This document shows, in pieces, positions 1-64,000 of a DNA stretch of 64,000 nt. The DNA lies in the NCBI RefSeq assembly GCF_030345095.1, contig NZ_CP128360.1, positions 5,766,001 to 5,830,000 on the forward strand, in the 5' to 3' direction. This stretch comes from Solwaraspora sp. WMMA2056 (GTDB lineage Bacteria; Actinomycetota; Actinomycetes; Mycobacteriales; Micromonosporaceae). Within the stretch, counting starts at the first letter, position 1; each line of letters starts with the position of its first letter. The notes beneath the pieces were generated by a model. It had not been told where the DNA came from, did not search any database, and saw only the letters and a list, made by a program, of their open reading frames with translations. Position numbers and translations under genes: made by a program.

Positions 1-1
1 C

Positions 2-967
2 ACCCTGATCGTCAGTGTGCTGTCGGCGGTCGCGGCTGCCGTCGCGGCGTACTTCCTGGTCTACCGGCCGCTCGCGGCCCGGGACCAGTTCACCATGGAC
101 AAGTGGGGTCCGCTGGTCGACCCCGGCAACGAGGTGTTCAGCCAGGTCTGGTCGCTGCTCGGGCAGGGCATCCGGGCCACGCTGACCGCCGCCGGGCTGG
201 CGATCGTGCTGTCGCTGCTGTTCGGCACCGCGCTGGCGGTGCTGCGGATCCAGCTCAAGGCGCTGATGCGGCGCCGATTCGTCGGTCTCGCCGCCCCGCT
301 GGCGATCGCGGTACGGGCGGCGAGCTGGGTGCTCAACGGGGTGACGCGGTTCTGCGTCGAGGTGTTCCGCGGCCTGCCGGTGGTCATCACGATCTTCTTC
401 GTGGCGCGCGGCCTGCCGGAGCTGGGGCTGGAGATCACCCTGCCGTTCGGCCACGAGATGCTGCCGTACCTGGTGCTGGGCCTGACGATCTACAACGGCG
501 TGGTGATCGGTGAGATCGTGCGCTCCGGGATGGAGGGGCTGCCCTCGGGACAGCGGGAGGCCGCCGCCGCGATCGGGTTGACCTCGTTCCAGACCACCTG
601 GATGATCCTGCTGCCACAGGCGTTCCGGATCATGCTGCCGGCGCTGATCAGCCAGCTGATCGTGGTGCTCAAGGACACCTCGCTGGGCTTCATCATCGGC
701 TACCAGGAGACGCTGCTGATGGGCCGGACGATCATCCAGAACCTGCGCAACCCTATCCAGGTGTACATCGTGATCGGGGTGCTGTTCATCGCGGTCAACT
801 ACGCGCTGTCCAAGCTGGCCGAGTTCGTTCAGCGAACCCTGGCCAGGGGGCGGCGTACCGCCGCGACTCCGCCGGCGGCGCCGCCACCGTCGACGACGGC
901 GGCGGCCGGCCAGCAGCCAGGTACCCCCGCCGGTGGCGCGACGGCGGCAGCCACCCCCACCCCCTGA
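2..967 (+). CDS. gluD: Glutamate-type amino acid ABC transporter permease (5' end cut off)
   Basis: Inner-membrane permease subunit of a polar amino acid (glutamate/aspartate type) ABC importer of the HisM/GluD family. The frame is open to the left edge, so the true start lies outside the window. About five membrane segments are visible. The EAA loop that docks on the ATPase reads EAAAAIGLTSFQTTWMILLP, followed by the usual QAFRIMLPAL. The last ~35 residues (Pro/Ala/Thr-rich) form a cytoplasmic low-complexity tail that ordinary GluD proteins lack or keep short. The ATPase, binding protein and second permease are expected just upstream. Substrate is inferred from the family only. Confidence 0.88.
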   Translation, partial: TLIVSVLSAVAAAVAAYFLVYRPLAARDQFTMDKWGPLVDPGNEVFSQVWSLLGQGIRATLTAAGLAIVLSLLFGTALAVLRIQLKALMRRRFVGLAAPLAIAVRAASWVLNGVTRFCVEVFRGLPVVITIFFVARGLPELGLEITLPFGHEMLPYLVLGLTIYNGVVIGEIVRSGMEGLPSGQREAAAAIGLTSFQTTWMILLPQAFRIMLPALISQLIVVLKDTSLGFIIGYQETLLMGRTIIQNLRNPIQVYIVIGVLFIAVNYALSKLAEFVQRTLARGRRTAATPPAAPPPSTTAAAGQQPGTPAGGATAAATPTP

Positions 968-1017
968 GACCCCCTGAGACCGCCCCCTGCCCCCTGCCCC
1001 CTGCCCATGATCGCGGC

Positions 1018-1073
1018 GATCTTGCACTTATCGACGGACAAACGCGACATTTGCTCTCGATAACTGCAAGATC
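1018..1073. repeat. 17-bp intergenic inverted repeat of dispersed type
   Basis: Left arm 1018-1034 (gatcttgcacttatcga) and right arm 1057-1073 match as inverted copies at 16 of 17 positions, separated by 22 nt that themselves contain a weaker inverted repeat around cgcgac. It sits between convergent gluD and rny, so it could end transcription from both sides, but there is no T tract. I recall such ATCTTGCA..TGCAAGAT palindromes scattered between genes in Micromonosporaceae; that is memory, not a search. Confidence 0.6.
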
Positions 1074-1122
1074 GTCGAGGGAAGGGCGGGCGGGAGTAGG
1101 GGGCCGGGACAGGGCGGGGTTG

Positions 1123-2904
1123 TCAGCGGGCGATCTCGGTGACCCGTGACTCCCGGACGACCGTGACCCGGATCTGCCCCGGGTAGGTCAGTTCCTCCTC
1201 GACCTGCTTGGCCACGTCGCGGGCGAGCACCGCCGCCCCGATGTCGTCGACGTCGTCGGGCTTGACCATCACCCGGATCTCCCGGCCGGCCTGCATGGCG
1301 AAGACCTTCTCGACACCGACCTTGCCGGCGGCGATCTCCTCGATCCGCTCCAGCCGCTTGACGTACGCTTCGAGGCTTTCTCGCCGGGCACCCGGGCGCC
1401 CACCGGAGCAGGCGTCGGAAGCCTGGGTGAGGACCGCTTCGATGGTCTGCGGCAGCACCTCGTTGTGGTGGGCCTCGATCGCGTGGACGACGTCCTCGGT
1501 CTCCCCGTACTTGCGGGCGACGTCGGCGCCGATCAGCGCGTGGCTGCCCTCGACCTCGTGGGTCAGCGCCTTGCCGATGTCGTGCAGGAACGCGCAGCGC
1601 TTGATCAGGGGCACGTCCAACCGCAGCTCGGCGGCCATCACTCCGGCGATGTGGGCAGTCTCGACCAGGTGCTTGAGCACGTTCTGGCCGTACGAGGTGC
1701 GGTAGCGCAGCCGACCGAGGAGGGTGACCAGCTCCGGGTGGATCTCGGTGATACCCACGTCGACGAGGGCGTCCTCGGCCGCGCGGTGGCACAGCTGCTC
1801 GACCTCGCTGCGGGCGGTGTCGAAGACCTCCTCGATCCGGTGCGGGTGGATCCGGCCGTCGAGGACCAGCTTCTCCAGGGTCAGCCGGCCGATCTCCCGG
1901 CGCACCGGGTCGAAGCAGGACAGCAGGACGGCTTCCGGTGTGTCGTCGATGATGAGGTTGACCCCGGTGACGGACTCGAACGCCCGGATGTTGCGCCCCT
2001 CGCGGCCGATGATGCGGCCCTTCATCTCGTCGCCGGGCAGGTGCAGCACACTGACCACGCTCTCGGCGGTCTGTTCACTGGCCACCCGTTGGATGGCGTC
2101 GACCACGATGTGCCGGGCCCGCTGGTCGGCGGTGGCGCGGGCATCGGATTCGATGTCGCGGACCAGGATCGCCGCTTCCCGTTTGGCCTGGCTCTCGATC
2201 GCCTCGACGAGCTCGCCACGGGCCGCCTCGGATGTCAGCCCGGCGACCCGTTCCAGTTCGCGCTGCCACCGCTCCTCGGCGGCGGCCAGGTCGGCCTCGC
2301 GGGCGACCAGGGCGGCCTTGCGCTGCGCCAACTCGGCGGCGGTGGCGCTGAGCCGCCGGTCCCGCTCGGCGACCCGGTCGGCCTCCTCGGCGTGCAGCCG
2401 TTCCCGCTCGTCCATCCGCTGCGTGCGACGGTCCAGCTCCACCGACTGTTCCTTCACGGTACGGGAGAGCATCGCGATCTCCCGTTCGCCGCTACGGCGG
2501 GCCGCCGCCCGTACCTGCTCGGCCTCGGACTCGGCCTGCCGGTGTGCCCGTTCCAGGATGGTGTCGGCCTCGGCGCGGGCCGCGTCGAGCACCCGCCGGG
2601 CTTCGGCGCGGGCGGCGATCGCCTCGGCCTTGGCGGCGGCGGCGTCCGTCCGGGCCGCCGCAGCGGCGGACTTGGCCTGCTCGACGGCGGAGGAGGCCTC
2701 GTCGGCGGCGGTACGCAGTGCGGCCAGCGACTGTTCCTGCCGGTCCCGGGCGGCGACGAAGGCCGGGTCGTCCTCGGCCGGCGGCGCCGGCGGCGCCGTG
2801 AGAGTGAGTCGGCGCAGGGTGCGCACACCGATGGCCAGGCCGGCGAAGACGACACCGGCGAGCAGGACGACGATGGCGAACAGCGCCCACTCCAGCCCGG
2901 TCAT
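1123..2904 (-). CDS. rny: Ribonuclease Y
   Basis: Membrane-anchored endoribonuclease that starts mRNA decay. The 593-residue product has one N-terminal membrane helix (residues ~5-30), a long charged Ala/Glu/Arg-rich coiled coil (~60-250), a KH RNA-binding domain with GRIIGREGRNIRAFE, and an HD phosphohydrolase domain with the metal-binding HD at ~441-442 (LHDIGKALTHE) and a later EAHHNE motif. Length is somewhat above the ~520 residues usual in Firmicutes because of the longer coiled coil. The ATG is preceded by GGAGG seven bases upstream. It is transcribed after recX but separated by ~490 nt that contain a plausible own promoter. With RNase J and PNPase in the same window it gives three RNA-decay enzymes. 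Confidence 0.95.
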   Translation of the reverse strand: MTGLEWALFAIVVLLAGVVFAGLAIGVRTLRRLTLTAPPAPPAEDDPAFVAARDRQEQSLAALRTAADEASSAVEQAKSAAAAARTDAAAAKAEAIAARAEARRVLDAARAEADTILERAHRQAESEAEQVRAAARRSGEREIAMLSRTVKEQSVELDRRTQRMDERERLHAEEADRVAERDRRLSATAAELAQRKAALVAREADLAAAEERWQRELERVAGLTSEAARGELVEAIESQAKREAAILVRDIESDARATADQRARHIVVDAIQRVASEQTAESVVSVLHLPGDEMKGRIIGREGRNIRAFESVTGVNLIIDDTPEAVLLSCFDPVRREIGRLTLEKLVLDGRIHPHRIEEVFDTARSEVEQLCHRAAEDALVDVGITEIHPELVTLLGRLRYRTSYGQNVLKHLVETAHIAGVMAAELRLDVPLIKRCAFLHDIGKALTHEVEGSHALIGADVARKYGETEDVVHAIEAHHNEVLPQTIEAVLTQASDACSGGRPGARRESLEAYVKRLERIEEIAAGKVGVEKVFAMQAGREIRVMVKPDDVDDIGAAVLARDVAKQVEEELTYPGQIRVTVVRESRVTEIAR

Positions 2905-3394
2905 GCCGGACCTCCGGGCACGCTGGCACCCATGTCTTCCGCTGCCCTACGCTGCGCCACGCCCGCCTCCAGTCCGCCGTCGGCTACCCGGAGGTCTGTC
3001 GCTCCGGCCCGGCCACGGCTATGGGAACACCCGACCGTGGCGGCTGACCATCGACCAGACGGCACCTCGCGGTGCCTCGTCACGGCAGGCGAGAGCCGCT
3101 GTGACGAGCCATGGTCACCGGACCGGCCTGTCCGGTAACGACGTATCTGGCTACTGAGCTGTTGCGAAGTGATGCCGTACCGTTATGCGATCTATGTTGT
3201 GCGGTTAGCCTGCGACGGATCGGTTGTTCGTCTGTAACGCGAGGCTAGGTCGCGAGGGGCCGTTCGGTCAAGAACTCATGATCCGGGTGACAGCAGAACG
3301 TAGGGCAGCGGCGCGCTCACTCGCAGCTGATCGCACTCAGGATGCGGCGGGATGAGTCGGAAATTTGGCACATCCTGCGGGGGACGATGTCCCG
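2905..3394 (-). other. 490-nt gene-free leader of rny with several hairpins
   Basis: No convincing ORF lies here on either strand. Three short inverted repeats are visible: ggcacc/ggtgcc (3061-3076), an 8-bp ctcgtcac/gtgacgag pair (3076-3083 with 3101-3108), and accgga/tccggt (3117-3136). With the proposed promoter at 3242-3271 they would fall inside a ~330-nt untranslated leader of rny. They could alternatively be the terminator region of recX. Bases 3140-3240 are less GC-rich than their surroundings. Confidence 0.45.
3242..3271 (-). promoter_or_regulatory. Candidate housekeeping promoter for rny
   Basis: Read on the minus strand there is TTGACC (3271-3266), an 18-bp spacer and TAGCCT (3247-3242), a good fit to the vegetative actinobacterial promoter. 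It points toward rny, about 330 nt upstream of its start codon. Only the sequence match supports it. Confidence 0.4.
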
Positions 3395-4156
3395 TCACGT
3401 GGACCAGGACTGCCCAGCATCCGGGTCTGGAAGGTCACCGATCAGCGCATCCTCCGCCACCGTGTCGGTGAACTCCGCCGCTTCGGCCGACTTTGCGGCG
3501 AGCGCGTCGCGCACCACCGGCACCGCCACGCCCGCCGGGTAGCCCTTACGGGCGAGCATCGCGACGAGCCGCCGGAACAACACGTCGGGCGCGCCCCGAG
3601 CGGCCCGCAGCTTGCGGGCGACCAGTTCCTCGGCGGTCGCCCGCTCGGTCTGCTCGTCGAGCCCGTCGAGCGCGTCCCGGGCCACCTGCGGATCCACGCC
3701 GCGCTGGCGCAGCTCGACAGCGAGATTGCGCCGGGCCAGGCCGCGGCCGTGGTGCCGGCTGCTCACCCAGGCACGGGCGAACGCGGCGTCGTCGATCATC
3801 CCGACCTCGTCGTAGCGGTCCAGGACAGCTCCGGCCGTCTCGTCGGAGATGCCCCGACGTCGCAGTGCCGCCGCGAGCTCGGCCCGGGTACGCGGGCGTA
3901 CGGCGAGCTGGCGCAGGCAGATGTCCCGGGCCCGCTGTGCCTCGTCCGGTGGCTCGCCGCCGGCACCGGCGCTGGCCCCGGCCCGGACGGTGCCTGAGTC
4001 GCCCCGGCCGGCACCCGGACGATCCGGGCCGCTGCCCGGGCTGATCGGATCGTCGTCGGAACCGTCGGCCGGCGGCCGGCCGGCGGCACGACGGGGACGG
4101 GGTGGAGCCGCGTCCCAGCCCCGCCCCGTCCGTGCGCCTCGGCGCCGCCCCGCCAT
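3395..4156 (-). CDS. recX: RecX regulatory protein
   Basis: Modulator of RecA that binds the RecA filament and limits its ATPase and strand exchange. The conserved three-helix repeat core occupies residues ~75-245, beginning with ARDICLRQLAVRPRTRAEL and continuing through DDAAFARAWVSSR. The first ~70 residues are an Arg/Pro/Gly-rich, probably disordered extension; the whole is 253 residues against ~150-200 in most RecX. It follows recA with only 5 nt between recA stop and its ATG, so the two genes are surely cotranscribed, as in most actinobacteria. Confidence 0.93.
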   Translation of the reverse strand: MAGRRRGARTGRGWDAAPPRPRRAAGRPPADGSDDDPISPGSGPDRPGAGRGDSGTVRAGASAGAGGEPPDEAQRARDICLRQLAVRPRTRAELAAALRRRGISDETAGAVLDRYDEVGMIDDAAFARAWVSSRHHGRGLARRNLAVELRQRGVDPQVARDALDGLDEQTERATAEELVARKLRAARGAPDVLFRRLVAMLARKGYPAGVAVPVVRDALAAKSAEAAEFTDTVAEDALIGDLPDPDAGQSWST

Positions 4157-4161
4157 GTGGG

Positions 4162-5208
4162 TCAGAAGTCGACCGGCGGCAACTCAGGCCCGCCGGCTTC
4201 GTCGGCACCGAGCACCCCGACGCCCAGCTTCTCCAGGATCTTCTTCTCGATCTCGGCGGCCACGTCCGGGTTCTCCCGGAGGAACTCGCGGGCCTTCTCC
4301 TTGCCCTGGCCGAGCTGGTCGCCGTCGTAGGTGTACCAGGCGCCGGACTTACGGATGATCGACTGCTCCACCCCGACGTCGATCAGCGAGCCCTCCCGGG
4401 AGATGCCCTTGCCGTACATGATGTCGAACTCGGCCTGCTTGAACGGTGCGGAGACCTTGTTCTTCACGACCTTGACCCGGGTCCGGTTGCCGACGATGTC
4501 GGTGCCGTCCTTGAGGCTCTCGATCCGGCGCACGTCCAGCCGCACCGAGGCGTAGAACTTCAGCGCCCGGCCACCGGTGGTGGTCTCCGGGGAGCCGAAC
4601 ATCACACCGATCTTCTCCCGGAGCTGGTTGATGAAGATCGCGGTGGTCCCGGTGCTGTTCAACACACCGGTGATCTTGCGCAGCGCCTGGCTCATCAGCC
4701 GGGCCTGCAGACCGACGTGGCTGTCGCCCATCTCCCCCTCGATCTCGGCGCGCGGCACCAGCGCCGCGACCGAGTCGATGACGACGATGTCCAACGCGCC
4801 GGAGCGGATCAGCATGTCGGCGATCTCCAGCGCCTGCTCACCGGTGTCCGGCTGGGAGACCAGCATCGCGTCGGTGTCCACGCCGAGTGCCTTGGCGTAC
4901 TCCGGGTCGAGGGCGTGCTCGGCGTCGATGAACGCCGCGATGCCACCGGCCCGCTGGGCGTTGGCCACCGCGTGCAGGGCGACCGTGGTCTTACCGCTGC
5001 TCTCCGGCCCGTAGATCTCCACCACCCGGCCACGGGGCAGGCCGCCGACGCCGAGGGCCACGTCGAGGGCGATGGACCCGGTCGGGATCACCGCGGTCTG
5101 GATCACCGGCCGCTCGCCCAGCCGCATCACCGAACCCTTGCCGAACTGCTTGTCGATCTGGGCCAGCGCCAGATCGAGCGCCTTTTCCTTGTCTGGCAAT
5201 GCCGCCAT
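4162..5208 (-). CDS. recA: Recombinase RecA
   Basis: DNA strand-exchange recombinase and co-protease for the SOS response. The 348-residue product shows the N-terminal oligomerisation helix, Walker [10 protein letters not shown] at residues 67-75, the [16 protein letters not shown] Walker B region, loop L2 with [21 protein letters not shown], and the acidic C terminus. I chose the ATG at 5208 ([11 protein letters not shown]), which matches the family start and has AGGGGTGG just upstream; a longer frame to 5331 lacks family similarity. No intein is present, unlike M. tuberculosis RecA. Upstream are a RecA-NDp/PafBC-like promoter and a near-consensus LexA box. Confidence 0.98.
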
Positions 5209-5272
5209 TGCTGCCACCCCTACGTTCGCCGACTTCCCAGGCGTCCTGGCCGAGCTTCTCGTCACACGGGTC

Positions 5273-5295
5273 ACGCTAGGCGCTGGGTCCGACAG
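5273..5295 (-). promoter_or_regulatory. RecA-NDp (PafBC-type) DNA-damage promoter candidate for recA
   Basis: On the minus strand the bases read cTGTCGGac, eight bases, then TAGCGT. This fits the mycobacterial LexA-independent damage promoter consensus TTGTCRGTG-N8-TANNNT with mismatches only in the flanks of the first element. Transcription would start about 60 nt upstream of the recA ATG. The consensus is recalled from the literature; activity here is inferred. Confidence 0.5.
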
Positions 5296-5350
5296 AGAAC
5301 AGCCGACTGGCCGCAGCCTGTGGACGAGCACCTCGCTGTGGACAATAGCC

Positions 5351-5362
5351 GAACAGGTGTAC
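5351..5362. promoter_or_regulatory. Near-consensus LexA (SOS) box upstream of recA
   Basis: gaacaggtgtac matches the actinobacterial SOS box GAAC-N4-GTTC at seven of eight fixed positions and lies ~145 nt upstream of the recA start. Apart from this box and the damage promoter, the 312-nt gap 5209-5520 between recA and the DUF3046 gene holds nothing I can identify. Confidence 0.45.
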
Positions 5363-5520
5363 GACTGGACCAGCGGACACGCCGATGAATTTCACACCGG
5401 AATGCAGTCAACCAAACACTTGAAGTCATCTATTACCGAGAGCGCATGAATGAACGACGACGGGTGACCGAAACAGTGGCCCGCTCGTCTCGTCCGGACC
5501 GGATCGCCGTGTCGGCCCGC

Positions 5521-5721
5521 TCACCGTAACCGGGCAGGCACCCGGTCCGGATAGGCGGCGCAGACCGCCCGCCAGACCACCGCGGTCTCCTCACCGGCCG
5601 CGAGCGCCTGCGCGATGGTACGCCCACCCAACTGGGCCAGCACCTGGTCCGCAGCGATGCTGCGGGCGTACGCCGGCCCGAAGACCTCGTCCAGCCGTCC
5701 CCAGAAGTCCGTCAGCCGCAT
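5521..5721 (-). CDS. DUF3046 small protein
   Basis: A 66-residue protein of the actinobacterial DUF3046 family (MRLTDFWGRLDEVFG..., ending YPDRVPARLR). It has no membrane segment and its biochemical role is unknown. In mycobacteria the homologue (Rv2738c) lies directly upstream of recA, exactly as here. I chose the internal ATG at 5721 because a strong GGGGAGGGG ribosome site precedes it and the family begins MRLT; the frame could extend six codons to 5739. Confidence 0.85.
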   Translation of the reverse strand: MRLTDFWGRLDEVFGPAYARSIAADQVLAQLGGRTIAQALAAGEETAVVWRAVCAAYPDRVPARLR

Positions 5722-5778
5722 CCCGCGCCCCTCCCCCATCGTCGTACCGCGACCCGCACGTCGTACCGCTGCGCCCGG

Positions 5779-7167
5779 TCAGCCCGGCCGCCCGGCGGGC
5801 CGTGCCGCCGGGGCCGGGCGCAGCGCCAGAGCCAGCAGCGGCACGGTGGCCACCGCGGCCAGAATCGTCAGTACACCGAAACTGCCCAGTCCCACGATGA
5901 CGCCGCTGACCGCGCCGGCCGCCGCGCCGGCCAGCCCCATCGCCAGATCGGACAGGCCCTGCACCGACGGCCGTACGTCGGCCGGTACCGACTCCGACAG
6001 CAACGTCGAACCGGCCACCATCGTGCCCGACCAGCCCAGGCCGAGCAGCACCAGCCCGATCACCAGCCGCAGGGTGTCGTGACCGGCGGTCCCGGCGACC
6101 GCGCACGCGGCCAGCAGCAGCCCGACCCCACCCAGGATGACCGGCCGGCGACCGGCCCGGTCGGTCAGCCAGCCCACCACCGGCGCGAACGCGTACATCC
6201 CGGCGATGTGCAGGCTCAGCACCAGGCCAACGACCTGCAGCAGGTCGTCGCCGACGTGTGCGTAGCCGAGGTGCACCGGTGTCATCGCCATCACGCCGAC
6301 CATGACCAGGTGCCCGACCGCCACGGCGGCGATGCCGAGCCGGGCGGTGGGCCGGGCGGCGATCACCGCGAACGCCGCCCGCAGCCCCCGCCCCGGCGGC
6401 ACGGCGGGACCGGGCGTGGCGGGACCGGACGTGGCAGGACCGGACGCGGCAGGACCGGACGCGGCGGTGGGTGCCCCGTCGTCAGGGCCGGGTACGGCAG
6501 CCGGTGGCCCGGCGGCCAGTCGCCTGGCGAGCAGCAGCGGATCCGGACGCAGCAGCAGCCAGACGAGGCCGGCGGCGAGCAGGAACGCCAGCGTGCTGAA
6601 GGCGAACGGGCCGGACAGCGGGGTCAACCCGACCTCGATGCCCGCCTGGTCGGCAAGCCCCGCGAGGTTCGGTGCGGTGACCGCGCCGATCGTCGTCGCC
6701 CACACCACCAGGGAGAGCTGCCGGCCCCTGCGGTGCGGCTCGGCGAGGTCGACGGCGGCGTACCGGGCCTGGAGTCCGGCCGTGCTCGCCCCGCCGAACA
6801 GCAGCATCCCGGCGAAGAGCAACGGCACCCAGCCGAGCGCGGCGGCGACCACGACCACTACGCCACCGACGGCGCCGACCAGGTAGGCCAGCGCCAGGCC
6901 GGGGCGACGCCCGTACCGGTTCATGATGCCCACCACGGGTACGGCGAGCAGCGCCCCACCGACCACGGCGGCGCTCTGCGCCAACCCGGAGACGGTCACG
7001 CCGCCGAGGCGGGCCGCGAGCAGACCGCCCACCGCGATGCCGATGGTGATCCCGATTCCGCCGATCACCTGGGTGCCGGCCAGCAGTCGCAGGGTGCGCC
7101 GCTGCACCCGGGCGGTGTCGACCGGCGGTGGGCCGGTCACCATGGGCGACGCGGTCGAGGAGATCAT
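5779..7167 (-). CDS. MFS-family transporter
   Basis: A 462-residue membrane protein with about 12 hydrophobic segments in two halves. The loop-2 motif NRYGRRPGLALAYLVG and its second-half copy LTDRAGRRPVILGG mark the Major Facilitator Superfamily (drug-exporter-like). The central cytoplasmic loop holds a run of ASGPA/TSGPA/TPGPA pentapeptides. Its ATG (7167) overlaps the TGA of the upstream udgX gene (TGATG), so translation is probably coupled. Substrate cannot be told. The frame runs further upstream through udgX but that part has no MFS character. Confidence 0.87.
   Translation of the reverse strand: MISSTASPMVTGPPPVDTARVQRRTLRLLAGTQVIGGIGITIGIAVGGLLAARLGGVTVSGLAQSAAVVGGALLAVPVVGIMNRYGRRPGLALAYLVGAVGGVVVVVAAALGWVPLLFAGMLLFGGASTAGLQARYAAVDLAEPHRRGRQLSLVVWATTIGAVTAPNLAGLADQAGIEVGLTPLSGPFAFSTLAFLLAAGLVWLLLRPDPLLLARRLAAGPPAAVPGPDDGAPTAASGPAASGPATSGPATPGPAVPPGRGLRAAFAVIAARPTARLGIAAVAVGHLVMVGVMAMTPVHLGYAHVGDDLLQVVGLVLSLHIAGMYAFAPVVGWLTDRAGRRPVILGGVGLLLAACAVAGTAGHDTLRLVIGLVLLGLGWSGTMVAGSTLLSESVPADVRPSVQGLSDLAMGLAGAAAGAVSGVIVGLGSFGVLTILAAVATVPLLALALRPAPAARPAGRPG
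6404..6466. repeat. In-frame 15-bp tandem repeat in the MFS gene
   Basis: About four imperfect copies of ggaccggacgcggca encode Gly-Pro-Ala-Xaa-Ser/Pro pentapeptides in the loop between the two six-helix halves. The unit is a multiple of three, so copy-number changes keep the frame. Confidence 0.7.
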
Positions 7168-7841
7168 CACGGATGTCCCCGGGTCAGCAGCCGCCCGGCG
7201 ACGGTGAGGTCGGCGACCAGCCCCCGGTAGGCGACGTCGCGGTCGTCGGCCCGCAGCACGGCCGAGGGGTGGATGGTGGCCACCAGCTCGGCCGGCGCGT
7301 CCGGGAAGTCCCCGACCCGCTGGGCCGAGTCCGGCCAGGGCATCGGCACCCCACGCGAACGGGTGACCCGGAAGGACGGACCGAGCAGGGCCTGCCCGGC
7401 GGTCGCGCCGAGCACCACGATCACGCGCGGACGCAGCTTCGCGAACTCCGCGACCAGCCAGGGTCGGCAGGCGGCGATGTGCACCCGGTCCGGCGTCTGA
7501 TGGATCCGCCGTCGACCGCGCAGCTCGAACCGGAAGTGTTTGACCGCGTTGGTCAGGTAGATCTGGTCGACCGGGATCGCCGCGTCGTCGACCGCGCGGC
7601 GCAGCAACCGGCCGGCCGGGCCGACGAACGGCAGACCCTGCTGGTCCTCGACGTCGCCGGGCTGTTCGCCGACCATCACCACCCGGGCGTCGGGCGCGCC
7701 CCGGCCGAAGACCATTTGGCTGGCGTCCCGGTGCAGTTCGCAGCCCCGGCAACCGGCGGCGGCGCTGCGCAGGGCGGCGAGGTCGGCGGCGTCCGTGGGA
7801 ACGTAGCGGTCCGCGCCCGTCGTGGTCTGCTGTGTGGTCAC
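7167..7841 (-). CDS. udgX: UdgX-type uracil-DNA glycosylase
   Basis: A 224-residue iron-sulphur uracil-DNA glycosylase related to family 4. The catalytic motif is GEQPGDVEDQQG (residues 58-69) and the loop RRRIHQTP (110-117) carries His114, equivalent to the His of the KRRIH motif that in Mycobacterium smegmatis UdgX bonds covalently to the abasic site after uracil removal; both mark UdgX rather than ordinary family-4 enzymes. Motif B is HPSAVLRA. Only three Cys occur (31, 34, 125); where family 4 has its fourth cluster Cys this protein has VKHF, so His102 may be a ligand. The GTG at 7841 is chosen to match the family; the frame runs on upstream without similarity. Confidence 0.9.
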   Translation of the reverse strand: MTTQQTTTGADRYVPTDAADLAALRSAAAGCRGCELHRDASQMVFGRGAPDARVVMVGEQPGDVEDQQGLPFVGPAGRLLRRAVDDAAIPVDQIYLTNAVKHFRFELRGRRRIHQTPDRVHIAACRPWLVAEFAKLRPRVIVVLGATAGQALLGPSFRVTRSRGVPMPWPDSAQRVGDFPDAPAELVATIHPSAVLRADDRDVAYRGLVADLTVAGRLLTRGHP

Positions 7842-7864
7842 CGGACCTTCATACCGCTCCGACC

Positions 7865-9232
7865 TCACCGCCCGACACCCGGCCTGTGCGCCGGTGTACG
7901 GACCTGCCCGACTGTGGCCGCCTGTGCGATCGCGGCCGCCAGTGCGGGGACGGCCGGGTCGTCGAGGCTGCTGACCGTGACCCGGATGCCGGGCGCGCTG
8001 CGCAGCCGGTGCCGCGAACCCGGGGAGACGCAGTAGCCGGCGGCGTGCAGGGTGGTGACGGCGTGCAGCTCGTCGGGGACGGGGATCCACACGTTCAACC
8101 CGCTGTCGCCGTGGCTGGCGACGCCGAGCCGGGTCAGCGTGGCGCGCAGTGTTTGCCGGCGGTGCCGGTACGCCGTACCGGCCGCCGCCACCGTCGCGGC
8201 GACCTCGCGGTCGCGCCACAGCTCGGCGAGCAGCCGCTGCAGCACGGTGGAGACCCAGCCGGCGCCGATGCGGGCCCGGCCGACGACCCGGCCGACGGTG
8301 GCCTCGTCGCCAGCGAGCACCGCCACCCGCAGGTCTGGCCCGTACGGTTTGCTGGCCGAGCGGAGGAAGGCCCACCGCCGGCTGGCCCCGGCCAGCACCT
8401 GCGGCGCGGCGTCGGAGAGCTCGGCGGCGTGGTCGTCCTCGATGAGCAGGACGTCCGGGCCGGACCGCAGGGTGGCGCGCAGAGCCGCCGCCCGGTGCGG
8501 GCCGAGGACCGCGCCGGTCGGGTTCTGGGCGCGGGTGGTGACCACGACGGCGGCCGCGCCGGCGGTCAGTGCCTGACGCAGGCCGGCGTCGGTCGGGCCG
8601 GAGTCGTCGACCGGCATCGGCACCGCGGTGAGGCCGAGGGCGGCGACCAGGTCGAGCAGGTCCGCCCAGCCGGGGTCCTCCACCGCCACCCGGTCGCCCG
8701 GCCGCAGGTGGCTGGTCAGGAGGCGTTCCAGGCCGTCGAGGGCACCGCTGGTGAGGGTGAGGGCTCCGGGCGGCAGGCCGACCTCGGCGAGGCGCTCGGT
8801 GGCCAGCGCGGTGACTTCGGGGAGTACGCCGGCGTCGGCGTAGCCGGCGGTGGCACCGTCGCCGGCCAGTTTCCGGGCCACCTCGGCCAGCGGTCCGGCG
8901 AGGCCGGGCAGCAGTCGGCGGTCGGGTTCGCCGGTGGACAGGTCGAGCCCGCCGGGTGGTGGGCCGGGTCGTGGGGCGGACCGGGGTCCGGCGACCGGCG
9001 GCCGGGGCCGGATCCGGGTGCCGCGGCGACCGGCGGCGTCGACGATGCCGCGGTGCCGCAGTGTCTGGTACGCCCGGGCGACCGTGGCGGGGCTGACCCC
9101 GAGCGCGGCGGCCAGGCTCCGGACCGCCGGCAGCGGGTCGCCGGCGGCAAGTTCGCCGGTACGTACGCCCGCTTCGACGCTGGCGGCGATCTCGATGGCG
9201 GTGGATCCGCTCGGCTGATAACGTACTGCCAC
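7865..9232 (-). CDS. MocR-family (GntR/aminotransferase) transcription regulator
   Basis: A 455-residue fusion of an N-terminal GntR winged helix (~1-75; LPAVRSLAAALGVSPATVARAYQTLRHRG) to a fold-type-I aminotransferase-like domain. The PLP-binding lysine is in SASKPYGPDLR (about residue 293), and NPTG is present, so it probably still binds pyridoxal phosphate as a ligand sensor. It starts with GTG and is divergent from a PNPOx-fold gene 38 bp away, the typical arrangement of a MocR regulator with its target. A PdxR-like role in vitamin B6 control is possible but not shown. Confidence 0.88.
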   Translation of the reverse strand: MAVRYQPSGSTAIEIAASVEAGVRTGELAAGDPLPAVRSLAAALGVSPATVARAYQTLRHRGIVDAAGRRGTRIRPRPPVAGPRSAPRPGPPPGGLDLSTGEPDRRLLPGLAGPLAEVARKLAGDGATAGYADAGVLPEVTALATERLAEVGLPPGALTLTSGALDGLERLLTSHLRPGDRVAVEDPGWADLLDLVAALGLTAVPMPVDDSGPTDAGLRQALTAGAAAVVVTTRAQNPTGAVLGPHRAAALRATLRSGPDVLLIEDDHAAELSDAAPQVLAGASRRWAFLRSASKPYGPDLRVAVLAGDEATVGRVVGRARIGAGWVSTVLQRLLAELWRDREVAATVAAAGTAYRHRRQTLRATLTRLGVASHGDSGLNVWIPVPDELHAVTTLHAAGYCVSPGSRHRLRSAPGIRVTVSSLDDPAVPALAAAIAQAATVGQVRTPAHRPGVGR

Positions 9233-9244
9233 AGTCTGAAGATT

Positions 9245-9254
9245 GTACTAGTAC
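9245..9254. promoter_or_regulatory. Palindromic operator candidate between MocR and PNPOx genes
   Basis: gtactagtac is a perfect 10-bp palindrome in the centre of the 38-bp divergent region. A related gtact half-site lies just inside the regulator start (9223-9227). Position and symmetry suggest the MocR binding site overlapping both promoters. Confidence 0.4.
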
Positions 9255-9270
9255 GAAATCGGAGCAGCCG

Positions 9271-9969
9271 ATGTACCCCCGTACCGCCCGCACCACGGCA
9301 GCCCGCGACCGCGACCGGATCAGCTATGAACGCCACGCCGCCCACCGGATCCTGGACGAGGCGTACCACTGCTGCCTGACGTTCGTCGTCGACGGCGCGC
9401 CACGCGCCCTGCCCACCCTGCACGTCCGCGTCGACGAAACGCTCTACCTGCACGGATCCACCGGTAGCACGCCGCTGCTCGCCGCCCGAGGGCCCGACGG
9501 GCTGGCGGTCTGCGTGGCGGTCACCCTGCTCGACGGGCTGGTCTACGCCCGGTCCCAGTTCCACCACAGCGCCAACTACCGGTCCGTGGTGGTGCACGGC
9601 ACCGCCCGGCTGGTCACCGACCCCGACGACAAGCGCCGGGCGCTCGACGCCCTGGTCGACAAGGTCGGTCCCGGTCGCAGCGCCGACGCCCGACCGCCGA
9701 GTCGCAAGGAACTCGCCGAGACGGCGGTCCTCGCCGTCGGCCTCGACGAGGTGTCGGTGAAGTCGCGCAGCGGCGCGCCGATCGACGACCCGGCCGACCT
9801 GGCACTGCCCTACTGGGCCGGGGTGGTGCCGCTGCGTACCGTCGCCGACCCGGCGCAGCCGGCGCCCGGGGTCACCGGCCCGACCCCGGCGTACCTGCCC
9901 GGCGTCGCGCCCGAGCCGGCCGCCGTCCCGGCCGCTGAACCGCCCACCGTGCCGCAGGACACACCGTGA
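9271..9969 (+). CDS. Pyridoxamine 5'-phosphate oxidase-fold flavin-binding protein
   Basis: A 232-residue protein of the PNPOx-like FMN-binding split barrel family (PF12900-like). Residues ~20-190 carry the pattern CCLTFVVDGAPRALPTLHVRVDETLYLHGS ... VVVHGTARLVTDPDDK ... LPYWAGVVPLRTV. The C-terminal ~40 residues are Pro/Ala-rich. True PNPOx activity is not implied; such proteins often bind FMN, F420 or haem. Its location opposite a PLP-binding MocR regulator suggests a link with B6 or amine metabolism and control through the shared intergenic region. Confidence 0.85.
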   Translation: MYPRTARTTAARDRDRISYERHAAHRILDEAYHCCLTFVVDGAPRALPTLHVRVDETLYLHGSTGSTPLLAARGPDGLAVCVAVTLLDGLVYARSQFHHSANYRSVVVHGTARLVTDPDDKRRALDALVDKVGPGRSADARPPSRKELAETAVLAVGLDEVSVKSRSGAPIDDPADLALPYWAGVVPLRTVADPAQPAPGVTGPTPAYLPGVAPEPAAVPAAEPPTVPQDTP

Positions 9970-10013
9970 CCAGCGACAAAACCGCTCGCCCCGGAGCCCG
10001 GCGGTAGACGAGG

Positions 10014-10688
10014 ATGGCCGGCGTGCTGGGCATCACCGACATCTGGACCTACGTCCTCGGTACCGTGGCGATCATCCTGCTGCCGGGACCGAACTCGCTG
10101 TTCGTTCTCTCCACCGCCGCACGTCGGGGCGTACGCTACGGCTACCGGGCCGCCGGGGGTGTGTTCCTCGGTGACACGGTGCTGATGGTGCTCTCCGCCG
10201 CCGGGGTCGCCTCGCTGCTCAAGACCCACCCGACCCTCTTCACGGTGATCAAGTACGCGGGGGCGGGATACCTCACGTACGTCGGATTCACGATGCTGCG
10301 GGGGGCCTGGCGACGGTGGCGTCGACGCGACGACCCGCAGGCGCCCCGACTGGTGGACGCCGCCGAGCCGGCCGCGGTCCGGCACCCGTTCCGCCGGGCG
10401 ACCGTGATCAGCCTGCTCAACCCGAAGGCGATCCTGTTCTTCGTGTCGTTCTTCATCCAGTTCGTCGACCCGGCCTACCCGTACCCGGCGCTGTCGTTCC
10501 TGCTGCTCGGCCTGATCGCACAACTGTTCAGCGTGGTCTACCTGACCGTGCTGATCTTCACCGGCACGTACCTGGCGATGCAGTTCCGCCAGCGACGCCG
10601 GCTCGCCGCCGCCGTCACCAGCGGCATCGGCGCGCTCTTCCTCGGTTTCGGCGTCAAACTCGCCACCGCCAGCGCCGGCGCGGCCTGA
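10014..10688 (+). CDS. leuE: LysE/RhtB-family exporter, LeuE type
   Basis: A 224-residue membrane protein with about six hydrophobic segments. The family signature PGPNSLFVLSTAARRG near the N terminus and SLLNPKAILFFVSFFIQFVDP in the middle are typical of LysE/RhtB amino acid exporters, and the overall pattern (TDIWTYVLGTVAIILLPGPN, GDTVLMVLSAAGVASLLKT) is closest to leucine exporter LeuE. It stands alone, convergent with the CorC-type genes. Substrate is inferred from similarity only. Confidence 0.88.
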   Translation: MAGVLGITDIWTYVLGTVAIILLPGPNSLFVLSTAARRGVRYGYRAAGGVFLGDTVLMVLSAAGVASLLKTHPTLFTVIKYAGAGYLTYVGFTMLRGAWRRWRRRDDPQAPRLVDAAEPAAVRHPFRRATVISLLNPKAILFFVSFFIQFVDPAYPYPALSFLLLGLIAQLFSVVYLTVLIFTGTYLAMQFRQRRRLAAAVTSGIGALFLGFGVKLATASAGAA

Positions 10689-10709
10689 CGACCCACGGTG
10701 CCGGCGGGT

Positions 10710-11774
10710 TCAGCGCAGCCGACGCCCCCGGGCGGCGGTGTCCGTCTCGTCGTCGAACTCGCCGATGACCTCCTCCAACAGGTCCTCCAACGCCACGAAC
10801 CCGACCGGCCGGTCGGCGCCCGCACCGTTGGTGACCAACGCCAGCTGGACCTGGTCGGCGCGCATCGCGGCGACGGCCTCGGTCACCGTGGCGGTCGCCG
10901 GCAAGGTGAACGGCCGGCTCATCAGGGTCTCCGCCGTCGCGGCCCCACCGCCGGCGTTGGCCAGCACCGCGTCCCGTACGTGCACGATGCCGATCAGGTC
11001 ACCGGCGTCGCCGGCGACGACCAGCCGGGACCGCCCGCTGCCCCGCGACGCCGACTCGACCTGATCTGCGGAGTCCGTGCGGGCCACGGCGACGACCTGC
11101 TCCACCGGCTGCATCACGTCGCGCACCGTGATCCGCTCCAGCTGGAGCATCTTCGCCAGCAGTTCATGCTGGTCGGGCGGGAGCAGCCCGTGTTCGCGGG
11201 ACTGCTCCAGCAGGATCCGCAGCTCCTCCGGGCCGTGCACCTGGGCCAGCTGGTCCTGCGGCTCGACCCGGAACACCCGCAGTACGGCGTTGGCGATCGC
11301 GTTCAATCCGAACAGGATCGGCCGGGAGACCCGGGCGAAGGCCCGGAACGGCAGGGCCAGCAGCAACGCCGACCGCTCGGGATGGGTGATCGCCCACGAC
11401 TTCGGGGCCATCTCCCCCACCACCAGGTGCAGGAAGACCACCAGCGCCAGGGCGAACAGGAACGCGATCAGGTGACTGGCGGCGTACGGCAGGCCGGCCG
11501 CCTCCAGCCAGGGCGCGACCAGCCGCTCGACCGCCGGCTCGGCCAGCGCCCCCAGCCCGAGGGTGCAGACCGTGATGCCGAGCTGGGCCCCGGCGAGCAT
11601 CAACGACAGCTCCCGGGAGCCGTCGACGGCGGCCCGCGCCGCCCGCGACCCGGTCGCCGCCGCCTGCTCCAGCCGGTACCGCTTGCTGGCCACCAACGCG
11701 AACTCGGCGGCCACGAAGAACCCGTTCAGCGCCAGCAGCAGTACGGAGGTCAGCAACGCCCAGCCGGTGCTCAT
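10710..11774 (-). CDS. CNNM/CorC-type hemolysin-family membrane protein (short form)
   Basis: A 354-residue protein with an N-terminal DUF21/CNNM domain of about four membrane segments (~1-190; GAQLGITVCTLGLGALAEPA) and a tandem CBS domain (~205-335), ending ~20 residues later. It lacks the C-terminal CorC_HlyC domain that its partner keeps. The family moves or senses divalent cations (Mg2+, Co2+) with adenosine-nucleotide binding at the CBS pair; the hemolysin name is historical. Its start overlaps the stop of the upstream paralogue by 4 bp, so the two probably act as a pair. Confidence 0.9.
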   Translation of the reverse strand: MSTGWALLTSVLLLALNGFFVAAEFALVASKRYRLEQAAATGSRAARAAVDGSRELSLMLAGAQLGITVCTLGLGALAEPAVERLVAPWLEAAGLPYAASHLIAFLFALALVVFLHLVVGEMAPKSWAITHPERSALLLALPFRAFARVSRPILFGLNAIANAVLRVFRVEPQDQLAQVHGPEELRILLEQSREHGLLPPDQHELLAKMLQLERITVRDVMQPVEQVVAVARTDSADQVESASRGSGRSRLVVAGDAGDLIGIVHVRDAVLANAGGGAATAETLMSRPFTLPATATVTEAVAAMRADQVQLALVTNGAGADRPVGFVALEDLLEEVIGEFDDETDTAARGRRLR

Positions 11775-13108
11775 CCGATCACCTCCACCCGGACCGAGTC
11801 CGGGACGTGCCGGTCCACGGTCAGCACGTGCAGCACAGCGCGCTGGCCGGCCCGGTGACCGTTGCCGGCGGTCGCCTCGTCGAGGTCGATCGAGATCCGG
11901 TCACCGACCTCGGGCACCCGGCCCAGCTCCCGCATCACCAGACCCGAGAGGGTGTCGTACTCCGGGGCGGTCGGCAGACCGATGCCGGTGGTGTCGGCGA
12001 CCTCGTCGATGCGCCACCGGGCCGGCACCAGCCAGGACCCGTCGGCCTGCCGGGTCGGCGTGGGCTCCTCCGGGTCGTCCTCGTCGCGGATCGGGCCGAC
12101 CAGCTCCTCGGCGATGTCCTCCAGGCTGATCACCCCGGCGAACCCGCCGTACTCGTCGACCACGCAGGCCAGCTGCCGGTGGCCCTTGCGCAGCCGGTCC
12201 AGCACGGCGGGCAGCGGCAGGGTCTCCGGCACCAGCAGCGGCGGGACCATCACGGCGGCGACCGTGGTGCTCGCGCGCTCGGGCGGCGCGACGGTGAGCA
12301 CGTCGGCGATGCTGGCGATCCCGACGACGTCGTCGACGCCGTCGGAGCCGTGCACGGGGAACCGGGAATGGCCGGTGGCCAGCAGCTCGACCAGGTCGGT
12401 GACCGGGGCGTCGACCCGTACGGTGTGCACGTCGACCCGGGGCACCATCGCCTCCCCGGCGGTGAGCTGCCGGAAGTGCAGCCCCCGGTCGAGCAGTGTC
12501 GACATCGCCGAGTCGAGGTGCCCCTCCTGGCGTGACTCGGCGATGATCTGGCCGAGGTCCTCGGCGGTGGCACCGCTGGGCAGTTCCTCGATCGGGTCGA
12601 TGCCGACCCGGCGCAGCAGCCGGTTGGCGGCGATGTCGAACATCCGGATCAGCGGCCCGGCGACCGCGAGGTAGATCAACGTCGACCGGCTCAGTGCCCG
12701 GGCCAGCGATTCGGCGCGGGCCAGAGCGAGATTCTTCGGCGCCAGCTCACCGAGGACCATCTGCACCACCGTGGAGATGACCAGTGCGAGGGCGATGGAC
12801 AGGGTCAGGCTGGCAGCCGCCGGTACGCCGACCCCACCGAGCAGCTCGGACAGGCCGGCACCGAGGTACGGCTCGGCCACGTAGCCGACCAGCAGGGCGG
12901 TCACCGTGATGCCCAGCTGGGCACCGGAGAGCATGAACGACAGCCGGCTGGTCACCCGCAGCGCCCGGGCCGCCGCCTGGTCACCCTGGTCGGCCAGGGT
13001 CCGCAGCCGGCCCCGGTCGACGGCGACGTACCCGAACTCCTGAGCGACGAAGTAGCCCGTCGCCACGGTCAACACGACGATCAGCAACAGACCGAAAGCG
13101 ATCAGCAC
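11771..13108 (-). CDS. CNNM/CorC-type hemolysin-family membrane protein (long form)
   Basis: A 445-residue paralogue of the downstream gene with DUF21 membrane domain (~1-200; SGAQLGITVTALLVGYVAEPYLG), CBS pair (~215-335), and CorC_HlyC domain at the C terminus (~345-435). Starts with GTG; the start overlaps the end of a probable leaderless 34-aa ORF. The EYGGFAGVISLEDIAEELVGPIRDEDDPEE stretch is a hallmark of this family. A role in Mg2+/Co2+ homeostasis is inferred from family membership. Confidence 0.91.
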   Translation of the reverse strand: MLIAFGLLLIVVLTVATGYFVAQEFGYVAVDRGRLRTLADQGDQAAARALRVTSRLSFMLSGAQLGITVTALLVGYVAEPYLGAGLSELLGGVGVPAAASLTLSIALALVISTVVQMVLGELAPKNLALARAESLARALSRSTLIYLAVAGPLIRMFDIAANRLLRRVGIDPIEELPSGATAEDLGQIIAESRQEGHLDSAMSTLLDRGLHFRQLTAGEAMVPRVDVHTVRVDAPVTDLVELLATGHSRFPVHGSDGVDDVVGIASIADVLTVAPPERASTTVAAVMVPPLLVPETLPLPAVLDRLRKGHRQLACVVDEYGGFAGVISLEDIAEELVGPIRDEDDPEEPTPTRQADGSWLVPARWRIDEVADTTGIGLPTAPEYDTLSGLVMRELGRVPEVGDRISIDLDEATAGNGHRAGQRAVLHVLTVDRHVPDSVRVEVIG

Positions 13109-13206
13109 AGGCGACTCAGCGCTCCGCCGACCGGCGACGGGGACAACGGCAGCCGGGTCTCACCCGGCTCGCTACTGCTGCCCTCCTGGGCAGGAGCGTC
13201 GGTCAT
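13102..13206 (-). CDS. Possible leaderless 34-aa leader ORF of the CorC pair
   Basis: An ATG at 13206 opens a 34-codon frame (MTDAPAQEGSSSEPGETRL...) whose TGA at 13104-13102 overlaps the GTG start of the long CorC gene by 7 nt. A perfect TATAAT lies at 13218-13213, leaving 6 nt before the ATG. That is the spacing expected if transcription starts on the A of the ATG, so the mRNA would be leaderless and no ribosome site is needed (none is seen). The peptide is hydrophilic and not recognised. It may exist only to load ribosomes onto the CorC start. Confidence 0.4.
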   Translation of the reverse strand: MTDAPAQEGSSSEPGETRLPLSPSPVGGALSRLC

Positions 13207-13212
13207 GGCGGG

Positions 13213-13218
13213 ATTATA
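13213..13218 (-). promoter_or_regulatory. Perfect -10 element upstream of the CorC operon
   Basis: TATAAT on the minus strand, rare in DNA of this GC content, lies 6 nt from an ATG. No good -35 hexamer is seen at the normal distance. It falls in the gap between the end of mnhG (13237) and the CorC genes and so gives the latter their own transcription start. Confidence 0.5.
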
Positions 13219-13236
13219 TAGCTGAATCGACCTGGT

Positions 13237-13596
13237 TCAGCTGGGCTGACGGCCCGGCGTCTCGTCGCGGATCCCGGCCGCCTCGTCGACGATCAGCAGA
13301 TCCCGGCGCATCAGGTCGGCCCGGTAGGCGGCCCGGCAGATGATGTGGGCAGCCACCGGCGCGGTCATCATCTGGAAGACCGCCACCAACACCAGGGTGG
13401 CCAGCTCCGTACCGCTGGACAACCGCAGCGCCAGGCCGGAGAGCATCAGCAGCAGACCCAGCACCTGAGGCTTGGTCGCGGCGTGCATCCGCGACGCGAC
13501 GTCGGGAAACCGCAGCAGACCGATGGCAGCCGCCACGCTGAGCAGCGCGCCCCCGATCAGGAACACCCCGGACAGTACGGTCACGACAGCGGTCAC
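13237..13596 (-). CDS. mnhG: Mrp Na+/H+ antiporter subunit G
   Basis: A 119-residue subunit with three hydrophobic helices and the PhaG/MnhG core GLLRFPDVASRMHAATKPQVLG and QMMTAPVAAHIICRAAYR. The GTG start at 13596 overlaps the stop of mnhF by 4 bp. It is the last gene of the Mrp operon. The hydrophilic C-terminal ~25 residues are not conserved in the family. Confidence 0.93.
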   Translation of the reverse strand: MTAVVTVLSGVFLIGGALLSVAAAIGLLRFPDVASRMHAATKPQVLGLLLMLSGLALRLSSGTELATLVLVAVFQMMTAPVAAHIICRAAYRADLMRRDLLIVDEAAGIRDETPGRQPS

Positions 13597-13886
13597 TGTT
13601 CCTCCCGACGCTCGGCCGCCGCGACCGCCGCCGAGCGGGCCGCCACGAACCGGACGATGCTCACCGTGCCGACGAAGCCGAGCAGCGACAACACCACCAG
13701 CACCGGCAGGGTGGTGGCGTGCTGGTTGATGGCGGCCTCGGCGGCGATGCCACCGACGATGATCGCGATCAGTACCTCGGCGGCCACGACCCGGTCCAGC
13801 AGGGACGGGCCACGGATGATCCGGCCGACGGCCAGCAGGGCCGCCGTACCCAACGCGACGGCGACCACGACGGCGACCGCGCTCAT
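13593..13886 (-). CDS. mnhF: Mrp Na+/H+ antiporter subunit F
   Basis: A 97-residue subunit with three membrane helices. The family motif GPSLLDRVVAAEVL contains the conserved Asp between helices 1 and 2. Overlaps mnhE upstream and mnhG downstream by 4 bp each. A short Ala/Glu/Arg cytoplasmic tail ends the protein. Confidence 0.93.
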   Translation of the reverse strand: MSAVAVVVAVALGTAALLAVGRIIRGPSLLDRVVAAEVLIAIIVGGIAAEAAINQHATTLPVLVVLSLLGFVGTVSIVRFVAARSAAVAAAERREEQ

Positions 13887-14449
13887 GCGACCTCTCCTCT
13901 CGCCGGTGCCGGCAGGTCGAGTTGGCGGACCTCGTCGGCCGAGCCGACCGCGCGCACGATCCGGGCTTCCAACGCGAGCACCTTCTCCCGGGCCCGTTCG
14001 ACGTCGCGCACGTCACGCACGTCGAGTACGTGGACGTAGAGCGTGCCGCTGGCCGGGTCGGCCTCGGCGACCAGGCTGCCGGGCACCAGCGACAGCGCCT
14101 CCGCCGTCAGCGTCAGGTTCAGATCCGTGCGGACCCGCAACCGGACCGCGATCACCGCGCTGCGCGGCACGTGCCCGAACCTGACGGCGGTCCAGGCCAC
14201 CTGGGCGCTGGCCACCAACAGGTCGATCAGGAACCGACCGAGGAAGCGCAGTACGGCCAGCGGCCGGACCCGCCCTTCGAAGGCCACCGGCGGCAACGGG
14301 AACACCGTGATCACCACCAGCGCGACCAGGGTGCCGCCGATCAGGTTGCCGACCGACAGGTCACCGTAGAACAGGTTCCAGAGCGCCACCAGTGCGGCGA
14401 CGGCGATCAGTTGGCTGCGCCACCGGGCGGCCTTGGTGACGGGACTCAT
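13883..14449 (-). CDS. mnhE: Mrp Na+/H+ antiporter subunit E
   Basis: A 188-residue subunit: N-terminal helices followed by a soluble domain with the family core LTLTAEALSLVPGSLVAEADPASGTLYVHVLDV. The ATG overlaps the mnhD stop (ATGA), and its own stop overlaps mnhF. Acts as part of the hetero-oligomeric membrane complex. Confidence 0.92.
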   Translation of the reverse strand: MSPVTKAARWRSQLIAVAALVALWNLFYGDLSVGNLIGGTLVALVVITVFPLPPVAFEGRVRPLAVLRFLGRFLIDLLVASAQVAWTAVRFGHVPRSAVIAVRLRVRTDLNLTLTAEALSLVPGSLVAEADPASGTLYVHVLDVRDVRDVERAREKVLALEARIVRAVGSADEVRQLDLPAPARGEVA

Positions 14450-16167
14450 GGGGCTCCCTGCGGGAATACCGCTTCGACGTACGGGGTGCGGTCGACCAGG
14501 TTGGCCGCCGCTTCGGTGCTGATCTGGAACAGCGGCCCGGCCAGCACCGTCAGCGCCAGCCCGAGGACGACCAGGGCGGTCGTCGCGCCGACCAGCAGCG
14601 GAGGCATCGGCTCCACCGCCCCGGGACCGCCCGCCGCCAGCGGCGTGGAGTCCGAATCGGTCGACGGCACCCGGACCGCGACCGGCGCGGCGGTCGCGGT
14701 ACCCGATGACGCGACGGTCGACGTACCCGTCGGCGCGGCGGTCGGGCCGCCCGCGACGACCGGCCGGGAGCCCGTCGACGCGTCCTGCCGCCAGGCCCTG
14801 CCCGGGAGCGGTTCGGCCTCGGACTGGGCGTCACCGGACACGGCGTCCGGCGCCGGCTTGCGCCAGAACGCCAGATTCCACACCCGGGTCACCGCGTACA
14901 GGGTGAGCAGGCTGGTCACCGTGCCGCCGGCGACCAGCGCCCAGGCCAACGGGCCGCCGTCAGCGACGCCGGCCTGCAGCAGACCCAGTTTGCCGAGGAA
15001 CCCGGAGAACGGCGGAATCCCGGCCAGGTTCAATGCCGGCAGGAAGAACAGTACGGCGAGCAGCGGTGCCGCGCGGGCGAGCCCGCCGAGACGTTCCAGG
15101 TTGGTGCTGCCACCCCGGCGTTCCACCAGTCCGGTCGCCAGGAACAGGGTGGTCTGGATGGTGATGTGGTGCACCACGTAGAAGATCGCCGCGGCCAGCC
15201 CGGCGGCGGTGCCGAGTGCCACCCCGAACAGCATGTAGCCGATGTGGCTGACCAGGGTGAACGACAACAGTCGCTTGATGTCGGACTGGGCGACCGCACC
15301 CAGGATGCCGACCACCATCGTCAACAGGGCGACCACCAGCAGCATGTCCCGGGTGCGTCCGCCGGGGAACAACAGGGTCTCGGTACGGATGATCGCGTAC
15401 ACGCCGACCTTGGTCAGCAGGCCGGCGAAGACGGCGGTGACCGGCGCCGGCGCCGTCGGGTAGCTGTCCGGCAGCCAGGCCGACAGCGGGAACACCGCGG
15501 CCTTGATGCCGAACGCCAGCAGCAGCATCAGCTGCAGCACCAGCCGCAGATCGTCGGGCAGGCCGTCGAGTCGCGCGGCCAGCTGGGCGAGGTTCACCGT
15601 ACCGGTGGCGGCGTAGATCAGCCCGATCGCGGTCAGGAAGATCACCGACGACAGGATGCTGACCACCACGTACGTCGTGCCGGCCCGGATCCGTACCTCC
15701 GTGCCGCCGAGGGTCAGCAGTACGTAGCTGGCCCCGAGCAGGATCTCGAAGCCGACGTACAGGTTGAACAGGTCGCCGGAGAGGAAGGCGTTGGTCACCC
15801 CGGCGGTCAGGATCAGGTACGTGGGGTGGTAGATGGCCACCGGGGTGCTCTCCCGGCCGTCGGCCCGACCCTCGCCGATGGAGTAGAGCAGCACGCACAG
15901 CGTGACGGCGGTGGAGACGACCAGCATCAGCGCGGCGAGCTGGTCGGCGACCAGCGCGATACCCAACGGCGCCGGCCAGCCGCCCACCAGGACCACCTGT
16001 GGACCGTGCAGGTGCGCGGTGACCAGCAGGGCCAGGGCCACCCCGAAGGTGACGGTGAGGACCGCGACGCTGGTGGTCCGCTGCGCCCGCGGGTGCCGGG
16101 CCAGCACCAGGGTAATCCCCGCACCGAGCAGCGGCAGGATCACCGGCAGGGGCACCAGAAACGTCAC
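14446..16167 (-). CDS. mnhD: Mrp Na+/H+ antiporter subunit D
   Basis: Proton-pumping-type membrane subunit related to NuoN/NuoM of respiratory complex I. The 573 residues include ~14 helices; TM5-TM7 motifs (GFEILLGASYVLLTLGG, then FGIKAAVFPLSAWLPDSYPTAP with the conserved Lys) match Mrp-D. Near the C terminus, residues ~440-530 form a Pro/Ala/Thr/Ser-rich loop not usual in MrpD. Starts with GTG at 16167 overlapping the mnhC stop (GTGA); an upstream-extended frame is only the shadow of mnhC. Confidence 0.95.
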   Translation of the reverse strand: MTFLVPLPVILPLLGAGITLVLARHPRAQRTTSVAVLTVTFGVALALLVTAHLHGPQVVLVGGWPAPLGIALVADQLAALMLVVSTAVTLCVLLYSIGEGRADGRESTPVAIYHPTYLILTAGVTNAFLSGDLFNLYVGFEILLGASYVLLTLGGTEVRIRAGTTYVVVSILSSVIFLTAIGLIYAATGTVNLAQLAARLDGLPDDLRLVLQLMLLLAFGIKAAVFPLSAWLPDSYPTAPAPVTAVFAGLLTKVGVYAIIRTETLLFPGGRTRDMLLVVALLTMVVGILGAVAQSDIKRLLSFTLVSHIGYMLFGVALGTAAGLAAAIFYVVHHITIQTTLFLATGLVERRGGSTNLERLGGLARAAPLLAVLFFLPALNLAGIPPFSGFLGKLGLLQAGVADGGPLAWALVAGGTVTSLLTLYAVTRVWNLAFWRKPAPDAVSGDAQSEAEPLPGRAWRQDASTGSRPVVAGGPTAAPTGTSTVASSGTATAAPVAVRVPSTDSDSTPLAAGGPGAVEPMPPLLVGATTALVVLGLALTVLAGPLFQISTEAAANLVDRTPYVEAVFPQGAP

Positions 16168-16649
16168 TTGCCGCTCCCTTCGAGATCGCCGGCGCGGGCC
16201 GGGGACTGGCGTGGCGCGCTGATCGCGTCGATCGGGTCGGTGTCGTCGTCCTCGTCGTCCTCGGCGTCGTCGTCGGCGTTCGGGCCCTGGTCGGCGACGG
16301 CCCGCTGCATGATCTGGCGGTCCTCCAGGTCGTCCTGTACCTCGTCGTGGCCGAAGAGCAGCCAACTGCGGTACGCCATGGCGAGCAGGAAGGCGGTGAG
16401 TCCGAGGGTGATCACGATGGCGGTGAGGATGAGCGCCTGGGGCAGCGGATCGCTCATCTCCTCCTGCGGGGTGACCTCGGCGATCGGCGCGCCGCCGGCC
16501 CGGCCGCCCAGCAGGATCAGCAGGTTGGCACCGTTGCCGAGCAGGATCACCCCGAGCACCACCCGGGTGAGGCTGCGTTCCAGCAGCAACGTGACCCCGG
16601 CGGCGAAGAGCACCCCGACGACGAGGACGAGTACGAGGTTGGGTGTCAT
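16164..16649 (-). CDS. mnhC: Mrp Na+/H+ antiporter subunit C
   Basis: NuoK-like membrane subunit of 161 residues with three helices in the first ~115 (LGVILLGNGANLLILLGG; LPQALILTAIVITLGLTAFLLAMAYR). The last ~45 residues form a cytoplasmic tail with a strongly acidic block (DDDAEDDEDDDTD). One base separates its ATG from the mnhA stop. Confidence 0.94.
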   Translation of the reverse strand: MTPNLVLVLVVGVLFAAGVTLLLERSLTRVVLGVILLGNGANLLILLGGRAGGAPIAEVTPQEEMSDPLPQALILTAIVITLGLTAFLLAMAYRSWLLFGHDEVQDDLEDRQIMQRAVADQGPNADDDAEDDEDDDTDPIDAISAPRQSPARAGDLEGSGK

Positions 16650-16650
16650 G

Positions 16651-19587
16651 TCAGCTCCTCGATCCGACCGGCTCGGGGTCGCCGACACCGTCGGTGATCT
16701 CGTTCGTGGGCGTGTCGTCGACGTCGACGTCCGGTTCGGCCGACCGGGCGATCTGGCGGTCGACCTCGGCACCCAGGCTGCGCAGGATGTCCAGGACCAG
16801 GCCGACCACGATCAGGTAGACGCCGACGTCGAAGAAGAGCGACGTCACCAGGTGCACCTTGCCGATGACCGGCACGTGCAGATCGACGATGGCGCTCTGC
16901 AGGACGTCGCCGCCGACCAGGATCGGGCTGAGCCCGGCACCGACGGCGAGGAACAACCCGACCCCGAGGACCAGACCGGCGTCGACCGGGGCGGCCTCGT
17001 TGAGCTCGTACCGTCCGCCGGCGAGATACCGCACGGCGAGGGCGAGGCCGGCCACCAGTCCGCCGGCGAAGCCGCCGCCGGGTGCGTTGTGCCCGGAGAA
17101 GAGCAGGAAGATCGAGTAGACCAGGACCGCGTGGAACAGCAGCCTGGTGATCACCTCGAAGATGATCGACCGGCCACGGGGCGCCTGGGTGGCGCCGCCG
17201 CGCAACCAGATGCGTGCCCGCCGGGACCGCGCCGGTGGTCCGCCCGTCGATGGCTCGGCTCCGCCGGCCGGCCGGGGGCCCGGCCCGCCGGCCGGGGCCT
17301 CGACACTGGCCCGCCGGGGGCCCGGACCGGTACGGGGCCGTAGGAATACCAGGCTTGCCACGCCGGTGGCGGCCACGACCAGTACGGAGATCTCGCCCAT
17401 GGTGTCCCAGGCGCGGATGTCCACCAGCGTCACGTTGACCACGTTGCGCCCACCGCCGTACTCGACGGCCTGCTCCGGGAAGGCGTCCGAGATCGGTGCG
17501 GCCTCCCGGCCGCTGACCGCCGCCGCCGCCATCCCGGCCATCACCGCGCCGACGGCCACCCCGAGCGCGATCCGGGCGTAGCGGCTCGACCGTAGCGGTC
17601 GTTCCGAGAAGTAGATCGGCAGCCGGCGCAGCACCAGCACGAACACGACGATGGTGATGGTCTCCACCAGGAACTGGGTCAGCGCCAGGTCCGGCGCGCC
17701 GTGCAGGACGAACATCAGCGCGGTGCCGTACCCGGTGACACCGGCGAGGATCACCGCCTTGAGTCGACGCTGCGCGCGTACCGTCGCGATCGCGGCGACG
17801 ACCATCACGGCCGCGACCGCGACCTGCACCGGCGTGTCGTACCACCGCCACTGTTCCAGCCACGGGCGGTTGACCAGCAGCGCTCCGCCGGGCACGGCCA
17901 CCAGGACCAGCAGGATGATGCTGAGGTACTGCGGCAGCGAACCCCGCTGGGTGGCACCGGTGACCTCGACCGAGAGCCGGTCCAGTCCGTGGGTGGACTG
18001 GGCGTACACGGTGGACCCGTCGGTGGGGGCGCGCAGCCGCCGCTGGATGGTCGCGACCCGGTCGCGCAGCACGAACAGCACCGCGCCGGCGGCGAGCGCG
18101 ACCAGGGACAGCCCCAGAGCGGGGGTGAACCCGTGCCACAACGCCAGGTGGTAGTCGCCCGGTCCGAACAGGCCGGCGTACGGCGCGAGGATCTCGTCGA
18201 CGGTGGCGGCCAGCGGGCCGAGGGCGAGACCGGTCAGGGCGAGGACGCCGACCGGGACGACGAAGGTCGCCCCGACCGGTGTGCTCGCCGTCGGTTCCTG
18301 GCCGGGTTTGCTGGCGAACGCACCCCAGACGAACCGCGCGCTGTACGCGGTGGTGAGCACCGCGCCGAGCACGATCAGCGCCAGGACCAGCGGATCCGGG
18401 GCGAACGCCGCCAGCACTGCTTCCTTGCCGACGAAGCCGAGCAGCGGTGGCACCCCGGCCATCGAGGCGGCGGCCAGCACGGCGGCGACGGCGACGAGCG
18501 GCATCCGCCGACCCAGCCCGCTCAGCTCGGTCAGGTCCCGGGTGCCGGCACACTTGTCGACGATCCCGACGACCAGGAACAGGGTGGCCTTGAACAGGGC
18601 GTGGGCGAGCAGCATGGTGATTCCGGCCAGTGCCGGATCACGGTCGCCGGCACCGGCGACCACCATCAGCAGGCCGAGCTGGCTCACGGTGCCGTAGGCC
18701 AGGAGCAGTTTCAGATCGGTCTGGCGCAGCGCCGCCCAGCCACCCACCAGCATCGTCGCGGTGCCGGTGACGACGATCAGCCAGTACCACCAGGGGTTCG
18801 CCGCATACACCGGGGACAGCAGCGCCACGAGGTAGACGCCGGCCTTGACCATGGCAGCGGCGTGCAGGTAGGCGCTGACCGGCGTCGGGGCCGCCATGGC
18901 GGCCGGCAGCCAGAAACTGAACGGGAAGATGGCCGACTTGGACAGCGCGCCGACCAGGATCAGCACCAGCGCGGCCGCCAGGTAGCCGCCGGACGGCGGC
19001 GTGCTCTCGACGATCTGCGACCAGCGGTACGTCCCGGCCTGCTCCCCGAGCATGATGAACCCGATCAGCATGGCGAGTCCGCCGAGGGTGGTCACGATCA
19101 GCGCCTGGGCGGCCGCCCGACGGCTGGCCCGTTTCTCCGGGTGGTGGCCGATGAGCAGGTAGGAGAAGACCGTGGTCAGTTCCCAGAAGACGTAGAGCAG
19201 AATCAGGTCGTCGGCGATGACCAGGCCGAGCATGGCTCCGGCGAAGCCGACGAAGACCGCGGTGAAGCGGCCGAGCCCGGGCTCGTCGGTGGTGAAGTAG
19301 CGGGCGCAGTAGATGAGCACCAGGGCGCCGACCCCACCGACGAGCAGCACCATCAGCCAGGACAGGGTGCCGGTACGCAGGGCAAGGTCGAGCCCCAACT
19401 GCGGGACCCAGGGGTAGGTTTCCTCGATCGGGCCGTCATCGCGTACCGCCGAGGTGTTGGCCAGTGCCCAGACGAACGCCGCACCCGGCGCGGCGGCCAC
19501 CAGGTAGCAGGCACGCGGACCCCACCAGCGGACCAGAAGCGGCGCGATCAGCGCGGTCACGAGATGGACGATCAGCAGGACCAGCAC
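16651..19587 (-). CDS. mnhA: Mrp Na+/H+ antiporter subunit A fused with subunit B
   Basis: A 978-residue fusion. Residues ~1-600 are the NuoL-like antiporter domain (FWELTTVFSYLLIGHH, FPFSFWLPAAMAAPTPVSAYLHAAAMVKAG). Residues ~600-780 carry the MbhD/DUF4040 part (TGYGTALMFVLHGAPDLALTQFLVET). After a Pro/Ala/Arg linker, residues ~825-950 are MrpB (LLFHAVLVYSIFLLFSGHN, APGGGFAGGLVAGLAL). The A+B fusion explains the absence of a separate mnhB, as in several actinobacteria. The complex exports Na+ for H+ and supports pH and salt tolerance. The GTG at 19587 has GGAG six bases upstream and begins the first helix; a longer frame to 19701 lacks family similarity. Confidence 0.95.
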   Translation of the reverse strand: MLVLLIVHLVTALIAPLLVRWWGPRACYLVAAAPGAAFVWALANTSAVRDDGPIEETYPWVPQLGLDLALRTGTLSWLMVLLVGGVGALVLIYCARYFTTDEPGLGRFTAVFVGFAGAMLGLVIADDLILLYVFWELTTVFSYLLIGHHPEKRASRRAAAQALIVTTLGGLAMLIGFIMLGEQAGTYRWSQIVESTPPSGGYLAAALVLILVGALSKSAIFPFSFWLPAAMAAPTPVSAYLHAAAMVKAGVYLVALLSPVYAANPWWYWLIVVTGTATMLVGGWAALRQTDLKLLLAYGTVSQLGLLMVVAGAGDRDPALAGITMLLAHALFKATLFLVVGIVDKCAGTRDLTELSGLGRRMPLVAVAAVLAAASMAGVPPLLGFVGKEAVLAAFAPDPLVLALIVLGAVLTTAYSARFVWGAFASKPGQEPTASTPVGATFVVPVGVLALTGLALGPLAATVDEILAPYAGLFGPGDYHLALWHGFTPALGLSLVALAAGAVLFVLRDRVATIQRRLRAPTDGSTVYAQSTHGLDRLSVEVTGATQRGSLPQYLSIILLVLVAVPGGALLVNRPWLEQWRWYDTPVQVAVAAVMVVAAIATVRAQRRLKAVILAGVTGYGTALMFVLHGAPDLALTQFLVETITIVVFVLVLRRLPIYFSERPLRSSRYARIALGVAVGAVMAGMAAAAVSGREAAPISDAFPEQAVEYGGGRNVVNVTLVDIRAWDTMGEISVLVVAATGVASLVFLRPRTGPGPRRASVEAPAGGPGPRPAGGAEPSTGGPPARSRRARIWLRGGATQAPRGRSIIFEVITRLLFHAVLVYSIFLLFSGHNAPGGGFAGGLVAGLALAVRYLAGGRYELNEAAPVDAGLVLGVGLFLAVGAGLSPILVGGDVLQSAIVDLHVPVIGKVHLVTSLFFDVGVYLIVVGLVLDILRSLGAEVDRQIARSAEPDVDVDDTPTNEITDGVGDPEPVGSRS

Positions 19588-19766
19588 ACAGGGCTCCAGG
19601 TAGGTGTCGTCGCGGGCCGTCGGCCCGGGTCCGTTGACAGATTCGCATGGTTGGCGCGGCGGAAGGCGCCGGACGGCGTGTCGCCACCATGCGACGCGCA
19701 AGCTGTCCGGCCTGCCCTGCGAGGGTGCGGTGTCGGTGAGTCGGACACCGAGCGGTGCCGGCCGGG

Positions 19767-20198
19767 TCAGCTCGAGGTAGTGGCCAGGTCAGGCTGGGGT
19801 CGGCCGGGTGGTGCCCGGCTGCCGTTGCACCGGTGGGTGCCCCGGGTGACGTGGTCGCTGGAGCGGCGATGGACGCACCCCGCGCCGGTCTCCGGCCCGG
19901 ACGGCCAGTCCGCGGCGAGCGCCGGGGCCAGCCCGGCCTGGTCGCCGCCAGCGGACCGGGGGCGGTCGTCGACGTGTTGCCGGTCGTCGCGCTCAGTGGC
20001 GGCGTCGTCGGCTCCGCTGCGCCCACCGGGCGAGATCGTCTGGTGCAGCAGGGCGGCACCGATGGAGGCCGGACCGGCGGCGATGGCAACGGCGGGTACG
20101 GCCACCGAACCGGCACCATGCACGGCGGTACCGGTCAGCAGGAAGAGCAGCGCGATGGCGACCCAGCGGGGGCATGACAGGCGGCGGATTCGCACCAT
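19767..20198 (-). CDS. Hypothetical secreted protein
   Basis: 143 residues, not recognised. The N terminus looks like a signal peptide (MVRIRRLSCPRWVAIALLFL, then LTGTAVHGAG), with a second hydrophobic stretch to about residue 55. The rest is Arg/Gly/Ser/Pro-rich and hydrophilic with two Cys. A GGAGGGGGG ribosome site sits 5 nt before the ATG, which is my main reason to accept it over the opposite-strand frame. Same strand as the Mrp operon, 180 nt upstream of mnhA. Confidence 0.45.
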   Translation of the reverse strand: MVRIRRLSCPRWVAIALLFLLTGTAVHGAGSVAVPAVAIAAGPASIGAALLHQTISPGGRSGADDAATERDDRQHVDDRPRSAGGDQAGLAPALAADWPSGPETGAGCVHRRSSDHVTRGTHRCNGSRAPPGRPQPDLATTSS

Positions 20199-20353
20199 CG
20201 TCGCCCCCCTCCACGCAGTTGTCGTCCCCGCTACCCTACCGGCCCACGGTCACCGGCCCCCGACCGTCGGGACCTGGATGGTAAGCCATCCTACGTGGTT
20301 GGGCAGTTACATCGCGGTTACCGACGCGTGGCGGGCACCGGACGGACCGCTAC

Positions 20354-20662
20354 TCAGTCCATGATGGCTGGTCCGGGCGCGACCGACGGAGTGGGGCGCA
20401 CGGCGGCGACGGCCGGGATCTGCAACAGGCCGCCGCGACCGGCCAGCACCATGTAGTAGTGCACCGTCGCCCGGACCCTTGCCCGGTCCGCCGCACTCGC
20501 CGAGGCGCTGTTCACCACCAACGCACCAAGCGCCTCGACGACGGGCTCCACCATCGCGGCGTCCGGGCCGGGATGCCGCAGCCGCAGCAGGGCGGCGAGC
20601 CCGTCCACCCGACGGAGCAGCACCTCGGTGTCGTGGTGCAGGCCGCGCTCGACGACGGGCAT
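20354..20662 (-). CDS. Hypothetical small helical protein
   Basis: 102 residues, not recognised. It is predicted helical and Ala/Val/Leu-rich (DTEVLLRRVDGLAALLRLRH; VEPVVEALGALVV), with no membrane segment or Cys. The ATG has AGGAG nine bases upstream. Divergent from lhr with 150 bp between. A regulator or partner of Lhr is possible but there is no direct evidence. Confidence 0.6.
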   Translation of the reverse strand: MPVVERGLHHDTEVLLRRVDGLAALLRLRHPGPDAAMVEPVVEALGALVVNSASASAADRARVRATVHYYMVLAGRGGLLQIPAVAAVRPTPSVAPGPAIMD

Positions 20663-20715
20663 GGGGGTACTCCTCAGCAGACCGGATGATGACCGAAAGT
20701 TACTGCATAACTACT

Positions 20716-20743
20716 AAGTCGGGCAAGTCCGGTGTGCCGACTT
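20716..20743. promoter_or_regulatory. Inverted repeat in the divergent lhr promoter region
   Basis: Seven-base arms aagtcgg (20716-20722) and ccgactt (20737-20743) with a 14-nt centre. It lies in the AT-richer 150-bp gap between the 102-aa gene and lhr, where an operator would be expected. A second weak pair, caccat/atggtg, follows at 20744-20768. Confidence 0.3.
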
Positions 20744-20812
20744 CACCATGTTTTTTCGCCCTATGGTGGTCTCGGGTGCTGAACTGTCAGATCCAGCAGG
20801 CAGGATGAGGCG

Positions 20813-23800
20813 ATGGTCCTGCAGCGGTTCGGTGCCGCCACCCGGGAGTGGTTCGGCAGCGCCTTCGCGGCACCGACAGCCGCCCAGCAGGGCGCCTGGG
20901 AGGCGATCAGCGACGGCCAGCACGCTCTCGTCGTCGCACCGACCGGGTCCGGCAAGACCCTCGCCGCCTTCCTCTGGTCGTTGGACCAACTGCTACGGAC
21001 GCCCCCGCCGGCCGATCCCCGGCACCGTTGCCGGGTGCTCTACCTCAGCCCGCTCAAGGCCCTCGCCGTCGACGTCGACCGCAACCTACGTACCCCGTTG
21101 GTCGGCATCGGGCAGGCCACGGCCCGGCTCGGTCTGCCCGCGCCGGCGGTCACCGTCGGGGTACGCACCGGCGACACCCCGGCGGAGCAGCGTCGTGCCT
21201 TCGGCAAAGCGCCACCGGACATCCTCATCACCACCCCGGAGTCGCTGTTCCTGCTGCTGACCTCGGCCGCCCGGGAATCGTTGCGCGGCGTGCAGACGGT
21301 CATCGTCGACGAGGTGCACGCCGTCGTCGGCACCAAACGCGGCGCGCATCTGGCGCTGTCACTGGAACGGCTGGACGCGCTGCTCGCCGCGCCGGCCCAA
21401 CGGATCGGGCTGTCGGCCACCGTACGGCCGGTCGAGGAGACCGCCCAGTTCCTCGGCGGCCGGCATCCGGTCCGGGTGGTCGCCCCACCCACCACGAAAC
21501 TCATCGACGTCAGCGTCCAGGTCCCGGTGCCCGATCTGGCCCACCTCGACGAGCAGCCCGACGGTGACGACGACGCGCCGGGCCGTACCAGCCGGTCCAT
21601 CTGGCCCGCCGTCGAGGAACGGGTCCTCGACCTGATCCTGCGCCACCGCTCCACCATCGTGTTCACCAACTCGCGCCGCTCGTCGGAGCGGCTCTGCGCC
21701 CGCCTCAACGAGCTCGCCGCCGACCGGGCAGCGGCGCAGGCTCCCGCCGACCAGCCGACGGCACCCACCGCCGGGGTCACGGCGGCGCAGCGGAGCACCC
21801 GGATGCCGGCGGAGATCATGGCCCAGTCCGACGCCGCCCGTGGCGCGCCGCCGGTGATCGCCCGTGCCCACCACGGCAGCGTCTCGCGCTCGGAGCGGCT
21901 GCAGATCGAGGAGGCGCTCAAGTCCGGCCGGCTCCCGGCGGTGATCGCCACCTCCAGTCTCGAGCTCGGCATCGACATGGGCGCGGTCGACCTGGTCGTG
22001 CAGATCGAGGCACCGCCGAGCGTCGCCGCCGGTCTGCAACGGGTCGGCCGGGCCGGGCACCAGGTCGGCGCACTGTCGGAGGGCGTGGTGCTGCCGAAAC
22101 ACCGGGGTGACCTGCTTGCCTGCACGGTCGTCACACAGCGGATGGCCGACGGTGAGATCGAACAGCTGCGGTTCCCCCGTAACCCACTGGACGTGCTCGC
22201 CCAGCACGTCGTCGCGATGGTCGCGGTCGACCCGTGGCGGCTCGACGAGCTCGCCACACTGGTCCGCCGGGCGGCCCCGTACGCCGAACTACCCGACTCG
22301 GCGCTGCACGCGGTGCTCGACATGCTCTCCGGCCGGTACCCGTCGACCGCCTTCGCCGAGCTGCGGCCCCGACTCGTCTGGGACCGCCACAGTGACCTGC
22401 TGACCGGTCGACCGGGCGCCCAGCGGCTGGCGGTGACCAGCGGCGGCACCATCCCCGACCGGGGACTGTTCGGGGTCTTCCTGGCCGGTGCCGCCCAGAC
22501 CACCAGGGTCGGTGAGCTCGACGAGGAGATGGTCTACGAGTCACGGGTCGGCGACGTGTTCCTGCTCGGCGCCACTTCCTGGCGGATCGAGGAGATCACT
22601 GCGGACCGGGTGCTGGTCACCCCCGCACCAGGCCAACCCGCCCGGATGCCGTTCTGGAAGGGCGACCAGCCGGGGCGGCCGGTGGAGCTGGGCCGCGCGC
22701 TCGGTGCCCGGCTGCGCGAGCTGGGTCGGCTGGACGCCCCGACCGCGCGCGCCGCGCTGGGCACCACCGGGCTGGACGACTGGGCCACCGACAACCTGCT
22801 GCGATACCTCGCCGAGCAACGTGACGCCACCCGGGTGTTGCCGGACGACCGGACCATTCTCGTCGAGCGGTTCCGTGACGAGCTCGGCGACTGGCGGCTG
22901 GTGGTGCACAGCGTCCTCGGCGCCCAGGTCAACGGCCCCTGGGCGATGGCCATCGGTCGGCGGATCAGCGAACGGTACGGCGTCGACGCCCAGGTGCTGC
23001 CCGCCGACGACGGCATCGTCGTCCGGTTGCCCGACATGGTCGACACACCGCCCGGTGCCGATCTTGTCGTCTTCGACGCCGACGAGATCGGCCCGCTCGT
23101 CGAGGAGTCCGTCGGCGGGTCCGCGCTGTTCGCCGCACGGTTCCGGGAATGCGCCGCCCGGTCACTGCTGCTGCCCCGCCGGGATCCGCGTCGCCGGCAG
23201 CCCCTGTGGCAGCAGCGGCAACGCGCCGCTCAACTGCTCGACGTCGCCCGGGAGTTTCCCGATTTCCCGGTCACCCTCGAAGCCGCCCGGGAATGTCTAC
23301 AGGACGTGTTCGACATGTCGGCCGTGACCGGGCTGATGGCCGACCTGACGACCCGTCGACTGCGACTCGTCGAGGTCGAGACCGCCCGGCCCTCACCGTT
23401 CGCCCGGTCGTTGCTGTTCGGATACGTCGGCGCGTTCCTCTACGAAGGCGATCTGCCGTTGGCCGAGCGCCGGGTCGCCGCGTTGAGCCTCGACGCGACG
23501 CTGCTCGGCGAGCTGCTCGGCCGGGTCGAGCTGCGGGAGCTGCTCGATCCGGCGGTGCTCGCCGAGACCCACCGTCAGCTGCGATGGCTCGACGGACACC
23601 GCCGGGTCCGCGACGCCGAGGACCTGGCGGAGATGTTGCGCGTACTGGGCGACCTGTCCGAGGCGCAGCTGCGCGAGCGGCAGGTGGATCCGGCCTGGCT
23701 GACGGAGCTCGTCCGGAGCCGACGCGCGATCGAGGTACGGGTCGCCGGCGAACAGCGCTGGATCCTGGTCGAGGACGCGGCGCGGCTGCGCGACGCCCTC

Positions 23801-25450
23801 GGCGTCGCGTTGCCGGTCGGCCTCGCCGAGGCCCACCTCGCCCCGGTCGACGACCCGCTCGATGACCTCGTCCGGCGTTACGCGCGGACCCGGGGCCCGT
23901 TCGACGCGACACAGTGCGCCCAACGGTTCGGGCTGGGCCGCTGGGTCGTCGAGCAGACGCTGCGCCGGTTGGCCGCGGCCGGCCAGGTCGTCGCCGGTGA
24001 GTTCACGATGGACCTGTCCGGGCCGCAGTGGTGCGACGCCGAGGTCCTGCGGATGCTACGGCGCCGGTCGTTGGCGGCCCTGCGTCGGGAGATCGAGCCG
24101 GTTCCGGCGGCGACGCTGGCCCGGTTCCTGCCCCGGTGGCAGCAGGTCGCCGGCACCGGGCGGGGGGTCGACGCCGTGGCGGCGGTGATCGAACAGTTGC
24201 AGGGGGTGGCCGTACCGGCCTCAGCGTTGGAACGCCTGGTGCTGCCGGCCCGGGTGCCCGACTACACATCGTCGTATCTGGACGAGCTCTGCGCCAGCGG
24301 CGAGGTCCAGTGGGCCGGTGCGGGCGCGATCGGTGCCAACGACGGTTGGGTGAGGCTGGTCTTCGCCGAGACCGCCGCGCTGGTGTTGCCGCCCCCGGAG
24401 GCGGCACTGACCATGACCCCGGTCCACACGGCCCTGCTCGACGCCCTCGCCGACGGGCAGGCGCTGTTCTTCCGGCAACTCGCCGACCGGGTCGCCGCGG
24501 CCGCCCCTGTCGACGGACCGACGGCCACCGACGCAGCTGGCGACGGACCGACGGCCACCGACGTGCCGGGCGGTGGTGTGGCCGGACACCGGTACGACCC
24601 GGGCACGATCGAATCGGCGCTGTGGGACCTGGTCTGGGCGGGCTGGCTGACCAACGACACCTTGGCGGCGCTGCGCGCCGTGCTGGGCCCCGGCGGAGCG
24701 CACCGGTCCCGCGCCGGTCAGCCGCCCCGGACCAGGTCCCGCCGGCCGGGTCGAGGGTTCGCGGTGCGCCCGGCGGCACCGACACTCGCGGGCCGCTGGT
24801 CGCGTCTGCCGGACCGGGACCCGGACCCGACGCGGCGGGCGGCGGCGCTCGCCGACGTCCTCCTGGAGCGGTACGGCGTGCTGACCCGTGGCGCGGTGGC
24901 CGGCGAGGGCACCCCGGGCGGCTTCGCCGCCGTATATCCGGTGCTGTCCGCTCTGGAGGAACGCGGGGCGGCCCGCCGGGGCTACTTCGTCGACGGGCTC
25001 GGCGCCGCCCAGTTCGCCCTGCCCGGCGCGGTCGAGCGGCTGCGGGAGTTGTCCGGACCGGCAGCGGACCGCCCGGACGGCGACCCGATGGTGCTGGCGG
25101 CGACCGATCCCGCGAGCCCGTACGGTGCCGCACTGCCGTGGCCGCAGCGGCCGGGCGAACAGGACGGGCACCGGCCGGCGCGCAAGGCCGGCGCCGTGGT
25201 GGTGCTCGTCGGCGGCGAACTGGTGCTCTACGTCGAACGCGGCGGCCGTAGCCTGTTGCGCTTCACCGACGACGGGCAGCGGCTGGCCGTGGCGGCTCGG
25301 GCGCTGGCCGCCACGGTGACCTCCGGCGCGCTCGGTGCCATCTCGGTCGAGCGTGCCGACGGCGAACCGGTCCGGGATTCGCCGCTGCATCCCGCGCTGG
25401 CCGCCGCCGGATTCCGGGTCACCCCGCGTGGCCTGCGCCTGCGCGGCTGA
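20813..25450 (+). CDS. lhr: Large DEAD/DEAH-box helicase Lhr
   Basis: A 1545-residue ATP-dependent 3'-5' helicase with DNA-repair association in mycobacteria. RecA-like domain 1 has the Q-motif region PTAAQQGAWEAI, Walker A APTGSGKT (43-50) and box II DEVH (~165); domain 2 has TSSLELGIDMGAVDLV and QRVGRAGHQ. A winged helix, Lhr core (to ~860) and the long Lhr C-terminal domain follow. At ~1233-1252 two 10-residue tandem repeats (DGPTATDAAG / DGPTATDVPG) interrupt the C-terminal half. In M. tuberculosis lhr lies next to nei2; here nei2 follows after two small genes. Confidence 0.95.
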   Translation: MVLQRFGAATREWFGSAFAAPTAAQQGAWEAISDGQHALVVAPTGSGKTLAAFLWSLDQLLRTPPPADPRHRCRVLYLSPLKALAVDVDRNLRTPLVGIGQATARLGLPAPAVTVGVRTGDTPAEQRRAFGKAPPDILITTPESLFLLLTSAARESLRGVQTVIVDEVHAVVGTKRGAHLALSLERLDALLAAPAQRIGLSATVRPVEETAQFLGGRHPVRVVAPPTTKLIDVSVQVPVPDLAHLDEQPDGDDDAPGRTSRSIWPAVEERVLDLILRHRSTIVFTNSRRSSERLCARLNELAADRAAAQAPADQPTAPTAGVTAAQRSTRMPAEIMAQSDAARGAPPVIARAHHGSVSRSERLQIEEALKSGRLPAVIATSSLELGIDMGAVDLVVQIEAPPSVAAGLQRVGRAGHQVGALSEGVVLPKHRGDLLACTVVTQRMADGEIEQLRFPRNPLDVLAQHVVAMVAVDPWRLDELATLVRRAAPYAELPDSALHAVLDMLSGRYPSTAFAELRPRLVWDRHSDLLTGRPGAQRLAVTSGGTIPDRGLFGVFLAGAAQTTRVGELDEEMVYESRVGDVFLLGATSWRIEEITADRVLVTPAPGQPARMPFWKGDQPGRPVELGRALGARLRELGRLDAPTARAALGTTGLDDWATDNLLRYLAEQRDATRVLPDDRTILVERFRDELGDWRLVVHSVLGAQVNGPWAMAIGRRISERYGVDAQVLPADDGIVVRLPDMVDTPPGADLVVFDADEIGPLVEESVGGSALFAARFRECAARSLLLPRRDPRRRQPLWQQRQRAAQLLDVAREFPDFPVTLEAARECLQDVFDMSAVTGLMADLTTRRLRLVEVETARPSPFARSLLFGYVGAFLYEGDLPLAERRVAALSLDATLLGELLGRVELRELLDPAVLAETHRQLRWLDGHRRVRDAEDLAEMLRVLGDLSEAQLRERQVDPAWLTELVRSRRAIEVRVAGEQRWILVEDAARLRDALGVALPVGLAEAHLAPVDDPLDDLVRRYARTRGPFDATQCAQRFGLGRWVVEQTLRRLAAAGQVVAGEFTMDLSGPQWCDAEVLRMLRRRSLAALRREIEPVPAATLARFLPRWQQVAGTGRGVDAVAAVIEQLQGVAVPASALERLVLPARVPDYTSSYLDELCASGEVQWAGAGAIGANDGWVRLVFAETAALVLPPPEAALTMTPVHTALLDALADGQALFFRQLADRVAAAAPVDGPTATDAAGDGPTATDVPGGGVAGHRYDPGTIESALWDLVWAGWLTNDTLAALRAVLGPGGAHRSRAGQPPRTRSRRPGRGFAVRPAAPTLAGRWSRLPDRDPDPTRRAAALADVLLERYGVLTRGAVAGEGTPGGFAAVYPVLSALEERGAARRGYFVDGLGAAQFALPGAVERLRELSGPAADRPDGDPMVLAATDPASPYGAALPWPQRPGEQDGHRPARKAGAVVVLVGGELVLYVERGGRSLLRFTDDGQRLAVAARALAATVTSGALGAISVERADGEPVRDSPLHPALAAAGFRVTPRGLRLRG
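24511..24563. repeat. In-frame 30-bp tandem duplication in lhr
   Basis: cgacggaccgacggccaccg begins both units (24511 and 24541). The first 23 bases of each 30-bp unit are identical. It adds ten residues without a frame change. Confidence 0.85.
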
Positions 25451-25567
25451 GGGTGGGTTTCTCGGCCCGCCCATGTTTGGGCAGCGTCCGAGGGATGCCG
25501 ATCGACCACAACGGAGTCAACCGACCGCAATCGCAGGTCTGAAACGCTCCTGTGGAAGGCTTACCGG

Positions 25568-25807
25568 GTGGGCCCGCACTCCGTCGACAGATGTCCCTGC
25601 TGTGGTTACCGGACCGGATGCACCACCTGCCCTGTCTGCTTCTGGACCGACGACGGCCAGGGCGACCAGGACGCCGAGGTGGTGCGTGGCGGGCCGAACG
25701 GCGATCTGAGCCTGTCCCTGGCACGGCTCAACTTCGCGATCTACGGCGCGAGCCACCAGCGCTACGCCGACATCGTCCGGTCTCCCCGACCCGACGAGTA
25801 CCCGTAG
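25568..25807 (+). CDS. CPCC-family cysteine-rich mini-protein
   Basis: A 79-residue protein with the cysteine-rich CPCC domain (PF14206-like): RCPCCGYRTGCTTCPVCFWTDDGQGDQD, followed by LSLSLARLNFAIYGASHQRY. Six Cys in the first 30 residues probably bind one or two zinc ions. Function unknown; single-domain CPCC proteins are common orphans in actinobacteria. Starts with GTG, GGAAGG upstream. It lies between lhr and the DUF4142 gene, possibly read through from lhr (117 nt gap). Confidence 0.85.
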   Translation: MGPHSVDRCPCCGYRTGCTTCPVCFWTDDGQGDQDAEVVRGGPNGDLSLSLARLNFAIYGASHQRYADIVRSPRPDEYP

Positions 25808-26140
25808 TGAATTTCGCCGTTTCACAGGGTCAACAATGTGCCGACATTCTGCTACCGTCGGCACATCGTTACCCCGGCGCAACACACGCTGCGCGCCACG
25901 ACGCGGTTCACGCCAGAATTTGCAGTCTGTGAGCAACTCCCTGACCTGGCGCTTGAACCGTCGGGATCATCCGAACGGACGATGCCTGTGAGTTGAGTCA
26001 AATTAGCCACAGGAAGCGATTAAATGTGGCGCAGATCCAGCAATATTCATGCTGAGAGCATTGACGGGTCAGAGGCATTCGACATACGGTTCTGATCGTT
26101 CACATACTCCTCTATGGCTTCACTCGGAGGTTGAGAAACT
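25808..26140 (+). other. 333-nt AT-richer intergenic region before the DUF4142 gene
   Basis: No ORF is supported. It contains the 9-bp-arm hairpin at 25837-25865 and, nearer the gene, TTGACG (26061-26066) with weak -10 options (catacg at 16 bp or tacggt at 18 bp). GGAGG precedes the DUF4142 ATG. Base composition is clearly lower in GC than the surrounding genes. Confidence 0.5.
25837..25865 (+). terminator. Perfect 9-bp hairpin after the CPCC gene
   Basis: Arms tgtgccgac and gtcggcaca are perfect inverted copies around an 11-nt loop, 30 nt after the CPCC stop. Position favours a terminator without T tract; an operator for the downstream gene is the alternative. Confidence 0.45.
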
Positions 26141-26872
26141 ATGGCCCGGGCACGATCTGCGGCATCCACTCCACGCCGACTGACAGTAGTCCTGGTGGGC
26201 ATGGTCGCCGGACTGCTCGCGCTGCCGGGCGTCGCGGTTGCCCAACAGTCCGGAGCGACCCAGCTCGGCGCCGCCGACATCGCGCTGCTCAACGGAGTCC
26301 GGCTGGCCGGGCTGTGGGAGATCCCCGCCGGGCAGCTGGCAGCCGAGAAGGGCAGCACGCAGCGCGTCCGTGAAGTGGGCGCCGAGATCGCCAAGCAGCA
26401 CATCGAGCTGGACCTGCTGGCCGTCGAGGCCGCCAACAAACTCGGTGTTGAACTGCCCACCGACCCCACGCCGACCCAGCAGGGCTGGGTGGACGAGATG
26501 AAGGTGGCGACCGGGGCCCGGTTCGACCGGATCTTCGTCGAGCGGCTCCGCGCCGCGCACGGCAACATCTTCCCGGTCATCGGTGCGGTCCGGGCCAGCA
26601 CCCGCAACGACGTCGTCCGGCAGCTCGCGCAGGACGCCAACGGCTTCGTCCAGACCCACATGACGCTGCTGGAGAGCACCGGCCTGGTCCGCTACGGCGA
26701 GTTGCCGCCGGTGGCGATGCCCGCCCCGCCGGACGACAGCCTGTTCGCGGCGGTCGCGGCAAACGCCGAGCTGGGCACCGGCATCAACTCGACCGCCGTC
26801 TGGGTGATCCTGGGTGCCGCGCTGGTGCTCGGCACCGGTGCGACCTGGGCGGTCTTCCGACGACGATACTGA
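26141..26872 (+). CDS. Secreted, membrane-anchored DUF4142 protein
   Basis: 243 residues. Signal peptide to about residue 30 (cleavage near AVA-QQS), a DUF4142 four-helix region (~38-190; GAADIALLNGVRLAGLWEIPAGQLAAEKG ... AKQHIELD) and a C-terminal membrane helix followed by FRRRY. The DUF4142 fold is ferritin-like but I see no conserved carboxylate/His set that would prove metal binding. Expected on the outer face of the membrane. Own promoter region upstream and strong terminator downstream: a monocistronic gene. Confidence 0.88.
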   Translation: MARARSAASTPRRLTVVLVGMVAGLLALPGVAVAQQSGATQLGAADIALLNGVRLAGLWEIPAGQLAAEKGSTQRVREVGAEIAKQHIELDLLAVEAANKLGVELPTDPTPTQQGWVDEMKVATGARFDRIFVERLRAAHGNIFPVIGAVRASTRNDVVRQLAQDANGFVQTHMTLLESTGLVRYGELPPVAMPAPPDDSLFAAVAANAELGTGINSTAVWVILGAALVLGTGATWAVFRRRY

Positions 26873-26874
26873 CG

Positions 26875-26929
26875 CGTGACACGACGCGGGGGTGGCGGAG
26901 GGTATCCGCCACCCCCGCGTCGTGTCACG
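26875..26929. terminator. 25-bp perfect hairpin terminator
   Basis: Arms 26875-26899 and 26905-26929 are perfectly complementary over 25 bp around the loop gggta, starting three bases after the DUF4142 stop codon. No T run follows, as is usual in high-GC actinobacteria. Confidence 0.85.
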
Positions 26930-26952
26930 CCCGGATCGGGCAGGATGGGATC

Positions 26953-27795
26953 GTGCCCGAAGGCGACACGGTCTGGAACACCGCCGAGCGGTTGCGGCAG
27001 GCGCTGGCCGGGCAGCGGCTCACCGGCAGCGACCTGCGGGTCCCGCAGCTGGCGACGACCGACCTGTCCGGCTGGCTGGTGCACGACTGCGCCAGCCGTG
27101 GCAAGCACCTGCTGCTACGCCTCGCCGCGCCGGACGACCGGCGTTACACACTCCACTCCCACCTGCGGATGGACGGCAGCTGGCGGGTCTACCGCAGCGG
27201 CGCCCGCTGGACCGGCGGCCCCGCCCAGCTGATCCGGGTGGTGCTGCGGACCGCGACGGTGGTCGCGGTCGGATACCACCTGCACGAGCTGACGATCGTA
27301 CCGACGCGGCAGGAAGCGCGGCTGACCGGCACGCTCGGCCCGGACCTGCTCGGCGCGGACTGGGATCCGGCGGAGGCGGTACGGCGGCTGGCCGCCCACC
27401 CCGAGATCACCGTCGCCGAGGCCCTGCTCGACCAGCGCAACCTGGCGGGCATCGGCAACGTGTACGCCTGTGAGGTGCTGTTCCTGCGCGGCGTCGCGCC
27501 GTGGACACCGGTGGGTGCGGTGCCGGACCTGCCGGCGCTGGTCGACCTGGCACACCGGCTGCTGCGGGCGAACCGGGGCCGGCCCCGTCGCAGCATCACC
27601 GGCCTACCGGCGGCGGGCACATACGTGTACGGGCGCGCGCACCAGCCGTGCCGCCGCTGCGGTACGGCGGTACGACGGGCCGAGCTCGCCGGTCGGGTCA
27701 GCTACTGGTGCCCGAACTGTCAACCGGACCGGCGTGGCGCCGCAGCTCCGCCAAACCGGCGGCGACCCCCCGGAGCAGATCACTCGCCTCGGTGA
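26953..27795 (+). CDS. nei2: Fpg/Nei-family DNA glycosylase, Nei2 type
   Basis: Base-excision repair glycosylase/AP lyase for oxidised pyrimidines. The GTG-initiated 280-residue protein begins (M)PEGDTVWNTAERLRQAL: Pro2 would be the nucleophile and Glu3 the acid. It has LHSHLRMDGSWRVY, the H2TH motif region ALLDQRNLAGIGNVYACE, and a C-terminal zinc finger CRRC...CPNC (~233-256) with YVYGRAHQPC. This pattern follows mycobacterial Nei2 (Rv3297) closely. The 3' end overlaps pspM on the other strand by 98 bp. Confidence 0.93.
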   Translation: MPEGDTVWNTAERLRQALAGQRLTGSDLRVPQLATTDLSGWLVHDCASRGKHLLLRLAAPDDRRYTLHSHLRMDGSWRVYRSGARWTGGPAQLIRVVLRTATVVAVGYHLHELTIVPTRQEARLTGTLGPDLLGADWDPAEAVRRLAAHPEITVAEALLDQRNLAGIGNVYACEVLFLRGVAPWTPVGAVPDLPALVDLAHRLLRANRGRPRRSITGLPAAGTYVYGRAHQPCRRCGTAVRRAELAGRVSYWCPNCQPDRRGAAAPPNRRRPPGADHSPR

Positions 27796-28483
27796 GCCGG
27801 TGCACCGACGGGTGCTCACCGATCGCCCGGCCGTCCTCGGCGACGTAGCCGGCCGCTGCCGCGACCATGCCCTCGTAGGCGACGATCCCGGCCTGCATCT
27901 GCTCGACGAGCACCTGGTGGGAGTTGACGAGCGTGGCGTCGGTCGGGGCCAGCCGCAACGCCTTCTCCACGCTCGCCACCCGGTAGACGAGGTCGCGCAG
28001 GGACCGCTCGGCCACGGCCGCCTCCAGCTGAACCGACTCGGCCGGACCGGTCAGCCGTGGTGTCAGCTCGCCGAGGGTCCCCGCCGCGCGATCCAGCCGG
28101 GACCAGGGTTCAGCGGCGGCGGTGCCACGCAGGGCGAGCAACGCCTGCTGGCGGCGTACCTCACCGACCGCGGCCCGCCCGAGCGGGTTGCGCTCCACGG
28201 CGGCGACCAGCCGTTGCCGGGCCTGCCGCCCGGCGATGGCCGGGTCGGCCTCCGGTGGCGGTGGCTGCGCGGTGAGCGCCCGCAGATCCGACCACCGCCA
28301 CGCGGCCAGCGCGGTGCTCGCACCGGCCGCGGCCGCCCAGATGGCGTCGACGGCGCTCACGCCGCCGAGTGGCAGGAGAACCGCCGTCGCGCCGCCGAAG
28401 CCACCGGCGAGCACGCTCCACCGCCGCGCGGACCGACGGAACCGGCGCAGGTTGCGAAAGTAGCGGGTACGTGGATCTGCCAC
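27698..28483 (-). CDS. pspM: Phage-shock membrane protein PspM
   Basis: 261 residues. Two close hydrophobic segments (~25-65; SVLAGGFGGATAVLLPLGGV / VDAIWAAAAGASTALAAW) after a basic N terminus, then a long helical cytoplasmic domain with EKALRLAPTDATLVNSHQVL. It matches the actinobacterial PspM, which in M. tuberculosis is encoded in clgR-pspA-pspM. GTG start with GGGAGGAG upstream. Ends antisense inside the last 98 bp of nei2. Confidence 0.82.
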   Translation of the reverse strand: MADPRTRYFRNLRRFRRSARRWSVLAGGFGGATAVLLPLGGVSAVDAIWAAAAGASTALAAWRWSDLRALTAQPPPPEADPAIAGRQARQRLVAAVERNPLGRAAVGEVRRQQALLALRGTAAAEPWSRLDRAAGTLGELTPRLTGPAESVQLEAAVAERSLRDLVYRVASVEKALRLAPTDATLVNSHQVLVEQMQAGIVAYEGMVAAAAGYVAEDGRAIGEHPSVHRLTEASDLLRGVAAGLAELRRHAGPVDSSGTSS

Positions 28484-28526
28484 CGGTTGCTCCTCCCGCC
28501 GGCCGGCCGGTCAGCGCCGCCGGCGC

Positions 28527-29405
28527 TCAGCTGGCGGCGCTGGCGTCACCGGCGCCCTTGTCCTTGTCCTTGGCCATCGAGGCACGCAACTGGTCGAGGC
28601 GGGCGACGCCGGCGCTGTCCGCGGCTGCGGCCTGTGCCTGGCCGGACTCGACCGCCGGGGAGGGCTGGGCCCCGGCGAGCTGCTCGCCGGCCATGCTCGC
28701 CCGGATCTGGTCCAGTCGCGACGAGCCGGCCAGATCCAGGGTGGATTTCTGCACTTCCAGCATGCGTCCCTCGACCGAGTTGCCGGCCAGCTCGGCCCGG
28801 CCCATCGCGGTGGCGTACCGCTGCTCGATCTTGTCGCGCACCTCGTCCAACGACGGGGTGTTCTTCGGTGCCGCGAGCGCCGACATCGACTCCAGCGAGG
28901 CGGCCACCGTCTCCTGCATCTTGGCCTGCTCCAGCTGGCTGAGCAGCTTGGTGCGCTCGGCGAGCTTCTGCTGCAGGATCATCTGGTTGTTCTCCACCGC
29001 CTGGCGTGCCTGGGCCGCCGCGGCCAGCGACTGGTCGTGCAGGGCCTTGAGATCCTCCATCGACTGCTCGCCGGAGACCAGCTGGGTGGCGAGCGTCTGA
29101 GCGGTCTGCTCGTACTTGGCGGCCTCGGCCTCGTTGCCCTCGGCGCGGGACTTGTCGGCCAGCACGAGCGCCTGGCGGGCCATCCCCTGCAGCCGCTCGA
29201 CCTCGCTCATCTGCCGGGACAGCTTCATCTCCAGCTGCCGCTGGTTGCCGATCACGGCTGCGGCCTGCTGGACCAGCGCCTGGTGCTGTCGTTGGGCGTC
29301 CTCGATCGCCTGTTGGATCTGCACCTTGGGATCGGCATGCTCGTCTATCTTGGCGCCGAACAGCGCCATCAAGTAGCGCCAACCCTTGACGAACGGGTTC
29401 GCCAT
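28527..29405 (-). CDS. pspA: Phage-shock protein A (PspA/IM30 family)
   Basis: A 292-residue coiled-coil protein of the ESCRT-III-related PspA/Vipp1 family that coats and repairs damaged membrane. N-terminal amphipathic helix ([20 protein letters not shown]), then long charged helices to ~225, then a C-terminal Ala/Gly-rich extension with two similar copies of [10 protein letters not shown] / [10 protein letters not shown]. No PspB/PspC/PspF is present; regulation is through ClgR in mycobacteria and probably here, with clgR upstream on the same strand. Confidence 0.93.
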
Positions 29406-29686
29406 CTCCGCGGTATCCCCTCAATATCGGCGCGTACGGTCGGGTGACCTCAGGCGGGCCCGACCCGGGCAGTGGTGCGACGCACCCTCACCATCGTCCC
29501 AGGCCGACGCCACCGCGTCATGGGGCGTCAGTGGGAATTCCGCAGGGTACGCCGGTAGAGGATCAACCCTAGTGCGCCGGATCCAGTCCTGGCCAACCGA
29601 AGGGGTCGTGCGGGCACGGTACGCGGGCCGGCCGGCAGTCGTCGTGACCCGTCGCCGACGGGCCGGCGTCGACCGGACCGGCCTGG

Positions 29687-30127
29687 TCACGCCGCGCAGA
29701 CGACGTCGCGGTCGCGACCACTGCCGGCTGGCACCCGCCGGGTCGTACGCAGGGTGGCCTTCAACGGCGAGTCGCTGCGCACCGAGACGGTCAGGCCGTC
29801 CTCGACAGCGACCTCGCCGGCCGGGTGCTCGGGATGTGGCCGCAACGGTTGACCGGACTGCTCGGGAACGGCCACCAGGACACCATGGCGCTGCTCGGCG
29901 TCGGCGACGGTGTGGCTGACGTCGCGCAGGACCTCGGAGAGTCTGGCACCCAGGGCGTCACATATGGCGGCGAGCAGTTCGCTGGACGCTTCCTTCTGCC
30001 CGCGCTCGATCTCGGAGAGATAGCCGAGACTGACGTTGGCCGCGGTGGAGACCTCCCGCAGGGTCCGGCGTTGACCCTGCCGGCGGGCGCGCAGTGCGTC
30101 ACCGATGACGCGGCGTAGCAGGACCAT
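29687..30127 (-). CDS. clgR: ClgR-type XRE-family transcription regulator
   Basis: 146 residues with a Cro/cI helix-turn-helix at ~10-70 ([39 protein letters not shown]), matching ClgR, activator of clp protease, pspA and other stress genes. The protein ends Asp-Val-Val-Cys-Ala-Ala: an exposed Ala-Ala end like an ssrA tag, consistent with the known ClpP-dependent turnover of ClgR. The 281-nt gap to pspA could hold a ClgR-controlled promoter, but I found no certain box. Confidence 0.87.
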
Positions 30128-30249
30128 CGCACCTCCCCCTGATCGGGACCGGCCGGCGAGTGCCGGAGGCTTCCCGCAACCTTATCCGGTAGGCCACCGA
30201 TCGACACCCCACCCCGGGCCACGAATGACGTCCACGGCCGAAAAAGAGG

Positions 30250-30813
30250 TCACGGGTCGGTGAGCTGATTGGCCAGCAACCGCAGTGCGGCGGTGACCGT
30301 CGCGGCCCGGACGGCCTCGCGTCCGCCACCGAGGTCCAGCCGACGGACCTGCGGCGCGGTCGGCCCGGCCAGCGCGACGTAGACCCGCCCGACCGGTTTG
30401 CCGCCCTGTGACTGCGGCCCGGCCACGCCGGTGGTGGCCAGCGCCCAGTCCGCGCCGCAGCGGGTCCGGCCACCCTCGGCCAGCGCCACCGCGACGTCCG
30501 GGTCGACCGGCCCACGCTGTGTGAGCAGCTCCGCAGACACCCCGGCCAGGGTCGCCTTCAGCTCGGTGGCGTAGACGATCAGACCACCGCGGAAGACCGT
30601 ACTGGCCCCCGCGACGTCGACCAGCGCGGCGGCCAGCAGCCCGCCGGTCAACGACTCGACCACCGCCAGGGTCTGCGCCCGATCCGCCAGCGCGTGCACC
30701 ACCGCCGCCGCCGGGCTCCCGGTCACCGGCCGGCCGACTCCGAGATCGGTGCCGGCCGGGGCGTCACCGCCGGGATCCGAACCGGCCGGGGCGTCACCGC
30801 CGGGCAGACTCAT
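30250..30813 (-). CDS. pncC: Nicotinamide-nucleotide amidase, CinA C-terminal type (PncC)
   Basis: 187 residues. Residues ~32-180 are the CinA C-terminal amidohydrolase domain: TLAVVESLTGGLLAAALVDVAGAS contains the ES-TGG motif, and GVAGPQSQGGKPVGRVYVAL is typical. It deamidates NMN to NaMN for pyridine nucleotide recycling. The N-terminal competence/ADP-ribose pyrophosphatase half of full CinA is absent. The first ~30 residues hold a duplicated GGDAPAG element. ATG overlaps the pgsA stop by 4 bp. Confidence 0.92.
   Translation of the reverse strand: MSLPGGDAPAGSDPGGDAPAGTDLGVGRPVTGSPAAAVVHALADRAQTLAVVESLTGGLLAAALVDVAGASTVFRGGLIVYATELKATLAGVSAELLTQRGPVDPDVAVALAEGGRTRCGADWALATTGVAGPQSQGGKPVGRVYVALAGPTAPQVRRLDLGGGREAVRAATVTAALRLLANQLTDP
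30752..30804. repeat. In-frame 30-bp tandem duplication at the 5' end of pncC
   Basis: ccggccggggcgtcaccgcc begins at 30752 and again at 30782; 23 bases are identical per unit. It encodes two GGDAPAG-containing decapeptides at the very N terminus. Confidence 0.8.
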
Positions 30814-31421
30814 CCGCCGCCCCCGAGCGGCGTCGGTCGCCGCAGTCGCACCGCCCGTACCACGTAGTCAAGGCCGGTCGCCACGGTGATCAACAGCGCT
30901 GCACCCATGATCCACGGGCCGACGGCGGCGAGCAGCCCCGGCAGCGGCAGCAGGTACCACGCGATCGCCGTGATCTGCAGCGCGGTCTTCGCCTTGCCGC
31001 CCCGGCTCGCCGCGATCACCCCGTGCCGCAGCACCCAGAAGCGGATCAGGGTGATGCCCAGCTCACGGATGAGTACCAGCGCCGTCACCCACCACGGCAG
31101 CAGGTCGTACCAGGAGAGCAGCACCAGCGCGGTGCCGGTCAGCGCCTTGTCCGCGATCGGGTCGGCCACCTTGCCGAACGAGGTCACCAGGCCGTACCGG
31201 CGGGCGATCCAGCCGTCGACCAGGTCGGTCGCCGACGCGACCAGGAAGGTCAGGCACGCGGCGACCCGCCAGCCCGGATGGGTCATCCCGGAGACGACCA
31301 CGAACAGCACGAACACCGGTACCAGCACCATCCGCAGCCCGGTGAGGGCGTTCGCCGCGTTGACCACCGGTACCGCCGGCACGGTCGGGCGGGCCCCGGC
31401 GGAGGCGCTCGGCTCGGTCAC
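30810..31421 (-). CDS. pgsA: CDP-diacylglycerol-glycerol-3-phosphate 3-phosphatidyltransferase
   Basis: Makes phosphatidylglycerol phosphate, precursor of PG and cardiolipin. 203 residues with about five membrane helices. The CDP-alcohol phosphotransferase motif D-x2-DG-x2-AR-x8-G-x3-D-x3-D is complete: DLVDGWIARRYGLVTSFGKV then ADPIAD. Lies four bases downstream of rimO and overlaps pncC. Orthologue position of M. tuberculosis pgsA3. Confidence 0.94.
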   Translation of the reverse strand: MTEPSASAGARPTVPAVPVVNAANALTGLRMVLVPVFVLFVVVSGMTHPGWRVAACLTFLVASATDLVDGWIARRYGLVTSFGKVADPIADKALTGTALVLLSWYDLLPWWVTALVLIRELGITLIRFWVLRHGVIAASRGGKAKTALQITAIAWYLLPLPGLLAAVGPWIMGAALLITVATGLDYVVRAVRLRRPTPLGGGG

Positions 31422-31425
31422 CGGC

Positions 31426-32934
31426 TCACCCGGCCACGGCCGACAGCGGCCGGCTACCCGCCGTCGACGAGACCACCGCGACCGGCACCGCGGTCAGGTC
31501 CACCCCTTCGGTACCGGTGACCGTGGCGCGCACCAGGTCGCCGGCCCGCAGCCCGGCCAGCTCCACCGACGGGGTGGTGCCGGACGGTGCCGCGACGAGA
31601 GTCGTGGAGCCGTCCACCTCGGGTGCCTGGTGAGCGGCGCGGCCCTCGACGACCCCGTCGTCGACGGAGTCGACCAGCACCTCCACGGTGCTGCCCAACC
31701 GGTCCTCGGCCCGCTGGGCGCACAGTTCGTCGGCCAACGCGCTGATCCGGTCGTACCGGCGCTTGACCGTCGCCGCGCGGACCTTGCCGGGCAGGTCGGC
31801 GGCCTCGGTACCGTCCTCGTCGCTGTAGTCGAAGACGCCGATCGCGTCCAGCCGGGCAGCTGACAGGAACCGGACCAGCTCCTCGACGTCGGCCCGGTTC
31901 TCCCCCGGGAAACCGACGATGAAGTTGCTCCGGGCACCCGCCTGCGGGGCCAACGCCCGGGCGGAGTCCAGCAGGTCCAGGAACCGCCCGGTCGAGCCGA
32001 ACCGGCGCATCCGGCGCAGTACCGGCTCACTGGCGTGCTGGAAGGACAGGTCGAAGTACGGTGCGACGCCCGGGGTGGTGGCGATGGCCTCGATCAGGCC
32101 CGGGCGGGTCTCCGCCGGCTGCAGGTAGCTGACCCGGACCCGGACGATGCCGTCGACCGCGGCCAGCTGGGGCAGCAGTTTCTCCAGCAGCCGTGGGTCA
32201 CCCAGGTCCTTGCCGTACGAGGTCGAGTTCTCGCTGACCAGGACCAGTTCCCGCACGCCGGTGCCGGCCAGCCAGTGCGCCTCGGCGAGCAGTTCGTCGG
32301 GGGTCCGCGAGACGAACGCCCCCCGGAACGCCGGAATGGCGCAGAACGCACAGCGACGGTCACAGCCGCTGGCGAGCTTCAGTGAGGCGACCGGGCCGGT
32401 GTCGAGCCGCCGGCGCAGCACCGCCCGCAGGTGCGCCGGGGTCCGCTCGTCGACCACGGAGTGGCCGGGCACGACGACGGCGGACTGCTGGCGGGCCACC
32501 GGGGTCAACGGCAGCAGTTTGCGACGGTCCCGTGGGGTGTGCGCGGGCAACTGCTCCCCGGCCAGCACCGCGTCGAGCCGCCGGGAGATGTCGGGATAGT
32601 CGTCGAAGCTGAGGACCGCCTGCGCCTCCGGCAGGTGCTCGGACAGCTCCCGACCGTACCGCTCGGCCATGCAGCCGGCGGCCACCACCCGGGCCCCGGT
32701 GTCGGCGGCGTCGAGCAGGGTCTGTACGGAATCCTGCTTGGCCTTCTCGACGAAGCCGCAGGTGTTGACGAGCACGACGTCGGCACCGTCGGCATCGGTG
32801 GTCACCTGCCAGCCGTCGGCGTCCAACCGTGCCGCCAACTCCTCCGAGTCGACCTCGTTGCGGGCGCAGCCCAGGGTGAGCAGGGCGACTCGCCGGCCGG
32901 GCGATGGGGCGGGGGTCGGGGCAAACGCAGACAC
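31426..32934 (-). CDS. rimO: Ribosomal protein S12 methylthiotransferase RimO
   Basis: Radical-SAM enzyme that methylthiolates an Asp of ribosomal protein S12. UPF0004 N-terminal domain with three Cys ([33 protein letters not shown]), radical-SAM cluster CDRRCAFC (~residue 190), and a C-terminal TRAM domain. About 500 residues. Start is uncertain: I use GTG 32934 (VSAFAPTP), close to the conserved domain; GTG 32982 gives 16 more residues, and neither has a strong ribosome site. Confidence 0.93.
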
Positions 32935-33036
32935 CTGACGAGGGTACCGGGCCAGGGGCACGCGGTCTCCTGGCGGCGGCACCGGTTCATCGGCGATTCG
33001 CCGTCAGGACGGCAGCCGTCGCCAGCAGTGCTGCGG

Positions 33037-35529
33037 TCAGCTCGCCCCGACGCCGCGCAATCCGGCCAGCGCCTCCTCCAACTCGTCCGGTTTGACCAGC
33101 ACGTCGCGGGCCTTGGAGCCCTCGGACGGGCCGACGATGCCCCGGGACTCCATCAGGTCCATCAGCCGGCCCGCCTTGGCGAAGCCGACCCGCAACTTGC
33201 GCTGCAGCATCGAAGTCGAGCCGAACTGCGAGGTCACCACCAGCTCGACCGCCTGCACCAGCAGGTCGAGGTCGTCACCGATGTCCTCGTCGATCTTCTT
33301 CTTGCTCTCCTGGGCGGCGGTGAGCACGTCCGGGCGGAACTCCGGCTCCCGTTGTTTCTTGCAGAAGGTGACGACGTCGTCGATCTCCTTCTCGCTGACC
33401 CAGGCACCCTGGATCCGCAGCGGCTTCGACGCACCCATCGGCAGGAACAACCCGTCGCCCCGGCCGATCAGCTTCTCCGCACCCGGCTGGTCCAGGATGA
33501 CCCGCGAGTCGGACAACGACGACGTGGCGAAGGCCAGCCGGGACGGCACGTTCGCCTTGATCAGGCCGGTCACCACGTCCACCGACGGCCGTTGGGTGGC
33601 CAGCACCAGGTGGATCCCGGCGGCCCGGGCGAGCTGGGTGATCCGGACGACCGAGTCCTCCACGTCGCGCGGCGCGACCATCATCAGGTCCGCCAGCTCG
33701 TCGACGATCACCAGCAGGTACGGGTACGGCCGGATCTCGCGCTCGCTGCCCGGCGGCGCGCTGACCTCCCCGGCGCGCACCTTGCGGTTGTAGTCGTCGA
33801 TGTGCCGTACGCCGTTGGCCGCCAGATCGTCGTAGCGCATGTCCATCTCGCGCACCACCCACTCCAGCGACTCGGCCGCCTTCTTCGGGTTGGTGACGAT
33901 CGGCGTGACCAGGTGCGGGATCCCTTCGTAGCCGGTCATCTCGACCCGCTTCGGGTCGATCAGCAGCAGCCGGACCTCGTCCGGGGTGGCCCGGGTCAGG
34001 ATCGAGATCAGCAGCGAGTTCAGGCACGACGACTTGCCGGCCCCCGTCGCGCCGGCGATCAGGATGTGCGGCATCTTCGCCAGGTTGGCCACCACATAGC
34101 CGCCCTCGATGTCCTTGCCGAGCGCGACCAGCATCGGATGGTGGTCGGCACCGGCGGCCCGCGAGCGCAGCACGTCACCGAGCGCGACATCCTCCCGGTC
34201 GGTGTTGGGGATCTCCACACCGACCGCGCTCTTGCCCGGGATCGGGCTGAGGATCCGCACGTCCGGCGACTTGACCGCGTACGCGATGTTGCGCGACAGC
34301 TGGGTGATCCGCTCGACCTTCACGCCGTGGCCCAGTTCGACCTCGTAGCGGGTGACGGTCGGACCACGGGTGAACCCGGTCACCGCGGCGTCGACGTCGA
34401 ACTGTTCGAACACCCCCTGCAGCGCCGCGATCACCTCGTCGTTGGCCTTGCTGCGGGTCTTCGCCGGCGAGCCGGTGCGCAGCAGCTTCGGCGGTGGCAG
34501 CGTGTAGTCGCCGGACAGCCCGGTGATCGCCAACTGTTCGGCCCGGGTCGGCAGCGGCGAATGCTCGGGTGGCTCGGCCGGCTTACGGGTGGTCGGCACC
34601 TTGGCCGGTGGCCGACGCGGCAGCTCCACCGTCTCCTGCAGATCCGGCAGGTCTGCCGGATCGTCACCGGTGGTGGCGGCCGCCGTCGCGTCGGCGGGCG
34701 GGCCGGCCGGCCGGCGGCGCGGCGGGCGCTGCCGACCACGGGCCGGCCCCGGATCGTCGGCATCGTCGTCGTCGGCATCCGGCCCGGCCGGCGGCTCCCG
34801 GCCGGCGACCACGCCGGCGAGCAGACCCAGCCGTTCGGGAATCTTGTTGATCGGGGTGGCGGTGACCACCAGCAGTCCGAAGATCAACAACAGGATCAAC
34901 AACGGTACGCCGACCCAGTAGCTGACCGTACGCGCCAGCACCTCGCCGACCCCGAGCCCGATCAGCCCGCCGGCGTAGTCGCGCTGCAGGTCACCGTCGG
35001 GGCTCTGGCCGATGTGCAGCAGGCCCGCGGTGCCGACGAACATCGCCGACCAGCCGACGAACCCCCGACCCCGGGGCTCCGGCTCCTCCGGCGGGTCGCG
35101 CATCAGCCGGACCGCGCCGATCAGCAGCAGCAGCGGCACCGCGACCGCGATCGCGCCGACGAACAGCCGCAGCGAGTCGGCGATCCGCGTACCGAACGGC
35201 CCGGCCGCGCCGAACCAGACCGCCATCGAGGTGAGGATGGCCAGACCCAGCAGGAACAGCCCGGCACCGTCGCGACGGTGCTCCGGCCCCAGGTCGCGGG
35301 CGGTGGCCGCCCGCCGACCGGCGGCCCGCACCGCCCACCCCACGCCGTGCGCGAGCCCCATCCAGGTGGTGCCGACCGCCCGACCGACCAGCACCGCCGG
35401 CGACGTCCGGGCCGGCCGCTTACGAGCGACCGGGCGCTTGCGCGCCGGCGTGCGGGCGCGCGAGGTCGAGGCGCCACGGGTCGTCGACCCACCACGGCGT
35501 CGACTCGGCTGAGAGGAACGGCCCGCCAT
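33037..35529 (-). CDS. ftsK: DNA translocase FtsK
   Basis: Septum-located DNA pump that clears chromosome termini at division. 830 residues: basic N terminus (~1-70), four membrane helices (~80-220), a short Pro/Asp-rich linker, then the motor with Walker [10 protein letters not shown] (~residue 493), Walker [12 protein letters not shown], and the C-terminal gamma winged helix (~765-830). I chose ATG 35529 ([15 protein letters not shown]); upstream codons in frame have no FtsK character. A tandem repeat lies ~80 nt before this start. Confidence 0.95.
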
Positions 35530-35606
35530 AGAGTCACACCGTAACCCGGCCGCGCACCGAACCTCGCTTTTCCGGGCCGTGTCCCGGGCACACGCTGCTG
35601 CACGGC

Positions 35607-35657
35607 TGTGCCACCATTGCCGGTCGGTGCCCTGTGCCACCATTGCCGGTCGGTGCC
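35607..35657. repeat. 26-bp direct tandem repeat between ftsK and ybjN genes
   Basis: Two adjacent copies (35607-35631 and 35633-35657, 25 identical bases each, spaced by one base) of a unit starting tgtgccaccattgccggt. Further downstream, 35720-35760, cccgccaccgcgac is also repeated. This is the divergent promoter region of ftsK and the YbjN-Hsp90 operon. Confidence 0.85.
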
Positions 35658-35780
35658 GCCGTCCATCGGGTGCCCGCCCGATGCGGTCGGCGGCCCCACC
35701 ACGCCCCGCGACCGCGACGGCCCCCGCCACCGCGACAACCCCGCCACCGCGACGACCCTGCCGTACCGAGAGGAACCCCC

Positions 35781-36251
35781 ATGTCCCCGCCGGACCCAGA
35801 CGACCTGCCGGACGCGCCCGTCGGTGGCGGCGAGATGCAGGTGCTGCGGCCACTGACCACCGAGTTCATCGCCGAGACGCTGCAGGCCCGGGAGTACCGG
35901 TTCCAGACCGACCCCGACGGTGACCTGGTCGGCCGATGGAACGACAACGTCATCTACTTCTCCCGCCTCGGCCCGCACGGTGAGGTGCTGCGGGTGCGGA
36001 CCATCGCGGCGACGGCGTTCTCCGTGGACGACGTGCCGGCGCTGTACGCGTTCTGCAACGAGTGGAACCACGACCGGCTGTGGCCGAAGACCTTCGTCCA
36101 CGTCGACGACGACGGCACCGCACGGGTCTGCGGTGAGCTGATCACCGATCTGGAGCGCGGCGTCACCCCGGCCCAACTCGACCACCTGGTCAGCTGCGGG
36201 ATCTCCACCGGATGCCAGGTCGCCGAGGCCGCCGCCGAGCTGGCGACCTGA
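35781..36251 (+). CDS. YbjN-domain protein (first gene of Hsp90 operon)
   Basis: 156-residue soluble protein of the YbjN family, whose fold resembles type III secretion chaperones. Core residues ~25-150: [37 protein letters not shown] and [17 protein letters not shown]. The ATG has AGAGGAA upstream. The same FCN-WNHDRL-PK pattern recurs at the C terminus of the third gene, so the two are paralogues. Followed after 5 nt by an Hsp90 gene, suggesting a cochaperone, adaptor or client-recognition role; this is inference. Confidence 0.85.
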
Positions 36252-36256
36252 CCGAC

Positions 36257-38119
36257 ATGGAGAACCGATTCCAGGTCGACCTGCGCGGCATCGTCGACCT
36301 GCTCAGCCACCACCTGTACGCCAGCCCCCGGGTCTTCGCCCGGGAACTGGTGCAGAACGCCACCGACGCGATCACCGCCCGCCGCGACGTCGACCCGGAC
36401 TGGTCGGGTGGATCGGTACGCATCGAACCGACCGCCGACGGCGGGCTGCGGGTCCACGACGACGGCATCGGCCTCACCGAGCCCGAGGTGCACTCCTTCC
36501 TGGCCAGCGTCGGACGGACCTCCAAACGCGACGAGCTGGGCTTCGCCCGGCAGGACTTCCTCGGCCAGTTCGGCATCGGCCTGCTGTCCTGTTTCATGGT
36601 CGCCGACGCCGTCGAAGTGGTCACCCGGTCGGTGCGGGGCACGGCGGCGGTGCGGTGGACCGGGTACGCCGACGGGCGCTACACCACCGAGGTCGACCCC
36701 GACGCGCGCGCCGAGGTCGGCACCACCGTCACGCTGCGCCCGCGCGCCGGTGCCGAGCACTGGCTCGCCGCCGGCCAGGTCCGCGAGCTGGTCAGCGGCT
36801 ACGCACACCTGCTCGACGTACCGGTGTGGTTCGCCGCGCCCGACGACGGGGTCGCGCCCGACGACGGGGCCACGGCCGGTGCCGGAGCGGTGCGGCTGAC
36901 CGAGCCGCAGGCACCGTGGGAGCGTCCGTACGACGACCCGCAGGCCCGCCGCGACGCGCTGCTCGACTACGGCACCACATTGCTCGGCGCGCGGCCGATG
37001 GACGTGATCGACCTGCGGGTGCCGGAGGCCGGCCTGGTCGGGGTCGGGTTCGTCCTGCCGTCGGCGGCCACCGTCGGCCAGGGCGGGCACCGGGTCTACC
37101 TGAAACGGATGCTGCTCAGCGACAACGCCGGCAAACTGCTGCCGGAGTGGGCGTTCTTCATCCGCTGCGTGGTCGACACCGCCGTCCTGCGACCGACCGC
37201 CAGCCGCGAGGCGCTCTACGAGGACGACCTGCTGGGCACCGTCCGGGAAAGCCTCGGCGAGCAGGTACGCGACTGGTTGCTGCAACTGCCGGTGCACCAC
37301 CCGCAACGCCTGGCCGCGTTCCTGCGGGTGCACCACCTCGGCGTCAAGGCGCTCGCCGTGCGCGACGACGACATGCTGCGGCTGGTCGACTCCTGGCTGC
37401 CGTTCGAGACCAGCCGGGGCCTGATGCCGCTGCGGGCCTTCCGCCAGCACCTGGCGATGATCCGGTACGTGGAGACGGTCGACGAGTTCCGCTCGCTCGC
37501 TGCCATCGCCTCCGCCGCCGGTACCCCGATCGTCAACGCCGGCTACGCCTACGACGCCGAGATCCTGCACCGGCTGCCCCGGCTGGACCCGGCGGTACGC
37601 ACCCGTCGGCTCGACCCGGGTGAGCTCGCCGCCCGTCTGGAGACCCTCTCCCCCGGGCAGTTGGCCGCCGCCGCCGACTTCCTGGCGACCGCCCACTCCG
37701 TACTGGCCGACCTGGACTGCGTACCGCAGTTGCGGCAGTTCGACCCGGTGACCGTGCCCGCTCTCTACGTCGTCGGCCGGGCCGCCCAGGAGCAGGACAG
37801 CATCCGACGTGGCCGGGAAGGCTCCGACGAACTCTGGTCCGAGGTGCTGTCGGCGTTCGCCGACGTCGACGTCGACCACCGCCCGGAGCTGGTGTTCAAC
37901 TGGCGGCATCCGCTGATCCGCCGGTTGGCCGCCGTACCGCAGTCCCCGGCCCTGCGGCACGCCGTCGAAGCGCTCTACGGTCAGGCGCTGCTGGCCGGGC
38001 ATCACCCGTTGCGTGCCGTCGACAGCGCCGCGCTGAACCGTTCCTTCCTGGCCCTGCTGGACCGGGCCTTCACCGACCCGGCGACCGGGCCGGGCACCCC
38101 CGCCGAGGAGACCCCGTGA
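36257..38119 (+). CDS. Hsp90-family (HtpG-like) chaperone
   Basis: A 620-residue GHKL-ATPase chaperone. N domain: ELVQNATDAI with Glu30 and Asn34, ATP-lid glycines in HDDGIGLT (~67-74) and FGQ-FGIGLLS (~102-111). Middle domain with YLKRMLLSDN and RPTASREALYEDD; helical C domain. It is divergent from standard HtpG, closer to the actinobacterial 'HSP90 family protein' group. A 6-residue tandem repeat APDDGV/APDDGA sits at ~193-204. The ATG at 36257 is chosen because MENRFQVDLRGIVDLLSHHLY fits the family; its stop overlaps the next gene's GTG. Cytoplasmic. Confidence 0.93.
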   Translation: MENRFQVDLRGIVDLLSHHLYASPRVFARELVQNATDAITARRDVDPDWSGGSVRIEPTADGGLRVHDDGIGLTEPEVHSFLASVGRTSKRDELGFARQDFLGQFGIGLLSCFMVADAVEVVTRSVRGTAAVRWTGYADGRYTTEVDPDARAEVGTTVTLRPRAGAEHWLAAGQVRELVSGYAHLLDVPVWFAAPDDGVAPDDGATAGAGAVRLTEPQAPWERPYDDPQARRDALLDYGTTLLGARPMDVIDLRVPEAGLVGVGFVLPSAATVGQGGHRVYLKRMLLSDNAGKLLPEWAFFIRCVVDTAVLRPTASREALYEDDLLGTVRESLGEQVRDWLLQLPVHHPQRLAAFLRVHHLGVKALAVRDDDMLRLVDSWLPFETSRGLMPLRAFRQHLAMIRYVETVDEFRSLAAIASAAGTPIVNAGYAYDAEILHRLPRLDPAVRTRRLDPGELAARLETLSPGQLAAAADFLATAHSVLADLDCVPQLRQFDPVTVPALYVVGRAAQEQDSIRRGREGSDELWSEVLSAFADVDVDHRPELVFNWRHPLIRRLAAVPQSPALRHAVEALYGQALLAGHHPLRAVDSAALNRSFLALLDRAFTDPATGPGTPAEETP

Positions 38120-39690
38120 GCCCCGAGGAGCTGATCCAGGCACTGGACGAGGCGACCGACCTGCCCGACGGCGACGGCAAGATCGCCGAGCTGGAACGCA
38201 TCGCCGCGCACGCCGACGCGGCCGGGCAGACCCGGATCGGATTCGACGCCCGGATGGCGTTGATCGACACGTACAACAACCACACCGAACGGTGGCGGAT
38301 GCTGCCGGCGTTCGGCTGGTGCCTGCGCACCTTCGACGAGCACCCTGAGCTGTTCGAGGGGTGGGACGCCGAGCTGCTGCGCTGGTACCACAAGTGGGCG
38401 GTCGCCACGTTGCGCAGCACGCCGCAGGTCGGCCTGGCGCAGACCCAGGCGGCACTGGACGATCTGGAGCGCCGGTTCACCCGCGACGGGCAGAGCCTGC
38501 AGGCGGTCTACAACCTGCGCTGCCGGATCGCCGACCATGTCGGTGACACTGAGCAGGCCCGGCAGTGGCTGGACCGGTGGCGCACCGCGCCCCGCGACGT
38601 CAACAGCGACTGCGCCGGCTGCGATCCGTCGCGGCAGGCCGAACTGCTGGCCGACTGGGGCGAATGGGAGCAGGCGATCACGGTCGTCGAACCGGTGCTC
38701 AGCGGTGCGCTGGGCTGCACCGAACAGCCGGAGAAGGCCCTGGTCGCGGTGATCATGCCGTACCTGCGTCTGGGCCGGTACGCCGAGGCGGCCCAGGCGC
38801 ACGTACGCGCCTACCGGCGGCACCGCCACGAACGGGACGCCTTCCCGTACCTCGCCGACCATCTGCGGTTCTGCGCGTTGACCGGCCACCACGAGCGGGG
38901 TCTGGCGATCCTCACCGAGCACCTGGAGTGGTTCGACCGGCCCTACGACGACGCGTCGGCGATGGAGTTCGCCGCCGCCGGTGCCCTGATCTGCCGGCTG
39001 GCCGGCACCGCCGGATCCGGTGCCCGCACGGTGCACCGGCCCGAGCACGGCCAGCGACCGGCCGCAGAACTGACCGTCGACGAGCTCGGCGCGCTACTGA
39101 CCGAGGCCGCCACCGAGCTGGCCGGCCGGTTCGACGCCCGCAACGGCACCGACCACCAGTCCCGGCGGATGGCCGACTGGCTGGCCGCCGAACCGCTCAC
39201 CGACTGCGTCGAGCTGCCCGCCGACCAGCCGGCCAGATCCGGGTACGTCGCCGAGGCGGTGCCCGCCGAAGGCACCCCGGACGTGGTCGCACCGTTGACG
39301 TTGGAGGGCATCACCGCGGCGCTCAACGAACGCGGCGACCGGTACTTCGTCGACGACGACGGTGTGGTCGGCGGCAAGTGGGGCCGGGCGGTGATCCACT
39401 TCGAACGCCTCGGTGAGCAGCGGGAGATCCTGCACACCCGGATCATCGCGGAACGGCGGCTGCCGGCCGGCCGGCTGGCCGAGGCGTACCAGTTCTGCAA
39501 CGCATGGAACCACGACCGGCTGCTGCCGAAGGTCTACGTGCACGACACCGGTGAGGGTGAGCTGATCCTGGCCGGCGACGTCAGCACCGACCTGGAGCAC
39601 GGCGTCAGCGGCGCGCAGCTCGCCGTACTGGTCAACGCGGCGATCCTGACCGGAGCGGGCTTCGCCGACGCCGTCGCCGAGCTGCCCTGA
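38116..39690 (+). CDS. Helical-repeat protein with C-terminal YbjN domain
   Basis: 524 residues in two parts. Residues ~1-330 are a solenoid-like all-helical region rich in TPR-type pairs (e.g. RQAELLADWGEWEQAITVVEP, LGRYAEAAQAHVRAYRRHRH) with CAGC near 173. Residues ~393-524 are a YbjN domain with FCNAWNHDRLLPKVYVH, clearly related to the first gene of the operon. GTG start overlaps the Hsp90 stop by 4 bp. TPR repeats are classic Hsp90 partners in eukaryotes, but bacterial Hsp90 lacks the MEEVD tail; an interaction is inferred from the operon only. Confidence 0.85.
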   Translation: MSPEELIQALDEATDLPDGDGKIAELERIAAHADAAGQTRIGFDARMALIDTYNNHTERWRMLPAFGWCLRTFDEHPELFEGWDAELLRWYHKWAVATLRSTPQVGLAQTQAALDDLERRFTRDGQSLQAVYNLRCRIADHVGDTEQARQWLDRWRTAPRDVNSDCAGCDPSRQAELLADWGEWEQAITVVEPVLSGALGCTEQPEKALVAVIMPYLRLGRYAEAAQAHVRAYRRHRHERDAFPYLADHLRFCALTGHHERGLAILTEHLEWFDRPYDDASAMEFAAAGALICRLAGTAGSGARTVHRPEHGQRPAAELTVDELGALLTEAATELAGRFDARNGTDHQSRRMADWLAAEPLTDCVELPADQPARSGYVAEAVPAEGTPDVVAPLTLEGITAALNERGDRYFVDDDGVVGGKWGRAVIHFERLGEQREILHTRIIAERRLPAGRLAEAYQFCNAWNHDRLLPKVYVHDTGEGELILAGDVSTDLEHGVSGAQLAVLVNAAILTGAGFADAVAELP

Positions 39691-40021
39691 CCGCCCCGGC
39701 CCAGCTGACCGCCACGGCGGCGGCCAGCACCAGTTGGGCCAGCCAGGCGTACCGCTCGGGGTAGATCACGCCGGACAGGTAGCGGTCGACGAACCCTTCG
39801 TCGAAGCCGACCTGTCCGGCCCGCCGGCGCGACCAGTGCTCGGCCACCGTCAGCGGACAGCTCAGGTTGGCGGCGACCACCAGCACCCCCCAGCCGGCGG
39901 CGCACAGGTGCAGCCAGATGGTGCGCGGCCACCGCCAGGCCAGGAAGCCGCCGACGGCCAGGTAGGCCAGGAAGCCGAAGTGCAGGATCAGGATGACGGT
40001 GGTCAACAGCTGGTAGCCCAT
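39632..40021 (-). CDS. DUF2784 membrane protein
   Basis: 129 residues with three or four membrane helices and the DUF2784 signatures LHFGFLAYLAVGGFLAWRW, NLSCPLTVAEHW and FVDRYLSGVIYPERY. Function unknown. GGGGAGG lies seven bases before the ATG. Its last 59 bp are antisense to the end of the helical-repeat/YbjN gene. Highly basic C terminus ([11 protein letters not shown]). Confidence 0.87.
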   Translation of the reverse strand: MGYQLLTTVILILHFGFLAYLAVGGFLAWRWPRTIWLHLCAAGWGVLVVAANLSCPLTVAEHWSRRRAGQVGFDEGFVDRYLSGVIYPERYAWLAQLVLAAAVAVSWAGAVRAARRRRRRSPLRSGSPR

Positions 40022-40152
40022 GGCGGAACCTCCCCGACTGCCAGGCTACGAACGGCACCGGGCGGCCGGGAGGGTACGCGTACTCAGATGGACCAGGGTG
40101 GTGCGCCGTCCCCGGGGAGGGCGGTCCCCGGGGACGGCACGGCGGGTGGCGG

Positions 40153-41709
40153 TCAGTTCACCGAAAACCCGAGGAGGTAGCCACCCACGCCCTGGTCGGA
40201 CCCGACCCGGTACCGGTACGACCCGGCGGGTCCGGAGAAACTCAGCTCGGTCACGGTGCCGTCGGCATCGCCCCGGGCGACGGTGCGCCAGCCGGCTGCG
40301 GTGAAGCGCTGCAGGGCGAGGTCGTACCGGGCCCCGTCCGGTGCCTGCAGGCAGGCGCTGTGCCGCCCGGCACCGGCCCGGAAGAACCGGCCGTCGGGCT
40401 GTACCTGCCGGTCGCCGACGGCGTCGAGCTCGCCCCGGCGGACCACCTCGTGCCCGGTGCACCCCTGCGACGAACCGTCGCCCGGCAGGGTCGGTGCCAC
40501 GGTCGGCACGGCGGGTCCGCCGCCCGGCGGGGTGTCGGCGTCGGTGGTGGTGACCAGGGTCAGGTTGTTGACCTCGAGGATCTCGGCCAGCGGCTGGAAG
40601 AAGGTCACGCCACCGATCTGGCAGTTGCCGGAGCCACCGGAGGTGACGCCCTGCGCCTGGTCGCCGGAGAGCCAGGCACCGCCGGAGTCGCCCGGCTCGG
40701 CGCAGACGTCGGTCCGGGTCAGCCCGGTGACGGCGCCTTCCGGGTAGTTGACCGTGACGTTGCGGGCCTGGATCACGCCGCAGCGGGTGCCGGTGGTCGA
40801 TCCGGACCGGCAGATGCTGGCGCCGACCGGTGCTTCGGTGGCACCGGCGACCGGCAGGGTGCCGCCGTTGAAGTCGTTGACCACCGGCTGCGGGGTCCAG
40901 TCGCCGTTGACCGCGACGAAGGCCCAGTCGTCGCCGGGGAACGACGACGCCTGGAACACCCCCTGCGCCTGCTGGTTGAACCCGGTGGTGGTGTCGCCGG
41001 GCCGGCCGCAGTGGCCGGCGGTGACGAAGCCGCCGACGACGGAGAAGCCGACCGAGCAGCGCCCACCGGCGCCGATGAAGTACGGGTCGCCGCCGCGCAC
41101 GTCGAACAGCGGCACCGGGGTCTCGTCGGAGACGTCGACGCGCAGCGCGTCGACGGGCACCCCGGCGGTGGCGGCGAAGTCACGGGCGGCGGCCTGCGCA
41201 CCGGGTCGGGCGAGCAGCACGACGGTGTTGTCGGCGACGTCGACGTACCAGCCGGCCAGGTCGGGGTTGGCCGTCCCGGCGTCGGCGTCGAGCTGGCGTT
41301 TGACCGCGTCGAGCTGTCGTTGGCTGCGCGGCACGAGCTGCGCCCGGGCGCCGCTGGCGTCGACCCGGGCGGCCAGGTCGGGGTCGGTGACGGCGACGAC
41401 GAGGTCGGTGCCGTCGGCGGTGATCCAGGCGCCGCCGTACGCGTCGCCGAGGTCAGCGCGCAGGGTGGCCACGGTGCGACCGGCCCACCGCTCGGTGGCC
41501 AGCCGGGTCCGGGCGTCGGCCGCGCTGACGCCGAGGTCGCGTCCGAGAGCGGTGACGATCTCGGTGGCGGCCGGCTGCCCGGCGCCGGCCCGGTCGGTGG
41601 CCGGCTGGTCGGTACGGTCGTCACCGGCCAGCGCCGGCACCGTCACCGCGGCGAGCAGGCCCACTGCGGCCACGGTGACTCCTGCGGTGATCACCCGTCG
41701 GCGTCGCAT
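40153..41709 (-). CDS. Secreted streptogrisin-like S1 serine protease with C-terminal domain
   Basis: A 518-residue preproenzyme. Signal peptide MRRRRVITAGVTVAAVGLLA ends ...PALA near residue 28; an alpha-lytic-type pro-domain spans ~45-195; the mature trypsin-like domain has catalytic His (FVTAGHCG, ~232), Asp (DDWAFVAV, ~260) and Ser (EPGDSGGAW, ~340). After a Gly/Pro/Thr linker (~395-420) comes a ~100-residue beta-rich domain (CTGHEVVRRGELDAVGDRQV ... YRYRVGSDQG) resembling PPC/pre-peptidase or carbohydrate-binding modules. GGAAGGAG precedes the ATG at 41709. Extracellular. Confidence 0.9.
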   Translation of the reverse strand: MRRRRVITAGVTVAAVGLLAAVTVPALAGDDRTDQPATDRAGAGQPAATEIVTALGRDLGVSAADARTRLATERWAGRTVATLRADLGDAYGGAWITADGTDLVVAVTDPDLAARVDASGARAQLVPRSQRQLDAVKRQLDADAGTANPDLAGWYVDVADNTVVLLARPGAQAAARDFAATAGVPVDALRVDVSDETPVPLFDVRGGDPYFIGAGGRCSVGFSVVGGFVTAGHCGRPGDTTTGFNQQAQGVFQASSFPGDDWAFVAVNGDWTPQPVVNDFNGGTLPVAGATEAPVGASICRSGSTTGTRCGVIQARNVTVNYPEGAVTGLTRTDVCAEPGDSGGAWLSGDQAQGVTSGGSGNCQIGGVTFFQPLAEILEVNNLTLVTTTDADTPPGGGPAVPTVAPTLPGDGSSQGCTGHEVVRRGELDAVGDRQVQPDGRFFRAGAGRHSACLQAPDGARYDLALQRFTAAGWRTVARGDADGTVTELSFSGPAGSYRYRVGSDQGVGGYLLGFSVN

Positions 41710-41861
41710 CGCTGTCTCCTTCCGCCGCGGGCGCCGGACTTTCTGGCGCCGCGCGGTGGTACGGAGCACATCCGTCGATGGATCAATCCTCGACGATGCG
41801 AAATTTCACAGCGGGTCGGGTGAACCGGGCGGGCCGGTGCCGCGTTGACTGTGACGGCCGC

Positions 41862-41898
41862 ACCGGTAGGGATCGGCCTCCACCCGATCCCTACCGGT
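41862..41898 (-). terminator. 15-bp perfect hairpin terminator after the DUF397 gene
   Basis: accggtagggatcgg (41862-41876) pairs perfectly with 41884-41898 around a 7-nt loop, 8 nt beyond the DUF397 stop. It separates the WhiJ-like/DUF397 unit from the protease gene. Confidence 0.8.
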
Positions 41899-41906
41899 CG
41901 GCGCTG

Positions 41907-42104
41907 TCACCGGCCGGTGAGCTGCCCCTGGCAGATCCCCCGCAGGAACGATCGCCACTGGTGGGGCCCGAAGCCCAGTTCCGGGCTGGCCGGGTCGGCC
42001 GAGTCCCGCAGCGCCGCGCCACCGGTCTCCGTCGCCGCCACCTCCACGCAGGCGTTGGTGTCACACCGGCTGCTTCGTCGCCAGCCCTGGTCGGCACGCA
42101 ACAT
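41907..42104 (-). CDS. DUF397 small protein
   Basis: 65-residue DUF397 protein: WRRSSRCDTNACVEVAATET, VALRDS-like core (AALRDSADPASPELGFGPHQWRSFLRGI). Such proteins are encoded next to WhiJ/BldB-type XRE regulators and in Streptomyces act with them in development and antibiotic control, perhaps as antagonists. 137 nt downstream of the XRE gene, before a strong terminator. Confidence 0.9.
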   Translation of the reverse strand: MLRADQGWRRSSRCDTNACVEVAATETGGAALRDSADPASPELGFGPHQWRSFLRGICQGQLTGR

Positions 42105-42241
42105 CGCAATCCCCTTTCACGATTTACACCTATTTTTCGGGAATTATGCCGGCCAAGCTGCCCGACCGATGGCTGATCCACCCAGAGTCGGTCCGGTCGG
42201 CCGGCCGGACGCGTCAACCGTCCGGGCCGCAAGGCTGGGCC

Positions 42242-43144
42242 TCAGTCGCGCACCACCGGCTCGCCGTCGCCCAGCGCCGCCGCCCGTTCGGCGATCAACC
42301 GGGCCGACGTCGCCTCGTCGTGGGCCGCAGCCCACAGATGGGCGAAGTAGCCCCGGTGCCGGTCGATCCGCTGCGCCGCGTGGACGATCTCGTCGATCAG
42401 GATTCCTTCGCGGTAGAGCAGCGCGTTGTCCTCGTCGCCGAAGTCCAGCAAGGTGAACGGGGCCAGCATCGCCATGATCGCGGCGTCGGCGAACGGTGAG
42501 ACCCGCACCCGGACGTGCGGTGCGCGCATCTGCTGCAGCAGGTGGGCGAACTGCCGGGCCATCACCTGGGGGCCGCCGATGGTGCGCCACAGCACCGACT
42601 CGTCGAGCACCAGATGGAACTCCGGCGGGTCGGGGCGGTCCAACACGTGCTCGCGACGACGCAGCCGGGCCTCCAACCGCAGCACCCGGTCCGCCTCCGG
42701 TAGCTCGCTACGCCAGAAGTTGAGCACGAACTCGCCGTACTCCCGGGTCTGCAACATGCCGGGGATGAGCGTCGGCTGAAACACCCGGATGGCGCTGGCG
42801 TCGCTCTCCAACTGCAACAACTGCAGCATGGCCGGGGTCAGGTGCTCGCGGTAGCGGGGCTCGTCCCACCAACCACGGCGCCGGGACGTGCGGGCGTCGC
42901 GCAGCATCCGCTCGGCCCGGTCGGGGTCGACGACGCCGTAGAGCGCCAGCAACGCCCGCAGGTCCGTCGACGAGACCGTGACGTCGCCCTTCTCGATCCG
43001 GTTGACCTTGGACACCGACCAGTCCAGCGTGTCGGCCACCTTGCCCTGGGTGAAGCCGGCCGCTTCCCGCGCGCGGCGCAACGCCAACCGGAGCCGACGC
43101 CGCGCCGCCGCCGGGGACTCGCCGGGACCGGGATCGTCACGCAC
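42242..43144 (-). CDS. WhiJ-like XRE regulator with DUF5753 domain
   Basis: 300 residues: Cro/cI helix-turn-helix (~15-70; REAAGFTQGKVADTLDWSVSKVNRIEKG) and DUF5753 (~90-290; FQPTLIPGMLQTREYGEF, EFHLVLDESVLWRTIGGP, FTLLDFGDEDNALLY). Partner of the following DUF397 gene; this pair is highly multiplied in actinomycetes. I chose the GTG at 43144 with GGAAGG upstream; a TTG at 43195 would add 17 residues. Confidence 0.9.
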   Translation of the reverse strand: MRDDPGPGESPAAARRRLRLALRRAREAAGFTQGKVADTLDWSVSKVNRIEKGDVTVSSTDLRALLALYGVVDPDRAERMLRDARTSRRRGWWDEPRYREHLTPAMLQLLQLESDASAIRVFQPTLIPGMLQTREYGEFVLNFWRSELPEADRVLRLEARLRRREHVLDRPDPPEFHLVLDESVLWRTIGGPQVMARQFAHLLQQMRAPHVRVRVSPFADAAIMAMLAPFTLLDFGDEDNALLYREGILIDEIVHAAQRIDRHRGYFAHLWAAAHDEATSARLIAERAAALGDGEPVVRD

Positions 43145-43252
43145 GCCAGGCCTTCCGGACCACGGTAGGTAACTGTCGGTCCAGTATGCCGCCAACAGGT
43201 CGCCGGGTCAGCCCCGGCGACCCGTCAGGGCGTCTTCATCCCCAGCTGTCCG

Positions 43253-44941
43253 TCAGACCTCCACCACGGTCGGCACGATCATCGGCCGACGGCGGTACGC
43301 GTCGTTGACCCAGCGTCCGACGATCCGGCGGACCACCTGCTGCAGCTGGTGCGGGTCGGTGATGCCGTCAGCGGCGGCCCGCCCCAGCGCCTCCGTGATC
43401 AGCGGAACCACCGCGTTGAACGCCTCCGGGTCCTCGGAGAACCCCTTCGCCGACACGGTGGGGCCGCCGACGACCTTGCCGGTGACCGAGTCGACCACCA
43501 CGGTCGCGGCGATGAACCCACCGTCGCCGAGGATCCGGCGTTCGGTCAGCAACGACTCACCGACATCGCCGACGGCGAGACCGTCCACGTAGACGTACCG
43601 GCTCTTGACGTGCCCGACCAGGGTGGCGTGCCCGTCGACCAGGTCGACCACGTCGCCGTCCTCGCAGAGCACCACCCGCTGCGGGTCCAGACCGGACTCG
43701 ATGCCGAGCCGGGCATGCGCCCGCAGGTGCCGCCACTCACCGTGCACCGGCAGCAGGTTGCTCGGCCGCACCACGTTGAGCAGGTACAGCAGCTCCCCCG
43801 CTGGCGCGTGCCCGGAGACGTGCACCTTCGCCACGTCCTTGTGGATCACGGTCGCCCCGGCCCGGGACAGCTGGTTGATCACCCGGTAGACCGACGTCTC
43901 GTTGCCCGGCACCAGCGAACTGGCCAGCACCACGGTGTCCCCCGGCGCCACGGTGATGTGCCGGTGGTCGCCGGTGGCCATCCGGCCCAGCGCACTCATC
44001 GGCTCGCCCTGCGACCCGGTGGACATCAGCACGATCCGGTCCGGCGGCAACGCCGTCGCCTCGTCCAGCCCGACCACCAGGCCGGCCGGAATCCGCAGCA
44101 GACCGAGATCACGGGCGATGCCCATGTTGCGCACCATCGACCGGCCGATCAGCGCGACCTTGCGGTCGTACTCGTACGCCGAGTCCAGCACCTGCTGCAC
44201 CCGGTGCACGTGGGAGGCGAAGCTCGCCACGATGATCCGGCCCTTGGCCTTACCGAAGATCGAGTCCAGCACCGGCCCGATGTCGCGTTCCGGGGTGACG
44301 AAGCCGGGGATCTCGGCGTTGGTGGAGTCCGACAGCAGCAGGTCCACGCCTTCGGCGCCGAGCCGGGCGAACCCGGCCAGGTCGGTGATCCGCCCGTCCA
44401 GCGGCAACTGGTCCATCTTGAAGTCACCGGTGTGCAGCACCAGCCCGGCCGGGGTCCGGATGGCCACCGCCAGCGCGTCCGGGATGGAGTGGTTGACCGC
44501 GAAGAACTCGCACTCGAACGGCCCGATCCGTTCCCGCTGGCCCTCCCGGACGGTCAACGTGTACGGCTCGATGCGCCGCTCGGCCAGCTTCGCCTCGACC
44601 AGCGCCAGGGTGAACTGCGACCCGACCAGGGGGATGTCCGGCTTGTGGGCGAGCAGGTACGGCACCGCGCCGATGTGGTCCTCGTGACCGTGGGTCAGCA
44701 CGATCGCCTGCACGTCGGCGAGCCGGTCCAGGATCGGGGCGAAATCCGGCAGGATCAGATCGACGCCGGGCTGCTCGACGTCCGGGAAGAGCACCCCGCA
44801 GTCGACGATCAGCAGCTTGCCGTCGAACTCGAAGACCGTCATGTTGCGCCCGATGGCACCGAGCCCACCCAACGGGATGACCCGCAACCCGCCCGGCGGC
44901 AGCTGCGGCGGCAGATCCATGTCGACGTGTGCCTGACTCAC
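43253..44941 (-). CDS. rnj: Ribonuclease J
   Basis: 562-residue metallo-beta-lactamase/beta-CASP ribonuclease with endo- and 5'-3' exonuclease activity. Zinc motif HGHEDH at residues 84-89, later HTGDFKMD and the beta-CASP motifs (SDSTNAE, ASFASHVHRVQQ, STGSQGEP, HVSGHA), plus the C-terminal domain. GTG start overlaps the dapA stop by 4 bp: dapA-rnj is a conserved actinobacterial pair. Confidence 0.96.
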   Translation of the reverse strand: MSQAHVDMDLPPQLPPGGLRVIPLGGLGAIGRNMTVFEFDGKLLIVDCGVLFPDVEQPGVDLILPDFAPILDRLADVQAIVLTHGHEDHIGAVPYLLAHKPDIPLVGSQFTLALVEAKLAERRIEPYTLTVREGQRERIGPFECEFFAVNHSIPDALAVAIRTPAGLVLHTGDFKMDQLPLDGRITDLAGFARLGAEGVDLLLSDSTNAEIPGFVTPERDIGPVLDSIFGKAKGRIIVASFASHVHRVQQVLDSAYEYDRKVALIGRSMVRNMGIARDLGLLRIPAGLVVGLDEATALPPDRIVLMSTGSQGEPMSALGRMATGDHRHITVAPGDTVVLASSLVPGNETSVYRVINQLSRAGATVIHKDVAKVHVSGHAPAGELLYLLNVVRPSNLLPVHGEWRHLRAHARLGIESGLDPQRVVLCEDGDVVDLVDGHATLVGHVKSRYVYVDGLAVGDVGESLLTERRILGDGGFIAATVVVDSVTGKVVGGPTVSAKGFSEDPEAFNAVVPLITEALGRAAADGITDPHQLQQVVRRIVGRWVNDAYRRRPMIVPTVVEV

Positions 44942-45861
44942 GGCAGCTCCAGTCCGGCCGCGGCGCAGTCGGCGCGCAACTGGTCCAGCTCGGTGTCGGT
45001 GGCCTCGACCAGCGGCGAACGGACCGTGCCGGCGGGCAGGTCCAGCGTCGCCAACGCCGCCTTGACCAGGATGGTGCCGGGACTGCGGAAGATCCCGGTG
45101 AACAGCGGCAGCAGCCGGTGGTGCAGCGCCAGCGCGGCGGCCCGGTCGCCAGCGACGTACGCCTCGATCATCTGCTTGGTCAACGCGCCGGTCAGGTGCG
45201 TCGAGGTGCCGACCAGCCCGACGCCGCCGATCGCCAGCATCGGCAGGGTCAGCGGGTCGTCACCGCAGTAGAACGCCAGGTCGGTGCGGCTGGTCACCCA
45301 GGAGGTGGCGACCAGATCGCCCTTGGCGTCCTTGACCGCGACGATCCGCTCGTGCTCGGCCAGGCGTACCAGGGTCTCGGTGGCGATCGCGATCCCGGCG
45401 CGGTGCGGAATGTCGTACGCCATCACCGGCAGCCCGGTCGCGTCGGCGACCTCGGTGAAATGCCGGACCACCCCGGCCTGCGGCGGCTTGTTGTAGTACG
45501 GCGTGACCACCAGCAGCCCGTGCGCGCCGGCCTTCTCGGCGGCGACCGCCAACTCGACGGTGTGCCGGGTGTCGTTGGTGCCGACGCCGGCCACCACCTT
45601 GGCCCGGTCCCCGACGGCGTCGACGACGACCCGGAGCAGTTGCTCCTTCTCCGCGTCGGTGGTGGTCGGCGACTCGCCGGTGGTGCCGCTGATCACCAGC
45701 GCGTCGTTGGCCTGCTCGTCGACCAGGTAGCTGGCCAGTCGCGCCGCGCCGTCGAAGTCGAGCGAGCCGTCGTCGTTCATCGGGGTGACCATGGCGGTCA
45801 GGAGCCGCCCGAACGGGGTCGGCCTCCCCGCCCCGGGACCGGCTAGGTGGTGCTGCGTCAT
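44938..45861 (-). CDS. dapA: 4-hydroxy-tetrahydrodipicolinate synthase
   Basis: First committed enzyme of lysine/diaminopimelate synthesis, condensing pyruvate and aspartate semialdehyde. 307-residue TIM barrel with GTTGESPTTTDAEK, the Tyr of VVTPYYNKP and the Schiff-base lysine in IVAVKDAKGD (~176). Located between thyX (60 nt) and rnj (overlap). The second pathway gene, dapB, is ~9 kb away in this window. Confidence 0.96.
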   Translation of the reverse strand: MTQHHLAGPGAGRPTPFGRLLTAMVTPMNDDGSLDFDGAARLASYLVDEQANDALVISGTTGESPTTTDAEKEQLLRVVVDAVGDRAKVVAGVGTNDTRHTVELAVAAEKAGAHGLLVVTPYYNKPPQAGVVRHFTEVADATGLPVMAYDIPHRAGIAIATETLVRLAEHERIVAVKDAKGDLVATSWVTSRTDLAFYCGDDPLTLPMLAIGGVGLVGTSTHLTGALTKQMIEAYVAGDRAAALALHHRLLPLFTGIFRSPGTILVKAALATLDLPAGTVRSPLVEATDTELDQLRADCAAAGLELP

Positions 45862-45921
45862 ACGGACAACCTATCGGACGGCCGCACCGCGATTTCAGGC
45901 CTGGCGGTACGGGCGGACGGC

Positions 45922-46677
45922 CTACTCCCCCTGCCGGGTGTACGGGCTGGCGGCGACCTCGCTGCCGTCCGGCAACTGGCTGATCTCGAAGTCGGCGAAG
46001 ACGCTCGGCGCGACCCGTTGCAACTGTCGCAGGCACTCCACCGCCAGCTCGCGGATCTCCACGTCGGCGTGCTCGGTGGCCCGCATCCCGATGAAGTGCC
46101 GCCAGGCCCGGTAGTTGCCGGTGACCACGATCCGGGTTTCGGTGGCGTTCGGCAGCACCGCCCGCGCCGCCTGCCGGGCCTGTTTGCGGCGCAGCGTCGG
46201 GTTGGGTTCGTCGGCGAACCGCTTCTCCAGACCCTCCAGCAGCTCGGTGTAGGCCCGCACACTCGCCTGCGCGGCGGCGACGAACTGCTGGTGCAGCTGT
46301 GGATCCTCGGCGATGACCGCCGGCTCGACCATGGCCGCGTCGCGCTCGGGCACGTACCGCTGGGACAGCTGGGAGTAGGAGAAGTGCCGGTGCCGGATCA
46401 GCTCGTGGGTCAACGAACGGGAGATCCCGGTCAGGTAGAACGTGACGCTGCCGTGCTCCAGGACCGACAGGTGGCCGCTGTCCAGGATGTGCCGCAGGTA
46501 GCCGGCGTTGGTGGCGGTCGCCGGGTTGGGTTTGCGCCACGACTGGTAGCAGGCCCGGCCGGCGAACTCGGCCAACGCCTGGCCGCCGTCGGCGTCGGTG
46601 GACCAGTCGACATCGGCGGGCGGCTCGAAGTGGGTCCAGGCGATCAGCGTGACCTGGGGTGACACGATTTCCGGCAT
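45922..46677 (-). CDS. thyX: Flavin-dependent thymidylate synthase ThyX
   Basis: Makes dTMP using FAD and methylene-tetrahydrofolate. 251 residues with the ThyX signature [14 protein letters not shown] (about 96-109, the RHRx7S motif), [15 protein letters not shown] and [22 protein letters not shown]. Upstream of dapA and rnj as in mycobacteria (Rv2754c). Confidence 0.96.
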
Positions 46678-46723
46678 TTCTCGGACTCTAGTTGTCGGCC
46701 CGCGCCACGAGCAACACGGGCAG

Positions 46724-47377
46724 TCAGACGTAGAACCAGGTGAACGGCGGCCACGGCAGGTTACGCAGCACCGAGAAGGCCAGCCACGCGCCGAGGAACC
46801 AGCCGATCACCTTCGGGGTCATCGCCAGCTGCGGCAGCCGCCACCGACCCATGTGCTGGCCGGCCCAGGCGACGTAGACGTAGAGCAGGAACGGGATCGC
46901 GAAGACCAGCAGGACGTGGTGCCGGGCGGCCGCACCCAGGTCGCCGTTGAGCAGGTACCAGACCGCCCGGGTGCCGCCGCAGCCGGGGCAGTCCAGCCCG
47001 GTGGTCAGCTTCAGCAGGCAGGTCGGGGCGGCCTCGGCGGTGCTGGTGGCCGGGTCGGTGAGCACCGTGTAGCCGGCGGCGGCTCCGATGCAGCCGAGCA
47101 CCGCCAGCGGGGCCAGCCAGCGGGGCGACCGCGCCCAGACGTTGTTGACCCAGCGGGTCAGCCGGTCCGGCTGCGGCTGCGGCGGGTAGCCGTAGCCGTC
47201 CGGGTACGGCTGGGCGTACCCGTGCGGGTGGGCGTGGGGTGGCGGTGCATGGTGCCCGTGTGGGTCGGCGTACCCGGGCGGGGTCGGGTCGGTCGACGGC
47301 GTCGGGCCGGTCGACGGCGGCGTCGGCTGCTCGTCGACGGCGGCTGCGCTCGCGGCCGTGCCGTCCTGACCCGCCAT
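46724..47377 (-). CDS. DUF2752 membrane protein
   Basis: 217 residues: a Pro/His/Gly/Tyr-rich N-terminal tail (~1-70, [20 protein letters not shown]) followed by a DUF2752 domain with three membrane segments and the motif [18 protein letters not shown]. Function unknown. The ATG at 47377 has GGAGGAGGGG immediately upstream and is preferred over one 11 codons earlier. The His-rich tail might bind metal. Confidence 0.85.
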
Positions 47378-47406
47378 CGCCCCTCCTCCTGCACCACCGG
47401 AAGATC

Positions 47407-48657
47407 TCACGGTACACCGACCGTGCCACGCGCACCGGCGGCAGTCAGCGCCCGGGACAACGGTCCGGCCAGGTCGCCGCCGACCGGTGCGGCGACCTGC
47501 GCCAGGCCGAGCCAGCCGGCCAGCCGGACCAGCTCGTCGGCCAGGGCCGCCGCGGTCTGCTGCGGGTCGGTGGTGGCACCGGGCACCGGCCAGGCGGCCG
47601 GCACCCGCAGCACCCCGGCCGGCCGGTCCGCCTTGAGGTCAACCAGGGCGGTGAGCCGGTCGCCGTCGAGAAACGGCAGTACGTAGTAGCCGTGCACCCG
47701 CTGCGCGGCCGGTACGTAGATCTCGATGCGGTACCGCAGCCCGAACAGCCGCTCGGTGCGGGCCCGCTCCCAGACCACCGGGTCGAACGGGCTGAGCAGC
47801 GTGGCGGCCCGGATCCAGCGCGGTAGTCGGGTCTGATGGTGCAGGTAGGCGGTCTGCGACCAGCCCTGCACCCGGACCGGGCGCAGGATGCCGTCGGCGA
47901 CGAGGTCGGCCACGACCGGCCGGACCGCAGCCGCCGACAGCCGGAAGTAGTCCCGCAGCTCCGGCTCGGCGGCCACCCCGAGGCAGCGGGCGGCGATCTC
48001 GACCAGCTGCCGGTGCGCCTCGGCCGGGGTCGGCGTCGGCGCGGCGAGGACCCGGGGCGGCAGCACCCGCTGCGGTACGTCGTAGCGCCGCGCGAAGGTG
48101 CTGGTCCGCCCGGCGGAGGTGATCTCGCCGGCCCAGAAGAGGTACTCGAGGGCGGTCTTGACCGCCGACCAGTTCCACCCCCAGTTACCGGTGGGACGGA
48201 CGGTGTCCTGCTCCAGCTCGGCGGCGGTGACCGGACCTCGGGCGCGTACCTCGTCGAGCACCCGGGCGACCAGCTCGGGCTGCTCGACGGCGATCCGTCG
48301 GACCCCGCCCCAGGCGTCGTCGCGGGCGCGGGCCATCCGCCAACGCAGCGCCGGCTGCAGGTCGACCGGGATCAACGACGCCTCATGACCCCAGTACTCG
48401 AACAGCTCCCGGGGCGCGTGCCCGGCCGCCCGGTCCAGCAGGTCGGTCGGGTACGGACCGAGCCGGCTGTACAGCGGCAGGTAGTGGGCGCGTTGCAGGA
48501 CGTTGACCGAGTCGATCTGGATCAGCCCGACCCGGTCGAGCACCCGACGCAGGTGCCGACGGGTCGGCACGCCGGTGGGCGCGGGGTCGGCGAAGCCCTG
48601 GGCGGCCAGCGCGATCCGGCGGGCCTGGGCGAGTGAGAGACTGTCTGGTGCGGGCAT
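47407..48657 (-). CDS. AlkX/YcaQ-like DNA glycosylase (winged-helix HTH_42 family)
   Basis: 416 residues of the AlkZ/YcaQ family of tandem winged-helix glycosylases. The catalytic position reads [23 protein letters not shown]: a Gln-x-Asp motif, which marks the AlkX (E. coli YcaQ) branch that unhooks interstrand cross-links, rather than the Gln-x-Gln AlkZ branch tied to antibiotic self-resistance. [12 protein letters not shown] and [29 protein letters not shown] are family hallmarks. Start at ATG 48657 (a GTG two codons earlier is possible). Confidence 0.88.
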
Positions 48658-48698
48658 CGTCACGCAAGCTACCGCCCCGGTACGACACGTTGGCCGGG

Positions 48699-48789
48699 CG
48701 CCGGTGTCGTCCGGCCGCCACGTCCGAAGATCAGTTGTCGTAAAACCCGAACGACACCGGCGTGTCGGCCGGATCCGCGTCAACTGATC
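48699..48789. repeat. Two interleaved inverted repeats (pseudoknot order)
   Basis: Pair A is cgccggtgtcgt (48699-48710) with its perfect inverse at 48751-48762. Pair B is gatcagttgtcg (48729-48740) with an 11/12 inverse at 48778-48789. They alternate A-B-A'-B'. Located in the 250-nt gap between divergent alkX-like and yggT genes, which holds nothing else recognised. Confidence 0.7.
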
Positions 48790-48907
48790 ATGGTGGACAG
48801 CGCTCCGGCTGATCGGAGTCCGTTCGCCCTGCGGTGAATCACAGCTACTCCACACCATCGCCAGGCATAGTGGAACGCTCACCGCCTGGCACTGGAGGTC
48901 TGCCCCG

Positions 48908-49186
48908 ATGGGTCCCCTGTTCGCTCTGCTGAGCCTGCTGCTGCTGATCTTCCAACTGCTGCTCATCGGCCGCGCGATCCTCGACTGGAGCACGGTGCTG
49001 GCCGGGCCGAGCGCCCGCGACTCGCTGCGCTCCCGGGCGACCGTCGCGTTGCACACGCTGACCGAGCCGGTCCTGGCCCCGGTCCGCCGGGTGCTGCCGC
49101 CGGTACGGGTCGGCGGGGCCGCCATCGACCTGTCCTTCATCGTGGTCTTCGTCGCCATCGTGATCATCCGGGCGGTGCTGCCGTGA
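48908..49186 (+). CDS. YggT-family membrane protein
   Basis: 92 residues with two membrane helices ([40 protein letters not shown]) around the YggT signature [14 protein letters not shown]. In other actinobacteria YggT proteins belong to the division-gene cluster; here it stands alone. Function in membrane or osmotic stability is only suggested for the family. Confidence 0.88.
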
Positions 49187-49299
49187 CCCGACCGGCACCG
49201 GCGACGGCCTGGTCCCTACGGCCGACGGCACCGGCCACCCGGAGGCGACACCCGACAGCGCTGCTGGACGTCCGGGGCGAATCAGGATAGAAAGCCCAT

Positions 49300-49875
49300 A
49301 TGCCAGAAGTCAGGCAGGAGACCCCGGACGACGCCGAGGCCATCGCAGCCGTCCACGTCCGCGCGTGGCAGGCCGGCTACGCCGGACTGGTCCCCGCCGA
49401 CGTCCTCGACCGCCTCAACGTCGCCGCCTGGGCCCAACGCCGCCGCGACGTCGGCACCGCCGACCCGGAGCAGCCGTTCCGCACCCTGGTCGCCACCGAC
49501 GGCGGACAGATCGTCGGGTTCAGCACCTACGGCCCGTACCGGATCGACCAGGACCGGGACAACGTCGACCCGACGTACGGCGAGATCGTCAGCATGTACG
49601 TCGACCCGACCCGCTGGGGCACCGGGATCGGCCGCACCCTGCTCGCCGCCTCGATCGCCGGGCTGACCGGCCAGGGCTGGCGGGCCATGCGGCTGTGGGT
49701 GCTCGACGGCAACCAGCGTGGCCGGCGCTTCTACGAGTCGGCCGGGCTGCGCCCCGACGGGCACCGCAGCGTCTACCAGGTGCCCCGGTCACCGGGGCAG
49801 ACCCCGGTCGGGCTCGACGAGCTGCGCTACCTGGCCCGGATCACCGGCGACCGGATCCTCGCCCTGGCCGGCTGA
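49300..49875 (+). CDS. GNAT-family N-acetyltransferase
   Basis: 191 residues. Acetyl-CoA-binding motif YVDPTRWGTGIGRTLLAASI (Q/R-x-x-G-x-G/A type, ~103-121) and the C-terminal beta5 region WVLDGNQRGRRFYESAGLRPDGH. N-terminal helix EAIAAVHVRAWQAGYAGLVP is typical of Ser/Thr or small-molecule acetylases. Substrate unknown. Confidence 0.9.
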   Translation: MPEVRQETPDDAEAIAAVHVRAWQAGYAGLVPADVLDRLNVAAWAQRRRDVGTADPEQPFRTLVATDGGQIVGFSTYGPYRIDQDRDNVDPTYGEIVSMYVDPTRWGTGIGRTLLAASIAGLTGQGWRAMRLWVLDGNQRGRRFYESAGLRPDGHRSVYQVPRSPGQTPVGLDELRYLARITGDRILALAG

Positions 49876-49928
49876 CCGGCGATCGGAAAGCCGCCCCCCG
49901 ATGAAGGATCGCCTGCCATCATCGAATG

Positions 49929-51176
49929 TTACCCGGCTTCAGCGAAGGCACGGATCTCAGCCCGCAACTGATCGGCCTTCCGGGTGCCGGCGAATCGCTT
50001 GTTCCCGAGTATGTCGACCATGCGCCCGATACGTTTGTGAATCCACGAGATGCGGCGCTCCGGCGGAAGATCGAGCACCGGGCGAACGGCGGCCGCAGCC
50101 TCATCCAGCTTGCCGACCTTCAGGTAGGCGGTTCCCTGATAAACGCGCGCCAGTGCTTCGTCGTCCAACGATCGATTCTCCTCAGATCCATTCTCCCAAA
50201 GCCGAATTGCCTCAGAAGCTTCCCGGACTGCCCGATCTGCATCGGAAGCTTCATCCAGCCAGATCAGGCTACTGCCGGCATAATAGTGCTGCTTGGCTTC
50301 ACTGAAGCCGAAAATTCCGCGTTCCGATGCCCTCGGGATCAACTTCTCCCGCTCGTGTTGCACCTGGTCGAGGGCTCGGTTGCTGCCGGCTGAGTCCCCA
50401 AGGTTCGCCTTGCACTGGGCGTACCCGCACAGCAGGCGCAACCTACTCGCGCTGGCGGTGGAGTGCGCGAGCCCGTCGGTGACGGACGCGAGAGCTCGAC
50501 TGTAGTCGTCATCGAATCTGGCTATGAGACTCTGGGTTCCCCGCACCCAGGCCCGAAGCTCGCGATCGCCCGAATTCTCGGCGCAGATCATCGCTGCATC
50601 CGCATGTGTCATGGCTACCGCCGACTCTCCGAGGTCGAGAGCAGAGTATGCGAGAATGCCTTGAAGGCGGCCAGCTATCTGATACAGGTCGGCCAGTTCA
50701 TTCGGCCGGTACTGGCGGCTTCGTAGGCGGCGCAGGACGTCACTCCGTAGCTCCACAGCGGAACGCAGCATCGGCGCCGGCGCGGTGCCGAGGTAGGCAA
50801 TCGAAAGCCGGGTCGTGGCTCGTTCGAGATCGGCCAGATCCATGGACTCTTCCACGGAAGCGATCATCTTCAGCGAGTCTCTGGTTGAGGCGGTCAGCAT
50901 CCGTCCGGTCGCCAGATCCTTTTTTCGCTCCTCGGCCGTGTCTTTCCACGCTGCCACCAGGGAGCCATCAGCGCCCAATTCCCGGTCCGCAAGCTCAGCG
51001 AACTGCCGTTCAGGAAACTTCTCGCCTTGTTCTACCTTCCCAATGTAGCCGCGATTAAATCGTATCCGTTCACCAAGATCGCGAAGTGACCACCCCCGAC
51101 CGATCCGGCGCGCCCGCAGCGCACGACCGAAGTGGGCCGGGTAACTCTCGTCGGTATCTCCTGGCTGTGGTGCCAT
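49929..51176 (-). CDS. XRE-family regulator with C-terminal helical repeats, lower GC
   Basis: 415 residues: helix-turn-helix at ~13-70 (GRALRARRIGRGWSLRDLGERIRFNRGYIGKVEQGEKFP) followed by ~340 residues of TPR-like helical repeats (e.g. ALARVYQGTAYLKVGKLDEAAAAV). Such architecture is typical of peptide- or ligand-sensing regulators. ATG at 51176 chosen for its perfect GGGGAGG site; ATG 51200 is eight codons earlier. Codon third positions use A/T far more than neighbours, suggesting recent acquisition. Divergent from the zinc-ribbon/GPP34 cassette. Confidence 0.8.
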   Translation of the reverse strand: MAPQPGDTDESYPAHFGRALRARRIGRGWSLRDLGERIRFNRGYIGKVEQGEKFPERQFAELADRELGADGSLVAAWKDTAEERKKDLATGRMLTASTRDSLKMIASVEESMDLADLERATTRLSIAYLGTAPAPMLRSAVELRSDVLRRLRSRQYRPNELADLYQIAGRLQGILAYSALDLGESAVAMTHADAAMICAENSGDRELRAWVRGTQSLIARFDDDYSRALASVTDGLAHSTASASRLRLLCGYAQCKANLGDSAGSNRALDQVQHEREKLIPRASERGIFGFSEAKQHYYAGSSLIWLDEASDADRAVREASEAIRLWENGSEENRSLDDEALARVYQGTAYLKVGKLDEAAAAVRPVLDLPPERRISWIHKRIGRMVDILGNKRFAGTRKADQLRAEIRAFAEAG

Positions 51177-51389
51177 CGCGGCCTCCCCGCTGTCGCCCAT
51201 CGCTGCCTACAGCCTCCAGGCGACAGATTACCCCTGCAAGTTTGGATCGGCATCGTCCAGTGTGGGTCTGACATAGGCGGGCCATCATGTCGTTGATCAA
51301 TCACCTCGCACACCTGACGCCGTGGCGCTCGCCCGTGCTGCAGCTGAAACCGCTGTACGCAAATCGATCAAGTGGCCTTTGGAGGAGCG

Positions 51390-51617
51390 TTGTGGGTTTT
51401 GTTTGCAGCCGTGGTCGGTCTGCTCGTTGGCGTGGTGGGTGGGTTCGTGTTGTGCCGGTGTCGGCACCGGTGGTGTCCGGTGTGCGGGCAGACGTTGACC
51501 TGCCCGGACTGCACCGCCCCGATCGACCGGACCTGGGGCACCACCACGCCACCGCCACCGCAGTCAAGCCCGCGCGGGCGGCGGCACCGCAACCAGGCCG
51601 GGGTGCAGCACCGGTGA
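51390..51617 (+). CDS. Small membrane protein with zinc-ribbon cysteines
   Basis: About 75 residues: one N-terminal membrane helix (VLFAAVVGLLVGVVGGFVL), then CRCRHRWCPVCGQTLTCPDC with CxxC pairs likely to bind zinc, then a Pro/Arg/Gln tail. The start is unclear: GTG 51372 has no ribosome site; TTG 51390 or 51399 follow GGAGGAG at 51381. A GTG at 51392 is in another frame without sensible protein. Stop overlaps the next gene (GTGA). Confidence 0.6.
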   Translation: MWVLFAAVVGLLVGVVGGFVLCRCRHRWCPVCGQTLTCPDCTAPIDRTWGTTTPPPPQSSPRGRRHRNQAGVQHR

Positions 51618-51862
51618 CCGGCCGCGACGACGTGCTGCACGTGCCCGTACGGCCGGTCTGGTCCTGTTCGGGGTGCGGGCCACAGGTCGACTGGCCGTGC
51701 GAGTACGCCCGCGCCGAATTGACCGCGAACCTGGACCCGATCTCGCGCAGCATGTACGCGGCCGAGCGGATGGTGGAGGCGATCGCCGACCTGCCGGCCG
51801 AGGCGACGCCGGGGGAGCTGTTCACCCGGTTCCTGGCCTGGACGAGGCGGGCCGCCCGGTGA
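51614..51862 (+). CDS. Small conserved hypothetical protein
   Basis: 82 residues (VTGRDDVLHVPVRPVWSCSG...). It has three Cys near the start (CSGCG, WPCEYAR), then a helical region SMYAAERMVEAIADLPAEAT ending FLAWTRRAAR. I recall similar ~80-residue proteins throughout Micromonosporaceae, sometimes mislabelled flavin reductase; no enzymatic motif is visible. Overlaps the genes on both sides by 4 bp, so it is translated as part of the cassette. Confidence 0.7.
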   Translation: MTGRDDVLHVPVRPVWSCSGCGPQVDWPCEYARAELTANLDPISRSMYAAERMVEAIADLPAEATPGELFTRFLAWTRRAAR

Positions 51863-52575
51863 CCGTCTACCGCACCTGCACCCGCGGCTGGTCCACCACC
51901 ACGCCCGCAGCGGCACCGGCGGCGCTGGCGGAGCCGGCCGTACCGCTGCCGCCGACCGGCTGGCTCGCCGACGAACTGTTCCTGATCGCCCACGACGACG
52001 TGACCGGCGCGCTGCGCGCGCCGGACCGGACCGTCGGGCGGGGGCTGGCCGCCGCGATGCTCGCCGACCTAGCCTTCGTCGGCGCGGTCACGGTCGCCGC
52101 GACCGGCAACCTCGTCACCGGTACGGCCGCGCCGGGTGCCGTCGACGCGTGGGGGCGGACGGTGCTGCGCTGGATCGACACTGACGCGCCGCACCCGCCG
52201 GCCGCCTGGATCGACCGGCTCGCCGGGCACGCCTACCGCAGTGTCGCCGACCGGCTCACGGTCGCCGGGGTGGTCCGGCCGCGCACGGTCCGCCGCTGGT
52301 GGCGTCGGGAGACCGCGTACCCGCCGGTGGACACGAACGTCGCGGCCTGGCCGTGGGCGCGGTTGACGATGCGGGTACGCCGCCGCACCCGCCTCAGCGC
52401 GCACGACAGCGCGTTGGCCCGACTCTGTCTGGCGACCGGACTCGGCGGCTACGTCCTCGGCGCGGACACGTCGACCGCCCGCCGGCAGCTGCGGCAGCTG
52501 CTCACACCCGTACCGCCGGGGGTCGACGAGCTGATGCGGCATCTTGCCGCCGCCGACGGACGGAGCCGGCGGTGA
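51859..52575 (+). CDS. GPP34 (GOLPH3/Vps74-like) phosphoprotein-family protein
   Basis: 238 residues with the GPP34 pattern LADELFLIAHDDVTGALRAP, GLAAAMLADLAFVGAVTVAATGNL and LCLATGLGGYVLG. In eukaryotes the family binds phosphoinositides and retains Golgi glycosyltransferases; bacterial members are soluble, multiplied in actinomycetes, and without known function. GTG start overlaps the previous stop and the stop overlaps the next GTG. Confidence 0.85.
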   Translation: MTVYRTCTRGWSTTTPAAAPAALAEPAVPLPPTGWLADELFLIAHDDVTGALRAPDRTVGRGLAAAMLADLAFVGAVTVAATGNLVTGTAAPGAVDAWGRTVLRWIDTDAPHPPAAWIDRLAGHAYRSVADRLTVAGVVRPRTVRRWWRRETAYPPVDTNVAAWPWARLTMRVRRRTRLSAHDSALARLCLATGLGGYVLGADTSTARRQLRQLLTPVPPGVDELMRHLAAADGRSRR

Positions 52576-52940
52576 CCACGACCGCCGGCCCGACCAGACC
52601 GGCCGGCGCGGTGCGAGTGCGGCGGGCCGGGGTATACGACGTGCCGCGCCTGGCCCGGGTGTCGGCAGACGGCCCGGCTGTGGCGGATCACCAGCCATCA
52701 CTGCGACCGGTTACTCCAGCTCGCGACCTGCTGCGGCACCGCCACCGGATCTGCGACAACGCCGACATCGCCAGCTACCTGGTCGCGACCAGCCCTGCCG
52801 CCCGCGACCTCTACCTGCGCCACGGCTACCGGCCCACCATCCGACACCCACTGGCATTGCCGCACAACGGAACGCCGCTGTGGCCGATGTGGCGGCAGCC
52901 GCACCCGACCAGCCCAAGCACCGACACCGCCGCACGATGA
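52572..52940 (+). pseudogene. Internally deleted GNAT acetyltransferase remnant
   Basis: 122 residues in an intact frame. Residues ~13-35 (AVRVRRAGVYDVPRLARVSA) look like the start of a GNAT domain and residues ~66-110 (NADIASYLVATSPAARDLYL, then RHGY) like its C-terminal beta5-beta7, but the middle with the acetyl-CoA pyrophosphate loop is missing. It is therefore probably a decayed enzyme, though the frame and the GTGA overlap with GPP34 keep it translatable. Confidence 0.6.
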
Positions 52941-52950
52941 CCCGCGCGCA

Positions 52951-53017
52951 ACATCGAGGTGAGGCTGACGCACGTCATCTTCGCGCGTCTTGACGTGCGT
53001 CAGCCTCACCTCGATGT
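52951..53017. terminator. 27-bp perfect bidirectional hairpin
   Basis: Arms 52951-52977 and 52991-53017 are perfect inverted copies of 27 bp around a 13-nt loop. It closes the GPP34 cassette, ten bases after its last stop, and serves the convergent GT87 gene too, whose stop codon (53006-53008) lies inside the right arm. Confidence 0.9.
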
Positions 53018-54250
53018 GATCCCTCGACCGGCGGCCGGCTGCGGCCAGGTCGCGGAGCGGTCCAACTGCCGCACCGGCAGCACCAGCAGCAGCCCGATAC
53101 TGATCCAGACATAGGCGTTGCTGCCCAGGAAGCCCAGCAGATCCGCGGCATCCTGATTACGCCAGATCCAGACGAACCGGCTGATCAGCACCAGGTAGCC
53201 GGCCACGGCGAAGCCGAGCAACGCCCGCCGCCGCCGGGACCGCGCCGGTGCCGCCAGCGCGTTGTCCACCAGCAGGATCAGCGCCGGCAGCAGCCACACC
53301 AGGTGGTGCACCCAGGTGACCGGGCTGACCAGGCAGCCGACCACACCGGTCAGCGCCAGCCCGGTCGCCTCGTCCCCGGCGACGACCGCGCGGCGGCAGC
53401 GCCACGCCCACCAGAGCACCGTCACCAGCACCAACGCCAACCAGGCGACCGTACTCGGGTGCAGCGGGTCGATCCGGGCGACGACCCCCCGCAGCGACTG
53501 GTTCGAGACGAAGTCCAACGCACCGACCCGGTCGGTGTTCCACAGCGCCTGCGTCCAGAACTCCCGGGAGGCGTCCGGGGCGAACGCCGCCGCGAACAGG
53601 GTCGCCACGGTCGCCGTGGCGGCGGCGGTGAACGCGGCCCGGAAGCGGCGGGTGACCAGCAGGTAGACGATGAAGATGCCGGGCGTGAGTTTGATCGCCG
53701 TCGCCAGCCCGACCCCGACGCCGGCGAGCCAGCGCCACCGCTGCGGCACCGGCGACCCGGCCGCCACCAACCAGAGCAGGTCGGCCGCGACCAGGAACAG
53801 CAGCACCGTGTTGACCTGGCCGAAGTTGACCGTCTCCCGCATCGGCTCGTACGCGGCCACCAGGCAGACAGCGAGCGCGAAGGCGAACCAGCGGGTCCAG
53901 CCCTCGCGGCGGGAGATCGGGTCCACCAGCCACCACAGCAGCAGCGCGCTGGTCACCACGGCGAGCTTCACGCTGACCACGATCGCCAGGTGCCACGGCA
54001 GCAGTGCCATCGGCGACATCACGAACGCGGCGAACGGCGGGTACGTGAACCCGTACTGGCTGAACGGCTTCATGTGGTCGTAGAGTTCGCCGCCGTCGCG
54101 CAGCCAGTGGTGCATCGCGCCGTAGTAGACCTTCAGGTCGAAGAAGCCGTGCCGCTCGGCGGCGACGGCGAGGAAGCCGGCGACGACGACCACGCAGGCG
54201 ACGACGATCGCCACCTGCCGGCCGGTACCCCCGGTGGCCCGCTGCGGCAT
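53006..54250 (-). CDS. GT87-family (DUF2029) polyprenol-linked glycosyltransferase
   Basis: 414 residues with about ten membrane helices of the GT-C fold. Features of the PimE-like mannosyltransferase family: FFDLKVYYGAMHHWLRDGGELYD with the catalytic-type Asp near residue 40, GFTYPPFAAFVMSP, NFGQVNTVLL and AIKLTPGIFIVYLL. It likely transfers a sugar from a polyprenyl phosphate outside the membrane. ATG 54250 (AGGGGGA upstream) avoids overlap with the divergent GNAT gene 31 bp away. The last codons are inside the terminator hairpin. Confidence 0.88.
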   Translation of the reverse strand: MPQRATGGTGRQVAIVVACVVVVAGFLAVAAERHGFFDLKVYYGAMHHWLRDGGELYDHMKPFSQYGFTYPPFAAFVMSPMALLPWHLAIVVSVKLAVVTSALLLWWLVDPISRREGWTRWFAFALAVCLVAAYEPMRETVNFGQVNTVLLFLVAADLLWLVAAGSPVPQRWRWLAGVGVGLATAIKLTPGIFIVYLLVTRRFRAAFTAAATATVATLFAAAFAPDASREFWTQALWNTDRVGALDFVSNQSLRGVVARIDPLHPSTVAWLALVLVTVLWWAWRCRRAVVAGDEATGLALTGVVGCLVSPVTWVHHLVWLLPALILLVDNALAAPARSRRRRALLGFAVAGYLVLISRFVWIWRNQDAADLLGFLGSNAYVWISIGLLLVLPVRQLDRSATWPQPAAGRGITSR

Positions 54251-54281
54251 GGCCGTCCCCCTGTCCGTACGCTGACCAGTC

Positions 54282-54902
54282 ATGGCGCTCGGATATGTCC
54301 GTCCTGCCCGACCGGGCGACGCTGGTGAGATCGCCCGCCTCCAGTTGGCCACCTGGCGGGTCGCCTACCGTCGGCTACTGCCCCGGCAGGTGCTCGACGA
54401 GGTGGACGAGGGCTGGCTGGCGCAGCAGTGGGATGCCGCGATCACCAGCCCGCCGTCGCCGCGACACCGGGTGCTGGTCGCCGTCGAGCAGGCCGAGCAA
54501 TCGTATCTGGTGGGCTTCACCGCCTCCGGCCCGGTCGACGAGCAGGCCCTGGCCCCGCAGGAGCCGGCCGAGGCGCTCGGCGACGGGGTCGCCGCCGTCA
54601 CCGACCTGCTCGTCGAGCCGCGCTGGGGGCGACGCGGGCACGGCAGCCGGCTGCTCGCCGCCGCCGTCGACCTGTGGCGCGGCGACGGCTTCGACACCGC
54701 TGTCGCGTGGGCGTACGAGCGGGATCCGGCGACCCGCGCGTTCCTCGGCTCGGCCGGCTGGGAGCCGGACGGGGCGACCCGGGCACTGGACGTGGCCGAC
54801 ATGCTGGTGCCGCAGTTGCGGCTGCACGTGGCGATCCCACCGGAAGCACCGGAACAGGCCGACACACCCGACCAGGCCGACCCGCCGCCCGCTGGCGAGT
54901 GA
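54282..54902 (+). CDS. GNAT-family N-acetyltransferase
   Basis: 206 residues. N-terminal IARLQLATWRVAYRRLLPRQVLDEV and acetyl-CoA motif VEPRWGRRGHGSRLLAAAVD (~110-129). The following VAWAYERDPATRAFLGSAGWEPDG is the usual C-terminal part. Ends with a Pro/Ala/Asp-rich tail. Substrate unknown. Convergent with dapB, 17 nt apart. Confidence 0.9.
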   Translation: MALGYVRPARPGDAGEIARLQLATWRVAYRRLLPRQVLDEVDEGWLAQQWDAAITSPPSPRHRVLVAVEQAEQSYLVGFTASGPVDEQALAPQEPAEALGDGVAAVTDLLVEPRWGRRGHGSRLLAAAVDLWRGDGFDTAVAWAYERDPATRAFLGSAGWEPDGATRALDVADMLVPQLRLHVAIPPEAPEQADTPDQADPPPAGE

Positions 54903-54919
54903 GCTGACGGTCGGCGGGC

Positions 54920-55735
<816 letters not shown>

Positions 55736-55752
55736 CTATCCCACCCGGCGCG

Positions 55753-57102
55753 TCACGGTCCGGACAGCGTCGCCGACTCCACCGGGCCGATGACCGCCAG
55801 CGACATCGGCCGGGTGAGCAGGTCCGCGGCGACCGCGGCGACCTGTTCGACGGTCACCGCCGCGACCCGCTGGAGCAGGTGGTCCACCGGCAGCTGTTCG
55901 CCGTAGAGCAGCTCACCCTTTGCCAGCCGCCCCATCCGGGAACCGGTGTCCTCCAGCCCCAGCACGTAGCCGCCCCGGCTCATGCCCTTGCCCCGGGCGA
56001 GTTCGTCCGGGGTGATTCCGTGCGCGGCCATCGCCGCCAGCTCGGCGCGGACCAGGGCCAGCACCTCGTCGAGGCGGGTCGGCGCGCAGCCGGCGTAGAC
56101 GGCGAACGTGCCGGCGTCGGCGTACTGGCTGGCGTAGGAGTAGACCGAGTAGGCCAGCCCGCGCCGCTCCCGGACCTCCTGGAACAGCCGACTCGACATG
56201 CCACCGCCGAGGACGTTGTTCAGTACGCCGAGGGCGAACCGCCGATCGTCGGTGCGGTGGATCCCGGAACCGCCGAGCACCAGGTGGGCCTGCTCGGTCT
56301 CCTTGTGCCGCAGGACCACCCGGGGCGGCCGGGTCCGTACCGCCGGGGTCGCCGCCCGGGGCGGATCCGGCTGGCCGGGCCGTTCGGCGTCGAGCGGGCT
56401 GCCCCGCAGCGCGGCCCGGACCTGGCGGACCACCGTACGGTGGTCGAGGTTCCCGGCGGCGGCGATGACCATCGCCCCCGGGGTGTAGCGGCGACGGTAG
56501 AAGTCGTTGATCTGCCGGCGGGTCAGCGCCGAGATGGTCGCCTCGGTGCCGGAGATCAGCCGGCCGAGCGGGTGCGACCCGAAGACCGCCTCGGCGTGCA
56601 GGTCGTGGACCTCGTCGTCGGGTTCGTCGTCGTGCATCGCGATCTCTTCGAGGATCACGCCGCGTTCGGTCTCCACGTCGGCCGGATCGATCACCGAGTT
56701 GGCGACCAGGTCACAGACGACGTCGATGGCCAGTGGCAGGTCCTCGTCGAGCACCCGGGCGTAGTAGCAGGTGTACTCCTTGGCGGTGAAGGCGTTGGTC
56801 TCGCCGCCGACCGCCTCGATCGCCGAGGAGATCTCCCAGGCGGTACGCCGGTGGGTGCCCTTGAACAGCAGGTGTTCCAGGAAGTGCGAGGCACCGGATC
56901 GGGCGGGCGTCTCGTCGCGGGATCCGACGCCGACCCACACTCCGAAGGAGACGCTGCGCATCGCCGGGATCGCCTCGGTGACCACCCGCAGCCCGTTGGG
57001 CAGCACGGTACGGCGTACCGTGCCGCCCAACGGGTCGGTGGTGAGTGTCCGGGTCACCGGCCGGGACCTGCCCCGGCCGGTGACCGGTGCGGTCCGAGCC
57101 AT
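55753..57102 (-). CDS. M16-family zinc metallopeptidase
   Basis: 449 residues of the pitrilysin/mitochondrial-processing-peptidase-like family. The inverted zinc motif HxxEH is HFLEH (73-77), with the distal Glu in RGVILEEIAMHDDEPDDE; the R/Y pair region GLAYSVYSYASQYADAG is in the C-terminal half. Cytoplasmic (no signal). Starts 11 nt after pnp, as in M. tuberculosis (Rv2782c), so it is cotranscribed with pnp. Confidence 0.93.
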   Translation of the reverse strand: MARTAPVTGRGRSRPVTRTLTTDPLGGTVRRTVLPNGLRVVTEAIPAMRSVSFGVWVGVGSRDETPARSGASHFLEHLLFKGTHRRTAWEISSAIEAVGGETNAFTAKEYTCYYARVLDEDLPLAIDVVCDLVANSVIDPADVETERGVILEEIAMHDDEPDDEVHDLHAEAVFGSHPLGRLISGTEATISALTRRQINDFYRRRYTPGAMVIAAAGNLDHRTVVRQVRAALRGSPLDAERPGQPDPPRAATPAVRTRPPRVVLRHKETEQAHLVLGGSGIHRTDDRRFALGVLNNVLGGGMSSRLFQEVRERRGLAYSVYSYASQYADAGTFAVYAGCAPTRLDEVLALVRAELAAMAAHGITPDELARGKGMSRGGYVLGLEDTGSRMGRLAKGELLYGEQLPVDHLLQRVAAVTVEQVAAVAADLLTRPMSLAVIGPVESATLSGP

Positions 57103-57113
57103 GCCGGCCGGCG

Positions 57114-59477
57114 TCAGCTGTGCCGGTTGCGGCGGCGACGCGGCTCCCCGCCGTCACCGTCGCCCCGGCTCGGGCCACGGTCGCCCCGCTCGCGGTCGCC
57201 CCGGTCGCGTGGCCCACGGTCGCCCCGGTCCCGACCGCCGGGCCGGTCGCCGCCGTCAGCGGCCTCGGCACCACCTTCGGCGGCCGGTGCCTCGGCACCC
57301 TCCGGGCGGACCTTGTCCAGGTAGATCTTGCCCCGGGCGTCGATGTCGGCGATGGACACCTCGACCTTGTCGCCGACGTTGAGGTGGTCCTCCACCCGCT
57401 CGACCCGCTTGCCGTCGCCCACCTTGGAGATGTGCAGCAGGCCGTCACGGCCGGGCAGCAGCGAGATGAAGGCGCCGAACGCGGCGGTCTTGACGACCGT
57501 ACCGAGGAACTTGTCGCCGACCTTCGGCAGCGTCGGGTTGGCGATCGCGTTGATCCGCTCGACGGCGGCTTCGGCCGACGGCCCGTTGGTGGCGCCGACG
57601 TAGATGGTGCCGTCGTCCTCGATGGAGATGTCCGCGCCGGTCTCGTCCTGGATCGCGTTGATGGTCTGGCCCTTCGGGCCGATCACCATGCCGATCTTGT
57701 CGACCGGGATTTTCACCGTGGTGACCCGGGGCGCGTGCTCGCTCATCGCGGCCGGGCCCTCGATCGCCTGGCGCATCACCTCGAGGATGGCCAGTCGGGC
57801 CTCGCGGGCCTGCTGCAGCGCACCGGCCAGCACGTCCGACGGGATGCCGTCGAGCTTGGTGTCGAGCTGCAGCGCGGTGACGAACTCGGGCGTGCCGGCG
57901 ACCTTGAAGTCCATGTCACCGAAGGCGTCCTCGGCTCCGAGGATGTCGGTCAGCGTGACGTAGCGGGTCTGCCCGTCGACCTCGTCGGAGATGAGCCCCA
58001 TCGCGATGCCGGCCACCGGGGCCTTCAGCGGCACACCGGCCGACAGCAGAGCCAGCGTCGAGGCGCAGACCGAGCCCATGCTGGTCGAGCCGTTGGAGCC
58101 CAGCGCCTCGGAGACCTGGCGGATCGCGTACGGGAACTCCTCCCGGGTCGGCAGCACCGGCACCAGGGCCCGCTCGGCGAGCGCGCCGTGGCCGATCTCG
58201 CGCCGCTTCGGCGAACCGACCCGGCCGGTCTCCCCGGTGGAGTACGGCGGGAAGTTGTAGTTGTGCATGTAGCGCTTGGACTTCTCCGGGGAGAGGGTGT
58301 CCAGCGTCTGCTCCAGCCGGAGCATGTTGAGCGTGCTGACGCCGAGGATCTGGGTCTCGCCACGCTCGAACAGCGCCGAGCCGTGCACCCGGGGCAGCAC
58401 CCCGACCTCGGCGGTCAGCGGCCGGATGTCGCGCGGGCCGCGGCCGTCGATGCGGACCTGCTCGCGGAGCACCCGGGCGCGCACCTCGGACTTGGTCAGC
58501 GACCGGAAGGCCGCGCCGAGCTCCTTCTCGCGTCCCTCGAACCGCTCGGCGAGCTCGCCGGCGACCTTCTCCTTGATCCGGTCGAGGGCGTCCTCGCGCT
58601 CGGCCTTGGAGGCGATCTTCAGCGCCTCGGCGACCTCGTCGCGGCCGGCGGTCACGACCGCCTCGTAGACGTCGTCGGCGTAGTCCAGGAAGACCGGGAA
58701 CTCGGCGATCGGCTTCGCCGCGACCTCGGCCAGCTCACTCTGCGCCCGGCACAGCTCCCGGATGGTCGGCTTGGCCGCCTCCAGCCCGCTGGCGACGACC
58801 TCCTCGGTCGGCGCGCTGGCGCCACCGGCGATCAGACCGACCGCCTGCGGCGTGGCCTCCGCCTCGACCATCATGATCGCGACGTCGCCGTCGGGCAGGG
58901 CCCGGCCGGCGACGACCATGTCGAAGGTGGCGCGGGCCAGCTCGTCGAGGGTCGGGAAGGACACCCACTGACCGTCCACGTGGGCGATCCGGGTCGCGCC
59001 GATCGGCCCGGAGAACGGCAGGCCGGAGAGCTTGGTGGACATCGACGCCGCGTTGATCGCGACGACGTCGTACGGGTGGGCCGGGTCGAGGGCGAGCACG
59101 GTCTCGACGACCTGGACCTCGTTGCGCAGGCCCTTGGCGAAGGTCGGCCGCAGCGGCCGGTCGATCAGCCGGCAGGTGAGGATCGCCTCCTCGCTGGGCC
59201 GGCCCTCGCGGCGGAAGAACGAGCCGGGGATCCGGCCCGCGGCGTACATCCGCTCCTCGACGTCGACGGTGAGCGGGAAGAAGTCGAGATGCTCACGCGG
59301 CTGCTTGCTCGCCGTGGTGGCGGAGAGCACCACGGTGTCGCCCAGCTGGGCGATCACCGAACCGGCGGCCTGACGGGCCAACCGGCCGGTGGAGAAGGTG
59401 ACCTCGCGGGTGCCGAAGGACCCGTTGTCGATCACTGCGGTACTGCGTTGGGTGCCGAGAGTGTTCTGCTCGGTCAT
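57114..59477 (-). CDS. pnp: Polyribonucleotide nucleotidyltransferase (PNPase/GpsI)
   Basis: 787-residue 3'-5' phosphorolytic exoribonuclease. Two RNase PH domains around a helical domain ([20 protein letters not shown]; RTDLs-like MGLISD region), KH domain ([19 protein letters not shown], ~596) and S1 domain ([14 protein letters not shown] ... LLHISKVG, ~650-720). The last ~50 residues are an RGD/RG-rich disordered tail, suited to RNA binding, longer than in E. coli. Follows rpsO after a terminator. Confidence 0.97.
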
Positions 59478-59666
59478 GGTGATGTCGCGCTCCTTTACGC
59501 GTCGTGGGCCACGACCTCGGGGAGCTGCTCAACCGGCCGGTCTTCGATCGAAGCGCCCGGGGGAGCCGGCGGTGCCGGCTGGCCCGGGGGCCACTACCGA
59601 GGACCGGTACGTTGACCGGCTCCCGTCAACGGGTGGGTCGTGGTGGCCCGGTGTCGGGTGGTGGTG

Positions 59667-59702
59667 CGGCGCGGCGGCACCGTCACCGGTGCCGCCGCGC
59701 CG
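59667..59702 (-). terminator. 16-bp perfect hairpin after rpsO
   Basis: cggcgcggcggcaccg (59667-59682) pairs perfectly with 59687-59702 around a tetraloop, starting 5 nt beyond the rpsO stop. It either ends rpsO transcripts or attenuates and processes read-through into pnp, as RNase cleavage does in E. coli. Confidence 0.8.
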
Positions 59703-59707
59703 TCACG

Positions 59708-59977
59708 TCACCGCCGCAGGCCGAGTCGCTCGATCAGCGACCGGTAGCGGTTGATGTCCTTCTTCTGCATGTAGTTGAGCAGCCGGCGACGCCGACCGAC
59801 CAGCAGCAACAGACCACGACGGCTGTGGTGGTCGTGCTTGTGCACCTTGAGGTGCCCGGTGAGGTCGGCGATCCGCTTGGTCAGCACCGCGACCTGGACC
59901 TCCGGCGAACCGGTGTCCGCCTCGGCGGTGGCGTACTCTTCGCGGATCTTGCGCTTGGCTTCCTGATCGAGCGCCAT
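59708..59977 (-). CDS. rpsO: 30S ribosomal protein S15
   Basis: 89 residues: [71 protein letters not shown]. All family landmarks are intact. ATG at 59977 with AGGGAG upstream. The ribF-rpsO-pnp order is conserved in actinobacteria. Confidence 0.98.
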
Positions 59978-60064
59978 GGTCTCCCTGATCTGTGTGGGGG
60001 TGTCCCTCGCCTCGCACCCGCGGCGTCGTGCAGGCACGCGAGACGACACGTCGGTGTTCCGACG
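59978..60064 (-). promoter_or_regulatory. Structured rpsO leader, possible S15 autoregulatory site
   Basis: On the minus strand a perfect 6-bp hairpin (60049-60064, arms cgtcgg/ccgacg, 4-nt loop) is followed by gtcgt/acgac and GC-rich pairings up to the ribosome site. S15 represses its own mRNA through leader structures in several phyla; whether this leader does so is inference. Confidence 0.35.
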
Positions 60065-60147
60065 CCGGGTTCAGGCTACCAGCAGGTCGCCGCGCGGGAT
60101 CGCAAGGCCACGGTGGGTCGCCCCGGCCGGGTCGTCAGGCGTCGCGT

Positions 60148-61110
60148 TCAGGCGCCGAGAACCGCCCGCACCTGGGCGACGTCGGCGTTCATCTGGGCGA
60201 CCAGCGGGCCGACGCCGTCGTAGCGACGGGTCTCCCGCAGCCGGGCCACGAAGTCGATCGCCACCTGCTCGCCGTAGATGTCGCCGTCGAAGTCGAGGAT
60301 GAAGGCCTCGACCCGTCGGTCGCGGCCGGCGAAGGTGGGGTTGGTGCCGATCGAGGCCGCCGCCGGCAGCCCTGGGCCTCCCCCGCTGAGCCCGTCGGGG
60401 CGTACCGGGCCGTCGGAGCGGACCAGGCGGGCCGCGTAGATGCCGTCGGCCGGCACCGCCACGTGTTGCGGGGTGAGCAGGTTCGCGGTGGGGAAACCGA
60501 TCTCACGGCCCCGCCGGTCACCGCGCACCACCACGCCTTCGAGCCGGTGCGGGCGTCCCAGCGCGGCGGCCGCTGCGGTTACGTCACCCGCGTCGATACA
60601 GGCCCGGATGTACGTCGACGAGAAGATCGTCCCGTTGTCACTGACCAGACCCGCGCCCTCGACCGCGAACCCGAAGGTCCGGCCGAGCTGCTCCAGCAGC
60701 GCCACGTCACCGGTCGCCCGGTGACCGAACCGGAAGTTCTCCCCCACCACGACCACCGCCGCGTGCAACTGCTCGACCAGCAGGTCGTGGACGAACTGCT
60801 CGGCGGTCAGCCGGGAGAACTCCATGGTGAACGGCAGGACGCAGAGCACGTCGACGCCGAGCGCCTCGATCAACTCGGCCTTGCGCGCCGGGCCGGTCAG
60901 CACCGCCGGGTGGCTGCCCGGTCGGACGACCTCGGCCGGATGCGGGTCGAAGGTGACCACCACGGACTGGATGCCGAGGTCACGGGCGCGTTTGACGGTG
61001 TGCCCGATGATCGCCTGATGTCCCTGGTGGATGCCGTCGAACACGCCGATGGTTACCACCGACCGCCCCAAGCCACCACTGGCCGCCGTCACGCCCCGCC
61101 ACCGCTGCAT
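60148..61110 (-). CDS. ribF: Bifunctional riboflavin kinase / FAD synthetase
   Basis: 320 residues. FAD-synthetase (adenylyl transfer) domain with GVFDGIHQGH (22-31), FDPHPAEVV and SSTYIRACIDAGDV; riboflavin-kinase domain with GREIGFPTANL and SIGTNPTFAGRDRRVEAFIL. Between GIYAARLV and SIGTNPT there is an extra ~20-residue Gly/Pro-rich insertion. No FMN riboswitch lies upstream. GGGAGG precedes the ATG. Confidence 0.96.
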   Translation of the reverse strand: MQRWRGVTAASGGLGRSVVTIGVFDGIHQGHQAIIGHTVKRARDLGIQSVVVTFDPHPAEVVRPGSHPAVLTGPARKAELIEALGVDVLCVLPFTMEFSRLTAEQFVHDLLVEQLHAAVVVVGENFRFGHRATGDVALLEQLGRTFGFAVEGAGLVSDNGTIFSSTYIRACIDAGDVTAAAAALGRPHRLEGVVVRGDRRGREIGFPTANLLTPQHVAVPADGIYAARLVRSDGPVRPDGLSGGGPGLPAAASIGTNPTFAGRDRRVEAFILDFDGDIYGEQVAIDFVARLRETRRYDGVGPLVAQMNADVAQVRAVLGA

Positions 61111-61186
61111 TGTGCCTCCCGCCTGTGGTGCCACGTGTCTGTCGTAAGGGCTGCGCCGACCGGGGCCACCGGCCGCACCGATGCTG

Positions 61187-62071
61187 TCACGCCGGGGCCA
61201 GCACGATCTCCGCGCGGGCCCGACCGCCCCGTTCGGAGACCACCGCCAGCAGCTCACCGGCCGGGTCGAAGACCGCGTACGGACCCGGCTGACCGACCGG
61301 CGGGATCGGGCCGCCGTGCCCGAGCACCCGCGCCTCGTCGGCGCCCACCTCCCGCCGGGGCAGGATCCGGTCGGCGGCGGCGGCCAACGGCAGCCGCACC
61401 ACGTCCGGGGCCTGCTGCTCCAGCTCGGCCAGGGTCGCCGCCTCGGCGAGGGCGAAGCCGCCGACGGCGGTGCGGCGCAGCGCGGTGAGATGTCCACCGA
61501 CCCCCAGCGCCGTACCGAGGTCACGGGCGATCGCCCGAATGTAGGTGCCGGACGAGCAGTCCACCGCCACGTCGACGTCGACGTGGCGGTCGTCGTCGGG
61601 CCGTACGGCCAACGGGTCCAGCCGGGAGACGGTCACCCGACGGGCGGCCAGCGCCACGTCCTCGCCAGCGCGGACCCGCTTGTACGCCCGCTGCCCGTCG
61701 ACCTTGATGGCGCTGACCGCGCTCGGCACCTGGTCGATCTCGCCGGTCAGCGCGGCAAGGCCGGCCCGGATCCGCTCCGGGGTGACGTCGGTCACCGCTG
61801 TGCGGGCGGTGACCTCGCCCTCGGCGTCGTCGGTCGTCGTCGACACGCCCAGTCGGATCGTGGCGGTGTAACTCTTCCCCGCGCCGATCACATAGGTCAG
61901 CAGCCGGGTGGCCCGGTTCACCGCCACGATCAGCACTCCGGTCGCCATCGGGTCCAGGGTGCCGCCGTGGCCGACCCGTCGGGTCCCGGCCAGCCGCCGG
62001 ATCCGGGCGACGACGTCGTGCGAGGTCATCCCGGCCGGCTTGTCGACCACGATCAGTCCGTGCGTACTCAC
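61187..62071 (-). CDS. truB: tRNA pseudouridine(55) synthase TruB
   Basis: Isomerises U55 in the T-loop of tRNAs. HGLIVVDKPAGMTSHDVV, catalytic Asp40 in GHGGTLDPMATG, SYTATIRLGVSTTTDDAEG, SGTYIRAIARDLG, and a C-terminal domain. I chose GTG 62071 (VSTHGLIVVDKPAG) as the family-like start; GTG 62104 would add 11 residues. Lies 76 nt upstream of ribF. Confidence 0.95.
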   Translation of the reverse strand: MSTHGLIVVDKPAGMTSHDVVARIRRLAGTRRVGHGGTLDPMATGVLIVAVNRATRLLTYVIGAGKSYTATIRLGVSTTTDDAEGEVTARTAVTDVTPERIRAGLAALTGEIDQVPSAVSAIKVDGQRAYKRVRAGEDVALAARRVTVSRLDPLAVRPDDDRHVDVDVAVDCSSGTYIRAIARDLGTALGVGGHLTALRRTAVGGFALAEAATLAELEQQAPDVVRLPLAAAADRILPRREVGADEARVLGHGGPIPPVGQPGPYAVFDPAGELLAVVSERGGRARAEIVLAPA

Positions 62072-62109
62072 GACTGCCAAGCCTGCCAGATCCCACCGCG
62101 CCACGGCGA

Positions 62110-63450
62110 TCAGGTCCGGTCCACCGGCACGCCGAGCACTGCCCAGCGCGGTGACCGCAGCCGGGCGACCAACCCGACCAGCCGCACGAGCATGAACAGA
62201 CCGAGCCCGGCCCAGATGCCGGCCAGGCCCAGCTGCAACGCGTAGCTGGCCCAGATCGCCGGTAGGAAGCCGCCGAGGGCCGCTCCGATCGTCAGGTTCC
62301 GCAGATAGCGCAGGTCACCGGCGCCGATGAACACCCCGTCGAGAGCGAAGACCACACCGGCGACCGGTTGCAGCGCCACGAACCACGGCCAGACCAGCAT
62401 GGCCTGGTCGTGCACGGCCGGATCCGGGCTGAACCAGCCGGGGACCACCGGGGCGCCGAGGGTGAACACCGCCGCGAACACGACTCCGGCGCCGGCACCG
62501 AGCCAGACCAGGCGGCGGGCGAGCAGCCGGGCACCCACCGCGTCACCGGCACCGAGCGCGGCGCCGATCAGCGACTGCCCGGCGATCGCGAGGGCGTCCA
62601 TCGCCAGCGCGGTGAAGAACCAGAGCTGGATGGCGATCTGGTGGGCGGCGACCGGGGCGGTGCCGTACCGGGCCGCCACGGCGGTCGCGGACAGGAAGCT
62701 CGCCTGGAACGCCGCGCCCCGGATCAGCAGGTCGCGGCCGACGGCCAGGTGCGTCAGCAGGTGCTGCGGCCGGGGGCGCAGCGGTACGCCGGTCCGGATC
62801 AGGGCACGCACGAACAGCGCGCCACCGAGGGTCTGCGCGACCACGTTCGCGACCGCTGAGCCGACCAGGCCGAGGCCGGCCGGGTAGACCAGCAGCGGGC
62901 AGAGTACGGCGGAGATCCCGTTGGCCACCAGGACGTACCGCAGGGGGCGGCGGGTGTCCTGGACCCCGCGCATCCACCCGTTGCCGGCGGCGGCCAGCAG
63001 CAGACCGGGCGCGCCCCAGGCCGCGATCCGCAGCCACTGGGCGGCGGCGTCGGCGACCGGGCTGCCCGGGCCGGCGAGTCCGGCGGTGACCGGGCCGGCG
63101 GCGAACTGCGCGGCGACGGCGAGTGCCACCCCGACGGCGAACGCCAGCCAGGATGCCTGGACACCTTCGGCCTGGGCCGCCGAGGCGTCACCGGCACCGA
63201 ACCGGCGGGCGGCCCGGCCGGTGGTGCCGTAGGCCGCGACGGTACCGAGCCAGGCGGCGACGGACATGACGGTGCCACCGACGGCGACTGCGGCGAGCGC
63301 GGTGGCACCGAGGCGGCCGACCACGGCCGTGTCGACCAGGACGTACAGCGGCTCAGCGGCGAGCACCACCAGGGCGGGCAGCGCGAGGTGCGCGATCCGC
63401 CGGTGGGACACCTGGCGCGGGGCGGTCCCCGGCCCACGGGCACTGGTCAT
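62110..63450 (-). CDS. MATE-family efflux transporter (DinF-like)
   Basis: 446 residues, ~12 membrane helices. LALPALVVLAAEPLYVLVDTAVVGRLGATAL is the MATE N-terminal signature and is repeated in the second half. Closest to the DinF branch; the position beside truB matches Rv2836c (dinF) in mycobacteria. Exports cationic or toxic compounds with H+ or Na+. ATG 63450. Confidence 0.93.
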   Translation of the reverse strand: MTSARGPGTAPRQVSHRRIAHLALPALVVLAAEPLYVLVDTAVVGRLGATALAAVAVGGTVMSVAAWLGTVAAYGTTGRAARRFGAGDASAAQAEGVQASWLAFAVGVALAVAAQFAAGPVTAGLAGPGSPVADAAAQWLRIAAWGAPGLLLAAAGNGWMRGVQDTRRPLRYVLVANGISAVLCPLLVYPAGLGLVGSAVANVVAQTLGGALFVRALIRTGVPLRPRPQHLLTHLAVGRDLLIRGAAFQASFLSATAVAARYGTAPVAAHQIAIQLWFFTALAMDALAIAGQSLIGAALGAGDAVGARLLARRLVWLGAGAGVVFAAVFTLGAPVVPGWFSPDPAVHDQAMLVWPWFVALQPVAGVVFALDGVFIGAGDLRYLRNLTIGAALGGFLPAIWASYALQLGLAGIWAGLGLFMLVRLVGLVARLRSPRWAVLGVPVDRT

Positions 63451-63520
63451 CGACGCAGAGCATCGCAGCCGATCAGTAAGGACCGCTGTTGCCTACGTCA
63501 CTTACGACGCGAGCAGCCTG

Positions 63521-63610
63521 CTACTGGCGGGTGTCCATCGACATCTGCAGTGCCCGGCGGGCCTGCTCCCGGGCGTCGTCGGTGGTCTCGGGCTTGGGCT
63601 TGCTGGGCAT
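63521..63610 (-). CDS. 29-residue small ORF
   Basis: MPSKPKPETTDDAREQARRA followed by LQMSMDTRQ. Hydrophilic, helix-forming C-terminal half, Lys/Pro N terminus. GAGAAGG lies ~10 nt before the ATG. Not recognised; the coherent composition and ribosome site are the only support, and it sits in a 345-nt gap between the MATE gene and the last gene where nothing else is visible. Confidence 0.4.
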   Translation of the reverse strand: MPSKPKPETTDDAREQARRALQMSMDTRQ

Positions 63611-63795
63611 GGCGACACGACCTTCTCGCATAGTGGACACGGGACGCCAACAGCGACAGAGCCGGGATCTCCGGGTCGCGACCAGGCGAGCAGAACGCGG
63701 GCAGGTGTGGCCAGCGCCACACCCAAGCTATCGTTCAGGTCCACATCCTGCCCACCGTTCCCATGATGTGGAAGAATTGCATCGCCGTCCGTCGA

Positions 63796-64000
63796 TCACC
63801 TGGCGAAGAAGTGCCACCCGACCCACCACCAGAAGCCGAGCACCCCGAGGCGCCCGACCGGTACCTTGCCCACCTCGTACTGCATGACGTAGGCACAGAC
63901 GTCACCGAACGACGGGATGCGCGAGCCCGGCCGGCGGGCGAGCACCTCCACCGCCACGAACAGGGCGACGGCCAGCACGAAACCGCCGACCACGACGATG
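63796..64000 (-). CDS. DUF6186-like small membrane protein (5' end cut off)
   Basis: The frame is open to the right edge. Visible part: a membrane helix (VVVGGFVLAVALFVAVEVLA), RRPGSRIPSFGDVCAYVMQY, and the ending FWWWVGWHFFAR, which I recognise as the DUF6186 pattern of Micromonosporaceae. Function unknown. Confidence 0.7.
   Translation of the reverse strand, partial: IVVVGGFVLAVALFVAVEVLARRPGSRIPSFGDVCAYVMQYEVGKVPVGRLGVLGFWWWVGWHFFAR

Follow-up and report, generated by a model that had tools for sequence, protein, structure and literature searches.

Three genes lie in series in the 64,000-nucleotide stretch of Solwaraspora sp. WMMA2056 DNA analysed here (the window) and, by reading of the open reading frames, all are on the forward strand. 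They encode a stand-alone YbjN-domain protein (YbjN1), an Hsp90-like protein and a partner protein in which a conserved TPR-like domain (TPRN) precedes a second YbjN domain (Table 1). The tight coupling of the three genes given in the preliminary description is real, with a 5-nt gap at the first junction and a GTGA overlap at the second. When the nearest possible start was taken, the same 4-nt overlap with the Hsp90 stop was found in 35 of 79 partners, and the start lay within 20 nt of that stop in 66 of the 79. A regulatory-site search found no sigma-70-like promoter; a single terminator-like match, at shuffled expectation and inside the Hsp90 gene, was discarded as a regulatory site.

Table 1 Features of the YbjN1-Hsp90-partner locus, in window positions.
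Feature	Positions	Strand	Remarks
YbjN1, stand-alone YbjN-domain protein, 156 aa	35781..36251	+	Pfam PF10722, 88.7 bits
5-nt gap, YbjN1 to Hsp90 gene	36252..36256	+	
Hsp90-family ATPase, NF010683 (PRK14083), 620 aa	36257..38119	+	Retains Bergerat motifs and the SRE arginine of the middle domain
Partner protein, 524 aa: TPRN and C-terminal YbjN	38116..39690	+	GTG start overlaps Hsp90 TGA as GTGA
TPRN, conserved TPR-like domain of about 345 aa found after NF010683 Hsp90 genes	38149..39174	+	
Partner F66, W90, K93, W94	38311..38397	+	Kept with Hsp90, mostly lost without; candidate contact
Partner C166, C169 (CxxC), C201	38611..38718	+	Possible metal/redox site
Partner's C-terminal YbjN domain	39271..39687	+	Pfam, 65.5 bits

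The Hsp90 scored 767 bits against NF010683 over residues 1-607 (cut-off 455), which makes it a member of that family, and 170 bits against canonical HtpG (NF003555), below the cut-off of 371; the genome also encodes a separate HtpG. The family profile (positions 3-577) aligned to residues 9-611 of E. coli HtpG with 254 bits, so that the N-terminal, middle and C-terminal domains are all present. Across 24 aligned Hsp90 sequences E30, N34, D68, G70, G72, G103, G106, G108 and R317 were invariant and T156 nearly so; we take these to be the ATP-site residues and the middle-domain catalytic arginine. The Bergerat motifs and catalytic arginine of the window Hsp90 were also present in an alignment with TRAP1. 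Judged by its sequence, the NF010683 Hsp90 is full length, with conserved ATP-site and catalytic-arginine residues. The family is patchily distributed (24 of 197 class genomes, and one of 148 in a Clostridia sample, that one being the sample's centre itself). Its NCBIfam name, 'HSP90 family protein' (NF010683/PRK14083), is silent on any partner, and no description of one was found in the literature searched. Passages of Chen et al. 2006 (PMC1525184) describe Group C HtpG as a second, divergent bacterial Hsp90 beside ordinary HtpG, and assign the two HtpG copies of Streptomyces coelicolor (HTPG2, 615 aa) to different groups. Group C may correspond to the NF010683 Hsp90; those passages, unlike the TPRN pairing reported below, make no mention of TPR or tetratricopeptide.

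YbjN1 and the YbjN domain of the partner both exceeded the PF10722 cut-off of 22 bits and are 44% identical over 138 aa. The genome holds four YbjN matches; one of the other two was compared, was 30-32% identical and carried an NEWNHTR core, leaving the operon copies as the closest pair of the three. Both operon proteins do carry the FCN-WNHDRL core previously singled out as shared, but the related core of the third protein makes it partly a family signature. A search of solved structures with profile A3 recovered no solved YbjN by sequence. Passages on E. amylovora AmyR (PMC5398634) and D. radiodurans DR1245 (PMC3575483), which by name belong to the same Pfam family as YbjN1 and the partner's C-terminus, report that solved YbjN members resemble type III secretion system (T3SS) chaperones, and that DR1245 binds DdrB (PMC3575483). 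The window locus differs in the fusion of one YbjN copy to TPRN and in the Hsp90 gene that lies between both copies. As for the rest of the partner, where TPR-like helices were noted earlier, its TPR matches fall below the Pfam cut-off. Solved structures gave TPRN weak matches only: a designed protein ranked first (E 9.5e-6), and the rest were stretches of TPR or unrelated chains.

TPRN lay directly downstream of 26 of 27 NF010683 genes in an even class sample, and next door to none of the 31 weaker Hsp90 matches (137-197 bits, mostly HtpG-like) in the class sample. Among fetched loci, 79 of 83 Hsp90 matches above 400 bits adjoined a TPRN (above 100 bits, within 3 kb, some duplicate loci counted); of the four misses, L024 and L041 lie at contig ends, and L098 and L144 are a single locus, retrieved twice, where the gene after the Hsp90 encodes a different TPR protein. 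Besides Actinomycetota, Clostridia, Paenibacillus and Listeria also have the pair, and on these gene orders its adjacency is near-invariant in Actinomycetota and in the fetched Bacillota loci. Among the 70 largest neighbour clusters, Hsp90 and TPRN were the only ones to span taxonomic groups; a larger conserved operon was rejected, since no third gene did so. Antisense ORFs and ORFs inside the Hsp90 or TPRN genes aside, there were just clusters in which nine Saccharothrix loci were joined by one or two further loci, for the most part at a distance of 5-10 kb. The Hsp90 and TPRN trees agreed (Mantel r 0.943, where shuffling gave at most 0.176; 79 pairs, 77 after identical TPRN rows were counted once), and in all five genomes with two fetched pairs each Hsp90 and its TPRN grouped with the same system type. 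The two, to judge from these trees, are inherited together.

The part of the partner beyond TPRN varies: it is a YbjN domain in Micromonosporaceae, an array of TPRs in Streptomyces-like genomes, a region of about 340 aa in Clostridia, or nothing. YbjN occurred at fetched NF010683 loci of one family only, Micromonosporaceae. The order YbjN-Hsp90-TPRN-YbjN was found in 7/7 genomes of the window's genus (family sample: the window and six from fetched DNA) and, in a picked set, in 26 of 65 examined loci of the family's YbjN group; in 35 of the 65 the YbjN and TPRN-YbjN genes were kept and the Hsp90 was missing, a count that is not an unbiased frequency because most of these loci were hand-picked among the matches listed. 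With such Hsp90-less loci and no YbjN at the fetched loci outside that family, YbjN as a general core was rejected. The neighbourhood check proposed in the preliminary description supports an Hsp90 with a TPR-type partner, and does not support YbjN as a general partner. The conserved unit, as gene order indicates, is the Hsp90-TPRN pair rather than the YbjN trio, and the YbjN pieces are a local add-on to it.

Loci without the Hsp90 adjoined ftsK, as in the window, in 9/9 cases tested. In them TPRN was mostly faster-evolving and the linked YbjN domains were not, YbjN identity being little changed in a comparison with a 44-row outgroup that excluded the long-branch row L009 and non-actinobacterial rows. 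The median TPRN/YbjN distance ratio was 0.73 where both loci had the Hsp90, 1.32 where one lacked it and 1.38 where both did (pairs with a YbjN distance above 0.15; identical TPRN rows counted once, reducing 57 to 52). A WxxK motif was present in 78 of 84 Hsp90-linked TPRNs (absent from six) against 4 of 32 unlinked ones, and in the four Hsp90-less loci keeping it TPRN was hardly accelerated (ratio 0.79 to 1.00). The contingency p value for WxxK (6e-17) was put aside because relatedness inflates it, and independent events were counted. Losses fell on Hsp90-less branches in three of four events for both K93 and F66 (p 0.02 each, uncorrected for the 20 sites tested), two of four for W90 (p 0.15), two of five for W94 (p 0.22) and three of nine for R160 (p 0.21). 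Loci with a split TPRN match (L185, L189, L190, L220) or with YbjN alone (L212-L215) did not enter the rate and residue counts. These event-level statistics are modest, independent losses being few, and the YbjN-only tree is compatible with the Hsp90-less state having arisen just once. F66, W90, K93 and W94 are candidate Hsp90-contact residues of TPRN. C166, C169 and C201, kept in 31/31 Hsp90-less loci counted, could form a metal or redox site.

Eukaryotic Hsp90 has TPR co-chaperones, Hop and others. The likeness to such pairs lies in an Hsp90 with a TPR-type protein bearing a variable extra module; unlike Hop-type co-chaperones, TPRN has no three-repeat clamp recognisable by sequence, and the likeness need not reflect common descent. 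None of 79 Hsp90 tails ended in EEVD; docking in the eukaryotic manner therefore lacks support, and the idea of EEVD docking was dropped. At three proteobacterial loci (L104, L105, L106) an Hsp90-like gene (277-293 bits, under the NF010683 cut-off) is followed by a TPR-like gene of about 765 aa, with TPR matches mostly below the Pfam cut-off and a weak similarity to TPRN (hhalign probability 29%). We take the L105 genes to be PA1068 and PA1069, and those of L102 to be lmo0941-2. PA1069 is among the proteins tabulated as enriched with BatR (PMC13411936); a heat study tabulates it at a log fold change near -2 (PMC4957987), a value that gives no hint of induction by heat. PA1068 appears as a strain name in a passage of PMC9995270, and the passage of PMC3534079 on lmo0942 places it next to fri and says nothing further. 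E. coli HtpG is described in PMC4428384 as having no identified co-chaperones as of 2014, and passages of PMC11687934 and PMC8195603 hold nothing on a bacterial Hsp90 partner.

A trio forming one obligate machine, in which the Hsp90 needs both YbjN proteins, would fit the uniform gene order in the window's genus and in the 26 loci; it is unlikely, and as a general claim not supported, given the loci that dispense with the Hsp90 beside ftsK, the lack of YbjN at fetched NF010683 loci outside the family and the near-unaltered YbjN identity where the Hsp90 is missing. We likewise hold it improbable that the Hsp90 is a switch ATPase in defence or signalling, for which the TPR protein would serve as sensor or as adaptor to an effector. 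The patchy spread of NF010683, the variable partner C-termini and a distant relative in cyanobacteria (its C-terminus has a weak TIR-like match, and its neighbours include an adjacent TIR gene and, close by, a TPR gene) point that way, and chaperone/co-chaperone conflict systems are described in PMC7159879, in passages on MoxR-vWA that do not name Hsp90. Yet PADLOC matches were confined to the N-terminal ATPase part (TmtA and REase_II models) or TPR repeats, on which ground a known anti-phage system was dismissed; ftsK lies beside 19 of 21 YbjN loci tested in the window's family; and nine window proteins were assigned by Pfam to FtsK, RNase J, a MiaB-like enzyme, a trypsin-like protease and similar, with no effector among them.

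Adjacency in an operon is alone no proof of interaction, and shared species history accounts for part of the tree agreement. That the genes are neighbours by history, with no joint function, is nevertheless very improbable: the Hsp90-TPRN adjacency spans groups where no other neighbour cluster does, two-system genomes retain matched pairs, and it is TPRN, not YbjN, that diverges where the Hsp90 is missing.

We consider it probable that this additional, specialised Hsp90 cooperates with a TPR-type co-chaperone of its own, the product of the gene that follows. The chaperone/co-chaperone system first proposed survives in this form, as an Hsp90 with a TPR-type partner, adjacent across Actinomycetota and Bacillota and co-inherited, without the YbjN proteins as general or obligate partners. 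TPRN would dock on the Hsp90 through the F66/W90/K93/W94 surface, and the ATP-driven clamp would act on clients brought by the C-terminal part of the partner; at the window locus this part is the YbjN domain, whose solved relatives fold like T3SS chaperones and which may form a dimer with YbjN1, the separate copy. As the YbjN pair persists without the Hsp90, it must have work of its own too. Chances are about even for a broader reading, an independently arisen, widespread bacterial system with a Group-C-like Hsp90, constant TPRN docking via F66/W90xxK93W94, exchangeable client modules and a divergent proteobacterial version. In many bacteria a second Hsp90 gene is present and nearly always precedes one constant partner gene with helical repeats, so that helper proteins dedicated to Hsp90 may exist in bacteria too. 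An Hsp90 that keeps one partner across phyla opens the matter of bacterial Hsp90 co-chaperones to direct testing. Nature supplies the controls, in a locus that occurs both with the Hsp90 and lacking it, and in specific residues that decay in its absence.

The three genes of the preliminary description were borne out on the window DNA, in their positions as well as in the 5-nt gap and the GTGA overlap. Both YbjN domains of the operon, the stand-alone YbjN1 and the C-terminal YbjN2 of the helical protein (the partner), passed the Pfam cut-off; they are 44% identical to each other and 30-32% identical to the one comparable protein of two further YbjN proteins in the genome (7.01 Mb, one contig). 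The Hsp90-like protein passed the NCBI model NF010683 (767 bits; cut-off 455 bits) and failed that of canonical HtpG, and a separate strong HSP90 match is found in the same genome at C1:2.255 Mb. Its family is already known as NF010683 and probably corresponds to Group C HtpG (PMC1525184). The family profile aligned end to end with E. coli HtpG. Residues of the nucleotide site are conserved across 24 aligned Hsp90 sequences, as is the arginine of the middle domain. Between ftsK and YbjN1 lies a perfect 26-bp tandem repeat (two copies, 35606-35657); an exact search of the genome with 20 bases of the repeat gave no other match.

Genes of the YbjN-Hsp90 operon in the window
Gene	Position	Strand	Remark
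YbjN1	35781-36251	+	stand-alone YbjN gene
Hsp90-like	36257-38119	+	5-nt gap after YbjN1
helical-plus-YbjN protein (partner)	38116-39690	+	GTGA overlap with Hsp90-like gene

Loci for comparison came from one scan of named genomes (39 loci) and from 197 evenly sampled class genomes, which gave 27 stretches surrounding Hsp90 matches. In Actinobacteria and rumen Clostridia alike, with few exceptions, the gene following the NF010683 Hsp90 encodes the same TPR-like domain of ~345 aa (TPRN). Over all fetched loci, 79 of the 83 Hsp90 matches above 400 bits had a same-strand TPRN no more than 3 kb away, the four misses being two contig ends and one locus of genome G149 fetched twice. That locus (L098) is the only fetched NF010683 locus with enough sequence yet no TPRN, and a different TPR protein (8979-9866) occupies its place. 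In the class sample, for which the place tables are complete, a hand count gave TPRN beside 26 of the 27 NF010683 places that passed the cut-off, and the Hsp90 beside 26 of 30 TPRN places; the 31 weaker Hsp90 matches (137-197 bits, mostly HtpG-like) had no TPRN next to them. Taking the nearest possible start, the partner begins at most 20 nt from the Hsp90 stop in 66 of 79 pairs, with a 4-nt overlap in 35. No third gene spanning taxonomic groups was found among the 70 largest neighbour clusters.

The family itself is patchy: NF010683 matches that pass the cut-off occur in 24 of the 197 class genomes, 148 of 200 genomes of the window's family and 1 of 148 in a Clostridia sample, namely that sample's own centre genome. 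Paenibacillus has the Hsp90-TPRN pair too, and so does Listeria, there with two TPRN genes; in one Listeria record (L102, 9818-12628) the Hsp90 is followed by two TPRN-only genes and a gene annotated SMI1/KNR4. Three proteobacterial records hold a looser version, an Hsp90-like gene and then a gene with TPR matches whose product resembles TPRN weakly. A Pseudanabaena plasmid (ABRG53a; L103, 7941-10574) encodes an Hsp90-like protein of 877 aa whose C-terminus gives a weak, below-cut-off TIR-like (CAP12/Pycsar) match; the gene adjoins one annotated TIR, with TPR, vWA and AAA genes nearby. We found no published description of the partner in the open-access papers searched.

The main clades of trees of 77 Hsp90s (quick method) and 87 TPRNs matched, and the distance matrices correlated with r 0.943 (shuffled maximum 0.176), an agreement to which shared species history contributes. 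A better control is provided by the five genomes that each yielded two fetched pairs, in all of which each Hsp90 and its own TPRN grouped with the same system type of other genomes.

What follows TPRN is variable. The partner ends right after it in Listeria, Paenibacillus and short clostridial copies; long clostridial copies continue for ~340 aa, with no confident family match in a representative, and those of other actinobacteria for 213-683 aa (mostly 530-680), with TPR matches in a representative. In the window TPRN is followed by YbjN, which among these 39 + 27 fetched loci was otherwise found only in L004-L008. Such a layout, a fixed domain tied to the Hsp90 plus an interchangeable module, is what one would expect of a co-chaperone adaptor. 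In nine clostridial loci (L021, L022, L028, L030, L031, L033, L035, L038, L039) the Hsp90 is followed by two or three TPRN genes in tandem; the CxxC cysteines are absent from the first of these in 9/9, and the last bears the extra ~340-aa region. In a Phytohabitans record (L004, 11830-13358), the YbjN is out of frame with its TPRN, reflecting a frameshift or an assembly error.

Three orders occur in the window's family: YbjN-Hsp90-TPRN-YbjN, YbjN-TPRN-YbjN and, elsewhere in some genomes, Hsp90-TPRN. The window's gene set recurs in loci of Phytohabitans and Catellatospora, which also cluster with the window. Among 65 mostly hand-picked YbjN loci, 26 had the Hsp90, 31 lacked it, four lacked it and had a split TPRN match, and four had YbjN alone. 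These last four (L212-L215; genera g119 and g123) had an operon-type YbjN gene with neither TPRN nor Hsp90 in the fetched stretches, L215 ending at a contig edge. In genus g2, 21 of 37 genomes (hand count) lacked any NF010683 match that passed the cut-off, and 22/22 fetched loci had no Hsp90 between the YbjN genes. ftsK adjoins 19 of 21 YbjN loci tested, including all nine Hsp90-less ones. YbjN-group TPRNs form one clade (100/100) amid Hsp90-linked TPRNs, within which rows with and without Hsp90 interleave. The Hsp90-less state required three label changes on this tree and two on a joint tree of 52 rows; the YbjN-only tree is compatible with one origin. Because the TPRNs around this clade are Hsp90-linked, as is the Hsp90 clade itself, the Hsp90 gene was more likely lost in place than inserted.

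Where the Hsp90 is missing, divergence is concentrated in TPRN. In 23 loci, TPRN identity was 0.77 among Hsp90 loci and 0.60 between these and Hsp90-less loci, whereas YbjN1 (0.71 vs 0.65) and YbjN2 (0.70 vs 0.63) changed little. Over 52 loci, the TPRN/YbjN distance ratio had a median of 0.73 with Hsp90, 1.32 when one locus lacked it and 1.38 when both did. The speed-up was confined to the 27 Hsp90-less loci without the WxxK motif (W90-K93; per-locus ratio 1.10 to 1.50); the four retaining it had ratios of 0.79 to 1.00, against 0.58 to 0.82 with Hsp90. WxxK is present in 78 of 84 Hsp90-linked TPRNs vs 4 of 32 others. Of 21 columns chosen for conservation of at least 82% across Hsp90-TPRN loci and for invariance where the order is YbjN-Hsp90-TPRN-YbjN, 17 persisted in 90% or more of the Hsp90-less loci; the exceptions were W90 and K93, each retained in 13%, and F66 and W94, each retained in 32%. 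Counted as independent events, with Hsp90-less branches making up 18% of tree length, this decay is modest evidence: three of four losses fell on such branches for both K93 and F66 (p 0.02 each, uncorrected over 20 sites), and counts for W90 (2/4), W94 (2/5) and R160 (3/9) were not significant. C166, C169 and C201 were kept in all 31 Hsp90-less loci counted, and therefore probably serve something other than Hsp90.

The Hsp90 and TPRN genes are adjacent and co-inherited, the ATPase residues are intact, and the divergence seen in the absence of Hsp90 is specific to TPRN; an Hsp90 clamp with a dedicated co-chaperone seems, with reasonable confidence, the most likely arrangement. The partner would bind the Hsp90, docking through a putative F66/W90/K93/W94 surface, and its C-terminal part may deliver clients. 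Solved YbjN relatives resemble class I T3SS chaperones in fold (PMC5398634), and the YbjN relative DR1245 binds a partner protein (PMC3575483); both would fit a client-holding module. In 12 genomes of the YbjN group, 11 of them with a fetched Hsp90-less locus, a strong HtpG match was present in ten, and the other two had only an NF010683-type gene, elsewhere. The YbjN pair persists without the Hsp90 and must therefore have a second use or recourse to HtpG.
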